Source of the DNA: Bryobacterales bacterium
Lineage (GTDB): Bacteria; Acidobacteriota; Terriglobia; Bryobacterales; Bryobacteraceae
Assembly: GCA_947446025.1 (NCBI GenBank)
Contig: CANFEY010000027.1
Coordinates: forward strand, 1 to 55,988
Reading direction: 5' to 3'
DNA: 55,988 bases
Position numbers and translations under genes: made by a program. The notes below the pieces were generated by a model. It was not told where the DNA came from and searched no databases. It saw only the letters and a program-made list of their open reading frames with translations. Below, piece after piece: positions 1 through 55,988 of this stretch. Within the stretch, counting starts at the first letter, position 1. Every line of letters begins with the position of its first letter.

Positions 1-15
1 AGTTTACAGGGGGGG

Positions 16-36
16 CAGGGGGGAGCATCCCCCCTG
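16..36. repeat. GC-rich hairpin, candidate DGR target-site cruciform
   Basis: The arms CAGGGGGG (16-23) and CCCCCCTG (29-36) are perfect 8-bp reverse complements around the 5-base loop AGCAT. The structure sits directly before the avd-like gene, at the left edge of the window. In the Bordetella phage DGR, a hairpin with a GC-rich 8-bp stem lies just after the variable repeat and is needed for efficient retrohoming. By analogy this could mark the 3' end of a target gene lying left of base 1. A simple intergenic terminator for that gene is the alternative. Confidence 0.55.
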
Positions 37-44
37 GGAAAAGT

Positions 45-410
45 TTGAGCACGACATCGGAACCGACAGTGGTTGTGCAGAAGGCCTACGACTGGACGCT
101 GTGGATACTTCCGAAAGTAGAGAAGTTCCCGAAGAGCTACCGGTTTTCGATCGGGCAGAGCTTGGTTACGGCGTCGATTGAACTTTTGATGAACCTGGTG
201 GATGCCACCTATCAGGTGCGTAACACTGGATCCTTGAGCGCGGCGGTCCGCGAAGTGAATCGTATCCGGTACCTGGTGCGGTTGGCGAAGGACTTGGGCA
301 TACTGAATCTGGCGGGCCACGAATTCGGTGCGAAGGCGATGGACGAAGTAGGGAGGATGACAGGAGGCTGGCTGAAAAGCACGCGGCAAAAAAATGAAGC
401 GGGCCAATAA
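45..410 (+). CDS. avd: Avd-like four-helix-bundle DGR accessory protein
   Basis: Encodes 121 residues from a TTG start at 45. The length and helical pattern (a start near VVVQKAYDWTLW, a basic helix REVNRIRYLVRL around residues 70-80) fit the accessory variability determinant / S23-like four-helix family. In DGRs this protein forms a pentameric basic barrel that binds the reverse transcriptase and template RNA. The gene overlaps the RT gene by 17 bp, so the two are probably translationally coupled. The family call rests on size, composition and position next to a DGR-type RT. A generic four-helix protein outside a DGR is the alternative, but the neighbouring template repeat makes that unlikely. 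Confidence 0.8.
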   Translation: MSTTSEPTVVVQKAYDWTLWILPKVEKFPKSYRFSIGQSLVTASIELLMNLVDATYQVRNTGSLSAAVREVNRIRYLVRLAKDLGILNLAGHEFGAKAMDEVGRMTGGWLKSTRQKNEAGQ

Positions 411-1545
411 TCTGTGGGAGAAGATTGTCAGTTGGGAGAACCTGATGGAAGCGGTTCGGGCAGCGGCTCGCGGAAAGCGCACGCGGCCGGACGTCGCGAG
501 GTTCCTGCATGAGACGGAAGCCAACGTATGTCAGCTGCAACGCGAATTGCAGGACGGGAGCTATCGGTCGGGCGGCTACCGAACGTTCTGGATTCACGAT
601 CCCAAGCCGCGTCAGATCTCGGCGGCCCCGTTTCGTGACCGGGTGGTGCATCACGCGCTGACGAGTGTGCTGGAGTCTGTCTTTGAGCCGCGGTTTACCG
701 ATCATTCCTTTGCGTCGCGTAAGGGGTTCGGACAACACAAAGCGCTCCAGTTAGCCCGCAATGCGTGCCAGCGCTATCGCTATGTACTCAAATGCGATAT
801 CCGGAAGTACTTTCCTTCGATCGATCATTCCATTTTGAAGGGGTTGATCGAGCGGGCGGTGAAGTGCAGGCGGACGCTGGAGTTGGTTGGCCGGATTATT
901 GACGGGTCCAATGAACAGGAAGAGGTGGTGGACTACTTTCCGGGGGACACGCTGTTTACGCGGTTTGAAAGAACCCGCGGCCTGCCGATTGGGAATCAGA
1001 CTTCTCAGTTCTTTGCGAACGTGTATCTGAATCCGCTGGACCACTTCGTGATGCGGGAGCTGCGGCCCGCCTTGTATCTCCAGTATGTCGACGATTTCGT
1101 TCTCTTCTGTGATGACAAGCAGGAGTTGCAGTTGATGGCACAGCGGATACGGGAGTTCTTGCAGAGTCTACGGTTGAGTCCCCATGAGCGCAAGTTTCAG
1201 ATTTACCGTTGCCGCGCTGGGGTGACGCTGTTGGGGTGGCGGATCTTGCCGACACAGATGAGGTTGGCGCGTGCGAATGCGATCCGGATGAGAAGGCGGG
1301 TCCGAACGATGGTTGCGCTCTACCATGCGGGGGCGATTGGATTCGACGAAGTGCGGGCGCGCACGAATGCGTGGTTGGGACACGCATCGTTCGGGGATAC
1401 GTGGCAATTGCGGCAGAATGTATTGGGACCGCTTATCCTGAATGCAGCGGAACATGGCCGAAATGCGCGGGGGCGGGTGGAACAACAATCCACGGAACGT
1501 CCGCGTCTCGAACCGCAACAGGAACGAGCCAACGAACCGGAATGA
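394..1545 (+). CDS. DGR-type reverse transcriptase
   Basis: Encodes 383 residues from ATG 394. The palm motifs are complete: the motif A aspartate is in DIRKYFPSID (D135), motif B reads IGNQTSQ (residues 199-205), and the catalytic box is YVDD (231-234). The IGNxxSQ form of motif B, in place of the QGxxxSP of group II intron and most retron enzymes, is characteristic of DGR reverse transcriptases. The family copies a template RNA with errors at adenines, and the product replaces a variable repeat in a target gene. Upstream is the overlapping avd-like gene. The last roughly 25 codons coincide with the template repeat read in another frame, so the RT tail (rich in R, E, Q) is probably dictated by template sequence rather than by RT function. 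No frameshift or missing catalytic residue is seen. Confidence 0.92.
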   Translation: MKRANNLWEKIVSWENLMEAVRAAARGKRTRPDVARFLHETEANVCQLQRELQDGSYRSGGYRTFWIHDPKPRQISAAPFRDRVVHHALTSVLESVFEPRFTDHSFASRKGFGQHKALQLARNACQRYRYVLKCDIRKYFPSIDHSILKGLIERAVKCRRTLELVGRIIDGSNEQEEVVDYFPGDTLFTRFERTRGLPIGNQTSQFFANVYLNPLDHFVMRELRPALYLQYVDDFVLFCDDKQELQLMAQRIREFLQSLRLSPHERKFQIYRCRAGVTLLGWRILPTQMRLARANAIRMRRRVRTMVALYHAGAIGFDEVRARTNAWLGHASFGDTWQLRQNVLGPLILNAAEHGRNARGRVEQQSTERPRLEPQQERANEPE

Positions 1546-1597
1546 CAACATCGGGTTTCGTTGTGCGGGGTATGGGGAGCGCGGACTCAGAAGTTGA
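1448..1597 (+). other. DGR template repeat (TR), outer limits approximate
   Basis: Read from 1448 in the frame one base off the RT frame, this stretch encodes GGGWNNNPRN followed by SNRNRNEPTNRNDNIGFR and ends at TGA 1595-1597. That is the C-terminal signature of C-type-lectin/FGE-fold DGR target proteins. Between 1481 and 1549 there are ten AAC or AAT codons, the codon class favoured by adenine-specific mutagenesis, and all are unmutated, as expected of a template and not a variable copy. There is no start codon or gene for this frame. The core runs about 1470-1570. The IMH-like 3' end cannot be fixed without the matching variable repeat. Bases 1598-1769 hold no recognisable gene; a GCGACCGTCAG match to the dispersed repeat lies near 1728-1738. 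Confidence 0.88.
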
Positions 1598-1775
1598 GGG
1601 CGCGGGCGGGAATTGGATTCTTCACGGAGATTCCGGGTGTGCCGACTCCACTTCCGGGCCATGGGTCCCGACACCGTATTCGACGGAGTCAAATAGCAAC
1701 ACGACCCGGGTTCGCCAGTAGCCTCCGTGCGACCGTCAGCCCGGGACCTTCAACTGCGATAGAATATGCGTGTCT

Positions 1776-2711
1776 ATGCGCTACACCCTACTTGTTCTCA
1801 CCACCGCGCTCGTGACCTTTGGACAGAGCGCCTACAAGGCTCCCCGTACGGTTTGGGGCACGCCGGATCTGCAAGGCTTCTACTTCAACCGGACCACCAC
1901 GCCGCTGGAGCGTCCGCAGAATTTGGGCGCCAAGGAATTCTACACAGCGGAAGAGTTGAAGGCGCTGCAAGCCGCTGCGAACCGGCCTGCGGCGGAGACT
2001 GTGCCGGGGACGGCGGCGGATGCGCACTACGACATGAGCCAGTTCGGCCTGGACGGCGCAAGCACGGGCATGACGGTGCATCCGCGCACGTCGTTGATCA
2101 TCGGGCCGACGGGACGCATCCCGGCGATGACCCCGGAGGCAACCAAGCGTACGGCGGAGGCACGCGCGGCGGCGGCTGGGCACGAGTTCGACGGGCCGGA
2201 AAGCCGCAGCTTGACCGAGCGCTGCATTTTGTGGAGCTTTGAGGGTCCGCCGTTGATGCCGGGTGGGTACAATCCTAATTTGCAGATTTTTCAGGGTGAG
2301 AAGGAAGTGGTGATCCGGCACGAGATGATGGGCGGGGCTCGGATTGTGCGGACGGATGGGAGTCCGCATCTGAATGCGGCGATCCGGCAATTCTACGGGG
2401 ACTCGATTGGACATTGGGAAGGCGAGACGTTGGTGGTGGATACGACGAACTTTACCGATCAGCCTCCGCTGGGGCGAGGGGCGACGCGGAATCTGCATGT
2501 GACCGAGCGGTTCACGCGCGTGGCGCAGGGGTCGATCAAGTACGAGTTCATGGTGTCGGACCCGTCTACTTGGGAGCAGTCGTGGTCGGGTGAATATTCG
2601 CTGGAGTCGATGAAGGGTCCTATCTACGAGTACGCCTGTCAGGAAGGCAACTACGGGATGCCGAACATCCTGAGCGGGCAGCGGGCGGCGGAGCGGGCTG
2701 CTGCGAAGTAG
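1776..2711 (+). CDS. Secreted protein of an acidobacterial paralogue family
   Basis: Encodes 311 residues from ATG 1776; an in-frame GTG lies two codons earlier. The N-terminus is a signal peptide ending near TFGQSA. Visible family motifs are WGTPDLQGFYF near the mature start, GHWEGETLVVDTTNF in the second half, and YEYACQEGNYG near the end. The same motif order recurs in the secreted protein at 20366-21079, so the two are paralogues. Families like this are numerous in Solibacter-type genomes, but I know of no assigned biochemical role. The gene stands alone, convergent with coxG, and is not obviously part of the DGR. Confidence 0.8.
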   Translation: MRYTLLVLTTALVTFGQSAYKAPRTVWGTPDLQGFYFNRTTTPLERPQNLGAKEFYTAEELKALQAAANRPAAETVPGTAADAHYDMSQFGLDGASTGMTVHPRTSLIIGPTGRIPAMTPEATKRTAEARAAAAGHEFDGPESRSLTERCILWSFEGPPLMPGGYNPNLQIFQGEKEVVIRHEMMGGARIVRTDGSPHLNAAIRQFYGDSIGHWEGETLVVDTTNFTDQPPLGRGATRNLHVTERFTRVAQGSIKYEFMVSDPSTWEQSWSGEYSLESMKGPIYEYACQEGNYGMPNILSGQRAAERAAAK

Positions 2712-2745
2712 CTGGCGCTGACCGTTTTCAGGGCCCGCGTTGCGT

Positions 2746-3168
2746 TTACGCAGCGAGTTTCTCGAAGAACCGCTTGATCATCATCTTCGCCGTGGCGTCG
2801 ATCAGACGTTGGCCGACGGCTGCGATGGTGCCCCCCACCTGTACGTCGCCTTCGTAGGCCACTTCCGTACCGTCCCCTGACTGAGAAAAAGTCAGCAGCC
2901 CTTCGCCTTTCATGAAGCCGAGCTTTCCCGTGCCCTCCACGATCAGGCGAAAGCCCGCTGGAGTCCGATCTGTGATGCGCACTTTGCCTTCGAACGCGCC
3001 GGAGAGGCTGGCCATTGCGAGCTTCATCTTCATGCGGTATTCGTCTTCGCCGATGGTTTCAAGCGACTCGCACCCCGGCATGCAGGCGGCTAGGACCACG
3101 GGGTCCTGCATGCGGCGGTAGGCTTCTTCGGGCGCGAGCGCGAGCGTGTTGGTTCCTGAAATCTTCAC
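2746..3168 (-). CDS. coxG: CoxG-like SRPBCC protein
   Basis: Encodes 140 residues. The opening MKISGTNTLALAPEEAY and the following ACMPGCESLE segment are typical of CO dehydrogenase subunit G (SRPBCC/START-like fold). In aerobic CO dehydrogenase clusters CoxG helps recruit or mature the enzyme at the membrane. It is the last gene of the S-L-M-G run, and its start codon overlaps the coxM stop by 4 bp (ATGA). Homologues also accompany other molybdenum hydroxylases, so its presence does not prove CO oxidation. Confidence 0.85.
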   Translation of the reverse strand: MKISGTNTLALAPEEAYRRMQDPVVLAACMPGCESLETIGEDEYRMKMKLAMASLSGAFEGKVRITDRTPAGFRLIVEGTGKLGFMKGEGLLTFSQSGDGTEVAYEGDVQVGGTIAAVGQRLIDATAKMMIKRFFEKLAA

Positions 3169-4007
3169 GAGGTCCTGCGGATGGCGGCGTCGATGGCGCG
3201 TGCAGCGTAGACGGCGGCGAGATGCGCGCGGAATTCGGCGGAGGCGTAGAGGTCGGAGTTGGCGTCGATGGCTTGCGCCACCACATCGGCTGCGGCTTGC
3301 ACGGCGGTTCCTGACGTCAGCGCCTGTTCCGTGGCGGCGGCGCGGAAGGCGCGGTTCGAAAGGCCGGTGACTCCTACGCGGGCCAGCGTGATCTTGCCGC
3401 CGGATTTCTGAATGCGCGCGGCGACGCCCACGATGGCGAATCCGCTGGCCGGTTGCAGCAGCTTCTGGTAGCTGGTGCCGGTGCTGGCGGCTTCGACGGG
3501 GACGATCACTTCCGTGACGATCTCACCAGGCTCCAGCGCGGTGGTAAAGGTATCAACGAAAAAGTCGTCCGCGGAGACGGTGCGTTCGGACGCCGCGCCT
3601 TTGATGACGATCTTGGCTTCCAGAGCTTGGAGCGCCGCCGGGTAATCCGCGGAAGGATCGGCGTGTGCGACGCTACCTCCGATGGTGCCCAGGTTGCGCA
3701 CTTGCACGTCACCGATGAACGAAGCTGTCTCCGCCAGCAGGGGGCACTTCGCGCGAATCACAGCGGAGCTTTCCACTTCGTGATGGGTCGTCGTGGCTCC
3801 GATATGGATGGAACCGGCCTGCTCGCGGATGTAGCTGAGTTCGGCGATGCGGGCCAGATCCACCACGCGGTCCGGCGCGGCCAGACGCAGCTTCATCATA
3901 GGGATGAGGCTCATGCCGCCGGAAAGCGGTTTGCCGCCATCGGCGATGAGTGCGAGCGCTTCAGCCAGCGACTTGGGTGCGGAGTATTCGAACTGTTGGG
4001 GAATCAT
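3165..4007 (-). CDS. coxM: FAD-binding medium subunit of a xanthine dehydrogenase-family hydroxylase
   Basis: Encodes 280 residues, the usual size for the family. The FAD-binding signatures are present: PLSGGMSLIPMMKLR early, then NLGTIGGSVAHADPSADYPA at about residues 105-125. The subunit passes electrons from the [2Fe-2S] clusters of the small subunit to FAD. The start overlaps the large-subunit stop by 4 bp and the stop overlaps coxG by 4 bp, so translation is probably coupled across the operon. The name CoxM follows from neighbours; the substrate is not determined by this subunit. Confidence 0.9.
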   Translation of the reverse strand: MIPQQFEYSAPKSLAEALALIADGGKPLSGGMSLIPMMKLRLAAPDRVVDLARIAELSYIREQAGSIHIGATTTHHEVESSAVIRAKCPLLAETASFIGDVQVRNLGTIGGSVAHADPSADYPAALQALEAKIVIKGAASERTVSADDFFVDTFTTALEPGEIVTEVIVPVEAASTGTSYQKLLQPASGFAIVGVAARIQKSGGKITLARVGVTGLSNRAFRAAATEQALTSGTAVQAAADVVAQAIDANSDLYASAEFRAHLAAVYAARAIDAAIRRTS

Positions 4008-6349
4008 GCGTTGCTCCCTGTCGTCTTAGAAAGAATGAGCCGCCAGATTTTCTCCGGGGTCATCGGCATGTCGATGTGGCGCACGCCCAGCGGCGAGAGC
4101 GCGTCGACGACGGCACTCACCGCAGCCGGAGATGCGCCGATGGTGCCGGCTTCACCCACGCCTTTCACGCCCAGCGGATTCACTGGCGTCGGCGTGATGG
4201 TGTGACCGCTCTCGATCCACGGCATCATATGCGCGCGGGGCATGGTGTAGTCCATGAATTCGCCGCTGACCAGTTGGGCGTTGTCGTCATAGACGGCTTG
4301 CTCCCACAGCGCCTGCCCCAGGCCTTGTGCGACGCCGCCATGGACTTGGCCGTCGACTACTAGCGGGTTGATCAGGTTGCCGCAATCATCAATGGCTACA
4401 TAGCGTTTAATGTCGATGGCACCGGTACCGGGGTCGACTTCCGCCACCATGATGTGCGCGCCGAAGGGAAAGGTGAAGTTGGTGGGTTCCCAGAAATAGG
4501 TTGCCACCAAGCCGGGCTCGGTGTTGGCCGGCAGTTTCATCGCGCGGTAGGCTGCGCCCGCAATTTCCTTGATGCTGACGGATTTGCCGGTCTTCGCGCA
4601 CGTACACTGGCCGTTTGCGTAGCTCACGTCGTCGGACTCCAGCAGCATGGCTCCAAACTTCTTGATCTTGATGATCAATTCCTGAATTGCGTAGTAGAGC
4701 GCCGGTCCGCCCACCGCTGTTGCCCGGCTACCAAACGTCCCGATGCCGTACTGCACAATCGCTGTGTCCCCGTGCTGCACCAGTACATCCTCAAAGGGTA
4801 CGCCCAGGTGATCCGCGGTGATTTGCGAGAAGGTGGTTTCTTCGCCTTGGCCGTGCGGGGAGACTCCGGTCATCACGGTCACTTTGCCGGACGGCTCGAT
4901 CTTCACGGTCGCGCTTTCCCATCCGCCCGCTGGTGTTGCGGGTGATGGCCCGAAGGCGCAGATTTCACCGTACGTGGACATGCCGATCCCCATAAGCTTG
5001 CCGTGTTTGCGTGCATCCGCTTGCTGTTTGCGGAGTTCGGTGTAGTTTACCGTCTCCATCGCTTTGCGCAGCGGGGCGGCGTAGTCGCCGGTGTCGTAGA
5101 TGAGGCCGGTGGCGGTGGGGAAGGGGAACTCTTCGTTGCGCACGAAGTTCTTGAGGCGAAGTTCCGCCGGGTCCATCTTCAGCTCGGCAGCCAGGATGTC
5201 GACCATGCGTTCGATGCCGTGCGTGGCCTCGGGGCGGCCCGCGCCGCGGTAGGCGTCGGTGGGGACGCAGTTGGTGAATACCCCGACCACATCGGCGCAC
5301 ATCGATTTCGCGCGGTACAGGCCCGGGATCATCAGCACGCTGAGCGTAGGGATGGCGGGGCCCAGCAGTTGGTGATACGAGCCGAGGTCCTGAATAATCT
5401 TGACTTTAATGCCGAGGATGGTGCCGTCTTTCTTCGCCGCGACTTCGTAGTAATCCACATGGCCGCGGCCGTGGATGGTGGTGAGAAAATTCTCGCGGCG
5501 GGACTCGATCCACTTGATGGGCTTGCCCAGCTTCATCGCCACGTGGCTGGTGAGCGCCTCTTCCGCGTAGAGATTCAGTTTGCAGCCGAAGCCGCCGCCG
5601 ACTTCCGGCGCAACCACGCGCACGCGGTTTTCATCCAGACCCAGCATCTGCGCGAGCAGCGAGCGGACCAGGTGCGGGACTTGCGTCGACGTGTGCAGCG
5701 TTAGCGATTTTTCCGCCGCGTGCCATTGCGCCACGCAGCCTCGGGTTTCGAGCGGCGAGGGAATGAGGCGCTGGCTGGTGATGCGCTGCTTCACCACCAC
5801 GTCGGCCTCCGCGAAGGCTTTCTCAATGTCACCGCCTTCCTGGTGGAAGGTGAATGCAGTGTTGTCCGGCCACTGCGGATGCACGGCTGGCGCGCCGGGG
5901 GCCAGGGCCTTTTCGGGATCGGCAACGGCTTGCAGGACTTCGTAGTCCACCTCGACTGCTTCGGCCGCGTCTTTCGCGATGTAGCGGTCGGTTGCGACGA
6001 CCACGGCGACCGGATGGCCCACGTAGTAGACGCGGTCTTGCGCCAGCAGTCTGTGTTCTGGCACGCGCAGGCCGGGCAGGGAAGCGCCGCAGGGGACGCA
6101 GGCCAGGTCGGCGACGTCCCTGCCGGTGAGCACCATGGCTACGCCCTTCATCGCGGCGGCGGCAGCGATGTCAACCGACTTGATGCGCGCGGCTCCGTGG
6201 GGGCTGCGCACCACAACGGCGAAGTGCATTCCGGGCAGTTGCAGATCGTCCACGTAGGTGGCGGTGCCGGTGATCAGGCGCGGATCTTCTTTGCGACGGA
6301 TGCGCTTGCCGATGAAGGGTTCCAGTTTGGTGATGCTGGGAGTGGCCAT
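4004..6349 (-). CDS. coxL: Molybdopterin large subunit, form II CoxL-like
   Basis: Encodes 781 residues with the normal large-subunit layout, starting with IGKRIRRKEDPRLITG and ending in a GVGEAGTIGASPAAV cofactor segment. The active-site loop reads AYRGAGR (residues 366-372). This is the form II signature; proven CO dehydrogenases (form I) carry AYRCSFR with the copper-binding cysteine. CO oxidation is therefore doubtful and another aromatic, heterocyclic or aldehyde substrate is plausible. A good Shine-Dalgarno AGGAGG precedes the ATG. The S-L-M gene order also matches form II clusters. Confidence 0.92.
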   Translation of the reverse strand: MATPSITKLEPFIGKRIRRKEDPRLITGTATYVDDLQLPGMHFAVVVRSPHGAARIKSVDIAAAAAMKGVAMVLTGRDVADLACVPCGASLPGLRVPEHRLLAQDRVYYVGHPVAVVVATDRYIAKDAAEAVEVDYEVLQAVADPEKALAPGAPAVHPQWPDNTAFTFHQEGGDIEKAFAEADVVVKQRITSQRLIPSPLETRGCVAQWHAAEKSLTLHTSTQVPHLVRSLLAQMLGLDENRVRVVAPEVGGGFGCKLNLYAEEALTSHVAMKLGKPIKWIESRRENFLTTIHGRGHVDYYEVAAKKDGTILGIKVKIIQDLGSYHQLLGPAIPTLSVLMIPGLYRAKSMCADVVGVFTNCVPTDAYRGAGRPEATHGIERMVDILAAELKMDPAELRLKNFVRNEEFPFPTATGLIYDTGDYAAPLRKAMETVNYTELRKQQADARKHGKLMGIGMSTYGEICAFGPSPATPAGGWESATVKIEPSGKVTVMTGVSPHGQGEETTFSQITADHLGVPFEDVLVQHGDTAIVQYGIGTFGSRATAVGGPALYYAIQELIIKIKKFGAMLLESDDVSYANGQCTCAKTGKSVSIKEIAGAAYRAMKLPANTEPGLVATYFWEPTNFTFPFGAHIMVAEVDPGTGAIDIKRYVAIDDCGNLINPLVVDGQVHGGVAQGLGQALWEQAVYDDNAQLVSGEFMDYTMPRAHMMPWIESGHTITPTPVNPLGVKGVGEAGTIGASPAAVSAVVDALSPLGVRHIDMPMTPEKIWRLILSKTTGSNA

Positions 6350-6358
6350 GTGTTCCTC

Positions 6359-6820
6359 CTACGCTCGAACGCGAGCGGCGGCTTGCACCGCCTTGACGAT
6401 GTGCTGATAGCCGGTGCAGCGGCACAGGTTGCCTTCCAGGCCATGCCGGATCTCGGCTTCGGTGGGATCGGGGTTGCGATCCAGGATCTGTTTGGACACC
6501 ATCACCATGCCGGGAGTGCAGAAGCCGCACTGCGCGCCGTGTTCGTTCCAGAAGGCTTCCTGCACGCGGTGCAATCTATCGCCGGTGGCGAGACCTTCGA
6601 TGGTGGTGACCTGCGCGCCGTTGCACTGCACGGCGAAGATGGAGCAAGACTTCACAGCCTTGCCGTTGAGTTCCACCGTGCAGGCTCCGCAGAGGGATGT
6701 CTCGCAGCCGATGTGGGAGCCGGTTAGGCTGAGGTGTTCGCGCAGATAGTGGATGAGGAGCAGGCGCGGCTCGACGCTGTGGGTGTGTTGCGTTCCGTTT
6801 ACAGTGATGGTCACGGTCAT
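6359..6820 (-). CDS. coxS: [2Fe-2S] small subunit of the molybdenum hydroxylase
   Basis: Encodes 153 residues from the ATG at 6820; an in-frame start seven codons earlier would add an atypical tail. It carries both cluster motifs. The plant-ferredoxin-type set CETSLCGAC...C is near residues 40-65, and the second set CGFCTPGM...CRCTG is in the C-terminal half. The subunit relays electrons from the molybdenum site to FAD. The gene is the first of the S-L-M-G run and lies 25 bp after pyrC with no visible terminator, so it may be read from the pyr promoter. Confidence 0.92.
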
Positions 6821-6845
6821 GGCGATCACTGAAGATAGCAAACTT

Positions 6846-8126
6846 TCAGGCGGCTTGCCAGACCACTTCGCCGCGCACGATGGTGGCTACCGGGCCGCCG
6901 CGGAACGTCTTTCCATCGAAGGGTGAGTTGCGGCTGCGGGAGGCGCTCTTGTTCACGTCGTAAGTCCATTCGCGATCCATGGAGAAAATGGTGACATCGG
7001 CGGGCGACCGCAGTGCCAGGGTTCCCCGATTGAGCTTGAGAATGCGCGCCGGACCGGTGGTAAACATCTCCACCATGCGGACCACATGGATGTTGCCGGG
7101 ATGGACCAGTTGTTCGAGAGACACGCCGATGGCCGTCTCGAGTCCCAGGATGCCGAAGGGGCACTTCTCGAACTCCTGCATCTTTTCACTGCCGGGGTGG
7201 GGCGCGTGATCGGTGGCGATGGCGTCGATGGCTCCACTGACCACACCGGCGATCATGGCGTCCACGTCCCCGCAGGAGCGCAAGGGCGGCTTCATCTTGT
7301 AATTGCTGTCGAAGGGCAGCGTATCGCGGTCGGCCAGCGCGATGTGGTGGGGCGTGACTTCAGAGGTCACGCGCAGGCCCCGCGCCTTGGCGAACTGCAC
7401 CATCTCCACGGAATGTTTGGAAGAAATGTGCGCCACGTGATAGTGCGCGCCGGTGACCTCGGCCAGCAGAATGTCGCGGGCCACCATCACGTCTTCAGAG
7501 CATCCGGGAATGCCGCGCAGCCCGCGGCGGACGCTCTCGAAGCCTTCATGCATGTCGCCGCCGGCGCTGAGGTGCAGGTCCTCGCAGTGGTTGATGACGG
7601 GAATGCCGTGGCTGTTGGCCAGTTCCATGGCGCGGCGCATCATGCGCGCGTTCATCACGGGCTGGCCGTCATCGGAAATGGCGACAGCCCCGGCATTGCG
7701 CATGGAGGAAATTGCGGCCAACTCCTCACCTTTGCTGCCCTTGGTGATGGCTCCGATGGGCCACACGTTGACGATGGCGTGGCGTTTTGCTTTTTCAACA
7801 ATGTAGCTGGTGACGGTGGCGTTGTCGTTCACTGGGGAGGTGTTCGGCATAGGGCAGACGGAGGTGAATCCTCCGGCGGCTGCGGCGCGCGATCCGGACT
7901 CAATCGTTTCGGCGTGCTCGAACCCCGGCTCGCGCAGGTGGACGTGCATGTCAATGAACCCCGGCGCGACGATCAGGCCGGTGGCGTCGAAGATCTCAGC
8001 TCCGGCGGCGGAAAGATTCGGGCCAACCGCGGCGATGAGGCCGTCTTCCAGCAGCACGTCGGCGACGGCGTCGAACTTTGAGGCGGGGTCAATCACCCGG
8101 CCATTCTTAATGAGCAGCTTGGGCAT
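6846..8126 (-). CDS. pyrC: Dihydroorotase
   Basis: Encodes 426 residues, the class I bacterial dihydroorotase length. Metal and substrate residues are visible: [10 protein letters not shown] at the start of the barrel, INHCEDL and [11 protein letters not shown] in the middle, and ATDHAPH late. The enzyme cyclises N-carbamoyl-aspartate to dihydroorotate in pyrimidine synthesis. The ATG overlaps the end of pyrB by 20 bp and is preceded by a GGAAGAGG ribosome site inside pyrB. Downstream genes are the coxSLMG-like set on the same strand. Confidence 0.95.
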
Positions 8127-9057
8127 TTCCTCTTCCAGTCAACACGCGTTCCAGCACGGCCATGCGGACAACAATTCCGTTTTCCACTTGGTTCAGAATG
8201 GCGGAGCGTTGCGAATCCGCCACCTCAGATGAAATTTCGCGGCCGCGATTGATGGGGCCGGGGTGCATCACGATCACGTCCGGGCGGGCAAGATGCAAGT
8301 GTTCCAGCCGCAAGCCGTAGGAGCCGAAGTATTCGCCCGCCGGAAATGCCGCTTCGTGTTGCCGCTCCAACTGCACCCGCAGCATCATGATCACGCCCGC
8401 GTCGGCGATGGCTTCGTTGATGTCGGTGGTGAGCGTCACACCGGGGGCCAGCTGCTTCAGTTCCCTGGGCAGCAGCGAGGCCGGACCGCACAGCACAATG
8501 TCCGCGCCGAATTTTGAGAGCAGATGCACGTTGCTGCGTGCTACGCGACTGTGCGCGATGTCGCCGATGATGGCGATGCGCAGGCCTTCCAGCCGCACGC
8601 CGTGATCGAGGATGGTGCGGGCATCGAGCAGTGCCTGCGTGGGGTGCTCATGCGTGCCGTCTCCGGCGTTGATGATCGGAATGCCCAGGTGGCGCTGTAG
8701 AAAATGCGGTGCGCCCGAGGCCGAGTGGCGCATGATGATCGCATCCGGACGCATGGCTCCCAGTGTATTGAGCGTATCCACCAGGGATTCGCCCTTGGAA
8801 ACGCTGGAGCCTTGAGCTGTAATGGAAATCGTGTCCGCGCCCAGGCGTTTGGCGGCAATCTCAAAGCTGGTGCGGGTTCGAGTGGACGCCTCGAAAAAGA
8901 GGTTCACCACCATGCGGCCCTTCAATAGGTCCAGCTTGCGCCAGCTCGTCTCTGCGACGGGGCGGAATTCGCGGGCCCGGTCCAGGATGGCCTGAATTTC
9001 GGCTCGGGTAAGCGGTTCGATTCCTAGTAAACCTGCTGGCGTATCGGGGCTGTACAA
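8107..9057 (-). CDS. pyrB: Aspartate carbamoyltransferase catalytic subunit
   Basis: Encodes 316 residues from a TTG at 9057. This start is chosen because GGAG lies 8 bases upstream, the length then fits the family, and the frame continues open upstream to 9174 only with non-homologous sequence. Carbamoyl-phosphate binding motifs are EASTRTRTSFE and HEHPTQALLDA; the aspartate loop region includes MLRVQLER and the C-terminal half has HPGPINRG. It condenses carbamoyl phosphate with aspartate. No regulatory pyrI is adjacent. A possible -10 TATGCT lies about 40 bases upstream of the TTG, which would exclude the longer form. Confidence 0.93.
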   Translation of the reverse strand: MYSPDTPAGLLGIEPLTRAEIQAILDRAREFRPVAETSWRKLDLLKGRMVVNLFFEASTRTRTSFEIAAKRLGADTISITAQGSSVSKGESLVDTLNTLGAMRPDAIIMRHSASGAPHFLQRHLGIPIINAGDGTHEHPTQALLDARTILDHGVRLEGLRIAIIGDIAHSRVARSNVHLLSKFGADIVLCGPASLLPRELKQLAPGVTLTTDINEAIADAGVIMMLRVQLERQHEAAFPAGEYFGSYGLRLEHLHLARPDVIVMHPGPINRGREISSEVADSQRSAILNQVENGIVVRMAVLERVLTGRGNAQAAH

Positions 9058-9163
9058 ACGTTCGTCTCCACGGGCGGGGGAAACGTCAGCGTAGCATAGT
9101 TGGAGGCGGGAACGCCGAAGGCGGCCGCGGATTGTAGGATAAGTGGAAGTGGCCAGAATTAGC

Positions 9164-9219
9164 TTGAATTCCACAAGTAAAAAAGCGTAAAATCAGCTGC
9201 ATAAAATCTCCTTAGGAGG
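9164..9219 (+). promoter_or_regulatory. Promoter and ribosome site for the hydrolase gene
   Basis: A -35-like TTGAAT (9164-9169) and a -10-like TAAAAT (9188-9193) are separated by 18 bp. A full Shine-Dalgarno AGGAGG (9214-9219) lies four bases before ATG 9224. The Shine-Dalgarno is part of the palindrome CTCCTTAGGAG. Assignment is by consensus only. Confidence 0.5.
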
Positions 9220-9223
9220 CTCT

Positions 9224-10624
9224 ATGCGCGTATTTCTTCCTCTCATCGCGGCGTCCGTGTTGGCTGCGGCGCAACCGGTATTCGTCGGGAACTGGCTGGG
9301 TAGCATGGATACGGGCGCGGCTAAACTGCGAGTTGTGTTCCATGTGACGGCTGGCGCGGGGGGCGGGCTGGAAGCCACCTTCGATAGCTTGGACCAGAAC
9401 CTAGCCGGGGCACCGGTGCGGGACATTCGCGTGACAGGAGACACCGTTCGATTCGGCATGCCCGGCTTGGGTGCAGTGTACCAGGGCACCGTTACCGCGG
9501 ACGGCCTACGGCTTGTCGGCCGGTTTACGCAAAGCGGGTCCGTGCCCGTGGAATTACGCAAGGTGGATCGCGTGGAGCTGCTGCCGCGGCCTCAGCAGCC
9601 ACGCGCTCCGTTTCCGTACACGTCGTTGGAAATCGCCTATCCAAGCCGCGGCGCTCAGTTGGCGGGCACGCTCACGGTCCCCTCCGGTGCCGGACCATTT
9701 CCCGCGAGCATGCTGATTTCCGGCATCGGTCCGCAGGATCGTGACGCGACGCTAGCGGCGCACAAGCCGTTTTGGGGAGTCGCCGACTATCTGACCCGCC
9801 GCGGTATCGCCGTGCTGCGTGTGGATGACCGGGGCATTGGAAAATCCGAGGGCGTTGCCGCGGGCCAGACGCTGGAAGAGATCGCGGGCGACGTTCTCTC
9901 CGGCCTGGAGTTTCTGAAGCGGCAACCGGCGATTGATCCGGCGCGGCTCGGCTTGATCGGACACAGTGAAGGAGGCATGGTGGCCCCACTCGCCGCGGTG
10001 CGCTCCAGCGACGTGAAATTCCTGGTCACGCTAGCCGGACTTGGAGTTCCCGGCGAAGAGATGCTGGCAACGCAGGCCGAGACTCTTGCCAGGGCCGCGG
10101 GAGCAAATGACGACACTATTACCCAGAATCGAGCGATCCAGAGGGTGGTGTTCGATGTGTTGCGCGCGGAAAGTGACAATCGAACTGCTTCGAGCAGACT
10201 GACGCTGGCGTTCCAGAGTATGAAGTCAAACCTTCCGGCCGCGCAGAGAGTGTTGTTTGAGTCCCCTGGCCTCGAAGCCGCGATGCAGCGGCGCTACGCG
10301 GCGGTGAGCGCTCCGGATATTCGCTCCGTGGTGATGGCGAATCCGGCCGAGGTGTTCCGCCAGATCAAGGTCCCCGTACTTGCCTTGAACGGGTCCAAGG
10401 ACGCCCAAGTTCCGGCATCGATGAACTTGCCTGCCATGGCTGCCGCGCTGGCGGCAGGCGGCAACAAGAACTTCACCGTAGCCGTTCTGCCGGGCCTGAA
10501 TCATCAGTTCCAAACGTGAGGCACATGCCAACCGGCGGAGTACGGTGAACTGGAAGAGACGTTCGCTCCGGCGGTGCTCACAATGCTCGGGGACTGGATC
10601 GTGCGGCAGACCTTGCCGCGATAA
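9224..10624 (+). pseudogene. Secreted alpha/beta hydrolase interrupted by in-frame TGA
   Basis: A signal peptide (MRVFLPLIAASVLAAAQP) leads a beta-rich N-terminal domain of about 120 residues and then an alpha/beta hydrolase domain with the nucleophile elbow GHSEGG near residue 248 and VDDRGIGKSEG before it. The frame stops at TGA 10517-10519 after NHQFQT. It then continues in the same frame with QPAEYGELEETFAP and GDWIVRQ to TAA at 10622, and that continuation is the normal C-terminal end of this hydrolase family. So one nonsense codon removes about 35 residues. The catalytic histidine in GLNHQFQ lies before the stop, so the short form (431 residues) might still fold. Sequencing error or read-through are alternatives. 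Confidence 0.75.
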
Positions 10625-10676
10625 TTCGTGCGCAGGCGTGAGCGGAAGTAATGCCGCGTACTTCATACTTGTACCT

Positions 10677-11261
10677 ATGGCTCGATTTCTGTTCCGGCTG
10701 ACCGCGGCGTGCATCGTCTGCATGCCGGCGTTCGCCGTGGATTTGGAGATCCGCTTCGGGGTGTTGGAACGTCTGGCCAGCGAACAGTTGTTTACTGCGG
10801 AAGGCCGCCGTTACGTACAGGGCAGCAAGGATCAGAAGTGCCGCTACGCGTTTCTGGAGCAACCGAGATTGTCCGCTTCCGGCGACCGCTTGCAGCTGAA
10901 GGTGAACTTCACCGGCAAGACAGCGCTGGGAATGTTCGGCAAATGCGTGGGACTGGGCGACGCGTTTGAATTGACCGTAACGGCGAAACCGGTGGCCAGC
11001 AACGGGACCATCGCGTTCGAGCAGTTCGTGGTGAGCACGCCGCGCGATTCGCTTTACATCCGCCGCGTGCGGTCGGCACTGGTGGAGACGCTCAACAAGA
11101 ACTTCCGTCTCGACATCATGGAGCAGGCGCGCAATATGATCGAGGCTCCGCAGCAGGTGGGGAAATTTCAGCAGGAGATCAAAGATCTGAGGCTGAGCGG
11201 CGTACGCGTTTCCGCCGATTCGCTGGTGTTGGCGGTGAATTTTAGAGTCATTGTGAAGTAA
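10677..11261 (+). CDS. Secreted protein of unknown function
   Basis: Encodes 194 residues from ATG 10677, which is followed by a clear signal peptide (hydrophobic core FRLTAACIVCMPAFA). The reading frame is open upstream to 10545, but that part overlaps the hydrolase remnant and has no secretion signal. The mature part alternates amphipathic strands and ends in a helix-rich segment, then LRLSGVRVSADSLVLAVNF. This pattern weakly recalls lipid-binding tubular (TULIP/DUF4403-like) proteins, but I cannot confirm it. It lies 18 bp before hom. Confidence 0.7.
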   Translation: MARFLFRLTAACIVCMPAFAVDLEIRFGVLERLASEQLFTAEGRRYVQGSKDQKCRYAFLEQPRLSASGDRLQLKVNFTGKTALGMFGKCVGLGDAFELTVTAKPVASNGTIAFEQFVVSTPRDSLYIRRVRSALVETLNKNFRLDIMEQARNMIEAPQQVGKFQQEIKDLRLSGVRVSADSLVLAVNFRVIVK

Positions 11262-11279
11262 GTGCGATCATAGGAATTC

Positions 11280-12581
11280 ATGCAGCCAGTAAACATAGGG
11301 ATCATCGGCCTGGGCAACGTAGGGTCCGGCGCGTTGGATATTTTGGCGGGGAACGCAGCGGCGATTGAGCAAAAACTCGGGTTTCCGCTGAAGGTTGTTG
11401 CGATTTGCAGCCGTGGTGTGGACGGCAAGACCTTTCCCTCTGCCTTTGACGGCGTGCTTCGGACTGCGGATTGGCGCGAGGTGGTGAATCATCCCTCGGT
11501 GCAGATAGTGGTGGAATTGATCGGCGGGACCACCACGGCGCGGGAGATTTTGGAAGCGGCGATCTTGCAGGGCAAGCCCGTAGTGACGGCGAACAAGGAG
11601 TTGATGGCGCTATCCGGCGCCGACCTATGGCGTAAGTCCGAGCCACGCGTGCATTTCGCGATGGAGGCAAGCGTCGCGGGAGGGATACCGATTCACGCCG
11701 TATTGCGCGAAGGCATCGCGGCGGACCGCATCACCACGCTTTACGGCATCCTCAACGGCACGTGCAACTACATCCTGACCGAGATTGAAGAGCACGGCAC
11801 CAGCTTCGACGACGTGCTGCTGGCGGCGCAGCAGGCTGGCTATGCGGAGGCAGATCCTTCAGCGGATGTGGACGGGTTCGACGCGCGCAGCAAGCTGGCG
11901 ATCCTATCGACGCTGGCGTTCGGCGAGTTGGTCAGCCCGGGCGACATTTTCACCGAAGGCATCCGGCGCGTCACGCCGGTGGATTTTGAATACGCGCATC
12001 AGCTGAACCATACCATCCGGCTGATCTGCGCGGCTCGCCGGACGCCCGCGGGATTGATTCTGTCCGTGCGGCCGTCGCTGATTCCGCAGTCGACGATTCT
12101 GGCAGGCGTACGCGGGGCGTACAACGCCGTGTGGGTACGCGGCGAATTCGGAGCGGACACGTTCTATTACGGGCGCGGCGCGGGCCCGCATCCGACCGGC
12201 GTGGCGGTGGTGAGCGATCTGATGCGCGTGGCTCGGGAGATGCGGCAGGCGAGTGGGGATCGCGTGTCGCCGTTCGCGCATGCGCATTTAGAGGACTACG
12301 TTCCCGTGCCGGTTACGGTGCATGAATCGGCCTACTATTTGCGGTTCCGCGTGGAAGACAAGCCCGGCATCATCGCGCAACTAGCCACGGCGCTGGCGGC
12401 GGAGAACATTTCGATCGACGCGGTGCTGCAACTGCCGAATGCGAACTGGCGCAACCTGCCCTTCGTGATCACGGTGGAGCCCGCAACGGAGGCCGCCGTG
12501 CGCGCCGCCATCGCCCGCATGGCGCAGATGAACTTCCTGATCGAGCCGCCGCTGGCGATGCCAATTGAGAAGGCGTTGTAG
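11280..12581 (+). CDS. hom: Homoserine dehydrogenase
   Basis: Encodes 433 residues with an N-terminal NAD(P)-binding motif GLGNVGSG, the catalytic-domain segments VTANKELMALSG and LNGTCNYILTEIEE, and a C-terminal ACT domain (about 345-430, starting YYLRFRVEDKPG). It reduces aspartate semialdehyde to homoserine for threonine and methionine synthesis. The ACT domain suggests feedback control by an amino acid, as known for this long form. It ends just before a strong hairpin terminator and converges on argJ. Confidence 0.95.
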   Translation: MQPVNIGIIGLGNVGSGALDILAGNAAAIEQKLGFPLKVVAICSRGVDGKTFPSAFDGVLRTADWREVVNHPSVQIVVELIGGTTTAREILEAAILQGKPVVTANKELMALSGADLWRKSEPRVHFAMEASVAGGIPIHAVLREGIAADRITTLYGILNGTCNYILTEIEEHGTSFDDVLLAAQQAGYAEADPSADVDGFDARSKLAILSTLAFGELVSPGDIFTEGIRRVTPVDFEYAHQLNHTIRLICAARRTPAGLILSVRPSLIPQSTILAGVRGAYNAVWVRGEFGADTFYYGRGAGPHPTGVAVVSDLMRVAREMRQASGDRVSPFAHAHLEDYVPVPVTVHESAYYLRFRVEDKPGIIAQLATALAAENISIDAVLQLPNANWRNLPFVITVEPATEAAVRAAIARMAQMNFLIEPPLAMPIEKAL

Positions 12582-12584
12582 CGA

Positions 12585-12616
12585 GTCTGACGGCGACCAT
12601 TAGGGAGCCGTCAGAC
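12585..12616. terminator. Bidirectional hairpin terminator, member of the dispersed loop family
   Basis: GTCTGACGGC (12585-12594) and GCCGTCAGAC (12607-12616) form a perfect 10-bp stem between the convergent genes hom and argJ. The 12-base loop GACCATTAGGGA matches the loop of the repeats at 21994 and 54760 (GACCGTnAGGGA), while the stems differ. There is no U-tract, so if it terminates transcription it does so by stem strength or with Rho. Confidence 0.7.
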
Positions 12617-12619
12617 GCA

Positions 12620-13780
12620 CTAAGTCCGATACGACCCGTTAATCCGTATGTACCCCTCAGTAAAGTCGCAAGTCCAGATCCGAGCCTTCGCCCGCCCCTT
12701 GCCCTTGATCACCAGCCGGATAGAACACTCAGGTTGATCCAGCAGCTGAGTGAGTTTCTTCTCCGAGAACTTCGCCGCCAGCCCGCCCTGACACACCAAG
12801 AGCCCTTGCATATAGATATCCACGTCGGACGGCTTGAACGGAATGCCCGCATAGCCAGCCGCGCAAATGATGCGGCCCCAATTGGGATCCGAGCCCGCCA
12901 CCGCGGTCTTCACCAGCGGAGAGTTGGCGATCGAGCGCGCAATCTTGCGTCCCGCCTCGAGCGTCGCCGCGCCCTCCACATCGATGGTGATCAGCTTGCG
13001 CGCACCTTCCCCATCGGCGGCGATCTGCTTGGCCAGCGACTCCAGAACCTTGGTCAGCGCCATCTCAAACGCCGCAGCCGAAACGCGGACTCCCGAAGCC
13101 CTGCTGGCGATCACCGATACCGTGTCGTTGGTAGACGTGTCGCCGTCCACCGTCAGGCAGTTGAAGGTCGAAGCAATTGCGTTCTTCAGCGCCGTCTGCA
13201 ACTCAGCCGGTGAGACCACGGCATCCGTAGTGACGAACCCGAGCGTGGTGGCCATGTTGGGCTGAATCATGCCCGAGCCCTTCGCCATGCCGGCCAGACT
13301 CACTTGTCCGTTGATCTGCGCGAAGGCGGTCTTGACGCGCGTATCGGTGGTCATGATGGCGTGGGCCACGGCGTCGAACTGGTCGGCCGCGAGCGAAGCT
13401 ACCAGCTTGGGCAGAGCTTTGACCACTTTGCGCGCGTCCATCTCCACGCCGATCACGCCGGTGGATGCGGGCAGGATCTCAGCGGGCTTCGCGCCCAGCG
13501 CCTTGGCGGCAGCTTCGACGCAGGTGGCCGCCACCTTGTCCCCAGTGCGCGTTGCGCAGTTCGCGTTACCGGCGTTGATGAGCCAGGCTCGGGCCCTGCC
13601 CCGCGTGGTGCGGAGATTCTTGCGCGCCAATGTGACCGGCGCAGCCACCACTTGATTTTGCGTGAACACGGCCGCGGCCGGGGCCGCGGTATCACATACG
13701 ATCAGCGCGACGTCATCCTTGGCAACCTTGCGGATGCCGGCGTAGGTGGCCGCGTAGCGAAAGCCTAAAGGCAGGTTCAT
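12620..13780 (-). CDS. argJ: Bifunctional glutamate N-acetyltransferase / N-acetylglutamate synthase
   Basis: Encodes 386 residues. The precursor cleaves itself into two chains at an Ala-Thr bond in KGSGMIQPNMATTLGF, where the threonine becomes the nucleophile. DPNWGRII in the second half is another family signature. It moves acetyl from N-acetylornithine to glutamate in the cyclic arginine pathway. The start overlaps the fmt stop by 4 bp, so it is the last gene of the aroC-def-fmt-argJ run. Confidence 0.95.
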   Translation of the reverse strand: MNLPLGFRYAATYAGIRKVAKDDVALIVCDTAAPAAAVFTQNQVVAAPVTLARKNLRTTRGRARAWLINAGNANCATRTGDKVAATCVEAAAKALGAKPAEILPASTGVIGVEMDARKVVKALPKLVASLAADQFDAVAHAIMTTDTRVKTAFAQINGQVSLAGMAKGSGMIQPNMATTLGFVTTDAVVSPAELQTALKNAIASTFNCLTVDGDTSTNDTVSVIASRASGVRVSAAAFEMALTKVLESLAKQIAADGEGARKLITIDVEGAATLEAGRKIARSIANSPLVKTAVAGSDPNWGRIICAAGYAGIPFKPSDVDIYMQGLLVCQGGLAAKFSEKKLTQLLDQPECSIRLVIKGKGRAKARIWTCDFTEGYIRINGSYRT

Positions 13781-14685
13781 TGCAATCCCTCACTCGATTC
13801 CAAACTGAGGCCATTCAAAAACGCGGATGTCTCCATGCGTTTGCGGCCTTCCAATTGCACTTCCAATAACTCTAGCGAGCCGTGTCCACAGCCTGCAAAT
13901 AGTTTTTTGCCTTCCAGCCGGAGCGCGCCGGGAGTGATCGCGAGATCAGAAGGCGAGGCCTTCCAAATATGAAACCGCTGCCCGCGCAGGAAGCCGTAAC
14001 ATCCCGGCCAGGGATTAAATCCGCGCATGCGGTTGATGATTTCCTGCGCGCCAAGAGACCAGTCAATGCGACCGTCTTCTTTCTTGATCACCGGAGCCCA
14101 GGTGGCTTGCGCATGGTCCTGCGGCTGGGGCGCGATGACGTCGAACCGCGCCAGAGTCTCCATGAGCAACTGCGCGCCTGCCGTTGCCAGACGGGCTCCT
14201 AACTCGACGGAGGTTTCCGTTGGCTCGATGGCGGTCTCCCACTTCAGCAGCATGTCTCCGGTGTCGAGCCCGGCGTTGATGCGCATGGTGGTCACGCCGG
14301 TGCGCGTCTCGCCGCGTGCAATCGCCCATTGAATGGGAGCCGCGCCCCGATATTTCGGGAGCAGGGAAGCGTGTACGTTGACGATGGGGGCAATGTCGAG
14401 GATCGCTTGCGGGATGAGTTGCCCGTAGCCCACCACCACCATCGCCTCGGGCTGCATCGCTCGCAGCTGCTCCACTACTTCAGGCTCGCGCACGCGTTCG
14501 GGTTGGAACACCGGCAGGCCAAGCCACAAAGCAGCTTCCTTCACCGGGGGCATAGCATCCTTTTGACCTCGGCCCTTGGGGCGGTCGGGTTGCGTGAAGA
14601 CCGCCGAGACGCGGTGTCCCGAGGCAACCAGTTGCTCCAGCGAGGGGACCGCGAAAGCAGGCGTTCCCATGAAGATCAGGTCCAC
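13777..14685 (-). CDS. fmt: Methionyl-tRNA formyltransferase
   Basis: Encodes 302 residues. The N-terminal catalytic domain has MGTPAFAVPSLEQL, the formyl-folate site motif HASLLPKYRGAAPIQWAI and GDTMLL-like GDMLLKWE. The C-terminal OB-like tRNA-binding domain contains RMRGFNPWPG. It formylates initiator Met-tRNA. It lies 4 bp after def, its functional partner, a common bacterial pairing. Confidence 0.96.
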   Translation of the reverse strand: MDLIFMGTPAFAVPSLEQLVASGHRVSAVFTQPDRPKGRGQKDAMPPVKEAALWLGLPVFQPERVREPEVVEQLRAMQPEAMVVVGYGQLIPQAILDIAPIVNVHASLLPKYRGAAPIQWAIARGETRTGVTTMRINAGLDTGDMLLKWETAIEPTETSVELGARLATAGAQLLMETLARFDVIAPQPQDHAQATWAPVIKKEDGRIDWSLGAQEIINRMRGFNPWPGCYGFLRGQRFHIWKASPSDLAITPGALRLEGKKLFAGCGHGSLELLEVQLEGRKRMETSAFLNGLSLESSEGLQ

Positions 14686-14689
14686 GGCG

Positions 14690-15205
14690 TTACGACCACT
14701 CGTCAGCTTTTTGTAGTTTGCGGATCTTGCGGCGGATCAGATCGCGCTTCAGCGGACTGATGTGGTTGATGTAGAGCTTGCCGTTGAGGTGGTCGGTTTC
14801 GTGCAGGAACGCACGGGCCAGCAAGTCCTCGCCGGTCATCTCAAACGTCGTGCCCGCGCCATCCTGCGCACGCACCGTGACCTTCTGCGCGCGCGTCACC
14901 GTCTCGCGGAACGTGGGGATGCTCAGGCAGCCTTCTTCGCCGGTCTGGGAACCTTCTGCAGCGATGATCTCGGGGTTGATGAGAACGATCTTCTGCGAAG
15001 GGTCCTCGCCCGTGGTCGTGTCGATGACCGCAATGCGTTTGCCGATGCCGATTTGCGGAGCCGCCAGACCGACGCCGCGCGCCGCGTACATTGACTCGAA
15101 CATATCGTCGAGCAGCTTGGTCAGCTCCGGCGTATTGAACTCGGTTATGGTGGCCGCTTTTTCTTCCAGCACGGGCTGGCCGTATTTCACGATTGGGTAG
15201 ATCAT
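14690..15205 (-). CDS. def: Peptide deformylase
   Basis: Encodes 171 residues with all three family motifs: GVGLAAPQIG, EEGCLSIP (metal cysteine) and HETDHLNG (metal histidines and catalytic glutamate). It removes formyl groups from nascent proteins. The ATG directly abuts the aroC stop (TAGATG), and fmt follows 4 bp downstream. Confidence 0.96.
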   Translation of the reverse strand: MIYPIVKYGQPVLEEKAATITEFNTPELTKLLDDMFESMYAARGVGLAAPQIGIGKRIAVIDTTTGEDPSQKIVLINPEIIAAEGSQTGEEGCLSIPTFRETVTRAQKVTVRAQDGAGTTFEMTGEDLLARAFLHETDHLNGKLYINHISPLKRDLIRRKIRKLQKADEWS

Positions 15206-16378
15206 CTAAAAGCTCTTCACTTGTTCCAGGTAAGCGTCGTAGTTGCGCTTGGTCTCGCGCAGCGAATCGCCGCCGAATTTCTCAAGGACCGCCGCGGCCA
15301 GCACCAGCGCGACCATGGCTTCGCCCACCACGCCGGCAGCTGGCACCACACAGACGTCGCTGCGTTCGTAGGCGGCCAGCGCGGGCTCGCGGGTTTCGAG
15401 TTCCACACTTTCGAGCGGCTTGCGCAAGGTGGAGATCGGCTTCAGCAGACCGCGCACCAGGATGTCCTGGCCGTTGGTGATGCCGCCTTCCAGGCCCCCC
15501 GCGCGATTGGCTCCGCGGGTAAAGACGCGCTGCTCAAGATTGTAGTGGATGGTGTCCTGCACCTTCGATCCGTACGCCGTCGCGCCTTCGGAGGCGAAAC
15601 CGATTTCGACGCCCTTCACGGCTTGCATGGAGACGATGGCCTGCGCGAGTTTGCCGTCCAGGCGCGTGTCCCAGGCGATATGCGAGCCCAGTCCCACCGG
15701 CACACCGTGCGCTACGACCTCGAAAACGCCGCCGACGGTATCGCCGGTGCGGTAGATTTCGTCCACCACGGCCTTCATGCGTTGCTCGGCTTCAGCGTCA
15801 ACGCAGTTCAACAGGACCTCATCGCGTTGGTTCAGGGCTACGATCTCGTCCCACGACGCGTTACGCCCCAGTTGTTCGTGGCCCACCTGGATGACGTGGC
15901 TAAAGACTTCGATGCCCAGTTCGCGCAGCAGAGCCTTGGCCAGTGCTCCCAGCGCGACGCGGCCCGTGGTTTCGCGGGCGCTGGCGCGTTCCAGAATGTA
16001 GCGGGCGTCGTCGAAGTCGTATTTGATCGCGCCGGCAAGGTCGGCATGACCAGGGCGGGGGCGCGTCACTTTCTTGCGCTTGCCGCCGGAGCCGTCGAAG
16101 TCCTCCACGGGGAGCGCTTCGGTCCAGTTCTTCCAGTCTTTGTTTTCGAGGATGATCGCGATGGGCGCGCCGATGGTCTTGGAGTGGCGCACGCCGCTGA
16201 CGATGTGGGCTTTGTCGGTCTCGATTTTCATGCGCCCGCCGCGGCCGAAGCCCTGCTGGCGGCGCCATAGGTCGCGGTCGATGGCTTCCAAAGACACGGG
16301 TACGCCCGCGGGTAAACCAGTAAGTGTTGCGATGAGGCACTCGCCGTGCGACTCGCCTGCCGTTTCAAAACGTAGCAT
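15206..16378 (-). CDS. aroC: Chorismate synthase
   Basis: Encodes 390 residues with the signatures GESHGECLIATLTGLPAG at the start, FGRGGRMKIE, RPGHADLAGAIKYD and SARETTGRVALG. It converts EPSP to chorismate using reduced FMN. It is the first gene of the minus-strand run aroC-def-fmt-argJ. An AT-rich TACTATAAAA lies 13-22 bases before the ATG and may be the -10, but I see no convincing -35. Confidence 0.96.
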   Translation of the reverse strand: MLRFETAGESHGECLIATLTGLPAGVPVSLEAIDRDLWRRQQGFGRGGRMKIETDKAHIVSGVRHSKTIGAPIAIILENKDWKNWTEALPVEDFDGSGGKRKKVTRPRPGHADLAGAIKYDFDDARYILERASARETTGRVALGALAKALLRELGIEVFSHVIQVGHEQLGRNASWDEIVALNQRDEVLLNCVDAEAEQRMKAVVDEIYRTGDTVGGVFEVVAHGVPVGLGSHIAWDTRLDGKLAQAIVSMQAVKGVEIGFASEGATAYGSKVQDTIHYNLEQRVFTRGANRAGGLEGGITNGQDILVRGLLKPISTLRKPLESVELETREPALAAYERSDVCVVPAAGVVGEAMVALVLAAAVLEKFGGDSLRETKRNYDAYLEQVKSF

Positions 16379-16507
16379 TTCAGGGAACTTTTATAGTAAC
16401 GCGATCCGCAGCGTCTTGCTAGAAGCAAGCGATTTTGTTGGCATTGTGAGGCGCGGGCAAGGGCGGCATCCTGAGCGGGGGCCTTGTTCCGCGGGCAGGA
16501 AGAAAAA

Positions 16508-16618
16508 ATGGTCAAGCTGAAGCTGACCAGTGGGGAAAAGCAGGATTTGGTCGCGTTCCTAAAGGCGCTCGACGGCGCCCCCATCCGCTTGGACGTGCCT
16601 ACCGCGTTTCGGCGGTAG
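16508..16618 (+). pseudogene. Remnant of a c-type cytochrome or cytochrome-peroxidase C-terminus
   Basis: A 36-codon stretch encodes KLTSGEKQDLVAFLKALDG and ends at TAG 16618. This pattern (Leu-Thr-x-x-Glu-Lys-x-x-Leu-Val-x-Phe-Leu-Lys-Ala-Leu) is typical of the last helix of di-haem cytochrome c peroxidase/MauG-like proteins. No haem motif or upstream domain remains in any frame between 16380 and 16508, although GKGGILSGG in another frame just upstream may be an older piece. Apart from this fragment and the pilin gene, 16379-16981 shows nothing recognisable. Confidence 0.45.
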
Positions 16619-16626
16619 GCTCTCCA

Positions 16627-16815
16627 TTACGCCAAGGCCAGCGTGGAACTGATTTTTGAAAAGATCGTGCTGATGCCCGGCATGACCGTTGTCGGGAACA
16701 CTGCGCCCGCTGCCACGGCCACAAATCCCGCCATGAGCGCGTATTCGACCAAGTCTTGTCCGCGCCGGTCCTTCTTGAGGAGTTCTGCCCTGAGGAGCCA
16801 ATATTGCAAGTTCAT
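16627..16815 (-). CDS. Flp/Fap-type pilin subunit
   Basis: Encodes 62 residues from the ATG at 16815 (an in-frame ATG lies 16 codons upstream). RRGQDLVEYALMAGFVAVAA is the Flp prepilin pattern: a charged leader, a cleavage-site Gly, Glu at mature position +5, Tyr at +6 and a single hydrophobic helix. Flp pilins form tight-adherence fibres assembled by Tad/Cpa machinery. No tad genes are nearby; lone pilin copies are common in this group. Confidence 0.85.
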   Translation of the reverse strand: MNLQYWLLRAELLKKDRRGQDLVEYALMAGFVAVAAGAVFPTTVMPGISTIFSKISSTLALA

Positions 16816-16981
16816 ATTCGCCTTTCGGCTGGTCTCTGCATCCAGCCTTGCACCATCAATCATGCGCTAGAACCCGGCGGCCTTCAAGCTCAATTTGGAC
16901 CTAGACGCGAGGAGAGATCCCCTACATCTTTAGTCCTAGAGTCTCCGCCTGACTCCGGCTCCCAGGGTGCCCAAAACCCCC

Positions 16982-18280
16982 TCAGGGGTTCACCTGAGCA
17001 GGGTAGCGGATCACCATGTAATTCCTCAGCGCGATCGAGTCCGTCGTGGTGGACGCCATCAGCCCCCGGAAGCTCACCGTGAGCGCTTGACTGGTGTCCT
17101 CAGTAGCGATGCCGGTAGTCGTCGCCACCGCCAGGGCAGTACCCCACGTCTGTGAGTCCCACAATTGCGAGGTGCCGAAAATACTGAAATCCGTCTCGCC
17201 GGTGAGCCTCGTTTCACTTGCCGCGGCGGACCGGGTCACCAGGGTAGTCGACCCAATCCGCACGTCGCTGGAGAACCCCGTCTCGGTACCGGTGTGTGCC
17301 AATTGGAAGCGGATCTCAAGCCGGTCGCCGGATCCCAGGACTCCCGCGGGAATCGCACAGGTGGCAAGTTGGGTGAGGCTGGCTGCTGAAGTGGTCGCAC
17401 CCACGCTGCTGCAGACCACTTGCGAACCTGTCAGCGTACCCAGCGGATTTCCCGGATCCCCGTAGCGGTAGCTGGCCCGCAATTGATCCCCGGTCTGCGG
17501 TGTGGAGGCAACGAAAAACGTGACCGTGTTGGAAGCGAGCGTGTAATCCACTCCGGCGGCCATATGCAGCCCATTGCGGAATAACATCAGGCTGCCGACC
17601 GGGTCCGGAACATGCGCCAGAAGGAAGGTGGTGTTGCTGCTATTGATGGTACCCGCCGGCGTCTCTCCGTCCGAAAAGATACCACTCACTCCGCCGCCCC
17701 CGCTGCCGCAAGGACCCGAACTTCCGTCCACGTGGACGCAATCGCTTAAGCTGCCGGAAGCACCGTCAATCTGCCCGGAGTTGTTGATGACCGCAGTCCG
17801 CCCCAGCGTGTAGCCCACCCCCTGCATCGGCCGGACTTCCAATTCGTTCGCCAATCCAATCACGTCGCCGATCTGGACCGGAGAGATGACCGGCGGCGGT
17901 CCAATGATGCTGCCACTGGCTATACGGACGTCCCGCACGCGCAGCACGTTCGTGCTCGGCGGCACCGCCCAGGTTTCGGTGAACTGGCTGATCCCCGCCG
18001 CGTTGTAGGTGATGTTGTACTGCGCCCCCGCCGAGGCGTTGGTGGTCGGCACCAAGCGCGTCCGCAGAGAACCGTTGACAATCTGCAACGTCAAGTTCGC
18101 CGTGGCGATGTTCGACGTGTCGCCGCCCGAAAAACTCTGGTACGTAATCGTCATCGTACCCGTAAAGCGCGTGCCGTCCGCCCGATACAGCACATCCTGA
18201 ATCGAAGTCAGCGCCGGCTGCCCCGCCGCCGTTCCCGTCACCACCGCCGCGATCACCGCAAGTGTCTTCCAGCCAGTCAT
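16982..18280 (-). CDS. Secreted protein with phage-fibre-like module
   Basis: Encodes 432 residues from ATG 18280, chosen because GGGAGG lies six bases upstream. A signal peptide (TLAVIAAVVTGTAAG) is followed by a beta-rich domain, a glycine-rich linker near residue 205, and a module containing SLMLFRNGLHMAAGVDYTLA and QLRASYRYG. That module resembles repeats found in phage tail or structural proteins and in surface adhesins. The C-terminal 150 residues are beta-rich and unfamiliar. No phage genes are nearby. Confidence 0.65.
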   Translation of the reverse strand: MTGWKTLAVIAAVVTGTAAGQPALTSIQDVLYRADGTRFTGTMTITYQSFSGGDTSNIATANLTLQIVNGSLRTRLVPTTNASAGAQYNITYNAAGISQFTETWAVPPSTNVLRVRDVRIASGSIIGPPPVISPVQIGDVIGLANELEVRPMQGVGYTLGRTAVINNSGQIDGASGSLSDCVHVDGSSGPCGSGGGGVSGIFSDGETPAGTINSSNTTFLLAHVPDPVGSLMLFRNGLHMAAGVDYTLASNTVTFFVASTPQTGDQLRASYRYGDPGNPLGTLTGSQVVCSSVGATTSAASLTQLATCAIPAGVLGSGDRLEIRFQLAHTGTETGFSSDVRIGSTTLVTRSAAASETRLTGETDFSIFGTSQLWDSQTWGTALAVATTTGIATEDTSQALTVSFRGLMASTTTDSIALRNYMVIRYPAQVNP

Positions 18281-18424
18281 TTTGCCTCCCGCCTCGGCCT
18301 CAAACATAACGGTCCGTGCGGCTGGAGGTTTTCGGAAGTCCCTCGCGGAGGTGCGAAATCCCTCCCGGAATCAAGGGTTTGCGGGTCTGAAGTCCACCCG
18401 CGAACGTCGGGGACCCCGATTTCG

Positions 18425-18449
18425 TTAAATGGTGTCAGACACCATTTAA
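18425..18449. repeat. 25-bp near-perfect palindrome
   Basis: TTAAATGGTGTC and its exact reverse complement flank a single A. It lies one base beyond the stop of the cytochrome gene and upstream of the secreted-protein gene at 18280. It has no U-tract. It may be a repeated extragenic palindrome, a terminator, or an operator. Confidence 0.7.
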
Positions 18450-18450
18450 A

Positions 18451-18951
18451 TTACTGACAGCGGGTGGCCCGCCGGTACCTGTTGTGGCAATTCGCACACG
18501 CCACGTTCAGTACGTCCGACGCCTCGAACATCGCGTCGATACTCTTGGATTGCGCCGCCTTGTACGAAACCCGTCCCGCCGCCCGCAGGCTTTCCACCAA
18601 CCCCGGCCAATCGCTCGCGCTCACGGGAACTGGCTTCCCGTTGCTGCACACCCGGGCCGGATTCATCAGCAGATCCGCACCCTCAATCAGCGTGAGCGCG
18701 CTATTCTCCACCGCGTCCCACCCGCCAAAAATCCCGGTCAACGGGTCAGGTGATGACGACGGTTCCGGGTGCCGCTTGATCTGCGCCGGGTCCACCCGCT
18801 GCGTCTCAAACACCACATTGGCGTGCGGGAAAAACAGCCCTCGCATCAACTGATTGAGATCCGCCGCCGGCGCCGGGCGCTGCGGAGCCTGCGCCATTAG
18901 CCCCGTCACCAGCAACACCCCGAAGAGAATACGCGTAGCTTTCTTGCCCAT
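18451..18951 (-). CDS. Secreted C-terminal-haem cytochrome c
   Basis: Encodes 166 residues. A signal peptide (ILFGVLLVTGLMAQA) precedes a helical region and a single haem-binding motif CANCHNRYR ten residues from the end. A C-terminal CxxCH after four predicted helices is the layout of class II (cytochrome c'-like) proteins, so an electron-transfer or gas-binding role in the periplasm is plausible. The gene stands alone. Confidence 0.8.
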   Translation of the reverse strand: MGKKATRILFGVLLVTGLMAQAPQRPAPAADLNQLMRGLFFPHANVVFETQRVDPAQIKRHPEPSSSPDPLTGIFGGWDAVENSALTLIEGADLLMNPARVCSNGKPVPVSASDWPGLVESLRAAGRVSYKAAQSKSIDAMFEASDVLNVACANCHNRYRRATRCQ

Positions 18952-18992
18952 GAAGGCAGTATGACCGATTTCGACGCCCGGGAAAACCGAGC

Positions 18993-20288
18993 TTACTCTG
19001 CCGGAGCCTGCTCCGCCATCCGCACCATGGAGCGGATGCTGGGCGCTGCCGTAACCCTGTATTCGCGCGTATAGAGTTCGTGATTACGCTCAATGTCCGG
19101 GAGCCGGTACACGTAGTTCGCCATCAGCCCGAACGAACGCTGCATCCCGGCCGGCGACACGTCGCCCAGCCAGTCAATGCGCTCCAACTCCGCCCCGTTG
19201 CGCAAGTGAAAACGCGCCACAGGGTCCGCCGGTTCCTTTCCGCTGCGGGCGCGTAGCAGATAGCGTGCGCACAGCGGGACCAATTCGTTTTCGAGCCTTC
19301 CCGCTAATTCCCGATTCGTGAACCATTCCGGCTGCGCCAGCAATGGCTCCAGTTCCTTGTATCGCGCCTGCTTCTTCAACCACGCCGCGAACCCCGGCAC
19401 CGGAGACAGCGTTGCGAAGCGCCGCAAATTCGGCAGCCGCGACCGCAGATCTTCCACCACTTGCTTGATCAGGAAACTCCCGAACGGCACGCCCCGCAAC
19501 CCATCCAGGCAGTTGGTAATCGAATAGAAAATCGCCGAGTTCGCCAGCGAAGGATCGTAAATCGGAGCCTTTGGATCCAACAACACCTGCACCCGATCCG
19601 CCAAGTCCCGTGTCAGCGCAATTTCGATAAAGATGATCGGCTCATCCGGCAGCGCTGGATGGAAAAACGCGTAACACCGCCGGTCCGCGGCCAAGCGCCG
19701 CCGCAAATCAGAGAACCCTTGGATCTCATGCACCGCTTCATGCGCGATCACTTTTTCGAGGATGGAGGCCGGCGAATCCCAGTCGATCTGCCGCAACGTG
19801 AGAAACCCTGGATTGAACCACGACGTAAACAGGTGCCCCAGATCCCCAGCCACCGGTTCCCAATTCCCATGCTTGGCCAGGTCCGCGAACAACTCCCCGC
19901 GCAACGCTACCAACATCGCCGTCGCACCCGGAGCAGTATTCAGCCGCCGGAACAACTCTTGCCTTGGCGATTCCACCACTTCCTGCAGCCTTGCCAGGCT
20001 GGCTGCGGAAGGTTCCAGCCGATACGCCTCTCCCGCCTTGCCCACGGCTTCCGGGTCGGGCGAAAAATCACCCGCCAACTCGTCGAAAAAAGCCGCCCGA
20101 TTCTCCGCGTTCATCGCGGTGTAAAAATCCAGAATCTCTCCCGCGATCTTCACGCCCGAAACTTCGCCGCGTTCGCTGAGCAAGCTGTGGCACAAGCGGA
20201 TCGCCTTGATGGCTTTCCACGTCGATCCCTCCGGCGAGCCGGCACCGAACACGACTTGCAAGGCGGACTTCACTCTGTGAGCCAGCAT
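18993..20288 (-). CDS. Malonyl-CoA decarboxylase
   Basis: Encodes 431 residues from ATG 20288; a TTG at 20309 would add seven. The C-terminal catalytic GNAT-like domain carries NSAIFYSITNCLDGLRGVPF and EAVHEIQGFSDLRRRL, hallmarks of malonyl-CoA decarboxylase, with the helical N-terminal domain before it. The enzyme releases CO2 from malonyl-CoA to give acetyl-CoA. No malonate transporter or malonyl-CoA synthetase is adjacent. It is divergent from the secreted gene at 20366. Confidence 0.92.
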   Translation of the reverse strand: MLAHRVKSALQVVFGAGSPEGSTWKAIKAIRLCHSLLSERGEVSGVKIAGEILDFYTAMNAENRAAFFDELAGDFSPDPEAVGKAGEAYRLEPSAASLARLQEVVESPRQELFRRLNTAPGATAMLVALRGELFADLAKHGNWEPVAGDLGHLFTSWFNPGFLTLRQIDWDSPASILEKVIAHEAVHEIQGFSDLRRRLAADRRCYAFFHPALPDEPIIFIEIALTRDLADRVQVLLDPKAPIYDPSLANSAIFYSITNCLDGLRGVPFGSFLIKQVVEDLRSRLPNLRRFATLSPVPGFAAWLKKQARYKELEPLLAQPEWFTNRELAGRLENELVPLCARYLLRARSGKEPADPVARFHLRNGAELERIDWLGDVSPAGMQRSFGLMANYVYRLPDIERNHELYTREYRVTAAPSIRSMVRMAEQAPAE

Positions 20289-20365
20289 ACTATACTCGTT
20301 CCCGCTCAAGGTATCGGCTGTTCCTGCTCTATTCTGAAGGGGTAGTATGAATCAGAGGTGAAACC

Positions 20366-21079
20366 ATGCGATCCTCCCTTTTCCTCCTGCTGGCCTTAGC
20401 CGCGCTCGGCCACGCGCAATCGAAGCCAACGCCCCGCACCGCCGACGGCAACCCGGATCTCTCCGGCTTCTGGCAAGGCCCGCTCATGCGTAACTTCTTT
20501 CAGAGCGTCGGCGGCCCGCCTTTCACCCCCGAAGGCCGCAAGGCGTTCGAGTTCAACCTCACCCAATCCATCAACCCTGAAGGCCTCTGCATCTTCGCCG
20601 GCATCCCCCGAGCCAGCATCAGTGGTGTGCCGTTTGAGATCATTCAGAACCCGCAGCGCGTCGGCTTCCTCTATGAACTGATGACCACCTGGCGCTCGAT
20701 CCCCATCAACGGTGGCGTTCATCCCAAGCAAATGGACCCCTTCTACTTCGGCAACGGCGCAGCCAAGTGGGACAGAGACACCTTGGTCATCGACATCGTC
20801 GGCTTCAAGGACACCAAGAGCTGGATCGACGACGACGCCCACCCCCACAGCGACGCCATGCACGTCATCGAACGCTGGCACCGCACCGACTTCGACCACC
20901 TGGAGCACGAAACGCGCATCGAAGATCCCAAGTTCTACGCCAAGCCCTGGACCTTCAAGCGCACCTTCACCCACATGCCCGCCGGCCAGCAACCCATGGA
21001 ATACGCCTGCGATGAAAACAATAAGAACCGCGACGAAGGCAAACTCCGTCCCGGTCCCAACGGCACCCCGGAGTACTAG
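20366..21079 (+). CDS. Secreted protein, paralogue of the 1776-2711 product
   Basis: Encodes 237 residues. The ATG is preceded by GAGGTG at good spacing and followed by a signal peptide (SSLFLLLALAALGHA). Motifs shared with the earlier secreted protein are GNPDLSGFWQG at the mature start, WDRDTLVIDIVGFKD in the middle and MEYACDENN near the end. Function unknown. It is followed at 52 bp by the PD40 kinase gene. Confidence 0.8.
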   Translation: MRSSLFLLLALAALGHAQSKPTPRTADGNPDLSGFWQGPLMRNFFQSVGGPPFTPEGRKAFEFNLTQSINPEGLCIFAGIPRASISGVPFEIIQNPQRVGFLYELMTTWRSIPINGGVHPKQMDPFYFGNGAAKWDRDTLVIDIVGFKDTKSWIDDDAHPHSDAMHVIERWHRTDFDHLEHETRIEDPKFYAKPWTFKRTFTHMPAGQQPMEYACDENNKNRDEGKLRPGPNGTPEY

Positions 21080-21130
21080 CGCGGAACCGTGAATGCGGCA
21101 GGCGGTTGCGTTAAACTAGACCAAACTCTC

Positions 21131-23872
21131 ATGCCTCTGACCATCGGCACACAACTCGGCCCGCACAAAATTTTGGGACCCCTCGGGGCCGGGGGGATGG
21201 GCGAGGTGTATCGTGCCCTCGATACCCAGCTGGATCGCGAAGTTGCTGTGAAAATTCTGCCCTTCGGCATGGCGTCCGATCCTGAGCGCCTCGCCCGCTT
21301 CGACCGAGAGGCGAAGATCCTAGCCGCGCTGAACCACCCCAACATCGCCGTCATCTACGGCATGGAAAAGTTCGAAGGCGGGCGCGCGTTGGTGATGGAG
21401 TTGGTCCCGGGCGATACGCTGGGGGCTCGCATCAAGCAAGGCCCCATGCCGCCGGACGAAGCGTTGCAGGTCGCCAAGCAGATGGCGGAGGCTTTGGAGG
21501 CAGCGCATGAGAAGGGTGTGACGCATCGGGATCTGAAACCTGGCAACGTCATGATCACGCCGACGGGGCTTGTGAAGGTGCTCGACTTCGGACTCGCGGC
21601 GATGGCTGCGCCCCCGCAACCGTCCATCGATCCCGACAACTCGCCGACGTTAACCATGGGGATGACGCAGGCGGGCGCGATTATGGGGACCGCGGCGTAC
21701 ATGGCTCCCGAACAGGCGGCGGGGGCTACGGTGGATCGGCGGGCGGATATCTGGTCCTACGGCGTGGTGCTGTATGAGATGCTCACCGGCAAGCGGCTCT
21801 TCGGGGGCGGGGAATCCATCTCGCATACGTTGGCGGACGTGTTGCGCGCTCCGATTGACTTGGAGTCCATTCCGCATCCTGGTGCTCGGAGGTTGCTGAA
21901 GCGCTGCCTGGACCGGAGTTTGAAGACTCGGTTGCAGTCGATAGCCGAAGCTCGCATCGCAATCGATGAGATCCAAGCCGGTGACCCTGACTCCCCCCCA
22001 GCACCGAACCGCGACCGTCAGGGAGCGGACAGACGCTCGAAGCTGGCTTGGGCCGTGGCCGGGTTCGCGGGCTTGATCGCACTCGCGGCAGGTATTGCGT
22101 GGTGGCGCACTTCCCAGCCCGTAGAGCAACCCCTCATCCGCATCAGCGGCGACCTAGGTCCCGACGCCATCGCCGGAGCCAACCAAACCGTCGCCATCTC
22201 GCCCGACGGCAAACGCATCGTGTATCCCGTGCGCTCCGGCGGCAAGCAGTTACTGGCCACGCGGCTGCTGGACCAAGCCACGCCGACGCTGCTTTCCGGT
22301 ACCGAGAACGCGACCGTTCCGTTCTTCTCGCCTTACGGCCAGTGGATCGGCTTCGGTGCCGATGGCAAGCTCAAGAAAATCTCGGTGTTGGGCGGCGCGG
22401 CGCTGGCGTTGTGCGATGCGCCGTCTCTGCGCGGAGCGAGTTGGGGTGAAGACGGCAATATCATTGTGGTGCTGAACAGCACCACCGTCGGCCTATCCCG
22501 AGTCCCCGATTCGGGAGGCCAGCCGCAGACTCTAACCAAACCGCAGGACAGGGGAGAGCAGCGGAATTTCTGGCCGCACTTGCTGCCCGATGGCAACGCA
22601 GTGTTGTTTGCGGCGAATAATAGTGGGAACTGGGATACCGCGAACGTTGATGTATTGGCGCTGAAGGACGGCGCGCTCAAGACCGGAGAGGTCAAAGTTC
22701 TGGTGCGCGGCGGTTACTCGCCCCACTACGTTCCCGCAGTGTCTGGAGGAGTTGGGCACCTGGTCTACGTTCACGAAGGCGTGCTGCTGGCCGTGCCCTT
22801 CGATCCGGTCAAACTGGAGCTGCGCGGCACACCCGCGCCTTTGCTCGAAGGCGTAGCCGGAAATGCAGGTACCGGAGGCGGGCAGTTTGATATCTCGCGG
22901 AACGGGTCCCTGGTCTACCTGGCCGGGAAGTCGACCACTTCGGGCGTCACCCTGTCATGGATGGATAGCTCCGGCAAGATGGAACCGCTGCTGGCCAAGA
23001 TGGAGCGCTACTACCACCCGCGATTTTCGCCCGACGGAAACTTGCTGGCAATCTCGATGATCACCATCAGCAAGGGGAGGTACGACGTCTACGTCTACGA
23101 CTGGCGTCATGACACCATGCCGCGCCTGACCTTCAGCGGGGCAAACAACCAGGAGGCGGAGTGGTCCCCCGACGGGAAGCACTTGGTCTATGACTCCGAT
23201 GACGGCTTGTGGTGGGTTCGCGCGGATGGAGGTGGAGAACCGCAGCGGCTGCTGGAGGGCAAGCCAGAAGTAAACCGGACCATGAACGGTTTTTCCCCTG
23301 ACGGCAAACGCTTGAGCTACTCGATTGTGGGGCCCGAAGGGAAGATGGACACCTATACCTTGCCCCTGGATCTGAGCGATCCCGAACACCCGAAAGCGGG
23401 AAAGCCAGAGCCATTCCTGCGCACCCCTGCCCACGAAGTATGGGCAAGGTTTTCGCCCGACGGGCGTTGGATGGCGTACGTGTCGGACGAGTCGGGAACG
23501 CGGGAGGTGTACATCCGTCCTTTCCCCGGTCCGGGCGGGAAGTGGCAGATTTCGAACGGAGGCGGGAACGTCCCGGTGTGGTCGGCTGACGGGCGGCAAC
23601 TGTTTTACGGCAACCCGGAGTTCAAGATCATGGTTACCGACTACACGGCCAAGGGCGATTCGTTCAGCTACTCCAAGCCGCGGGTGTGGTCCGAAACGGC
23701 GCTGAATGGCGGGAATGGCACGGACCCGTACTTCGATATCGCCCCGGACGGTAAGCGCTTCGTGGTGATCCCGCAGGCCGATGCGGCCCGGGAGAAGCAG
23801 GGCAACCTGCACGCGACATTTCTGCTGAACTTCGCCGAGGAAGTGCGGAGGCGGGTGGCGGTGGGCCGCTGA
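21131..23872 (+). CDS. Ser/Thr protein kinase with TM segment and PD40 propeller
   Basis: Encodes 913 residues from ATG 21131. The cytoplasmic kinase domain (about 10-275) is complete: GAGGMGEVYRA loop, VAVKILPF lysine, THRDLKPGN catalytic loop, LDFG magnesium site, MAPEQA activation segment. A linker with the dispersed repeat (codes APNRDRQGADRR) precedes one transmembrane helix (AVAGFAGLIALAAGIAWW, about 305-322). The rest is a set of PD40/TolB-like blades such as SPDGKRIVYP and SPDGRWMAYVSD. Such kinases are abundant in Acidobacteriota, and the exported propeller probably senses or binds a ligand. Confidence 0.93.
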   Translation: MPLTIGTQLGPHKILGPLGAGGMGEVYRALDTQLDREVAVKILPFGMASDPERLARFDREAKILAALNHPNIAVIYGMEKFEGGRALVMELVPGDTLGARIKQGPMPPDEALQVAKQMAEALEAAHEKGVTHRDLKPGNVMITPTGLVKVLDFGLAAMAAPPQPSIDPDNSPTLTMGMTQAGAIMGTAAYMAPEQAAGATVDRRADIWSYGVVLYEMLTGKRLFGGGESISHTLADVLRAPIDLESIPHPGARRLLKRCLDRSLKTRLQSIAEARIAIDEIQAGDPDSPPAPNRDRQGADRRSKLAWAVAGFAGLIALAAGIAWWRTSQPVEQPLIRISGDLGPDAIAGANQTVAISPDGKRIVYPVRSGGKQLLATRLLDQATPTLLSGTENATVPFFSPYGQWIGFGADGKLKKISVLGGAALALCDAPSLRGASWGEDGNIIVVLNSTTVGLSRVPDSGGQPQTLTKPQDRGEQRNFWPHLLPDGNAVLFAANNSGNWDTANVDVLALKDGALKTGEVKVLVRGGYSPHYVPAVSGGVGHLVYVHEGVLLAVPFDPVKLELRGTPAPLLEGVAGNAGTGGGQFDISRNGSLVYLAGKSTTSGVTLSWMDSSGKMEPLLAKMERYYHPRFSPDGNLLAISMITISKGRYDVYVYDWRHDTMPRLTFSGANNQEAEWSPDGKHLVYDSDDGLWWVRADGGGEPQRLLEGKPEVNRTMNGFSPDGKRLSYSIVGPEGKMDTYTLPLDLSDPEHPKAGKPEPFLRTPAHEVWARFSPDGRWMAYVSDESGTREVYIRPFPGPGGKWQISNGGGNVPVWSADGRQLFYGNPEFKIMVTDYTAKGDSFSYSKPRVWSETALNGGNGTDPYFDIAPDGKRFVVIPQADAAREKQGNLHATFLLNFAEEVRRRVAVGR
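21994..22035. repeat. Dispersed repeat copy inside the kinase gene
   Basis: This 42-bp copy differs from the copy at 54760-54801 at only two positions. It contains the hairpin CCGC-GACCGTCAGGGA-GCGG. On the minus strand it translates as PLPDGRGSV, the string seen in many acidobacterial spurious proteins. Here it is in frame within the linker between kinase domain and membrane helix. Confidence 0.85.
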
Positions 23873-23889
23873 CCAGTTATCATGAAAGC

Positions 23890-24090
23890 ATGAGCGTGGC
23901 AGTTCGATACGAAAATGGCGTATTTACGCCGCTAGAGGATATCCCTAGCGCAGCACCGGGGCAGCGCTATCGAGTTTTTTCAGAAGAAGAGTTACTTTCT
24001 CTGAGGGACGGCCTCCTCTGGCTCCAGGCGGCCAAGCCCAGCTTCGAGTTCTGGGAAAACGAAGAGGATGCCGTCTACGACCACTTATAG
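23890..24090 (+). CDS. Small antitoxin-like protein (DUF104/AF2212 type)
   Basis: Encodes 66 residues. The opening VAVRYENGVFTPLEDI matches the short antitoxin family in which a YENGVFxPL strand precedes a helical toxin-binding tail. Its end overlaps a PemK/MazF-like reading frame by 23 bp, the usual arrangement for such pairs. The toxin frame carries a stop, so this antitoxin may be an orphan. Confidence 0.7.
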   Translation: MSVAVRYENGVFTPLEDIPSAAPGQRYRVFSEEELLSLRDGLLWLQAAKPSFEFWENEEDAVYDHL

Positions 24091-24412
24091 GCAAGGCGAC
24101 ATCGTTCTGGTGTCTTTCCCGTTTACGGATCTCGCGTCAGCCAAACGGCGGCCAGCCGTGGTCATTTCCCCGGACGCCTTCCACGCGATACAGGCAGACC
24201 TCATTCTTGCCGCGGTCACGTCGTAATTGAGTTTGCTGCACGACGGCGTGCTCATTGGTGGTCATCAGGCAGTTGTGTCGGCTGACGCCGGAGAGACGAA
24301 CATTCGTGATGAGTCAGCTGCGAGCGTTTTTCAAGGAGTAGGGCGCGCGCAGAAGCCGGTCGTGCGATACTCTTATAAAGATCTATGGCAAATCCGATTT
24401 CTGAAGTCCTGA
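24068..24412 (+). pseudogene. MazF/PemK-family toxin fragment with in-frame TAA
   Basis: From ATG 24068 the frame encodes RQGDIVLVSFPFTDL and KRRPAVVISPDAFH, the N-terminal strands of MazF/PemK RNases, then stops at TAA 24224-24226 after 52 codons. The same frame stays open to 24412, but the following residues match the family poorly. The 3' part overlaps the nuoI start. The C-terminal half needed for dimerisation and catalysis is therefore lost or eroded. Confidence 0.7.
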
Positions 24413-24891
24413 ACGGTGCGGCAGCTATCGCCAAGGGCATGGGCATTACCTTCCAGGAGATGCTGAAGCCGACGCTGACCGAGGATTATCCCGAGGCTCC
24501 CGCGAAATTCCAGGAGCGCTTCCGTGGCGTGCACGAATTGCAACGCGATGAGAACGGTCTGGAGAAGTGCGTCGCCTGTTTCCTGTGCGCGGCGGCTTGC
24601 CCGGCGGAGTGCATCTATATTGAAGCGGCGGAGAACACCGACCAGCTCCGCATCAGCGGCGGCGAACGGTTCGCGCAGGTCTACAACATCGACTACAACC
24701 GCTGCATCTTCTGCGGCTTCTGCGTCGAGGCGTGCCCTACCGACGCCATCACCCACGGCCATAAATTTGAAATCGCCAGCTACAACACCTCCACGCTGAT
24801 CTATCGCAAAGAGCAGATGCTGGTGCAGATCCCGACGGGGGCGCAGTTTCCGCTGAAAGCCAACACGGAAGCCGCTGGGGACGGCCACTAA
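24385..24891 (+). CDS. nuoI: NADH-quinone oxidoreductase subunit I
   Basis: Encodes 168 residues with two [4Fe-4S] ferredoxin motifs: CVACFLCAAACPAEC and CIFCGFCVEACPTDA. NuoI carries clusters N6a and N6b in the peripheral arm of complex I. The other nuo subunits are not in the window, so it is either a detached copy or belongs to a split locus. It lies 6 bp before the next (interrupted) membrane-protein gene. Confidence 0.9.
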   Translation: MANPISEVLNGAAAIAKGMGITFQEMLKPTLTEDYPEAPAKFQERFRGVHELQRDENGLEKCVACFLCAAACPAECIYIEAAENTDQLRISGGERFAQVYNIDYNRCIFCGFCVEACPTDAITHGHKFEIASYNTSTLIYRKEQMLVQIPTGAQFPLKANTEAAGDGH

Positions 24892-24897
24892 ACCTCG

Positions 24898-25959
24898 ATG
24901 CTGCTTCCGGCAACCGCGACCGCTGTCCTAGTGGCGTTGGTCCTCTCTCTGATTGGGTGGGGATCGTAGGTTTGTTTCTACAAAGCCACGCGCCGCGTCC
25001 GTTTCGAGTACTTGGCTTACGACTTTACCTGGGGCGTGGTCCTGGCCGCCTTGGCGGCTGGCTTTACGCTGGGCATTTGGGACAACCGGGAACTGACCTT
25101 TCAGGACAACTACCTGCTCGCGGGCCTACGCAAGATGGCGTGGGCCGGCGGCAGCGGGATCCTTTTCAATCTCGCGAACATGCTGCTGCTGGGAGCCACC
25201 TCGGTCTCAAAGATTTCCGTCGCCTTCCCCGTGGCGTTCGGCGTCGCCTGGGCCACCGGCAGTGTTTGGGAATTTACCGTCCGTCCAGGCGTGAACCCAA
25301 TGTTGGCGTTCGGCGGAGCCTTCGTTGTGATTGTGGCGGCCATCCTCTCCTTTGTTGCTTATAAGTGGTACCTGGAGGACGAAGGACACAAGGCAAACAA
25401 GGCGCTGAGTGCAGACCCCCGTGCCAAAGCAACCCAGGCACCGGTCGATACCTCCACCAAGGGCTTCGTTCTGGCGATTCTAGCCGGACTGGTGTTTGGC
25501 GGGTTTTTCTTCGCGATTCAGGAAGCCACCACTGGCGACAATGGCGTGGCGTCTTACGGCGCGGCGCTCATCTTGGCTGGCGGCGTGTTCGGGTCCACCA
25601 TGGTGTTCGTGCCGTTCTTCTTGAACTTCCCGGTGCGCGGCAAGCCCCTGGCTGTCCGCCAGTACCTGCAATTGGAGCGGCGTCAGCACGTAGTCGGAAT
25701 CATCGCGGGAGCCGTCTGGACGCTCGGGCTGCTCGCCGGACTGGTGACCGTGGGTGTTCCCGCGGCGATTTATCCGGACCCGGCGGTGGCCTACTTGCTA
25801 AAGCATTCCGGCTTCCTGCTGAGCGCGGCCTTCGGTCTACTGCTCTACCGCGAACTGCCGGAAGCGCCGGTCAAGGTCCATGCGCTGATGGCGGCGATGT
25901 TTGTACTCATGCTGGCCGGGATGGGCATGATCGCGGTGGCTCCCGTGTACGGAAAATAG
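24898..25959 (+). pseudogene. DMT-type membrane transporter interrupted by in-frame TAG
   Basis: From ATG 24898 the frame encodes a first hydrophobic helix ending GWGS, then TAG (24967-24969), then in the same frame VCFYKATRRVRFEY and the whole remaining polytopic protein. Ten or so membrane helices follow, including GGSGILFNLANMLLLGA and VSKISVAFPVAFGVAW. The pattern recalls ureide-permease/RhaT-like drug-metabolite transporters. The stop most simply arose from TGG (Trp) by one change. Restart at a downstream codon near 25012 would lack the first helix. Confidence 0.75.
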
Positions 25960-26003
25960 TCCGGCTCTGCACGTTCCGGCAGCCGGGTTCGTCAGGTTTA
26001 CAG

Positions 26004-26642
26004 ATGGTCTTGCGCGCAATTCTGTTACTGGCCGTGGGTGTTCCGCTGATGGCGGGCGAGTTCGCGGTGTTCGCCAGCGGTGCCCGCCTGCAAGCCGACC
26101 GGCATGAGCGCGACGGCAACGTCATCCGCCTGTATCACGGTTCGGGCGTCTCTGAAGTCCCCGCTTCGGCGATTGTCGACTTTGAGACCATCCCTGAACC
26201 TCCCGCGGCCGTTCCCGCGCCAGTTGCGGTCATGGTTCCTGAACCCGCCCCGCCTCCGTCAAATGATCCACGGGAATTGATCCGTCAAGCTGCGTTGCGT
26301 GCTGGCTTGCCGCCGGAGTTCGTCGCCAGCGTGGCGAAGGTGGAATCGGCGCTGCGCCCCGAGGCGGTGTCCCCCAAAGGCGCAATCGGCGTGATGCAAC
26401 TCATGCCCGCCACCGCAAAATCTCTAGGTGCCGATCCCCACGACGTAGCCCAAAACATCGACGCCGGTGCACGCCTGCTCCGCGACCTGCTGCTCAAATA
26501 CGACGGCGACGTGGTGAAGGCCCTTTCCGCCTACAACGCCGGTCCGGGAGCCGTGGCCCGCTACCAGGGCATGCCGCCCTACGACGAAACCCGCCGCTAC
26601 GTTAACAAGGTCATCGGCGCGTATCAGGCAGCTTTACCTTAA
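26004..26642 (+). CDS. Secreted lytic transglycosylase (SLT domain)
   Basis: Encodes 212 residues from ATG 26004, which begins a signal peptide (LRAILLLAVGVPLMAGEF). A short proline-rich linker leads to an SLT/goose-lysozyme-like domain: the catalytic glutamate lies in VAKVESALRPEAVSPKGA, then GVMQLMPATAKSLG and LSAYNAGPGAV. It cleaves peptidoglycan glycan strands. Its 3' end overlaps the convergent gcvH-like gene by 32 bp. Confidence 0.9.
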   Translation: MVLRAILLLAVGVPLMAGEFAVFASGARLQADRHERDGNVIRLYHGSGVSEVPASAIVDFETIPEPPAAVPAPVAVMVPEPAPPPSNDPRELIRQAALRAGLPPEFVASVAKVESALRPEAVSPKGAIGVMQLMPATAKSLGADPHDVAQNIDAGARLLRDLLLKYDGDVVKALSAYNAGPGAVARYQGMPPYDETRRYVNKVIGAYQAALP

Positions 26643-26898
26643 TCAGCCAGCCCTCACTCAGCCCACCCTGGCCCTCGGCATCGCCATTCACTTCGACCAC
26701 TGAGCCTGTCACCGGCGACACTATCTCGCTGACCGACTTCACGGATTCCACCGTGCCCATCACTTTGTCTTCCTCGACTGTGGCACCGACTTTCGGCAGG
26801 TCCACGTAGACAATATCCCCCAGCTGCTGGCGTGCCTCGTCAGTGAAGCCCACGGTGGCGACGCTGCCCTCGGTCTTGACCCACATGTACTCGGTCAT
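26611..26898 (-). CDS. gcvH: Short GcvH-like lipoyl carrier protein
   Basis: Encodes 95 residues from ATG 26898; upstream in-frame ATGs at 26907 and 26910 are possible. The core VATVGFTDEARQQLGDIVYV and lipoyl-lysine segment ESVKSVSEI are those of glycine cleavage H protein, and the end GLSEGWLIKV matches too. It is shorter than the usual 125-130 residues, and about ten residues before the final GWL motif seem to be missing. No gcvT or gcvP is nearby, so it may serve another lipoyl role. It is divergent from the frameshifted kinase gene. Confidence 0.8.
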   Translation of the reverse strand: MTEYMWVKTEGSVATVGFTDEARQQLGDIVYVDLPKVGATVEEDKVMGTVESVKSVSEIVSPVTGSVVEVNGDAEGQGGLSEGWLIKVKLPDTRR

Positions 26899-26933
26899 GC
26901 CCACCATCATACTCGCGTACAATGGCAAGAGCT

Positions 26934-29541
26934 ATGTCTCTCGAAATCGGAATGCAGCTCGGGCCATACACCCTTACGGGAAAATTGGGTAAGGGAGGTA
27001 TGGGGAGAGGTCTACCGAGCCCATGACCCCCGCCTGCAACGCGACGTCGCCATCAAAGTGTCGCCGGAGCGCTTCAGCGAACGCTTCGACCGCGAAGCCC
27101 GAGCCATCGCCGCGCTCAATCACCCCAACATCTGCCAGATCTACGACATCGGCCCCAACTACATCGTGATGGAGTTGGTGGAAGGCGAAGCACCTAAGGG
27201 TCCCATGGACCTCGACGACGCCCTAGCCATCGCAAACCAAATCGCCGACGCGCTGCAGGAAGCGCACAGCAAGAAGATCACGCATCGCGACCTGAAGCCC
27301 GCCAACATCAAGATCACGCCCGAGGGCAGGGTGAAGGTGCTCGACTTCGGCTTGGCAAAGGTAGGTCATGCGCTTCCGCCTGACACTCTCGGCGAGGACT
27401 CTCCAACCCTCACCATGGCGATGACCCAGGCCGGCACCATCCTCGGCACCGCCGCCTACATGTCCCCCGAGCAAGCCCGCGGCAAGCCCGTCGACGCGCG
27501 CTCCGACATCTTCGCTTTCGGTGTTGTCTTCTACGAACTCCTCACCGGCGAGCGCCTCTTCAAAGGTGAAGACCTCGCCGACACCCTGGCGAGCGTGGTC
27601 AAGGTACATCCCAGCCTCGACGCCGCGCCGATCGAAGTCCGCCGCTTGCTCGACGCGTGCCTACAGAAGGACCCGGCGAAGCGCTTGCAGTCCATCGGCG
27701 ACATGCGGTTGCTGATCGAAGCTCCGCGAGTGGAGCCGGTTGCTGTTCCCGCGCCTCCGCCGAAGCCGAGCCTGCTGTGGCCGATGGTCGCCGGGGTTGC
27801 TCTGCTGGGCGCGGCGGTGTTGGCGTTTGTGCACTTCCGCGAGACTCCGCCCGAGCAAGCCGTGATGTATGTGTCGTTGCCGATGCCGGAACTTGGAACT
27901 GCAGGATTCCTCAGTCTCTCGCCCGACGGACGCCGCGTCGTGGCGGGAATTCCGCTTGCTCCACTGGCGGTCCGCAACCTGGATGCCGCCGAGTGGACGA
28001 CGATCGAATCGTCTCGCGGTGCGCGTACGCCGTTCTGGTCTCCCGATGGGCGCTCCATCGCCTTCTTCGCCGACGGCAAGCTGAAGACCGTGTCCGCTTC
28101 AGGTGGTCCCGCTAAGGAACTATGCGGCGAGACCGGACTGGGTCAGGGCGGTACATGGCGAAGCGATGGAACCATCGTCTTTGCCAGCGAGACCGGCCCC
28201 ATGAGGCGAGCCTCCGCCTCCGGTGGCGCGTGTACTCCCGTGATGAAGGCCGATCCCCAGCGGACCGCCAGCCTTCCTGAATTTCTGCCCGACGGCGTGC
28301 ATTATCTCTACGCGGGCCAAATCTTGGGCAATCCTGCGAGTCGGGGAGTCTACGTTGCGTCTTTAGAAGACTCCAGCGCGGCCCCGTTGAGCGGCAAGAA
28401 GATTCTGGACGACTATTCCAGCGTCCTGTTCACTCCGTCGGCGCGCAGCGGCGAACCCGGCCACCTCTTGTTCCTTCGCGGTTCAAGCATCATGGCCCAG
28501 CCGTTCGATGCCGGAACTCTGACGACCGTGGGAGATCCGTTTCTGATCGCGGCACAAGGTTCGACTTCCATGACCGCCCCTCAGTTGGCCGCGGGGGCCG
28601 GGGGCGGGAACCTTGCCTGCGTCACCAACCTGAGGCCATCCGGCTACCAACCCATCTGGATGGACCGCATGGGAAAGCGGCTGAGCAACGTTGGCCCGGT
28701 CGGCGACCATCGGGGTGTAGCTCTCTCCAGGGATGGTTTGTTCGCCACTCTAGCCCGAAACGACGAAGGCCTGCACCTCTACGACCTGGCGCGCAATTCG
28801 GACGTGCGCTTCACGGCGGACGCCAATCCAAGCCCAGGGGTCTGGTCCCCGGACGGTAGCTACGTCCTGTTTTCTTCCACCATTGACGGGGTTCGCGGGA
28901 TCTACCGCAAGCCGGCCAATAGTAGCGGAAAAGAAGAGTTGCTGTTGCCTTCACCCACCAACCCACGGATACCTGCGGATCTCTCTGAGACAGGGACACT
29001 CTTCTTCACGGAAGAGGATCCGAAGACGCAGGCCGATATCTGGTATTGGTCCAAGCCGGGAGATGCATCGAGCAAGCCGGAGAAGTTCATCGCCACCGCT
29101 GCGATCGAGAGTCAGCCGCAACTCTCTCCGGATGGACGCTGGCTGGCCTACGTATCCACTGAAACCGGTAAGTACGAAGTGTATGTCCGCCAATTTCCCT
29201 CGGGGCAAGGCTTCGCCAAGGTGTCGATCAATGGTGGACGGGAGCCGCGCTGGAAAAAAGACGGATCAGAACTTTACTTTTCTACAGGTACCGCGACCAA
29301 CCTCACGCTATTTGCGGCACCCATGAAAGCCGACGGCCGCGGCGGCATCAGCGCCGGAGTACCCGTCGAGCTGTTCCAGTCCCAGTCTCTCGTCTATGCC
29401 GCGCAACGCAACACTTGGCTCTACGCGCCGAGCCCGGACGGCCAGCGCTTCCTGGTGAACGTGGAGGCCGAGACCGCCGCGCCGGAGATCCACGTGATCA
29501 CGAATTGGCTGAAGGCGGCTCGCGGGGCGGGGAAGGAGTGA
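26934..29541 (+). pseudogene. PD40-type Ser/Thr kinase with frameshift in the ATP loop
   Basis: ATG 26934 opens the normal N-terminus (GMQLGPYTLTGKLGKGGMG), but at about 27001-27010 the frame shifts by +1. The sequence ATGGGGAGAGGTC reads as ATGGGGGAGGTC would if one extra base were removed, restoring GGMGEVYRAHD. After the shift 827 codons are open from 27058 with THRDLKPANI, LDFG, MSPEQA, a TM helix (LWPMVAGVALLGAAVLAFV) and PD40 blades. A start inside the second frame would lose the glycine loop and the VAIKV lysine, so kinase activity would be lost unless the shift is an error. Confidence 0.8.
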
Positions 29542-29605
29542 GGCACCGTGAGGGTCACGTCGCAAAAGTCGTGAGAGAAATCGCGCTATGCTGGCACTCA
29601 GGGAC

Positions 29606-29869
29606 ATGAACGAAACACAACTTGCCATTGCGCTCTCTTCAGTCCCTACCATGATCACAGTCCTGATCGGGATTCTGATCAATAACTCGCGTCTCTCCGA
29701 CCTACGCGCCAGTATCGACCAACGCTTCAACGCTGTCGACCGCCGGTTCGACAATCTTCAGGCCGAGATGAACCGTCGCTTCGACGACTCCCGCGACATC
29801 TGGCGCTCTGAACTGCACCGCGTGGAAGAAGTTCTCGACGCGCGGCTCAAGCACATGGAAGAGCATTAA
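29606..29869 (+). CDS. Small membrane-anchored coiled-coil protein
   Basis: Encodes 87 residues from ATG 29606 (an in-frame ATG lies at 29588). One N-terminal membrane helix (SVPTMITVLIGILI) is followed by heptad-like repeats (IDQRFNAVDRRFDNLQAEM), predicted coiled coil to the end. Function unknown; similar one-helix coiled-coil proteins are common in bacteria. Confidence 0.6.
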   Translation: MNETQLAIALSSVPTMITVLIGILINNSRLSDLRASIDQRFNAVDRRFDNLQAEMNRRFDDSRDIWRSELHRVEEVLDARLKHMEEH

Positions 29870-29945
29870 CATTCCGTGTCGGCCTTGTGCTATCCTGATT
29901 GAGTACTAAAAAGATTAAGACTAGACGAGGAGTATCGAGTCTCGA

Positions 29946-30215
29946 ATGGCACTGGCGGGCGAAGCAAAACTAAAAGTCATTTCCGAATTCCGGGTCCACA
30001 AAACGGACACGGGTTCGCCTGAGGTGCAAATAGCGGTATTGAGCCGGCGGCTTGTGGAGCTGATGCTTCATTTTAAGTCGCACGCGAAGGATCATCATTC
30101 GCGCCGCGGACTCCTGCTGATGGTGGCGCGTCGCCGCCGTCTGCTGGATTATCTGCGCAGCCGCAGCCCGGAACGTTACAAGACCCTGATCACAAGTCTC
30201 GGCATCCGGCGCTAA
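29946..30215 (+). CDS. rpsO: Ribosomal protein S15
   Basis: Encodes 89 residues, the normal length. Signature segments are [14 protein letters not shown] and [20 protein letters not shown]. It binds 16S rRNA early in 30S assembly. The rpsO-pnp order is widely conserved. AGGAG lies 13 bases before the ATG, a long spacing. Confidence 0.97.
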
Positions 30216-30253
30216 CTTCGAGTTGCGATTCTCGCGCACCGTCCGATGTGGCC

Positions 30254-30267
30254 GGTGTATTTACACC
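30254..30267 (+). promoter_or_regulatory. Small hairpin in the rpsO-pnp spacer
   Basis: GGTGTA and TACACC are separated by two T bases, giving a practical 5-bp stem with a 4-base loop, 47 bases upstream of pnp. In Escherichia coli the pnp leader hairpin is an RNase III autoregulation site; a similar role here is only inferred. Confidence 0.35.
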
Positions 30268-30313
30268 CTCCGAAGTCTTTCTTAATCATCGCGATTAAAG
30301 GAAGATTCCACAC

Positions 30314-32431
<2,118 letters not shown>

Positions 32432-32436
32432 CTCAT

Positions 32437-33129
32437 ATGTTGGCACGAGGCATTGCGGTATTTGTCCTGACCGCGGGCCTCGTGTCGGCACAGACGAAGG
32501 CCAAGGCGAAAGTAGCGCCAAAAGCTAAAACAGCAGCACCCGCAGTAGTGGTCCCCACCCGGACCCTGCCGCCACCGAAAGATGAATCCGGCCGCGACAA
32601 GACGCTCGCGGCCTTTTTCGTTAAGTTCAAGGACGTGCTCAAGCGCAAGGATCGCGACGCACTCATCTCGATGCTCGCCCCCGATATCGACGTCGGCTTG
32701 CGCGACATGTCAGGACAAGGTGCCTTCTTCACCGCATGGGGCCTTGGAGATCGCGACGCCTCCGTCTACGCCGTGATCTCGCAGATCCTGTCGCTCAACG
32801 GCGCTTGGGTGGACGACCAATTTTGCGGACCCTACGTGAGCGTGTAATTCCCCAAGGAACTCAACCGCTCCAAGCATCAAGTGGTGCTCAATCCAGACGT
32901 CAAAATGCGAGCCGCGAAGGCGACAACGGCGCCGCTGGTGGCGACGCTTGCCTACGACGTGGTGGAAGTGCTGGAGCGCGGCCCGGAGTGGACCAAGGTC
33001 CGCACCATCGCCGGTGCCGAGGGCTACGTCCAGATCGCGTATCTATACAGTCCCGCAGGCTACCGGGTCTGCTTCAAGAAGAACGCGGAGGGCACGTGGC
33101 AAATGCAGTCTCTCGCCGTGCCGCGCTAG
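32437..33129 (+). pseudogene. Secreted SH3-like protein interrupted by in-frame TAA
   Basis: ATG 32437 starts a signal peptide (IAVFVLTAGLVSAQ). The frame stops at TAA 32845-32847 after CGPYVSV and continues in the same frame with FPKELNRSKHQ, an SH3-like region and QSLAVPR to 33129. The next gene is a paralogue whose matching segment reads VPYVFVKFPDELD, so the stop stands exactly at a lysine (AAA to TAA or similar). The intact protein would have had about 230 residues. Confidence 0.85.
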
Positions 33130-33701
33130 CCGCGCTGTGCGCACTTCCGCTGCTGGCGCAAACCCGGCGCTTGCCGCCGGTGGACGAATCGGCCCGCGAT
33201 CCCTCGCTGGTGGCGTACCTTGCCAAGTTCAGAGACGCGGTGGAGAAGATGGATCGCGGCGCACTCCTGCCGTTGGTCGATCCGGCCATCAAACTAGGCT
33301 TCGGCGGCGAGGATGGGATCGCAAACTTTCAACCGGACTGGCCCTTGCTCCAGCGTCTGCTCAACCTGGGCGGGGCTTGGAAGGCTGGGTCCTATAGCGT
33401 CCCATACGTCTTCGTCAAGTTTCCCGATGAGTTGGACCCGTTCGACTACGCCGCTGTCACGGGTACCGGCGTGTGGCTTCGCGAGCGCCCCTCTGCGGAC
33501 GCACGCGGACTGCGCCAGCTCACCTACGACATCGTGAAGGTGGACGAGCAAGGCGAGGAGTGGTGGAAGGTGGAGACGCTGAGCGGGCAGCGCGGCTACA
33601 TCTCCGCGCGATTCATCGCCAGCCCCATCGGCTACCGGGCTATCTTTCAAAAAAATCCGCGCGGCGAATGGAAATTATCCGCGCTTCTGGCCGGTGACTA
33701 G
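33096..33701 (+). CDS. Exported SH3-like protein, intact paralogue
   Basis: Encodes 201 residues from GTG 33096, with GGAGGG just upstream. The start is SRRAALAALCALPLLAQ, a Tat-like or Sec signal. The body has a DESARDPSLVAYLAKFRDAV segment shared with the preceding gene (DESGRDKTLAAFFVKFKDVL) and a bacterial SH3 domain in the C-terminal half (GVWLRERPSADARGLRQL, then RGYISARFI). Such domains often bind cell-wall peptides. The start overlaps the broken paralogue by 34 bp. Confidence 0.85.
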   Translation: MANAVSRRAALAALCALPLLAQTRRLPPVDESARDPSLVAYLAKFRDAVEKMDRGALLPLVDPAIKLGFGGEDGIANFQPDWPLLQRLLNLGGAWKAGSYSVPYVFVKFPDELDPFDYAAVTGTGVWLRERPSADARGLRQLTYDIVKVDEQGEEWWKVETLSGQRGYISARFIASPIGYRAIFQKNPRGEWKLSALLAGD

Positions 33702-33706
33702 CCACT

Positions 33707-34330
33707 CTAACCCAGCAGCGCGATCCACTCTTCCGTGCGCTGCCGCAACCTGCCATCGGTGGGAAACAAATCAGCGACAATCGCCAACGAGTCCGCTCCA
33801 GCCGCCCGCACGCTCAGCGCCGTATCGCGCGTGATGCCGCCGATGGCCACCAACGGCCGGTCCGTCAACGGACGGATGCGGCGCAGCTCTTCGACGCCCA
33901 CGCTTGCGTCCGGATTTTCCTTCGTCGCTGTGCCGAAAATCGGGCCCAGTGCCACGTAGTCCACTGGCTCCTCCGCCGAGCCGCGCAATTGCGCCTCGTT
34001 GTGCGTCGAGAAGCCTAGCAACGTTTGCGGTCCGGTGATGGAGCGTGCTGCCGCGGGAGGCAAGTCATCCTGGCCCACATGCAGCGCCACGCCGAACAGC
34101 CGCGCCAGGTCGGCCCGGTCATTCACCACCAGTTGAGCCCCCGCTTGCCGCGTCAACCCCGCGATCTCCTCCAGCCAACCGAACGCCTGCCGCGAGAGAA
34201 ACGCTTTGTGCCGGAATTGCAGAATGTGCGCGCCGCCGTCGAGAATATCCTGCGCCGCATGCACGGGATCAAGGCCGCGCGCCAGCACCACGCCGGTGTC
34301 AAGAATCGGATAAAACGCGGGAAGCATCAT
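33707..34330 (-). CDS. thiE: Thiamine phosphate synthase
   Basis: Encodes 207 residues. The TIM-barrel signatures are GGAHILQFRHKAF, LVVNDRADLA, LHVGQDDLPP, GFSTHNEAQL and YVALGPIFGTATKEN. It joins HMP-PP and thiazole phosphate to thiamine phosphate. The start overlaps the peroxiredoxin stop by 4 bp, and it is the last gene of the ruvA-to-thiE run. No other thi gene is present. Confidence 0.93.
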   Translation of the reverse strand: MMLPAFYPILDTGVVLARGLDPVHAAQDILDGGAHILQFRHKAFLSRQAFGWLEEIAGLTRQAGAQLVVNDRADLARLFGVALHVGQDDLPPAAARSITGPQTLLGFSTHNEAQLRGSAEEPVDYVALGPIFGTATKENPDASVGVEELRRIRPLTDRPLVAIGGITRDTALSVRAAGADSLAIVADLFPTDGRLRQRTEEWIALLG

Positions 34331-34773
34331 GAGGCTGTGGCGAGGACTTCGGCGGGCGTCGGCTTGCCCCGGCTGGCGTAACGGATCACTCCGTCCGGCC
34401 CGATCAGGTACACCGTCCGGCGCGGAGCGAAACTGAACGCGCTGTTGTAGGCGCGCGCGATCTTCTGGCCTTCGTCCACCAGCAAAGGAAAAGGCAGGTT
34501 GTATTTCTTGCGGAACTTCTCGTGACGTCCCGGCTGTGCCGGGTTCACGCCGAAGACCACTGCGTTTTTCGAGGCGACCGACGCCCAGCTATCGCGGAAC
34601 TCGCACAGCTGCCTGGTGCACACCGAGGTGTCGTCGGCGGGATAGAAGACCAGCACCACGTTCCGGCCGCGAAGCGTGGCGAGCGACACACGGTTGCCGT
34701 CTTGATCGGAGGCCGCGAAATCCGGCGCGGCTGCTCCCACGGCCAACGGCGCTCCGAGCAGCCAATCAAACAC
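34327..34773 (-). CDS. Thioredoxin-fold peroxiredoxin (Bcp/PrxQ-like)
   Basis: Encodes 148 residues from GTG 34773, which overlaps the rluB stop by 8 bp (GTGTTTGA). GAAAPDFAASDQDGN begins the fold. The active-site region is FYPADDTSVCTRQLCEFRD, where the peroxidatic position TxxC is present (T..VC) and a second cysteine follows five residues later, the Bcp 1-Cys/2-Cys pattern. It reduces peroxides with thioredoxin. The frame is open far upstream on this strand, but only because the rluB repeat is open in several frames. Confidence 0.85.
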   Translation of the reverse strand: MFDWLLGAPLAVGAAAPDFAASDQDGNRVSLATLRGRNVVLVFYPADDTSVCTRQLCEFRDSWASVASKNAVVFGVNPAQPGRHEKFRKKYNLPFPLLVDEGQKIARAYNSAFSFAPRRTVYLIGPDGVIRYASRGKPTPAEVLATAS

Positions 34774-36343
34774 GAGGCTTGCCTCGCGGCGGTCCACTTC
34801 TGCCACTTGGGCGCGGCGGACCGGAAGGACGCTTCGGGCCACCCGAACGCGGCGGTCCCGATGGACGCTTCGGACCACCCGAACGCGGCGGACCAGAAGG
34901 ACGGCTGGGTCTGTCAGAACGCGGCGGTCCAGAAGGCCGACTGGGCCTGTCAGAACGAGGCGGCCCCGAGGGACGGCTAGGCCCGTCAGAACGCGGCGGG
35001 CCGGAAGAACGGCTAGGCCTGTCAGAACGAGGCGGTCCAGAAGAACGGCTAGGCCTGTCAGAACGTGGCGGCCCCGAAGGACGGCTAGGCCCGTCAGAAC
35101 GCGGCGGACCAGAAGGACGGCTGGGCCTGTCAGAACGCGGCGGTCCGGAAGAACGGCTAGGCCTGTCAGAACGAGGCGGTCCAGAAGAACGGCTAGGACC
35201 ACCTGAACGCGGCGGACCAGAAGGACGGCTAGGTCGATCAGAACGTGGCGGCCCCGAAGGACGGCTAGGCCCGTCAGAACGCGGCGGACCAGAAGGACGG
35301 CTGGGCCTGTCAGAACGCGGCGGACCAGGAGGACGGCTGGGCCTGTCAGAACGCGGCGGACCAGGAGGACGGCTAGGTCTGTCAGAGCGCGGCGGACCAG
35401 AGGAACGGCTCGGACCACCTGAACGCGGAGGTCCAGAAGGACGATCCGTCCTGCCAAAACGAGGCGGACCCGCAGGCCGGCTCACCGCTGCCGTCTCCTC
35501 CGGCTCCGCGTCCGGCTTCGGAGCGAAGCGTCGCGGCCGCCGCACCGAAAGCGCAGGCTTGGCCGAACGGGGCGCGCGCGGCTCGCTAGCCGCAGCCGGA
35601 GCCGCCGGCTTTGCGTCCGGTTGATCCAGCTTCAAAATGTGCCGGAACTTCTCCACCTCGCGCAGGGTCAGCGAACGGAACCGCCCCGGCGCGAGATCCA
35701 ACTCCAGAAATCCAATCTTCACGCGCCGCAGCTTTTCCACCAGCTTGCCGAAATGCTTGAACATCATGCGGATCTGATTCTGCCGGCCCTCTGAGAGCCG
35801 CACTTCATACCACGGGTTCTCGCCCGGCTTGATCAGCTTGATGTGCGCAGGCGCGGTGCGCCGTCCGTGCAGCGGAATGCCGCCCGCGAACGAAGCCACC
35901 TGCTCTTCCGTCAGGCCGCCGTTCACCTTCACCACATACGTCTTCACCATGTGGCTTGCGGGAGCGGTGATGCGATGCGCAAACTCGCCGTCGTTGGTGA
36001 GCAGCAGCAGGCCTTCGCTCGAATAGTCCAGCCGGCCCACCGGGAACACGCGTTCCTTCACGCCGCGCAACAGATGCATGACCGTCTGCCGGCCCTCAGG
36101 ATCGGAAACAGTCGTCACCACCTCACGCGGCTTGTGCAGCGCGATGTAGACCAGCTTGTGCGGCGCATGCAGCAACGAGCCGTCCACCTTGATGTGGTCC
36201 TTCTCCAGATCCGCCTTGGAGCCGAGCTCGGAGACGACCTCGCCGTTCACCGTGACGCGCCCCTCCACAATCATGTCTTCAGCCTTGCGGCGGCTGGTCA
36301 CGCCCGCTTGCGAGAGAATCTTCTGCAGCCGTTCCTCAGCCAT
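34766..36343 (-). CDS. rluB: RluB/RsuA-family pseudouridine synthase with repeat tail
   Basis: Encodes 525 residues from ATG 36343, which overlaps the scpB stop. The N-terminal S4 RNA-binding domain (RLQKILSQAGVTSRRKAED) and the synthase domain (catalytic GRLDYSSEGLLLLTND, then RQNQIRMMFKHFGKLVEKLRR cut here as RQNQIRMMFKHFG) are normal, ending near residue 245. The last 280 residues are a low-complexity basic tail, mainly 12-residue units GPPRSDRPSRPS. The tail is likely disordered and RNA-binding. It modifies 23S or 16S rRNA. scpA-scpB-rluB is a conserved gene order. Confidence 0.93.
   Translation of the reverse strand: MAEERLQKILSQAGVTSRRKAEDMIVEGRVTVNGEVVSELGSKADLEKDHIKVDGSLLHAPHKLVYIALHKPREVVTTVSDPEGRQTVMHLLRGVKERVFPVGRLDYSSEGLLLLTNDGEFAHRITAPASHMVKTYVVKVNGGLTEEQVASFAGGIPLHGRRTAPAHIKLIKPGENPWYEVRLSEGRQNQIRMMFKHFGKLVEKLRRVKIGFLELDLAPGRFRSLTLREVEKFRHILKLDQPDAKPAAPAAASEPRAPRSAKPALSVRRPRRFAPKPDAEPEETAAVSRPAGPPRFGRTDRPSGPPRSGGPSRSSGPPRSDRPSRPPGPPRSDRPSRPPGPPRSDRPSRPSGPPRSDGPSRPSGPPRSDRPSRPSGPPRSGGPSRSSGPPRSDRPSRSSGPPRSDRPSRPSGPPRSDGPSRPSGPPRSDRPSRSSGPPRSDRPSRSSGPPRSDGPSRPSGPPRSDRPSRPSGPPRSDRPSRPSGPPRSGGPKRPSGPPRSGGPKRPSGPPRPSGRSGPPRGKPRV
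34823..35470 (-). repeat. Coding minisatellite, 36-bp unit, about 18 copies
   Basis: Eighteen consecutive 36-bp units encode variants of GPPRSDRPSRPS at the end of rluB. Variants are shared between non-adjacent units (SGGPSRSS in units 2 and 8, SDGPSRPS in three), which indicates block duplications. Both strands stay open in several frames through the array. There are no unique spacers, so it is not a CRISPR array. Confidence 0.92.
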
Positions 36344-37064
36344 TTTCCGCCGCCTTGCTTTCGGTTTCTGTCTCGGTCTGCTCTGGTTCGACCACCGGAG
36401 CCTCTTCCACCGGCGGCGCACCCGCCTCGATGGCCTCCGCGGTTTCTTCCACCAATTCCAAACGCCCCAGTTCCTCGAATTCCTTCAGCGTAGGCAGCTC
36501 GGTCAGGTCCTTCAATCCAAACTGGACTAGGAACTCCTTCGTCGTCTTGTACAGAATCGGTTGCCCGATGACCTTCTTGCGGCCGCCTTCATGGATCAGC
36601 TTGCGATCCAGCAGCGTCTTCAACACGCCCGCGCCTTGCACGCCCCGGATGTCCATGATTTCAGGTGCCGTCACCGGCTGCTTGTAGGCGATCACCGCCA
36701 ACGTTTCCAGCGCGGCCAGGGATAACTTCAGCGGCGGCGTCAGCTTCTTGACGAACGCGCGCACGGCCTCGTGATGTTCCGCCTTGGTGGCCATTTTGTA
36801 GCCGCCCGCCACTTCGCGGATGCTCAGCCCATGCTCCGGCTTTTCGTATTCAGCCACCAGCGTGTCCAGCAGCCGCTTCACCTTGTCGATGGGTTGCGCC
36901 AGCGCCGAAGAGATCTGCTGTAGCGTCAACGGCTCATCGGTGATGTACACGATGGCTTCCAGCATGGCCTGCAGGTGCGCGGTTTCTTCGGGCAGGTCAA
37001 GCTGCTCGGGTTCCGCTGTTTGTTCGGGTGACTGCTCCGGTTGAGGTACTTCGAGTTCTTCCAT
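36336..37064 (-). CDS. scpB: Segregation and condensation protein B
   Basis: Encodes 242 residues. The winged-helix core AMLEAIVYITDEPLTLQQIS and VIAYKQPVTAPEIMDIRGV with LIHEGGRKKVIGQP is typical ScpB. Acidic, Glu/Pro-rich tails flank both ends. It binds ScpA and SMC to form condensin. The ATG shares one base with the scpA stop (TAATG). Confidence 0.94.
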   Translation of the reverse strand: MEELEVPQPEQSPEQTAEPEQLDLPEETAHLQAMLEAIVYITDEPLTLQQISSALAQPIDKVKRLLDTLVAEYEKPEHGLSIREVAGGYKMATKAEHHEAVRAFVKKLTPPLKLSLAALETLAVIAYKQPVTAPEIMDIRGVQGAGVLKTLLDRKLIHEGGRKKVIGQPILYKTTKEFLVQFGLKDLTELPTLKEFEELGRLELVEETAEAIEAGAPPVEEAPVVEPEQTETETESKAAENG

Positions 37065-37849
37065 TACTTGTATCCTTCTTCGATGGCCGAAAGCACTTCG
37101 CTCTCGGCAAAGGCGGTCTCAAACCCCTTCAACTTCTTCAGTCCGATTTCGCCGAAGAGTTCGGTTTGGGTGAGACCCAGAGCTTGTATCTTCACCAGCT
37201 CCAGCATGGCCAGGAACATGCAAATCATGGCGCGGCGGCTGCGCTGGCCTTCAAATAAGTCGCGCGCGGAAACCGGCCCCCGCTCGCGGGAAAAAACGTT
37301 GCGCAGATACTTGATCATATCCGGAACGGAAACCTCGTCGCCGGTGATTTCGTACGTGGGCCGCTGTTTGGCCCGTTCGATGACCGTCTGCAGCGTCTTG
37401 ACCAAGTCGAACAGCGTAACCGCCAGCCCCGGATCGTCGCCGTCGTTGCGAAATTGAGCGATCTGCGGGTTGGACCAGACCGCTTCTTCGATAACTCGCT
37501 TTTGCTGCAGCATCTCCGCCGCGGTCTTGAAGCGCTCATGCTCCAGCAGCCGGTCCACCAGCTCCTTGCGCGGATCGTCGTCTTCCTCCGGTGACAGCTT
37601 GGCGAGCTCGGGATCCTTGGGCAGCAGCAGCTTCGACTTGATGTGAATCAGCGTCGCCGCCATGTAGACGAATTCGGCGGACAGCTCCATGCTGGTCTCC
37701 GCCGCCTTCTGCATGTATTCGAGGTACTGCGCCGTGATGCGCGCAATCGGGATGTCGTAGATGTTGATCTCCTGCTTGCGGATCAAATCCAGCAGCAGGT
37801 CCAGCGGGCCATGGTATTGTTCGAGGTGAAAATTCAGAGGGGACGACAC
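37064..37849 (-). CDS. scpA: Segregation and condensation protein A
   Basis: Encodes 261 residues. The kleisin N-terminus QYHGPLDLLLDLIRKQEINI YDIPIA (split here) and a long acidic middle section are characteristic; the C-terminal winged helix ends near ELFGEIGLKKL. It bridges SMC heads with ScpB. It starts 31 bp after lexA on the same strand. Confidence 0.94.
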   Translation of the reverse strand: MSSPLNFHLEQYHGPLDLLLDLIRKQEINIYDIPIARITAQYLEYMQKAAETSMELSAEFVYMAATLIHIKSKLLLPKDPELAKLSPEEDDDPRKELVDRLLEHERFKTAAEMLQQKRVIEEAVWSNPQIAQFRNDGDDPGLAVTLFDLVKTLQTVIERAKQRPTYEITGDEVSVPDMIKYLRNVFSRERGPVSARDLFEGQRSRRAMICMFLAMLELVKIQALGLTQTELFGEIGLKKLKGFETAFAESEVLSAIEEGYK

Positions 37850-37880
37850 AGTCCTCTAGGATAGCAAGCTCACCCCGGAA

Positions 37881-38507
37881 TCAGTACTTCCGTAGAACTG
37901 CGAGCACTTTGCCCTGGACCGTCACGGCGGCACCGGGGACGTAGATGGGCTGCATGGTGGAGTTCGCAGGCTGCAGGCGGACCCGCTCGCCCGGTTCGCG
38001 GTAGAAGCGCTTCAGCGTCGATTCGGTGCCGTTCACCAGCGCCACCACGATGTCTCCATCCCGGCAGGTCTCGGCGCGCTCGATCAGCACAAAGTCGCCG
38101 TCACAGATGTGATCCTCCACCATCGATTCGCCGCGCACTTGTAATGCGTATGTATTCGGATCGCCGGTGAAGTCGGCGAAGTTGACCGTGTCGTGGCCGG
38201 TGGCCGATTCCACAGGCAGTCCGGCCGCGATGCGCCCCAGTAGCGGAATCTCCATCGACGGCGTCGCGCTGTGGTGCTGCCGCTGCTCCGCGTAGTACTT
38301 CGGCGAGATCTCCAGCGACCGGCTCTGGTTGAAGCCCCGCTTGAGATATTGCTTCGATTCCAATGCCAGGATGTGCTTGTGCACCGTCGCCAGCGAAGCC
38401 AGCTCCATGCCCTCGGCGATCTCCTCATAGCTGGGGCTGAACCCCTTCTTATCCAAAAAGTCGGCGAGGAAGTTCAGGAAGTCCTTCTGACGTTTGGTGA
38501 GTGCCAT
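37881..38507 (-). CDS. lexA: LexA repressor
   Basis: Encodes 208 residues. The N-terminal winged helix (RQKDFLNFLADFLDKKGFSP) binds operators. The cleavage site is A95-G96 in GRIAAGLPVE, and the catalytic dyad is S128 (RGESMVED) and K166 (STLKRFYRE). On DNA damage RecA filaments trigger self-cleavage. The predicted promoter lies so close to the ATG that the message would be leaderless. I see no obvious GAACN4GTTC box in the short upstream region. Confidence 0.95.
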   Translation of the reverse strand: MALTKRQKDFLNFLADFLDKKGFSPSYEEIAEGMELASLATVHKHILALESKQYLKRGFNQSRSLEISPKYYAEQRQHHSATPSMEIPLLGRIAAGLPVESATGHDTVNFADFTGDPNTYALQVRGESMVEDHICDGDFVLIERAETCRDGDIVVALVNGTESTLKRFYREPGERVRLQPANSTMQPIYVPGAAVTVQGKVLAVLRKY

Positions 38508-38514
38508 GCGGACT

Positions 38515-38543
38515 AGTATAGGCGAAGAAAGAGAGAATTACAA
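38515..38543 (-). promoter_or_regulatory. Putative lexA promoter, leaderless spacing
   Basis: On the minus strand TTGTAA (38543-38538) and TATACT (38520-38515) are separated by exactly 17 bp. Only seven bases separate the -10 from the ATG at 38507, so transcription would start at or next to the start codon. There is no Shine-Dalgarno in that gap. Confidence 0.5.
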
Positions 38544-38545
38544 GC

Positions 38546-39142
38546 TCAACGTACCAGCTTTAGCGCCCGCCGGAACAACGCATCAAACTCGTTGGACTCC
38601 GTCGCGGACCGCGCCTTCCCTAGCGCCGCCTCCGCCGCGGCGCGGGTGGCACCGAAGTTGGAGAGGGCGGAGATCACGTCCTCCTCGGTTTCGCTGAACG
38701 CGCTCTTCACAGGCGACGCGGTCTTGCTCACGCCCGGCAACAGATCCAGCTTGTCACGCAGCTCCAGCACCAGCCGCTCTGCAGTTTTCTTGCCGACCCC
38801 TGGAATGCGGGTGAGCACATCCAGCGCATTCGACTTGATAGCCGCCGCCAGATCGGGCGCGGTTAGCCCTCCCAGTGTCGTGATCGCGAGCTTGGGGCCG
38901 ACTCCGCTGACCGTGATCAGCTTCTCAAACAGCGCCTTGTCTGCGGGCGAAACAAAACCGAAGAGCACCAGCGCGTCTTCCCGCACGTGCGTGTGGATGT
39001 GCAACCGCACTTCGGCTCCGGCGTCGGGCAGGGAAGAGAAGGCCGACACCGGGATCATGACTTCATATCCCACGCCCCCCACCTCCACCACCACCAGGTT
39101 TGGATGTTTCTCTAGAAGACTTCCCCGCAAGTGAGCGATCAT
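38546..39142 (-). CDS. ruvA: Holliday junction helicase subunit RuvA
   Basis: Encodes 198 residues: an OB-fold start (MIAHLRGSLLEK), two helix-hairpin-helix motifs (VSGVGPKLAITTLGG and IPGVGKKTAERLVLELRDKL) and a C-terminal RuvB-binding domain (SALSNFGATRAAAEAALGKA). It targets RuvB to recombination junctions. It is the first gene of the minus-strand run and is divergent from rsmE, only 18 bp away. Confidence 0.95.
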   Translation of the reverse strand: MIAHLRGSLLEKHPNLVVVEVGGVGYEVMIPVSAFSSLPDAGAEVRLHIHTHVREDALVLFGFVSPADKALFEKLITVSGVGPKLAITTLGGLTAPDLAAAIKSNALDVLTRIPGVGKKTAERLVLELRDKLDLLPGVSKTASPVKSAFSETEEDVISALSNFGATRAAAEAALGKARSATESNEFDALFRRALKLVR

Positions 39143-39160
39143 TAGAGACTAGGATACAGA

Positions 39161-39901
39161 ATGCGGCGCAGATTTTTTGTGGACGAGGTGCGGAACGGTC
39201 AGGCCCGCCTCGCAGGAGACGATGCCAAACACCTGACCAAAGTGCTGCGCGTGGAAGTCGGCCAGCGCTACGAAATCTCCGACAACCGCAACGTTTTCCT
39301 GGCCGAGGTCGCCACTGCGCACAAGGGCGAAGTAGAGTTCCGGACGCTGGAAAAGCTGCCCGTCGAGCCCCCGAATGTGCGGATCACCCTGTGCGCCGCG
39401 CTCATCAAGTTCGACCATTTCGAGTGGATGATCGAGAAGGCCACGGAACTGGGAGTAGCGGAAATTGTCCCTGTTATTGCGACCCGAACCGAGCGTGGCC
39501 TCGACCGCGCAGCTGAGAAACGCATCGAACGTTGGCGGCGGATCGTGCTGGAGGCCAGCCAACAATCGCGGCGTGCAGTCTTGCCCGAAGTCGCCGACGC
39601 TATCCACTTCTCAAAGGTCCTCAACCAGCCAGGGCACCGCTTCGTGCTCGATGAAGAACCCGGCGGACCGAGCCTGCTCGCAGCCTTGCCCGCGGCCCGT
39701 ACCGCGGAAGATTCGGTGGCACTGCTGGTAGGCCCCGAGGGCGGCTGGACCGACGCCGAACGTTCTGCCTTCGTCGCCGCCCAGTGGACCCGCGTCACCA
39801 TGGGCCCCCTCATTCTGCGCGCGGAGACCGCCGCCATGGCAGCTTTGTCTGTCGTAAACTGTGCCTTTCTTGAGCAAAGGGCTGGTACACTAAAAAATTG
39901 A
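39161..39901 (+). CDS. rsmE: 16S rRNA m3U1498 methyltransferase
   Basis: Encodes 246 residues. The PUA-like start (RRRFFVDEV, HLTKVLRVEVGQ) and the SPOUT-fold knot (LLVGPEGGWTDAE, then TMGPLILRAETAAMAALSV) are diagnostic. It methylates U1498 of 16S rRNA. Its stop overlaps the TTG start of the next gene. Confidence 0.95.
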   Translation: MRRRFFVDEVRNGQARLAGDDAKHLTKVLRVEVGQRYEISDNRNVFLAEVATAHKGEVEFRTLEKLPVEPPNVRITLCAALIKFDHFEWMIEKATELGVAEIVPVIATRTERGLDRAAEKRIERWRRIVLEASQQSRRAVLPEVADAIHFSKVLNQPGHRFVLDEEPGGPSLLAALPAARTAEDSVALLVGPEGGWTDAERSAFVAAQWTRVTMGPLILRAETAAMAALSVVNCAFLEQRAGTLKN

Positions 39902-40983
39902 TCCACCGCCTCGTATTCGAAAATCTCAAACACCGTCCGGTGCGAACTCTGCTCAGCGTGGTGCTGATCAGCGCGCAGGTGACGATGATCCTTACACTCG
40001 TCGGCCTCACGCGCGGAGTTTTGGGCAACATGCAGAAACGCGCCAAGGGCACCGGGGCCGACGTCGTCATCCGCCCCCCGGAATCCAACATCGCCAGCAT
40101 GTCCAGCACCTTTAGTGAGAAACACGTGGGGCTGGTCCGCCAGGTGCCGCATGTGAGCGTCGCCACCGGAGTGCTCGTCCATCCCGTGAGTAATTTCGAC
40201 ACCATCACCGGCATTGATTGGGACGAGTTTTCCAAAATGAGCGGCGGGCTCGAAGTGCTGGAAGGCAAGCGTTTTGAGAAACCCGATGACTTGGTCGTCG
40301 GCCGAGTCTTCGCCAAGCAGCGCAAGCTCTCCGCGGGCATGCCCTTCGTGTTCGGGCACAAGTGGAACGTGGCCGGCATTGTGGAAGAGGGTAAGCTCTC
40401 CGCGACCTTTGCCGATCTCCGCGCTTTGCAGGATATTTTCGTGGAGCCGAACAAGATCACCATGGTCTACGCCAAGGTGGACGAGGCCAAAAACATCAAC
40501 CCCGTGATTGCGTCCCTGAAAGAGCAGTTGCCTGGCTACCAGATCTACAGCATGGAAGAATTCCTGTCGCTCTTCACCGCGGACGCGTATCCATTGATCT
40601 TGCCCTTCACCCGCGTGGTCGTCGCCGTGGCCGCCATCATCGGACTCCTGGTCGTCTTCCTCTCAATGTATATGGCTGTGCTGGAGCGGACGCGCGAGAT
40701 CGGCATTCTTAAGGCCATGGGCGCTTCACCGCGTTACGTCCTCGGCATTCTGTTTCGCGAGACGATTGTGCTGGCGTTGGCCGGCACCGTGCTCGGTATC
40801 GGGCTGGCGTATGGGACGCGGGCACTGATGGCCGTGGTGGCGCCGAACATGCCGCAGGATATCGTCCCCGACTGGTATCCGTGGGTCACCCTAATCGCAG
40901 TCGGCGGCTCGATGGTGGGTGCGATTTATCCCGGGTTGAAGGCCGCGCGCCAGGATGCGATTGAGGCTCTGGCCTATGACTGA
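39898..40983 (+). CDS. MacB/FtsX-like ABC transporter permease
   Basis: Encodes 361 residues from TTG 39898, overlapping the rsmE stop as TTGA. A helix near the N-terminus (TLLSVVLISAQVTMILTLVG) is followed by a long periplasmic domain and three C-terminal helices (VVVAVAAIIGLLVVFLSMY, IVLALAGTVLGIGLAYG, WVTLIAVGGSMVGAIY). This 1+3 layout is that of FtsX-type permeases. The partner ATPase gene overlaps its end by 8 bp. The exported substrate is unknown; lipoproteins, peptides or lipids are typical for the family. Confidence 0.9.
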   Translation: MIHRLVFENLKHRPVRTLLSVVLISAQVTMILTLVGLTRGVLGNMQKRAKGTGADVVIRPPESNIASMSSTFSEKHVGLVRQVPHVSVATGVLVHPVSNFDTITGIDWDEFSKMSGGLEVLEGKRFEKPDDLVVGRVFAKQRKLSAGMPFVFGHKWNVAGIVEEGKLSATFADLRALQDIFVEPNKITMVYAKVDEAKNINPVIASLKEQLPGYQIYSMEEFLSLFTADAYPLILPFTRVVVAVAAIIGLLVVFLSMYMAVLERTREIGILKAMGASPRYVLGILFRETIVLALAGTVLGIGLAYGTRALMAVVAPNMPQDIVPDWYPWVTLIAVGGSMVGAIYPGLKAARQDAIEALAYD

Positions 40984-41644
40984 GATCGAAGTCCGCGGAC
41001 TCACCAAGACGTTCCGTGTGGGCGAAGTGGAAGTGCACGCCCTGCGTGGCGTGGATCTGAAGATCGAGCGCGGCGAATTCGTTGCCATCGTTGGGCCCAG
41101 CGGCTCCGGCAAATCGACGCTCTTCAATATTCTGGGCGGATTGGCTCCGCCCAGCGCCGGCACCGTGTCCATCAACGGGCAGGACCTCGCCAAGCTCAAC
41201 GACGCAGGCCGCACGGAGCTGCGCAAGAAAGCCGTCGGCTTCATTTTCCAGAAGTACAATCTGCTGCCGACGCTCACCGCGCGCGACAATATCGAAATCG
41301 CGCGCCACATCGCGGGCAACAGCGGAACGCCCTGGGATGCGCAGTATCAGGAGCTGCTCAAGCTGCTAGGGATCGAGAGCCGGTTGGACCACAAACCCCG
41401 TGCGCTCTCCGGTGGTGAACAGCAGCGCGTTGCCATCGCCCGCGCGCTGGTGAACCATCCTTCGCTGCTGTTGGCGGATGAACCCACCGGCAACCTGGAC
41501 ACCGAAAATTCAAAAGCCGTCCTCAGCATCATCAAGCATCTCAACAAACGCCTGGGACAAACGATCCTGATGATCACTCACGACCCCGAGGCCGCTGCCT
41601 TCGCCGACCGCACTGTCACCATGCGCGATGGCCGGATACTGTAA
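40976..41644 (+). CDS. LolD/MacB-type ABC transporter ATPase
   Basis: Encodes 222 residues. Walker [10 protein letters not shown], signature [15 protein letters not shown], Walker [12 protein letters not shown] and the H-loop ITHD are intact. The opening [20 protein letters not shown] is typical of the MacB/LolD group. It pairs with the overlapping permease to form an exporter, or mechanotransmission type, complex. Confidence 0.95.
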
Positions 41645-41656
41645 TAGACTGCTCTC

Positions 41657-42724
41657 TTGAAGCGCGTTTCCCTAATCCTAATCGCCAGCCTGCTGGGCTT
41701 CGCTGGGCTTGACCTGCTCGCGTTCCACACGGGTCTGTATCCCTACTGGGTCGCGACAGATTCTTCCATCGGCTACGTCGAAACCGTGCTGCAACACGAG
41801 CGCATCCGGCAGAAGACGAGCCCGAAGCAGATTCTGGGCATTGGCGATTCGCGCATGGCGCTGGTGGCCAAGACGGCGAACGCGCTGACGCCGGAGACGG
41901 GCTATCAGTTCGGCACCATCGCCGTTGCAGGCACCACTCCGCGCTGCTGGTATTACATGCTGCGCGCCATCGATCCCGCGGCGGACCAGTACAAGGCCAT
42001 CGTCATCGGCATTGAAAGTTACAACGACGACGAAATCCTGGAAGACTACGCCGAGCGCGAATCGGACCTCAACTACGTCATCCACCAACTGAGTCTGAGC
42101 GACCTCGCCGAGTTCAGCCAGTCCTACCGCAGCCCGCAGCGGCAATGGCGCGCCGCCAGCGGCATCGCCTTCAAAGGCCTGGTCTACAAGCGCGACTTGC
42201 AGGATCTTCTGCAACACCCCATTGACCGCGTCAGATCAGTACGTCTCAGCTGGCGCGACTCGCACATCTGGTTCTACGATTTCCGCGCCGATGACAAAAC
42301 GCTAACGGGCCTCAGCGTCGATTGGCCGAATCGCAAGCTCACCGTTCCCCCCGGCACACCGCCCGACATCGAAACCGTGCTGCGCACGCGTCTGGTGGAG
42401 CCGCTCCCGCCGCAGACTGGCCGGCACTCCGCCTACCTCAAGTATTGGCTGGGCCGCATTCGCGACCACTACCGAAACTCGAAGACCCAAATCGTATTCG
42501 CCCGCCTGCCCCGCGCCGCCTGGATTCGCCCCGACTTGCCCGTGAACCCCCAGTCCTCGGTCCACGAACTCGACAAGGAACCTGGCGTGACGCTTCTCCC
42601 TGAAGACCTCTTCAACGAACTCGAAACGCCGGAGCGCTTCCACGATCAAGTCCACATGAACCAGGGCGGCCTCGACCGCTTCACCCAAATTCTGGCGCGG
42701 GAAGTGAAGAGCCGTGCTTTTTAA
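41657..42724 (+). CDS. SGNH-like membrane-anchored acyltransferase partner
   Basis: Encodes 355 residues from TTG 41657. An N-terminal membrane helix (VSLILIASLLGFAGLDLLAF) is followed by an SGNH/AlgJ-X-like domain: GIGDSRM with the nucleophile serine (about residue 68) and the late DQVHMNQGGLDRF with the Asp-x-x-His pair. It overlaps the MBOAT gene by 11 bp. In alginate and cellulose O-acetylation an MBOAT protein passes acetyl groups to such an SGNH protein, so a joint role in glycan acylation is inferred. Confidence 0.75.
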   Translation: MKRVSLILIASLLGFAGLDLLAFHTGLYPYWVATDSSIGYVETVLQHERIRQKTSPKQILGIGDSRMALVAKTANALTPETGYQFGTIAVAGTTPRCWYYMLRAIDPAADQYKAIVIGIESYNDDEILEDYAERESDLNYVIHQLSLSDLAEFSQSYRSPQRQWRAASGIAFKGLVYKRDLQDLLQHPIDRVRSVRLSWRDSHIWFYDFRADDKTLTGLSVDWPNRKLTVPPGTPPDIETVLRTRLVEPLPPQTGRHSAYLKYWLGRIRDHYRNSKTQIVFARLPRAAWIRPDLPVNPQSSVHELDKEPGVTLLPEDLFNELETPERFHDQVHMNQGGLDRFTQILAREVKSRAF

Positions 42725-44069
42725 CACCGCGCAGTTCTTCGCATTTTTCGCCGTGGTGCTGCTGCTGTTCTACGCGCTGCCGCGTCCCGCACGCAAGTAT
42801 CTGCTGCTGATTGCGAGCTACGTGTTCTACGCCAGCTGGAACGTAGCGTTCCTGCCGCTGCTCGCGACCATCACTCTGGTCGATTACGGCTGCGCGCTGT
42901 GGATGGATCGCCTGACACGCCACCGGCGCGTGTTCCTGATCATCAGCATCGCCGTGAACCTCGGTTTCCTCGGCTTCTTCAAGTACTTCAACTTCCTTGC
43001 CGGCATGATCGACGCGTCCTACACCATGTCGATCATTCTGCCCATCGGCATCAGCTTCCACACGTTCCAAAGCATCTCCTACATCGTCGATGTGTACCGC
43101 GGCGAACAGAAGCCCATCCGCAACTTGGCCGATTACGCGCTCTTCATCGCATTCTTCCCGCAACTCGTCGCAGGCCCCATCGTGCGCGCCGGAGAATTCT
43201 TCGCCGACTTCTACACCTGGCGCAAACCGGACGCGGAAGAAGTCCTACGCGGCGTCCTGTGGATGCTGTTCGGCCTCGCCAAGAAGATGGTTTTTGCCGA
43301 CCAATTCGCGCAAATCTCAGACAGCTACTTCGGCGCACTGGCCGCGCATCCTGGCGCGACGGCTGCATGGTCCGGCGTGTTCTCCTTCGCCATGCAGATC
43401 TTCTTCGATTTTTCCGGCTACACCGACATGGCCATCGGCATGGCGCTGTTGCTGGGCTTCCACTTCCCAGTGAACTTCATGCGCCCCTACCTTGCGTTCA
43501 GCATCACTGACTTCTGGCACCGTTGGCACGTCTCACTTTCGCGCTGGCTGCGCGACTATCTCTACATCCCCCTCGGCGGCAACCGCAGCGGCGGCACGTA
43601 TCGCAACCTCATGCTCACCATGTTGCTGGGCGGCCTGTGGCACGGAGCCAGCTTCAACTTCATCATCTGGGGCGGCTATCACGGCGCACTGCTCGCCATC
43701 GAGCGCGCCATCGGTCGAGGCCGCACGCCGAGCCCTCTTCTCTATCCCCTGCGCGCGCTGTTCACCTTCGTGCTGGTCAGCGTAGGCTGGGTGTTCTTCC
43801 GCGCCGCCACGCTCGCAGACAGCCTGCACGTCATCGAACAGATGTTCGCCGGCGCGTGGAATGCGGACGTCCTCGTGCCTCTGTGGTTGCTCGGTTTGGT
43901 GGGAATCGCGTTCCTCATCGCGCTCGCGGAAGAGCGTTGGGAATGGATCGAGCGGCTGCCCAGCGGCTCCGCGTGGACCTACGCCGCGCTGTTGATCGCC
44001 CTGATGGTCTGCGTCGAACTCATCGGCGTAACAGAGAAAGCGGTCCCCTTCATCTACTTCCAGTTCTGA
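42714..44069 (+). CDS. MBOAT-family O-acyltransferase
   Basis: Encodes 451 residues from GTG 42714 with about ten membrane helices. Family segments are PIGISFHTFQSISYIVDVYR, QLVAGPIVRAGEF, DFSGYTDMAIGMALLLG, ITDFWHRWHVSLSRWLRDY and the catalytic histidine in GLWHGASFNF. It resembles AlgI/DltB-type enzymes that move acyl groups across the membrane to polysaccharides. It acts with the upstream SGNH-like protein. Confidence 0.92.
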   Translation: MLFNTAQFFAFFAVVLLLFYALPRPARKYLLLIASYVFYASWNVAFLPLLATITLVDYGCALWMDRLTRHRRVFLIISIAVNLGFLGFFKYFNFLAGMIDASYTMSIILPIGISFHTFQSISYIVDVYRGEQKPIRNLADYALFIAFFPQLVAGPIVRAGEFFADFYTWRKPDAEEVLRGVLWMLFGLAKKMVFADQFAQISDSYFGALAAHPGATAAWSGVFSFAMQIFFDFSGYTDMAIGMALLLGFHFPVNFMRPYLAFSITDFWHRWHVSLSRWLRDYLYIPLGGNRSGGTYRNLMLTMLLGGLWHGASFNFIIWGGYHGALLAIERAIGRGRTPSPLLYPLRALFTFVLVSVGWVFFRAATLADSLHVIEQMFAGAWNADVLVPLWLLGLVGIAFLIALAEERWEWIERLPSGSAWTYAALLIALMVCVELIGVTEKAVPFIYFQF

Positions 44070-44107
44070 CTCCGTTCTGCTACCTTTGCCGCTGAGGCCG
44101 CGGGTTC

Positions 44108-44863
44108 ATGACGCAGCACCGGCTGTTACTATCGATCTTCACGCTAAGTGGACTCCTCGCCAGCGCGCAGACCGCGTTGCCGAAATTCGAAGTCGGCACC
44201 GTTAAGGTAAGCAGCCCAGAGTCGAGCGGGCCGTTCTCTGTTGTCCCTGTAGGTCCTGGAGTTCGAGATGGGATCTTTCGAGCACGTCACGTGTCGCTCA
44301 AAACGTTAGTGGCGTATTCGCATGACGTGAGTGAAGTTCAGATTTCCGGACCGGAATGGCTCGACAAAAATCACTACGACGTCAACGCGAAAGTTCCTGA
44401 AGGAACGCAGCAGGCCGAAATTCGGGAAATGCTGTGAGAACTTTTGGCCGAACGGCTCAAAGTCGTGACCCACTCGGCCACGCAGGAGATGGACGTGCTT
44501 GCCCTGGTTGTGGACGGGAAGGGACAAAAGCTGCACCTACCGGAGCCGGGGGAGTCATTCACGCCGGACGGCCCCAATGGGGACTCGCTGGGCCTACTTG
44601 TTTCCCAGTCCGACATGCGAGGCTGGGCCGATTTCCTCACGCGTGTTTTGGGCAGTCCAGTCATGAATCAGACGGGACTGCAGGGACGTTACGCGGGGGC
44701 TGTAAACTAGACTCCAGATGATCGGCTTGGTGGCGGGCCGAGTGAATTTCCGGCACTCCCGACCGCGCTTAAGGACCAACTAGGGCTCGATCTCGTTCGC
44801 CGTAGAATGACGGTCAACATGGTAGTGGTGGACAAGGCGAACCAGGTTCCGGAGGAGAACTAG
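44108..44863 (+). pseudogene. TIGR03435-family secreted protein with two in-frame stops
   Basis: A signal peptide (LLLSIFTLSGLLASAQT) and the family start LPKFEVGTVKVSSPE are followed by TGA at 44435-44437 within EIREML-stop-ELLAERLKVV. The same frame continues to TAG 44708-44710 after GRYAGAVN. It then continues again with TPDDRLGGGPSEFPAL, ALKDQLGLDLVRRR and VVVDKANQVPEEN to TAG 44861, which is the normal family C-terminus. The TGA most simply replaces CGA (Arg). The family is expanded in Solibacter and its function is unknown. Confidence 0.85.
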
Positions 44864-44897
44864 GAACTTTTCGCGAACGCTCAGTGTCTATCTGAGC

Positions 44898-45635
44898 ATG
44901 TTCGAGCAAACTCTCCTCACACACCCCGCATCGGCGCGAAAAACGGGCGCGCTAGCCGCATCTTTCCTGGCACAAACTGCCGTCCTCGGTGTCTTATTAG
45001 TAGGGCCCCTGCTCTACACGCAAGCGCTGCCTTTCATACCGCTGATCACAGGCGTCCTCACGGCTCCGCCTCCCTTGCCCCAGCCGCCACCGGTCGCACG
45101 TGTTGCACCGAGTGGGCCGGCAACGGGCCAGCGCAGTGACTACCGCCGCTTCGTGTCGATCACCATTCCCAAAGGACCGATCCGCGAAACCGAAGTAGTC
45201 GTCGGACCCATCGACACCGCGGCGGACGTTCCCGTCGTACTCGGCATCCCCGGCGCATCGGTGGGCCCGACCACTACGTTACCCGCCTTCACTCTGGCGC
45301 CAGTGGTCGAGATCGTGAAGCCCGCGCCTGCGCCGGTTGTCAACACGAAGCCAGTCCTCGTCGGCGGAGACGTCCTCGCCGCGAAGCTGCTCAAACGCGT
45401 GATCCCGCCTTACCCGGTCCTCGCGCGCCAGACCCACGTCCAGGGCACCGTACACCTGTTAGGAATCGTGGCGAAAGACGGACGCGTGCAGAACCTGCGA
45501 GTACTCGATGGTCACCCCTTGCTGTGGAAAGCCGCGCTCGACGCGGTCAGCCAGTGGATCTATAGTCCGACGATCCTCAACGGCCAGCCCGTGGAAGTGG
45601 AGGCCCCGATCGATGTCAACTTCACACTGCGATAG
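44898..45635 (+). CDS. TonB-like energy transducer protein
   Basis: Encodes 245 residues. One membrane helix (about 23-45, AASFLAQTAVLGVLLVGPLL) is followed by a proline-rich periplasmic section (APPPLPQPPP) and a TonB C-terminal domain (IPPYPVLARQTHVQGTVHL, LRVLDGHPLLWKAALDAV, WIYSP). It may link the proton motive force to outer-membrane receptors. No exbB/exbD or receptor gene is nearby. Confidence 0.88.
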   Translation: MFEQTLLTHPASARKTGALAASFLAQTAVLGVLLVGPLLYTQALPFIPLITGVLTAPPPLPQPPPVARVAPSGPATGQRSDYRRFVSITIPKGPIRETEVVVGPIDTAADVPVVLGIPGASVGPTTTLPAFTLAPVVEIVKPAPAPVVNTKPVLVGGDVLAAKLLKRVIPPYPVLARQTHVQGTVHLLGIVAKDGRVQNLRVLDGHPLLWKAALDAVSQWIYSPTILNGQPVEVEAPIDVNFTLR

Positions 45636-45643
45636 ACGATGCG

Positions 45644-46963
45644 CTAACGCTTGCGCCCCAGCGTGTGCCGCTGCGGCTTCACGATCACCGGCGTCCCCTC
45701 AAACCCGAACCGCTCGCGCAGCCGGTTGATCAGGAACCGCTCGGCGGAAAAGTGCAGTTGATTGGTGCTGTCGGTGAACGCGATGAATGTCGGCGGACGA
45801 ATCGATGCCTGCGTAATGTACTTGAGTTTCGGTTCGTACTCCCACTTCAAAGACTCCATGAAGCGGTTCAGTTCGCCGGTGGTGACGCGCAGGCTCGCCG
45901 CTTCGTACGCCTTACGGACGCGTCCGAAAAGATCCTTCACACCTTCTCCGGTCTGCGCGGAGATGAATACGGTGTGGACGTATTCAAGGAACTTGAGGCG
46001 CTCTTTCACCTGCTCCATGAATTTGCGCTTGGCCGGCGTCAGGACCGTGTCCCATTTATTCACGCACAGGATCACGGCGCGGCCTTCTTCGTGCGCGTAG
46101 CCTGCGATGGTGGCGTCCAGTGCCAACACGCCTTCGGTGGCATCAATGACGATGATCGCCACATGCGACATCCGCAGGTGCCGCCGAGCCATGACTACGC
46201 TCAGCTTTTCCGCCATCTGCTTCGTTTTGCCCTTGCGGCGGATGCCGGCGGTGTCCACCAGCACGTAGTCGATGTTGTTGTAGCGGATCGTCTCGTCCAC
46301 CGCATCGCGGGTGGTCCCGGCCACCGGGGAAACAATCGCGCGTTCCATGCCGGTGAGCGCGTTCAGCAAGGTCGACTTGCCGACGTTGGGACGGCCGATG
46401 ATCGCCACCTTAATCTTGACGATCGGCGTGGCAGGCTCGGCTTCCTCCGGCTCGGGTGTCTTTTTTGGGAAGTCCCGAGTCACGAAATCCAGCAAGTCAG
46501 CCACACCCAAATGGTGCTCCGCAGAAATCGGGAACAAATGCTCAAACGCCAGTGAATGAAATTCGTGCGCCAGTTCGCCGCGCCGTTCGCTGTCGATCTT
46601 GTTGACCGCCAACACCACTGGCTTGCCCAGCTTGCGAAGCATCGCCGCCAGCTCGCGATCCGCGCCGGTGATCTCCGTGCGCCCGTCGATCACAAAGACG
46701 ATCGCAGCCGCTGTCTTTAACGCTACCCGGGCCTGTTTCAAGATCTGGCTCGGGATCATGTCCTCATCGTTGGTGATGATGCCGCCGGTGTCGACCAGCG
46801 TGAAGGGACGCCCGTGATGGAACGCTTCGCCGTAAATCCGGTCTCGGGTGATCCCCGGCTCATCGCCCACAATGGAGCGGCGGGCCTTCAGGATCGCGTT
46901 GAAAAGCGTCGACTTGCCGACGTTCGGACGGCCGACGATAACTACTGAGGGAAGTGATTGCAC
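45644..46963 (-). CDS. der: Ribosome-assembly GTPase Der (EngA)
   Basis: Encodes 439 residues with two tandem G domains, GRPNVGKSTLFNAI at residue 11 onward and GRPNVGKSTLLNAL near 190, each followed by its DTGG or DTAG and NKxD motifs (VNKIDSER, VNKWDTVL). A C-terminal KH-like domain ends with GTPVIVKPQ. It is needed for 50S assembly. It is divergent from typA. Confidence 0.96.
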   Translation of the reverse strand: MQSLPSVVIVGRPNVGKSTLFNAILKARRSIVGDEPGITRDRIYGEAFHHGRPFTLVDTGGIITNDEDMIPSQILKQARVALKTAAAIVFVIDGRTEITGADRELAAMLRKLGKPVVLAVNKIDSERRGELAHEFHSLAFEHLFPISAEHHLGVADLLDFVTRDFPKKTPEPEEAEPATPIVKIKVAIIGRPNVGKSTLLNALTGMERAIVSPVAGTTRDAVDETIRYNNIDYVLVDTAGIRRKGKTKQMAEKLSVVMARRHLRMSHVAIIVIDATEGVLALDATIAGYAHEEGRAVILCVNKWDTVLTPAKRKFMEQVKERLKFLEYVHTVFISAQTGEGVKDLFGRVRKAYEAASLRVTTGELNRFMESLKWEYEPKLKYITQASIRPPTFIAFTDSTNQLHFSAERFLINRLRERFGFEGTPVIVKPQRHTLGRKR

Positions 46964-47022
46964 GTACTACCATCATCGCTCATATACTTCTGTAACATAA
47001 ATGACGGACAATAGAAGCTTGC

Positions 47023-48819
47023 ATGTCTTTCAACCCCTCTGTCCGTAACATCGCCATCATCGCCCACGTCGATCATGGCAAGACCACGCTTGTAGACGCC
47101 ATGTTCCGCCAAAGCGGAATCTTCCGCGCCAATGAGCACGTAGAAGAACGCGCCATGGATTCCAATGATTTGGAACGTGAGCGCGGGATCACCATTCTGG
47201 CCAAAGCCACCGGTGTGCGCTTCGGCGAGACGAAGATCAACATTGTCGATACCCCGGGCCATAGCGATTTCGGCGGCGAAGTCGAGCGAGCGCTCAAGCT
47301 CGTCGATGGCGTGGTGCTGCTGGTGGATTCCAGCGAAGGCCCGCTGCCGCAGACCCGCTACGTCTTGATGAAGGCCCTCGAAGCCGGCCTGCCGCAGATC
47401 GTCGTGATCAACAAGATCGACCGCCCCGACGCGCGCATCCAGGAAGTTCTCAACGAAGTCTACGACCTGTTCATCGATCTGGACGCCCGCGAAGACCAGC
47501 TGAGTTTCCCGGTGATCTACACCAACGCCAAAATCGGTGTGGCGAAATTGCAACCGGAAGATGAAGCCACGGACTTACGGGTTTTATTCGAATCGATTGT
47601 GGCCAACATACCCGCGCCCAAGGGCGATCCCGAAGGCATCCTGCAATTGCAGGTCGGCAACTTGGATTACAGCGACTACCTGGGCCGCCTCGCCATCGGA
47701 CGCGTGTTCAACGGCACGCTGCGCCTCAACGACGAAGTCGCCATCGCCAAGCTCAACGGCACCTTCCAGAAGGCGCGCATCACCAAGATGTACTCCTTTG
47801 AAGGCCTGAAGCAGGTGGACGAAACCATCGGCCGGCCGGGCGATATCCTCTCCATCGCGGGCCTGGAGGGCATCACCATCGGGGAAACGCTTACCAACGT
47901 CGAAACCCCCATGCCGATGCCGCCCATCCAAATCGATGAGCCCACCATCGCCATGACGTTCATGATCAACAACTCGCCGTTCGCGGGCAGGGAAGGGACG
48001 TACGTCACTTCGCGCAATCTGCGCGACCGCTTGGACAAAGAACTGCTCACCAACGTTTCCATCAAAGTGGAAGAGTTCGGCGGACCGGATGCATTCAAGG
48101 TCATGGGCCGCGGCGAGCTGCAACTGGCGATCTTGATTGAGATGATGCGCCGCGAAGGCTACGAACTCGGCGTCGGCAAGCCGGAAATCCTCACCAAGCA
48201 GATCGACGGCAAGACGAATGAGCCGCTCGAAATGTTGACCGTCGATTGCCCGGAAAACTTCGTCGGCGTGGTCATTGAGAAGATGGGCATGCGCAAGGGC
48301 AAGATGGAAAAGATGGTGAACCACGGCTCGGGCCGCGTGCGCCTGGAATTCCTGGTGCCCTCACGCGGCCTCATCGGCCTGCGTAACGAAATGCTGACCG
48401 ATACCAAGGGCACGGCGATCATGAACTCGCTGTTCCACGGCTACATCGAATGGCAGGGCGATATCCCGATGCGCCCCACCGGTTCACTCATCTCTGACCG
48501 CGCAGGCAAGTCTACCGGCTACGCCCTCTTCAACCTGCAAGAGCGCGGCGACATGTTCATCAGCTCCGGCGTGGACGTCTATGAAGGCATGATCGTGGGC
48601 GAAAACGCGCGCGATTCCGACCTCGACGTCAACATCGTCAAAGAGAAAAAGATGTCCAACATGCGCTCCTCCGGCGCCGATGAGGCGATCCGCCTGGTCC
48701 CGCCGCGTTTGCTCAATCTGGAGCAGGCTCTCGAGTTCATCCGCGAGGACGAACTGGTGGAAGTTACCCCCAAATCCATCCGATTACGCAAAAAGGTCCT
48801 CAAGCAAAACCAACGCTAG
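47023..48819 (+). CDS. typA: GTP-binding protein TypA/BipA
   Basis: Encodes 598 residues. G motifs are [45 protein letters not shown] and [12 protein letters not shown]-like domains and the specific C-terminal domain ([20 protein letters not shown] cut as [24 protein letters not shown]) complete it. It assists 50S assembly and growth under stress. Confidence 0.97.
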
Positions 48820-48932
48820 GTCTTTTTGTTTGATCTATAATTACCTTAGATTCAGTAGGATGGGGTGCTTTTTGGGGTTTTCTCCATTTTGCATTCCACC
48901 CTCCACCGTGCGATACTTTATGCACTACGCCC

Positions 48933-50279
48933 ATGTCTTTGGTGTCCGAGGCAGTTGCCCGCTACCACAAACTGATTGAGAGCGAGCCGTACATAGATCT
49001 CGCCTGGGCCCACGCTCTGCAAGAGCGCATCCAGGCCGAGAATTTTGTTGGCCGCCCCGTCTCGCCCGTACTGCGTCCGCACTTGGTTACCAAGCGCGAT
49101 TACGCCGCTCTGGTGAAAGCGACGGAGACGATCCTTTCTGCCATGGCGCGGATGGAGAAGCTGGTTCTCACCACGCCGGCGCTGGTGGCCCGCATGCAGT
49201 TGCTGCCGGCCGAGCGCATGCTCGCTTCAGTGGACCCGCGCTACTCCATCAGCATCAGCTCCTTGCTCGATACCGCGATGACCGAAAAGTCGCTCTACTT
49301 TACCGGCTACAGCTCCGACATCCCGGGCGGGGTGCTGCATGGCGACGCGCTGGGCGATCTCTACTTCGATGCCCCGCCGGTGAAGGAATTCCGCAAGAAG
49401 TACAAACTGAAAAAGCTGGGCGGCAGCAAGCCGTTGCTCAGCGCGATTCTCAAGGCTTATAAAGAAACCAAGGGCAAGCAGAAGCGCCCGAACATCGCCA
49501 TCGTGGAAGGCCGGCTGCCGTTCCAGACCGGAGCCAGCGATCATGCCCGCCTGGCCGCCTACTTTACCCACGAAGGCTGCAACACCCGGATACTTTCGCC
49601 CGAACAGCTGGAATACCGCAACGACGTGCTGCGCAGCGGCGACTTCACCATCGACATCGTTCTGCGCCGCGTCAAGCTGCAGGACTTCCTGGTCAAGTAC
49701 GATCTGAACCATCCGTTGATCCGCGCCTACAAAGACGGGGCGATCTGCATGGTCAACAATTTCCGGGCCGACATGCGCGCCAAGCGGACCATGTTTGACC
49801 TGCTCACGGACACCAAGCTAACCGCCAAGTTCCCGGCGGCGGAGCGCGCGGCACTGAAAGAACACCTGCCGTGGACGCGTTTCGTGCAGCCCGGCAAAAC
49901 TACCCACAAGACGCACACTGTGGACCTGATCGAGTTCGTCACCAAGCATAAGAACAAGCTGGTGCTGCGCCCGAATGACGAGACCTCGGAAATCCATCCC
50001 ATCTACGGCGCGCAGGTGGATGACGCGGCTTGGGAAAAAGCCCTGCGCCAAGCCATGCGGACTCCGTTTGTGGTGCAGGAAGTGGTCGGTCACGCCCATG
50101 CCGTCTTCCCGTTGATGCAATACGGCAGCCTGATGATGAAGGACATGGTCACCCACGTCTACCCGCATGCGTTCGGCGACGAAGTACACGGCGCGTCCTG
50201 CTGGTTGGGCGTCGCGGGATCGAACGGATTTTCCACGCTCACCGGGCTTGCGCCCACTTTCCTGCTCGAAGGCAAGTAG
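48933..50279 (+). CDS. ATP-grasp-like (glutathionylspermidine synthase-type) protein, role unknown
   Basis: Encodes 448 residues. I see no textbook motif, but the order of segments (LRPHLVTKRDYAALVKATE, RPNIAIVEGRLPFQTGASDH, NNFRADMRAKRTMFDLLTD, NKLVLRPNDETSE, VVQEVV) resembles circularly permuted ATP-grasp proteins related to glutathionylspermidine synthase. The LVLRPNDET and FVVQEVV parts would be the ATP-binding strands. A perfect TATAAT lies at 48836-48841 without a clear -35. It stands alone between typA and a convergent gene. Confidence 0.55.
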   Translation: MSLVSEAVARYHKLIESEPYIDLAWAHALQERIQAENFVGRPVSPVLRPHLVTKRDYAALVKATETILSAMARMEKLVLTTPALVARMQLLPAERMLASVDPRYSISISSLLDTAMTEKSLYFTGYSSDIPGGVLHGDALGDLYFDAPPVKEFRKKYKLKKLGGSKPLLSAILKAYKETKGKQKRPNIAIVEGRLPFQTGASDHARLAAYFTHEGCNTRILSPEQLEYRNDVLRSGDFTIDIVLRRVKLQDFLVKYDLNHPLIRAYKDGAICMVNNFRADMRAKRTMFDLLTDTKLTAKFPAAERAALKEHLPWTRFVQPGKTTHKTHTVDLIEFVTKHKNKLVLRPNDETSEIHPIYGAQVDDAAWEKALRQAMRTPFVVQEVVGHAHAVFPLMQYGSLMMKDMVTHVYPHAFGDEVHGASCWLGVAGSNGFSTLTGLAPTFLLEGK

Positions 50280-50285
50280 GCGATC

Positions 50286-50303
50286 ACTCCCTTACGGTTG
50301 CGG
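50286..50303. repeat. Divergent copy of the dispersed loop element
   Basis: On the minus strand CCGCAACCGTAAGGGAGT matches the core of the 42-bp repeat with one change in the loop and a broken right arm. It supplies the last codons (Pro-Gln-Pro) and the TAA stop of the Wzt-like gene, within a convergent gene junction. Confidence 0.5.
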
Positions 50304-51233
50304 CTCTATCACAGCCACCTTGGCCCGCAAATTCGCCACACCCGCCGTGTAGCGCTCGTCGGTCACGGTCACCGCCACCGCGTCATCCAGCCAGTCGTGG
50401 GCGGTGCCGTCAGGGTCGTGCGCAGCCATGGTCAACGTGTAGGCGTGGGGGCACAAGTCGCACAGGAATGAAAACTCCACGGTGATGGTGTCGCCGGCTT
50501 TGCGCGGACCCAGATCCACACGCTCCAGCTCCGTATTGGTGCCGTACACCTCGAAGCCGATTTGCGTGCGGATCATCAGGCCCAGCACCGGTTCCTTCAC
50601 CGCCTCATGGAAGCGCACCGTGGCACGGACCACCACCATTTCGCCGCTCTTCCACACGATCGTCGGCTGGCCGTTGGCGCCCACCGTCTCTATCGCAAGG
50701 ATCTCCGCCATGCCATCCCCGCGCCGGAAAGACGGGGCCAACCGCGGCGGAATGGTCTCTCCCCACGCGCGCACCGTATCCGCGACATGCCGCCGGTAGG
50801 CCGCCAGCGTCGCCTTCGGATCGCCCTTGGCCGCTAGCTGTCCGGCGTTCAGCCACCACACCTCGTCGCACAGTTGCTCCAGCAGCGGGTTCTCGTGCGA
50901 GGAAAGCAGGATGGTAGACCCCGAGCGCCGTAGCCTGTCCAGCCCCGTGAGCGTGCGTGCGCGGACCACCGCATCCTGGGTTGCCAACGCCTGATCCAAT
51001 GCGATCACAGCCGCGGGAGCCAGATTCAGCGCATCGCCGAGCCCAACGAACCTGCGTTCCGCTGCGGCGCGAATTTCACCGCCGGTGGGCGCGAGCACTC
51101 CCGCTGCCGCCTGCAGCAGCTCGGTCACGCCCGACCCTTTCTCTCCCACCACGCCGATGATGGCTCCCGAAGGAGCTGAGGCCGTCAGGCCGTCTAGAGG
51201 GGGCAACAGCACGCCGCGAAATTCGATGGACAT
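50292..51233 (-). CDS. Wzt-like ABC protein with degenerate ATPase site
   Basis: Encodes 313 residues. The N-terminal half follows an ABC ATPase, but Walker A reads GEKGSGVT (Val in place of the essential Lys), the Walker B region reads VIALDQ (Gln in place of Glu), and no LSGGQ signature is found; the H-loop SSHE remains. The C-terminal half (about 175-300) is a Wzt-C-type beta-sandwich (VRATVRFHEAV, GLMIRTQIGFEVYGTN, VEFSFLCDLCPHAYTL), which in O-antigen exporters binds the glycan end. So it may be a glycan-binding, non-hydrolysing relative. It follows the beta-helix lipoprotein gene at 17 bp. Confidence 0.75.
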   Translation of the reverse strand: MSIEFRGVLLPPLDGLTASAPSGAIIGVVGEKGSGVTELLQAAAGVLAPTGGEIRAAAERRFVGLGDALNLAPAAVIALDQALATQDAVVRARTLTGLDRLRRSGSTILLSSHENPLLEQLCDEVWWLNAGQLAAKGDPKATLAAYRRHVADTVRAWGETIPPRLAPSFRRGDGMAEILAIETVGANGQPTIVWKSGEMVVVRATVRFHEAVKEPVLGLMIRTQIGFEVYGTNTELERVDLGPRKAGDTITVEFSFLCDLCPHAYTLTMAAHDPDGTAHDWLDDAVAVTVTDERYTAGVANLRAKVAVIEPQP

Positions 51234-51250
51234 GAATCCTTCAGGATACG

Positions 51251-52621
51251 CTACTTGCCGGTGTCCTGACAGGCGTTCATCTCCACCGCGGCGGCTCCCG
51301 CAGACACGCCGGGCCCGAACACAACGCAGCGCGCGCCCATTTTGTGTCCGCTGATCGTGTTGTTGCGGATGACGTTCCCCTTGGCCTCTTCCAGCCGGGC
51401 CACGCCGCGCCCCACATAGATTCCGGCTTCCAGGATGCGCGGCTCATCGGCCTTGTAGACACAGCTTGGCGAACTCTCGTTGCAGCCCGCCAGGTTGAGG
51501 TTCACAAAGCGATTGTTCGTGATGTGGTTGTTCGACCCCATCAGGAACAAGCCTCCGTATTTGGCCCCGTCGATCAGATTGCCGCTCAACTCAATGTTGC
51601 TGGAATGCGTGTTCGGATTACTGTTGTTCATCACGATGCCGAAGTGTCCGTGGGGATAATCCGCCGCGTCCATTCGGTTGATGCAGGTATTTTCCAGCAC
51701 CACGCCATCGTGGAAGCCGTCCAGGTCAATGCACTTGCCGTTGATTTCGTCGAAGCGGTTGCGCGTGTACTGGGATCCTTCCACGTCACCGGCCGTGTCG
51801 ATGACTACAGGCGTGCCGCCGTTTTCCACGTCCACGATCTCCACCGGAAAGCCGATCTCGCGGCCCGTGTTGCCTTCTACACGGACGCGTTTGGCATGCC
51901 CCACCTGGATCGCGTCCCGTCCGATCTGCTCGAACGTATTTTCAAAGAAAGCGCCGTCCAGCAACTGCGGTGAGGAGAGCAGGGAATGCGTCCACAACCC
52001 GTTCCCGCGGATATTCTTGAAGGACGATTTCTGCACCTCGAAATCCGCTGTGCCTTCTTCCAGCAGGATGCCTCCGGTCAAATTGTTCCGCCCCTTGGCG
52101 TTCAGCGAGCCGGAATTTTCCACCCTCACCTCACGGATGCGCACCGCCGTTGACCGGCTCACCAACACCGGAAAATTGACCACATTCTGGAACGTCACCC
52201 GCTCAATTCGCAGACCCTCAACCTGGTCGGCCAAAATCCCGTTGTTCGGATACCACACGCGGAAGGCGTTCTCCGGCTGGGCCATTTCGAGCGGCTTGGC
52301 CAGCGCTGCGCGATTGCCGTCGATAGTGAAGTCGGCAAACACGATGTTCTTGGACTTCTCTACAATGAACAGCGCGGACCCTTTGAAATCCTTGGAGGCA
52401 ACCACCCTGGAATTGCCTTCGCCACGAATCTCCATCTCCATCGCGCCGGAGGGTAGACGAATCGGCTCGGAAATGACCAGATCTCCCGACGGCAGCCGGA
52501 CTATGCCCATGCTTTGCTTGGACAGCAATTCGCGAAACTCCGCTTCGCCCGAAAGCGGCCGCTCACAGCCCGCCAGCATAGCGGCCGCAAGGACCGCGCA
52601 GGCTACATTCGGTTGACCCAT
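51251..52621 (-). CDS. Right-handed beta-helix lipoprotein
   Basis: Encodes 456 residues from ATG 52621, 19 bp inside the end of the S9 peptidase gene. The lipobox LAAAMLAGC marks an outer-membrane or periplasmic lipoprotein. The body has repeated beta-helix rungs (ENAFRVWYPNNGILAD, NHITNNRFVNLNLAG, GNVIRNNTISGHKMG) as in pectate-lyase-fold or NosD-like proteins. It may bind or cleave a polysaccharide. The longer upstream frame has no signal and is rejected. Confidence 0.8.
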   Translation of the reverse strand: MGQPNVACAVLAAAMLAGCERPLSGEAEFRELLSKQSMGIVRLPSGDLVISEPIRLPSGAMEMEIRGEGNSRVVASKDFKGSALFIVEKSKNIVFADFTIDGNRAALAKPLEMAQPENAFRVWYPNNGILADQVEGLRIERVTFQNVVNFPVLVSRSTAVRIREVRVENSGSLNAKGRNNLTGGILLEEGTADFEVQKSSFKNIRGNGLWTHSLLSSPQLLDGAFFENTFEQIGRDAIQVGHAKRVRVEGNTGREIGFPVEIVDVENGGTPVVIDTAGDVEGSQYTRNRFDEINGKCIDLDGFHDGVVLENTCINRMDAADYPHGHFGIVMNNSNPNTHSSNIELSGNLIDGAKYGGLFLMGSNNHITNNRFVNLNLAGCNESSPSCVYKADEPRILEAGIYVGRGVARLEEAKGNVIRNNTISGHKMGARCVVFGPGVSAGAAAVEMNACQDTGK

Positions 52622-54654
52622 TGGTCCATCCAGCCCAGAAATTGGGCGTACCATAGCGCTGTATTTTGCGGCTTCTGAATCCAATGCCCCTCGTCCGGGA
52701 ACAGCAGCAGCCGCGAGGCAACTTTCTGCGACTGCAGAGCCGTGAACAACTGCAAGCCTTGTCCCATGGGGACCCGGTAGTCCTGCTCGCCGTGGATCAC
52801 CAGCGTCGGCGTGTGGAAATCCTTTACGAACTTGCTGGGCGACCACTGGTCATATAGTGCCGGACTGTCCCAGGGCATGCCCTTGAACTCCGCTTTCACG
52901 AACCACAATTCTTCGGTTTCTCCCGCCATACTGCGCAGGTCGAAGACTCCCGCATGGGATACCAGTGCCTTGAAGCGGTTGGTATGCCCCAGCAGCCAGT
53001 TCACCATGTAGCCCCCGTAGGACCCACCTGCCGCCACCATGCGGTCACGGTCCACGTAGGGCAGGGCACTGACCTGATCGGTAACCGCCATCAAGTCCGA
53101 ATACGCCTTGCCGCCCCAATCAGCGCTGATCTCGTCAATAAACTTCTGCCCGTACCCGGTCGATCCGCGCGGATTCGGCATCACCACCACATAGCCCGCC
53201 GCCGCGAAAACCTGCGGATTCCAGCGGTAGCTCCAAGCTTCGCCCCAGGAACCCTGCGGCCCCCCGTGAATCAGCACCATCACCGGATAGCGGCGTGTCT
53301 CGCTAAACCCAGGCGGCTTCACGATGAACGATTGGATGCGTGTGCGGTCAAGGCCCTCCGTCCACAGCTCTTCAAGCGCGGTGAGCCGTGCGCCTGCAAG
53401 TATCGAGTCATTGAGGTGCGTAAGCGCGACGCTGGCCCCGCCCGTCGAGTTGGCGCGGTAAATCTCCGTCGGCGAAGACCCGCTCGCTTCAGAGTAAATG
53501 ATCGTCTTCCCATCGCCGCTAAACTGCACGTCATCCACCGTCGATGCACCCGTAATCACGTTGCGCACCCCGCCGCCGGTCACCGGCACCACTTGCACCC
53601 CTGTGCGTCCCCGGTCTTCCGAAGTAAAGAAAATCCGTGTTGAGTCCGGGGACCACGTAAAGCTCCCCACCCACCTGTCCACGCCCTCGGTAAGGCTCTG
53701 GGACCGCCCTGTGGCGCGATCCAGCACCATCAGCCGCCAGCGGTCGCTTTCCAGCCCCGCGCGCACCTGGGACCGGAACGCCAGCCGCAGTCCATCCGGT
53801 GAATACGCAGGCGATGCATCCGCCCCAGCCCCGCTGGTGATCTTCACAATCTCGCCGCCAGCCACCGGAACTGTGTAGATGTCCGAGTTGGTGCTGGATG
53901 CCGCGTCCGCGTCCACATTCATCGTGAAGGCGACCTCCATCGAGTCTGGCGAGATCGCGTAATCATCCGGTCCGCCCAGCGAAAACGGCGGCACGTCATA
54001 CTGGCCAGCCGTCAACTGCTTCAATTCCGAGCCATCGGTCTTCACCACCATCAGGTGCTGCCGCCGTGGACTACGCCACTCATTCCAGTGCCGGTAGAGC
54101 AGGGAAGTGTAGAGGCGGGCCTTAACCTTGTTTTTCTCTTCCTGCTCAATCTTGCCCGCGTTGCACACGTCGTCGGAACCACACTCAGGGTAGACGCTCG
54201 ATAGGAACACGACGCGCTGCCCATCCGGGGTCAGCAGGAGGCCGCTGGCCTCGGTCGAAAGCCTGGTCAGTTGCGTGGCCATTGAGCCGTCCGCGAACAT
54301 GGACCAGATCTGCGACGAGCCGCTACGGTCGGAAACGAAATAGATGCGCTTGGAATCCGGTGACCAGCGCGGTCGCCCGTTCGCCTTGCCATCGCGCGTG
54401 AGTTGCCGCGGAGTGCCTCCCGCTGTGGGTACAACGTAGATCTGCGTCGGCTTGGTATTGTTCGCCACATCCACGGTTTGTACTGTGAAGGCTACCAGAA
54501 GCCCGTCGGGCGATAGTACTGGTTCGCTGATTCGCGAGAGCTTCAGCATCGTCTCCACGCCGAACGGTTGCCGCGCAGCGGACGGCAATGCCTGCGCCCA
54601 AGTCCATTGGGCCGCAGGGACCATGAGTAGTAGGGTGATCAGCTTACTCGGCAT
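52603..54654 (-). CDS. S9 family prolyl-oligopeptidase-type peptidase
   Basis: Encodes 683 residues with a signal peptide (LITLLLMVPAAQWTWA), an N-terminal beta-propeller with PD40-like repeats (SPDGLLVAFTVQ, SPDSKRIYFVSD) and a C-terminal alpha/beta hydrolase domain. The triad is visible: Ser545 in GGSYGGYM, Asp625 in HGEQDYRV, His657 in DEGHW. It cleaves short peptides in the periplasm. It heads a minus-strand group with the lipoprotein and Wzt-like genes. Confidence 0.95.
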   Translation of the reverse strand: MPSKLITLLLMVPAAQWTWAQALPSAARQPFGVETMLKLSRISEPVLSPDGLLVAFTVQTVDVANNTKPTQIYVVPTAGGTPRQLTRDGKANGRPRWSPDSKRIYFVSDRSGSSQIWSMFADGSMATQLTRLSTEASGLLLTPDGQRVVFLSSVYPECGSDDVCNAGKIEQEEKNKVKARLYTSLLYRHWNEWRSPRRQHLMVVKTDGSELKQLTAGQYDVPPFSLGGPDDYAISPDSMEVAFTMNVDADAASSTNSDIYTVPVAGGEIVKITSGAGADASPAYSPDGLRLAFRSQVRAGLESDRWRLMVLDRATGRSQSLTEGVDRWVGSFTWSPDSTRIFFTSEDRGRTGVQVVPVTGGGVRNVITGASTVDDVQFSGDGKTIIYSEASGSSPTEIYRANSTGGASVALTHLNDSILAGARLTALEELWTEGLDRTRIQSFIVKPPGFSETRRYPVMVLIHGGPQGSWGEAWSYRWNPQVFAAAGYVVVMPNPRGSTGYGQKFIDEISADWGGKAYSDLMAVTDQVSALPYVDRDRMVAAGGSYGGYMVNWLLGHTNRFKALVSHAGVFDLRSMAGETEELWFVKAEFKGMPWDSPALYDQWSPSKFVKDFHTPTLVIHGEQDYRVPMGQGLQLFTALQSQKVASRLLLFPDEGHWIQKPQNTALWYAQFLGWMDQWVNRM

Positions 54655-54759
54655 CAGTCACTATTCTATCGGCATTGGCCTCCGCTAAGTACAGGATGCA
54701 TCCCAGGCATTGCCGTTTCCAGTACCACGACGCCCCACCCGTCCCCCCTCGTCCCTCCG

Positions 54760-54801
54760 CCCCCCAGCACTGAACCGCGACCGTAAGGGAGCGGACAGAC
54801 G
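54760..54801. repeat. Dispersed repeat copy in intergenic DNA
   Basis: This 42-bp copy matches 21994-22035 with two differences and contains CCGC-GACCGTAAGGGA-GCGG. On the minus strand it translates as PLPYGRGSV. It lies in the 210-bp gap between the divergent S9 peptidase and regulator genes. The rest of the gap is C-rich, and I see nothing else there. Confidence 0.88.
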
Positions 54802-54864
54802 ATCAGGAGCCCACACACAAAACTCCTATGCCCCCCCACCCGTTCTGGCACAATAGGAGTGCCC

Positions 54865-55846
<982 letters not shown>

Positions 55847-55848
<2 letters not shown>

Positions 55849-55988
55849 TGTCCGGCTATAAGTCGAACAGATTCAGCTGGTTGAAAAATGGGTCTGATTT
55901 TTCTCCGGTATGTTGTAGCTGAAGGGCCTGTAGAATGGGCGTCCGCTCGAAAATGGTGACGCTGACAACCTGTAGGATTTGGTAGAGG
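55847..55988. mobile_element. Left end of an insertion sequence, continues past the window
   Basis: Sequence beyond about 55845 no longer fits the regulator and instead encodes a transposase C-terminus on the minus strand. The terminus appears to begin near TAGTGTCCGGCTATAAG. The other end and any target-site duplication are outside the window. Confidence 0.75.
55856..55987 (-). CDS. IS4-like transposase, C-terminal fragment only
   Basis: Forty-three codons ending at TAG 55856-55858 read LYQILQVVSVTIFERTPIL ... FFNQLNLFDL. The combination of LxxILxVxxFExTPI and a final NQLxLFD is the usual end of IS4-superfamily transposases. The rest of the gene lies right of the window. Confidence 0.75.
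   Translation of the reverse strand, partial: LYQILQVVSVTIFERTPILQALQLQHTGEKSDPFFNQLNLFDL

What the first reader, a model, noticed from the sequence alone, without database searches (positions are those of the whole stretch)
45..1597. Diversity-generating retroelement with avd, RT and an intact adenine-rich template repeat
The YVDD reverse transcriptase with an IGNxxSQ motif B, the overlapping avd-like gene, and a hidden frame encoding GGGWNNNPRN...SNRNRNEPTNRNDNIGFR with ten AAY codons together make a DGR. The hidden frame has the form of a lectin/FGE-fold target C-terminus but no gene of its own, as expected for a template. The target protein, and so the trait being diversified, is unknown.
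Basis: partly seen in the sequence, partly recalled or inferred. Interest (0 to 1): 0.85.

Follow-up and report, generated by a model that had tools for sequence, protein, structure and literature searches.

The report
Self-mutating sensor cassette in an acidobacterium
A bacterium carries a cassette that copies a template with errors at its A letters and pastes it into the tip of a likely immune-sensor protein; the kind of system is already known, but here its missing target gene is found and relatives show it at work.

Summary
Window 45-410 is avd, 394-1545 the reverse transcriptase (RT), 1464-1570 the template repeat (TR). The missing target lies at the end of contig C21 of the same genome: its 3' end matches the TR over 107 nt with 17 mismatches, all 17 at template adenines (chance 3.6e-13). 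C21 and the window contig C27 end in the same 20 nt, found nowhere else in the genome; joined there, TR-VR spacing is 1598 nt (1575-1601 in L036-L038), and a 9-bp hairpin (window 16-36), a known kind of DGR target-site element, falls 42 nt after the VR.

The target is an FGE (C-type-lectin fold) domain downstream of DUF4062-NACHT. Nine aligned relatives keep one frame there; here a frameshift plus a TGA split it, so the receptor is in two pieces, broken or mis-assembled. RT relatives occur in 45 of 237 genomes of the family. Two relatives share an identical TR and differ at 17 VR positions, all template adenines. Verdict: a new member of the known DGR / NACHT-FGE 'antigen sensor' kind; activity here and a defence role are inferred, not shown.

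The parts
1..20 (.). contig end shared with the end of contig C21 (probable join to the target gene)
   Evidence: The 20-mer occurs only at C21:1-20(-) and C27:1-20(+) in the genome, up to 2 mismatches allowed; the joined order looks colinear with relative L037
16..36 (+). GC-rich hairpin CAGGGGGGA-GCA-TCCCCCCTG, 42 nt after the variable repeat if the contigs join; probable DGR target-site hairpin/cruciform
   Evidence: DNA fold -10.7 kcal/mol, z -2.0, 6 of 200 shuffles fold as well; stems of at least 8 bp within 100 nt after 22 of 36 VRs against 108 of 3998 random windows
45..410 (+). avd, accessory variability determinant (TTG start, 121 aa)
   Evidence: bAvd 4.3e-17; DivGenRetAVD 1.8e-22, 0.4 bits under its cut-off
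394..1545 (+). DGR reverse transcriptase (383 aa frame; its 3' end runs into the TR)
   Evidence: RVT_1 2.2e-20; 8ub7 2.1e-52; YVDD, IGNQTSQ
1464..1570 (+). template repeat (TR), 107 nt, 27 A, ten AAY codons in the target's frame; its variable repeat is C21:48-154(-)
   Evidence: 84% identity, 17 of 17 mismatches at TR A, p 3.6e-13

Best explanation
A chromosomal DGR that rewrites the ligand-facing C-terminus of an NLR-like sensor. The order, read one way, is DUF4062-NACHT | FGE with VR (contig C21), hairpin, avd, RT, TR (contig C27). The TR RNA is copied by the RT with Avd, errors fall at template adenines, and the cDNA replaces the VR at the 3' end of the FGE gene; the hairpin just past the VR helps mark the site. 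Shown here: the parts, the order (given the join), and the A-only TR/VR differences. Inferred: ongoing activity, the hairpin's role (from BPP-1), and the idea that the FGE domain senses an invader and the NACHT part triggers a response. In this genome the NTPase and the FGE are separate reading frames, so the receptor is either two polypeptides, recently broken, or mis-assembled there.
For: 17 of 17 TR/VR mismatches at TR A (9 A>G, 6 A>T, 2 A>C). Only these two copies in the genome. Target FGE-sulfatase 8e-55; upstream frame DUF4062 5e-18 and NACHT 6.7e-9. VR-TR spacing 1598 nt if joined against 1575, 1601 and 1600 in L036, L037, L038. In relatives, 19 of 40 fetched loci have TR and VR in the same places, chosen by position and not by base, with 311 of 333 mismatches at TR A. 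L047 and L048: identical TR, 17 VR differences all at TR A, against 20 differences in the remaining 1892 nt of the gene. 19 of 20 VR-bearing frames of relatives that I scanned carry FGE, most with NACHT, TIR, trypsin, caspase, nSTAND1, EAD8 or other signalling domains. Hairpin enrichment.
Against: The target is split here (frameshift plus TGA), while 9 of 9 aligned relatives keep one frame through that point and 8 of 9 have no stop in the linker. No reads or second strain, so activity is unproven in this organism. The C21-C27 join is inferred, and both contigs end at the DGR. A fourth close relative, L070 (77% RT identity over a shortened RT match), has a spacing of 1091. L036, one of the nearest relatives, has no stem of 7 bp or more in the 150 nt after its VR. 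9 of 40 relative loci gave no A-biased pair, 21 of 40 no pair in the canonical places, and L027 has only 11 of 19 mismatches at A.
Confidence: 0.88

Rival explanations
1. The cassette is a relic: the target was broken by the frameshift and TGA, and DGR and receptor are on the way out.
For: Two lesions in the NTPase-FGE linker; L079 has its own stop in the same linker; the DGR is patchy: 2 of 23 genomes of the genus have any RT match, the other at 36% identity, and 1 of 23 the NTPase. The own FGE outside the VR is further from its relatives (61-68%) than they are from each other (69-83%).
Against: RT, avd, TR and the FGE frame are open. The 80 non-A positions of TR and VR are identical, so homing was recent. 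The own RT and NTPase also sit further out than their relatives do from each other (RT 75-78% against 77-85%; NTPase 67-71% against 71-79%; the sets of relatives differ), so the longer distance is not confined to the FGE.
Confidence: 0.33
2. The split is real and functional: the DGR now diversifies a free-standing FGE sensor that works with a separate NACHT protein.
For: The FGE frame keeps a GTG start just after the TGA; small free-standing FGE proteins beside avd/RT are annotated on cyanobacterial plasmids.
Against: The nine aligned relatives keep one frame at that point; no test of expression.
Confidence: 0.2
3. The split is a sequencing or assembly error near the end of C21 and the target is one protein, as in relatives.
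For: It lies about 0.9 kb from a contig end; relatives are fused.
Against: It needs two separate errors, a length change and a stop.
Confidence: 0.25
4. The hairpin at 16-36 is a transcription terminator or attenuator between target and avd-RT rather than a homing element.
For: In many relatives A-runs and T-runs follow the stem. Stems also follow 34 of 343 long frames in general and 6 of 27 TRs (150 nt).
Against: No T-run follows it here (GGAAAAGTTTGA), and the terminator scan did not call it. It also follows some VRs lying elsewhere than before avd (L046:2935, L068:378, L071:3145), though not others (L046:-4632, L068:-6511, L067:377). It resembles the BPP-1 element (PMC3240598, abstract and passages).
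Confidence: 0.25
5. Not a DGR: a group II intron-like or other RT with a chance repeat.
For: NCBIfam names group_II_RT_mat first, far below cut-off (140 against 300 bits).
Against: avd, 8ub7 match, A-only mismatches.
Confidence: 0.01

Closest known systems
BPP-1 DGR of Bordetella phage (mtd-avd-TR-brt)
   Same: RT (34% identity), TR to VR transfer at A, GC-rich hairpin after the VR (PMC3240598, abstract and passages)
   Different: TR lies after the RT and overlaps its 3' end, whereas the BPP-1 record shows TR just upstream of brt; hairpin 42 nt from the VR (4-34 in the phage set of PMC3240598) with loop GCA, not GRNA; not in a phage, target has an NTPase partner
DGR-diversified NACHT/STAND-CLec 'antigen sensors' of multicellular bacteria (Dore 2024, PMC10907252; abstract, passages, sections 6 and 12 seen)
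   Same: NACHT plus FGE/CLec target with DGR; several RT matches per genome in some relatives (5 in G003, 5 in G216; 6 in G019, some of them fragments)
   Different: Acidobacterial lineage (the word stem 'acidobacter' does not occur in that main text); DUF4062 N-terminus; target split here
Cyanobacterial plasmid DGRs (Anabaena, Acaryochloris, Fischerella, Nostoc)
   Same: RT 47-49% identical; avd and FGE proteins annotated nearby in three of the four (the Fischerella neighbours are named hypothetical)
   Different: Acaryochloris and Nostoc targets lie beside a MoxR/AAA ATPase and a protease; separate RT clade
Treponema TvpA (PDB 2y3c)
   Same: sequence match of the target's FGE domain, 6.3e-13; recalled as a DGR-diversified C-type-lectin fold
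   Different: recalled as a surface lipoprotein without NTPase

Membership tests
Diversity-generating retroelement | RT of DGR type | tested here: met
   8ub7 2.1e-52; IGNQTSQ and YVDD (the meaning of the motif is recalled); groups with cyanobacterial RTs next to avd, across a 100/100 branch from BPP-1 and two other phage RTs
Diversity-generating retroelement | Avd accessory gene | tested here: met
   bAvd 4.3e-17; DivGenRetAVD 0.4 bits under its cut-off; no solved-structure match at E 0.1
Diversity-generating retroelement | TR/VR pair differing at TR adenines | tested here: met
   17 of 17
Diversity-generating retroelement | VR at the 3' end of a C-type-lectin/FGE-type target gene | tested here: met
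   FGE-sulfatase 8e-55; VR ends 12 nt before the end of the frame, stop included
Diversity-generating retroelement | Hairpin/cruciform after the VR | tested here: met
   9-bp stem, 42 nt after VR; depends on the contig join; loop is not GRNA
Diversity-generating retroelement | Mutagenic homing observed | not testable with these tools
   No reads; comparative evidence only in relatives L047/L048
NACHT/STAND-CLec antigen sensor | NACHT/STAND NTPase next to a DGR-diversified CLec domain | tested here: met
   NACHT frame directly upstream of the FGE frame
NACHT/STAND-CLec antigen sensor | NTPase and CLec in one polypeptide | tested here: not met
   Frameshift plus TGA here; one frame in 9 of 9 relatives aligned, with a stop in one of them
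NACHT/STAND-CLec antigen sensor | Defence against phage | not testable with these tools
   needs bench work
Roux/Dore RT clade 5 | RT places inside clade 5 of the published tree | tested here: inconclusive
   The published reference set was not used; nearest named RTs in the plasmid collection are cyanobacterial
Catalytic formylglycine-generating enzyme | Active-site cysteines in the C-terminal part | tested here: not met
   The cysteines of the stretch YLCHDSYCNRYRVAAR in 6muj have no counterpart in the aligned own stretch GWYDIPRLVRVSVR; their catalytic role is recalled

The most novel reading that the evidence does not exclude
In this lineage the DGR has been uncoupled from the NLR-like receptor it served: it now diversifies a stand-alone FGE sensor that pairs with a separate DUF4062-NACHT protein. 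The wider family (acidobacterial, not known to me to be multicellular) holds a mix-and-match repertoire of DGR-diversified death-effector receptors, which would loosen the reported tie between such DGRs and multicellularity.
Probability: 0.15. Interest if true: 0.65.

Novelty: new member of a known kind. Interest (0 to 1): 0.42.

Why it matters
It turns a template-only finding into a complete cassette with its target, and shows that one acidobacterial family has many DGRs that rewrite NLR-like receptors. Dore 2024 (section 6) ties this broad lineage of DGRs to multicellular bacteria; a rich set in acidobacteria offers a test of that link. The L047/L048 pair is a ready natural experiment on DGR activity outside cultured models.

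Tried and rejected
An empty-site comparison in the genus gave no clean site: the gene at 1770-2708 belongs to a large paralogous family, and the best matches of the two flanks lie on different contigs in G192 and in G195. A multiple alignment of hairpins had no common stem register, so bases were tallied from the loop outward in a script; only perfect stems of at least 8 bp entered, so that is description, not a covariation test. The own rnpB gave no blastn hit in 48 relative loci. The RT, avd and NTPase were searched against solved structures: avd and NTPase gave no hit. Structure prediction was not run: by its description the tool does not take proteins of stretches fetched the way C21 was, and the Pfam match settles the fold.

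Literature: (DGR with DUF4062) found 0 papers; (DGR with Acidobacteria / Acidobacteriota) found 2 papers each, not opened; some searches were listings from which I opened some; one search matched 1,761 papers, 20 listed, too loose to tell. I therefore do not claim that acidobacterial DGRs are unpublished; subscription papers and preprints are not held. PMC10053308 was searched for five terms with no occurrence.

Considered and dropped: group II intron RT (far below cut-off); phage origin (151 phage records match, all under 60% identity; the ten listed are at most 37%); programmed frameshift joining NTPase and FGE (a TGA also stands in the FGE frame). On rechecking I raised the relic reading from 0.30 to 0.33, because the own FGE outside the VR is more diverged than I first wrote.

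Full report
What is there. The window is contig C27 of a 4.43-Mb, 120-contig genome. Its first 1.6 kb hold avd (45-410; bAvd 4.3e-17), an overlapping RT (394-1545; RVT_1 2.2e-20; best solved match 8ub7, 2.1e-52) and an A-rich stretch that reads GGGWNNNPRNVRVSNRNRNEPTNRNDNIGFRCAG in a frame other than the RT's.

The variable repeat. A search of the same genome found one near-copy of the template, C21:48-154 on the minus strand, 84% identical. Over 107 ungapped positions there are 17 mismatches and all are at template adenines (9 A>G, 6 A>T, 2 A>C); with 27 A in 107 positions this has a chance of 3.6e-13. The last 22 nt are identical, and beyond them the two sequences part. A degenerate 54-base pattern with its A positions free, up to 3 mismatches, finds only these two places. 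No codon of the template can become a stop through its A positions, and the number of reachable protein variants is about 4.4e14.

The join. C21 and C27 end in the same 20 nt, which occurs at these two ends only. Joined there, the VR-to-TR distance is 1598 nt, against 1575, 1601 and 1600 nt in L036, L037 and L038. L070, also close, has 1091; its RT match covers residues 100-356 only. By eye the sequence from VR end through hairpin to avd start follows that of L037. Both contigs fit the genus: a 404-nt stretch of C21 that holds rnpB is 93% identical in G192, and the protein at C27:4007-6349 is 86% identical in G195, though not found in G192 at that cut-off.

The organism. Two relative contigs have the same length as named records (G164:C49 and PLDF01000221.1, 55,874 bases, 'Bryobacterales bacterium palsa_243'; G069:C218 and CAJCIT010000218.1, 4,545 bases, 'Acidobacteriaceae bacterium BOG_genome_mining.201'), so I take the family to be acidobacterial, order Bryobacterales; this is an inference. 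One of the eight named NTPase relatives is an Acidimicrobiia record with a partial match (L081, residues 9-237), so the target type is not confined to that group.

The target. The VR forms the last residues of an FGE-sulfatase domain (L003:36-881 minus, 8e-55), preceded by a DUF4062-NACHT frame (L003:941-2977 minus; 5e-18 and 6.7e-9). The aligned VR lacks the cysteines of the matching stretch in a true formylglycine-generating enzyme (their role is recalled), so I read it as a binding domain rather than an enzyme. In nine relatives aligned over the linker, NTPase and FGE are in one frame; one of them, L079, has a stop there. Here a length change in the linker shifts the frame and a TGA follows that none of the nine has at that point. 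The receptor is therefore split or broken in this genome, or mis-assembled near the end of C21; I cannot decide which. All three own proteins sit further from relatives than these sit from each other, the FGE outside the VR most clearly (61-68% against 69-83%; NTPase 67-71% against 71-79%; RT 75-78% against 77-85%), so relaxed constraint on the FGE is not excluded.

The family. With the RT as query, 45 of 237 genomes of the family, own included, match at E up to 1e-20; this counts partial and distant hits down to 31% identity. In the genus 2 of 23 genomes match, the other (G174) at 36% identity, and the NTPase is found in 1 of 23, so the cassette is patchy. I fetched 40 of the 72 listed non-own matches. 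Of these 40 loci, 31 hold an A-biased repeat pair by a criterion that demands at least 80% A. Without a base criterion, in the 19 loci with TR and VR in the same positions as here, 311 of 333 mismatches fall at TR adenines, where A makes up 523 of 2029 positions. Two genomes (L047, L048) share the identical 115-nt TR and the same 668-aa target gene; the VRs differ at 17 positions, all at template A, while the other 1892 nt of the gene differ at 20. That is comparative evidence of homing in the family, though not in this organism.

Architectures. Of 20 VR-overlapping frames scanned from relatives, 19 have FGE-sulfatase (the twentieth was a 77-aa fragment). The rest of the protein varies: DUF4062-NACHT, NACHT alone, TIR, TIR-NACHT, trypsin-NACHT, metallophosphoesterase-NACHT, EAD8-NACHT, nSTAND1, caspase, a weak protein kinase match (30.9 bits against a cut-off of 31.7; 23.9 against 23.1 for a second model), or nothing recognised. 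L037 carries two targets for one TR, a DUF4062-NACHT-FGE and a TIR-FGE on the other strand. The variable domain stays of one type while its partner changes.

The hairpin. A 9-bp perfect stem lies at window 16-36 (z -2.0, 6 of 200 shuffles fold as well). Of 36 VRs (own plus 35 in relatives, chosen by at least 70% A mismatches), 22 have a stem of at least 8 bp within 100 nt downstream; the figures are 108 of 3998 random windows from the same loci and 34 of 343 stretches after frames of at least 300 aa, a set that includes targets themselves. Over 150 nt the count is 23 of 36, 1% in shuffles, and 6 of 27 after TRs. In the clade of this RT the nine stems start 42-70 nt after the VR (42-44 in own, L037, L038, L039, L070) and their sequence differs while pairing is kept, for example CCAGGGGGGA and CCAAGGGGGA; L036, in the same clade, has none. 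Guo 2011 (PMC3240598; abstract and passages seen) reports that such a hairpin is needed for BPP-1 homing. T-runs after the stem in many relatives leave a terminator role open.

Comparison with the known. DGR-diversified NACHT/STAND proteins with CLec sensors were described by Dore 2024 (PMC10907252; abstract, passages, sections 6 and 12) and FGE-linked conflict systems by Kaur 2020 (PMC7159879; passages). Roux 2021 (PMC8144416; passages) gives the RT clades. In the RT tree built here (50 rows) the family RTs and four cyanobacterial plasmid RTs lie across a 100/100 branch from BPP-1, BalMu-1, a Vibrio phage and Ideonella; BPP-1 is a long branch and the root is at the midpoint. The system is therefore a new member of a known kind. 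What is added is the target, the contig join, the acidobacterial family and its repertoire.

Limits. Activity here, the defence role and the fate of the split target are not shown. Results against the reading: 9 of 40 loci without an A-biased pair, L027 with 11 of 19, L070's shorter spacing, 14 of 36 VRs without a stem of 8 bp within 100 nt.

Noticed in passing
C21 (L003:3321-3710, minus strand): The RNase P RNA gene (Rfam RF00010, 259.8 bits) lies 343 nt upstream of the DUF4062-NACHT frame and reads the same way, so the cassette sits behind rnpB.
   Followed up: partly
window 1770-2708: The 313-aa protein beside the DGR has no Pfam match at 0.001 and 61 matches in its own genome at 1e-10, and 100 (the number scored) in genus mate G179: a greatly expanded family of unknown function.
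   Followed up: no
L037:4860-6026 (minus): A TIR-FGE protein with its own variable repeat (20 of 21 mismatches at TR A), served by the same TR as a DUF4062-NACHT-FGE target.
   Followed up: partly
L069: One template repeat with four variable repeats in small FGE-like frames within 12 kb.
   Followed up: no
L079: A stop codon of its own in the same NTPase-FGE linker that is broken in the window's genome.
   Followed up: no
L007/L036 and two other RT hits: RT matches in G214:C119, G021:C359 and G104:C160 contain one TAG inside the matched frame; not examined further.
   Followed up: no
L047 and L048: Natural experiment: identical TR, VRs differing at 17 positions all at template A, otherwise near-identical gene.
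   Followed up: yes
L070: A close relative whose RT match covers only residues 100-356 and whose VR-TR spacing is about 500 nt shorter than in its neighbours, as if avd-RT had lost a piece.
   Followed up: no
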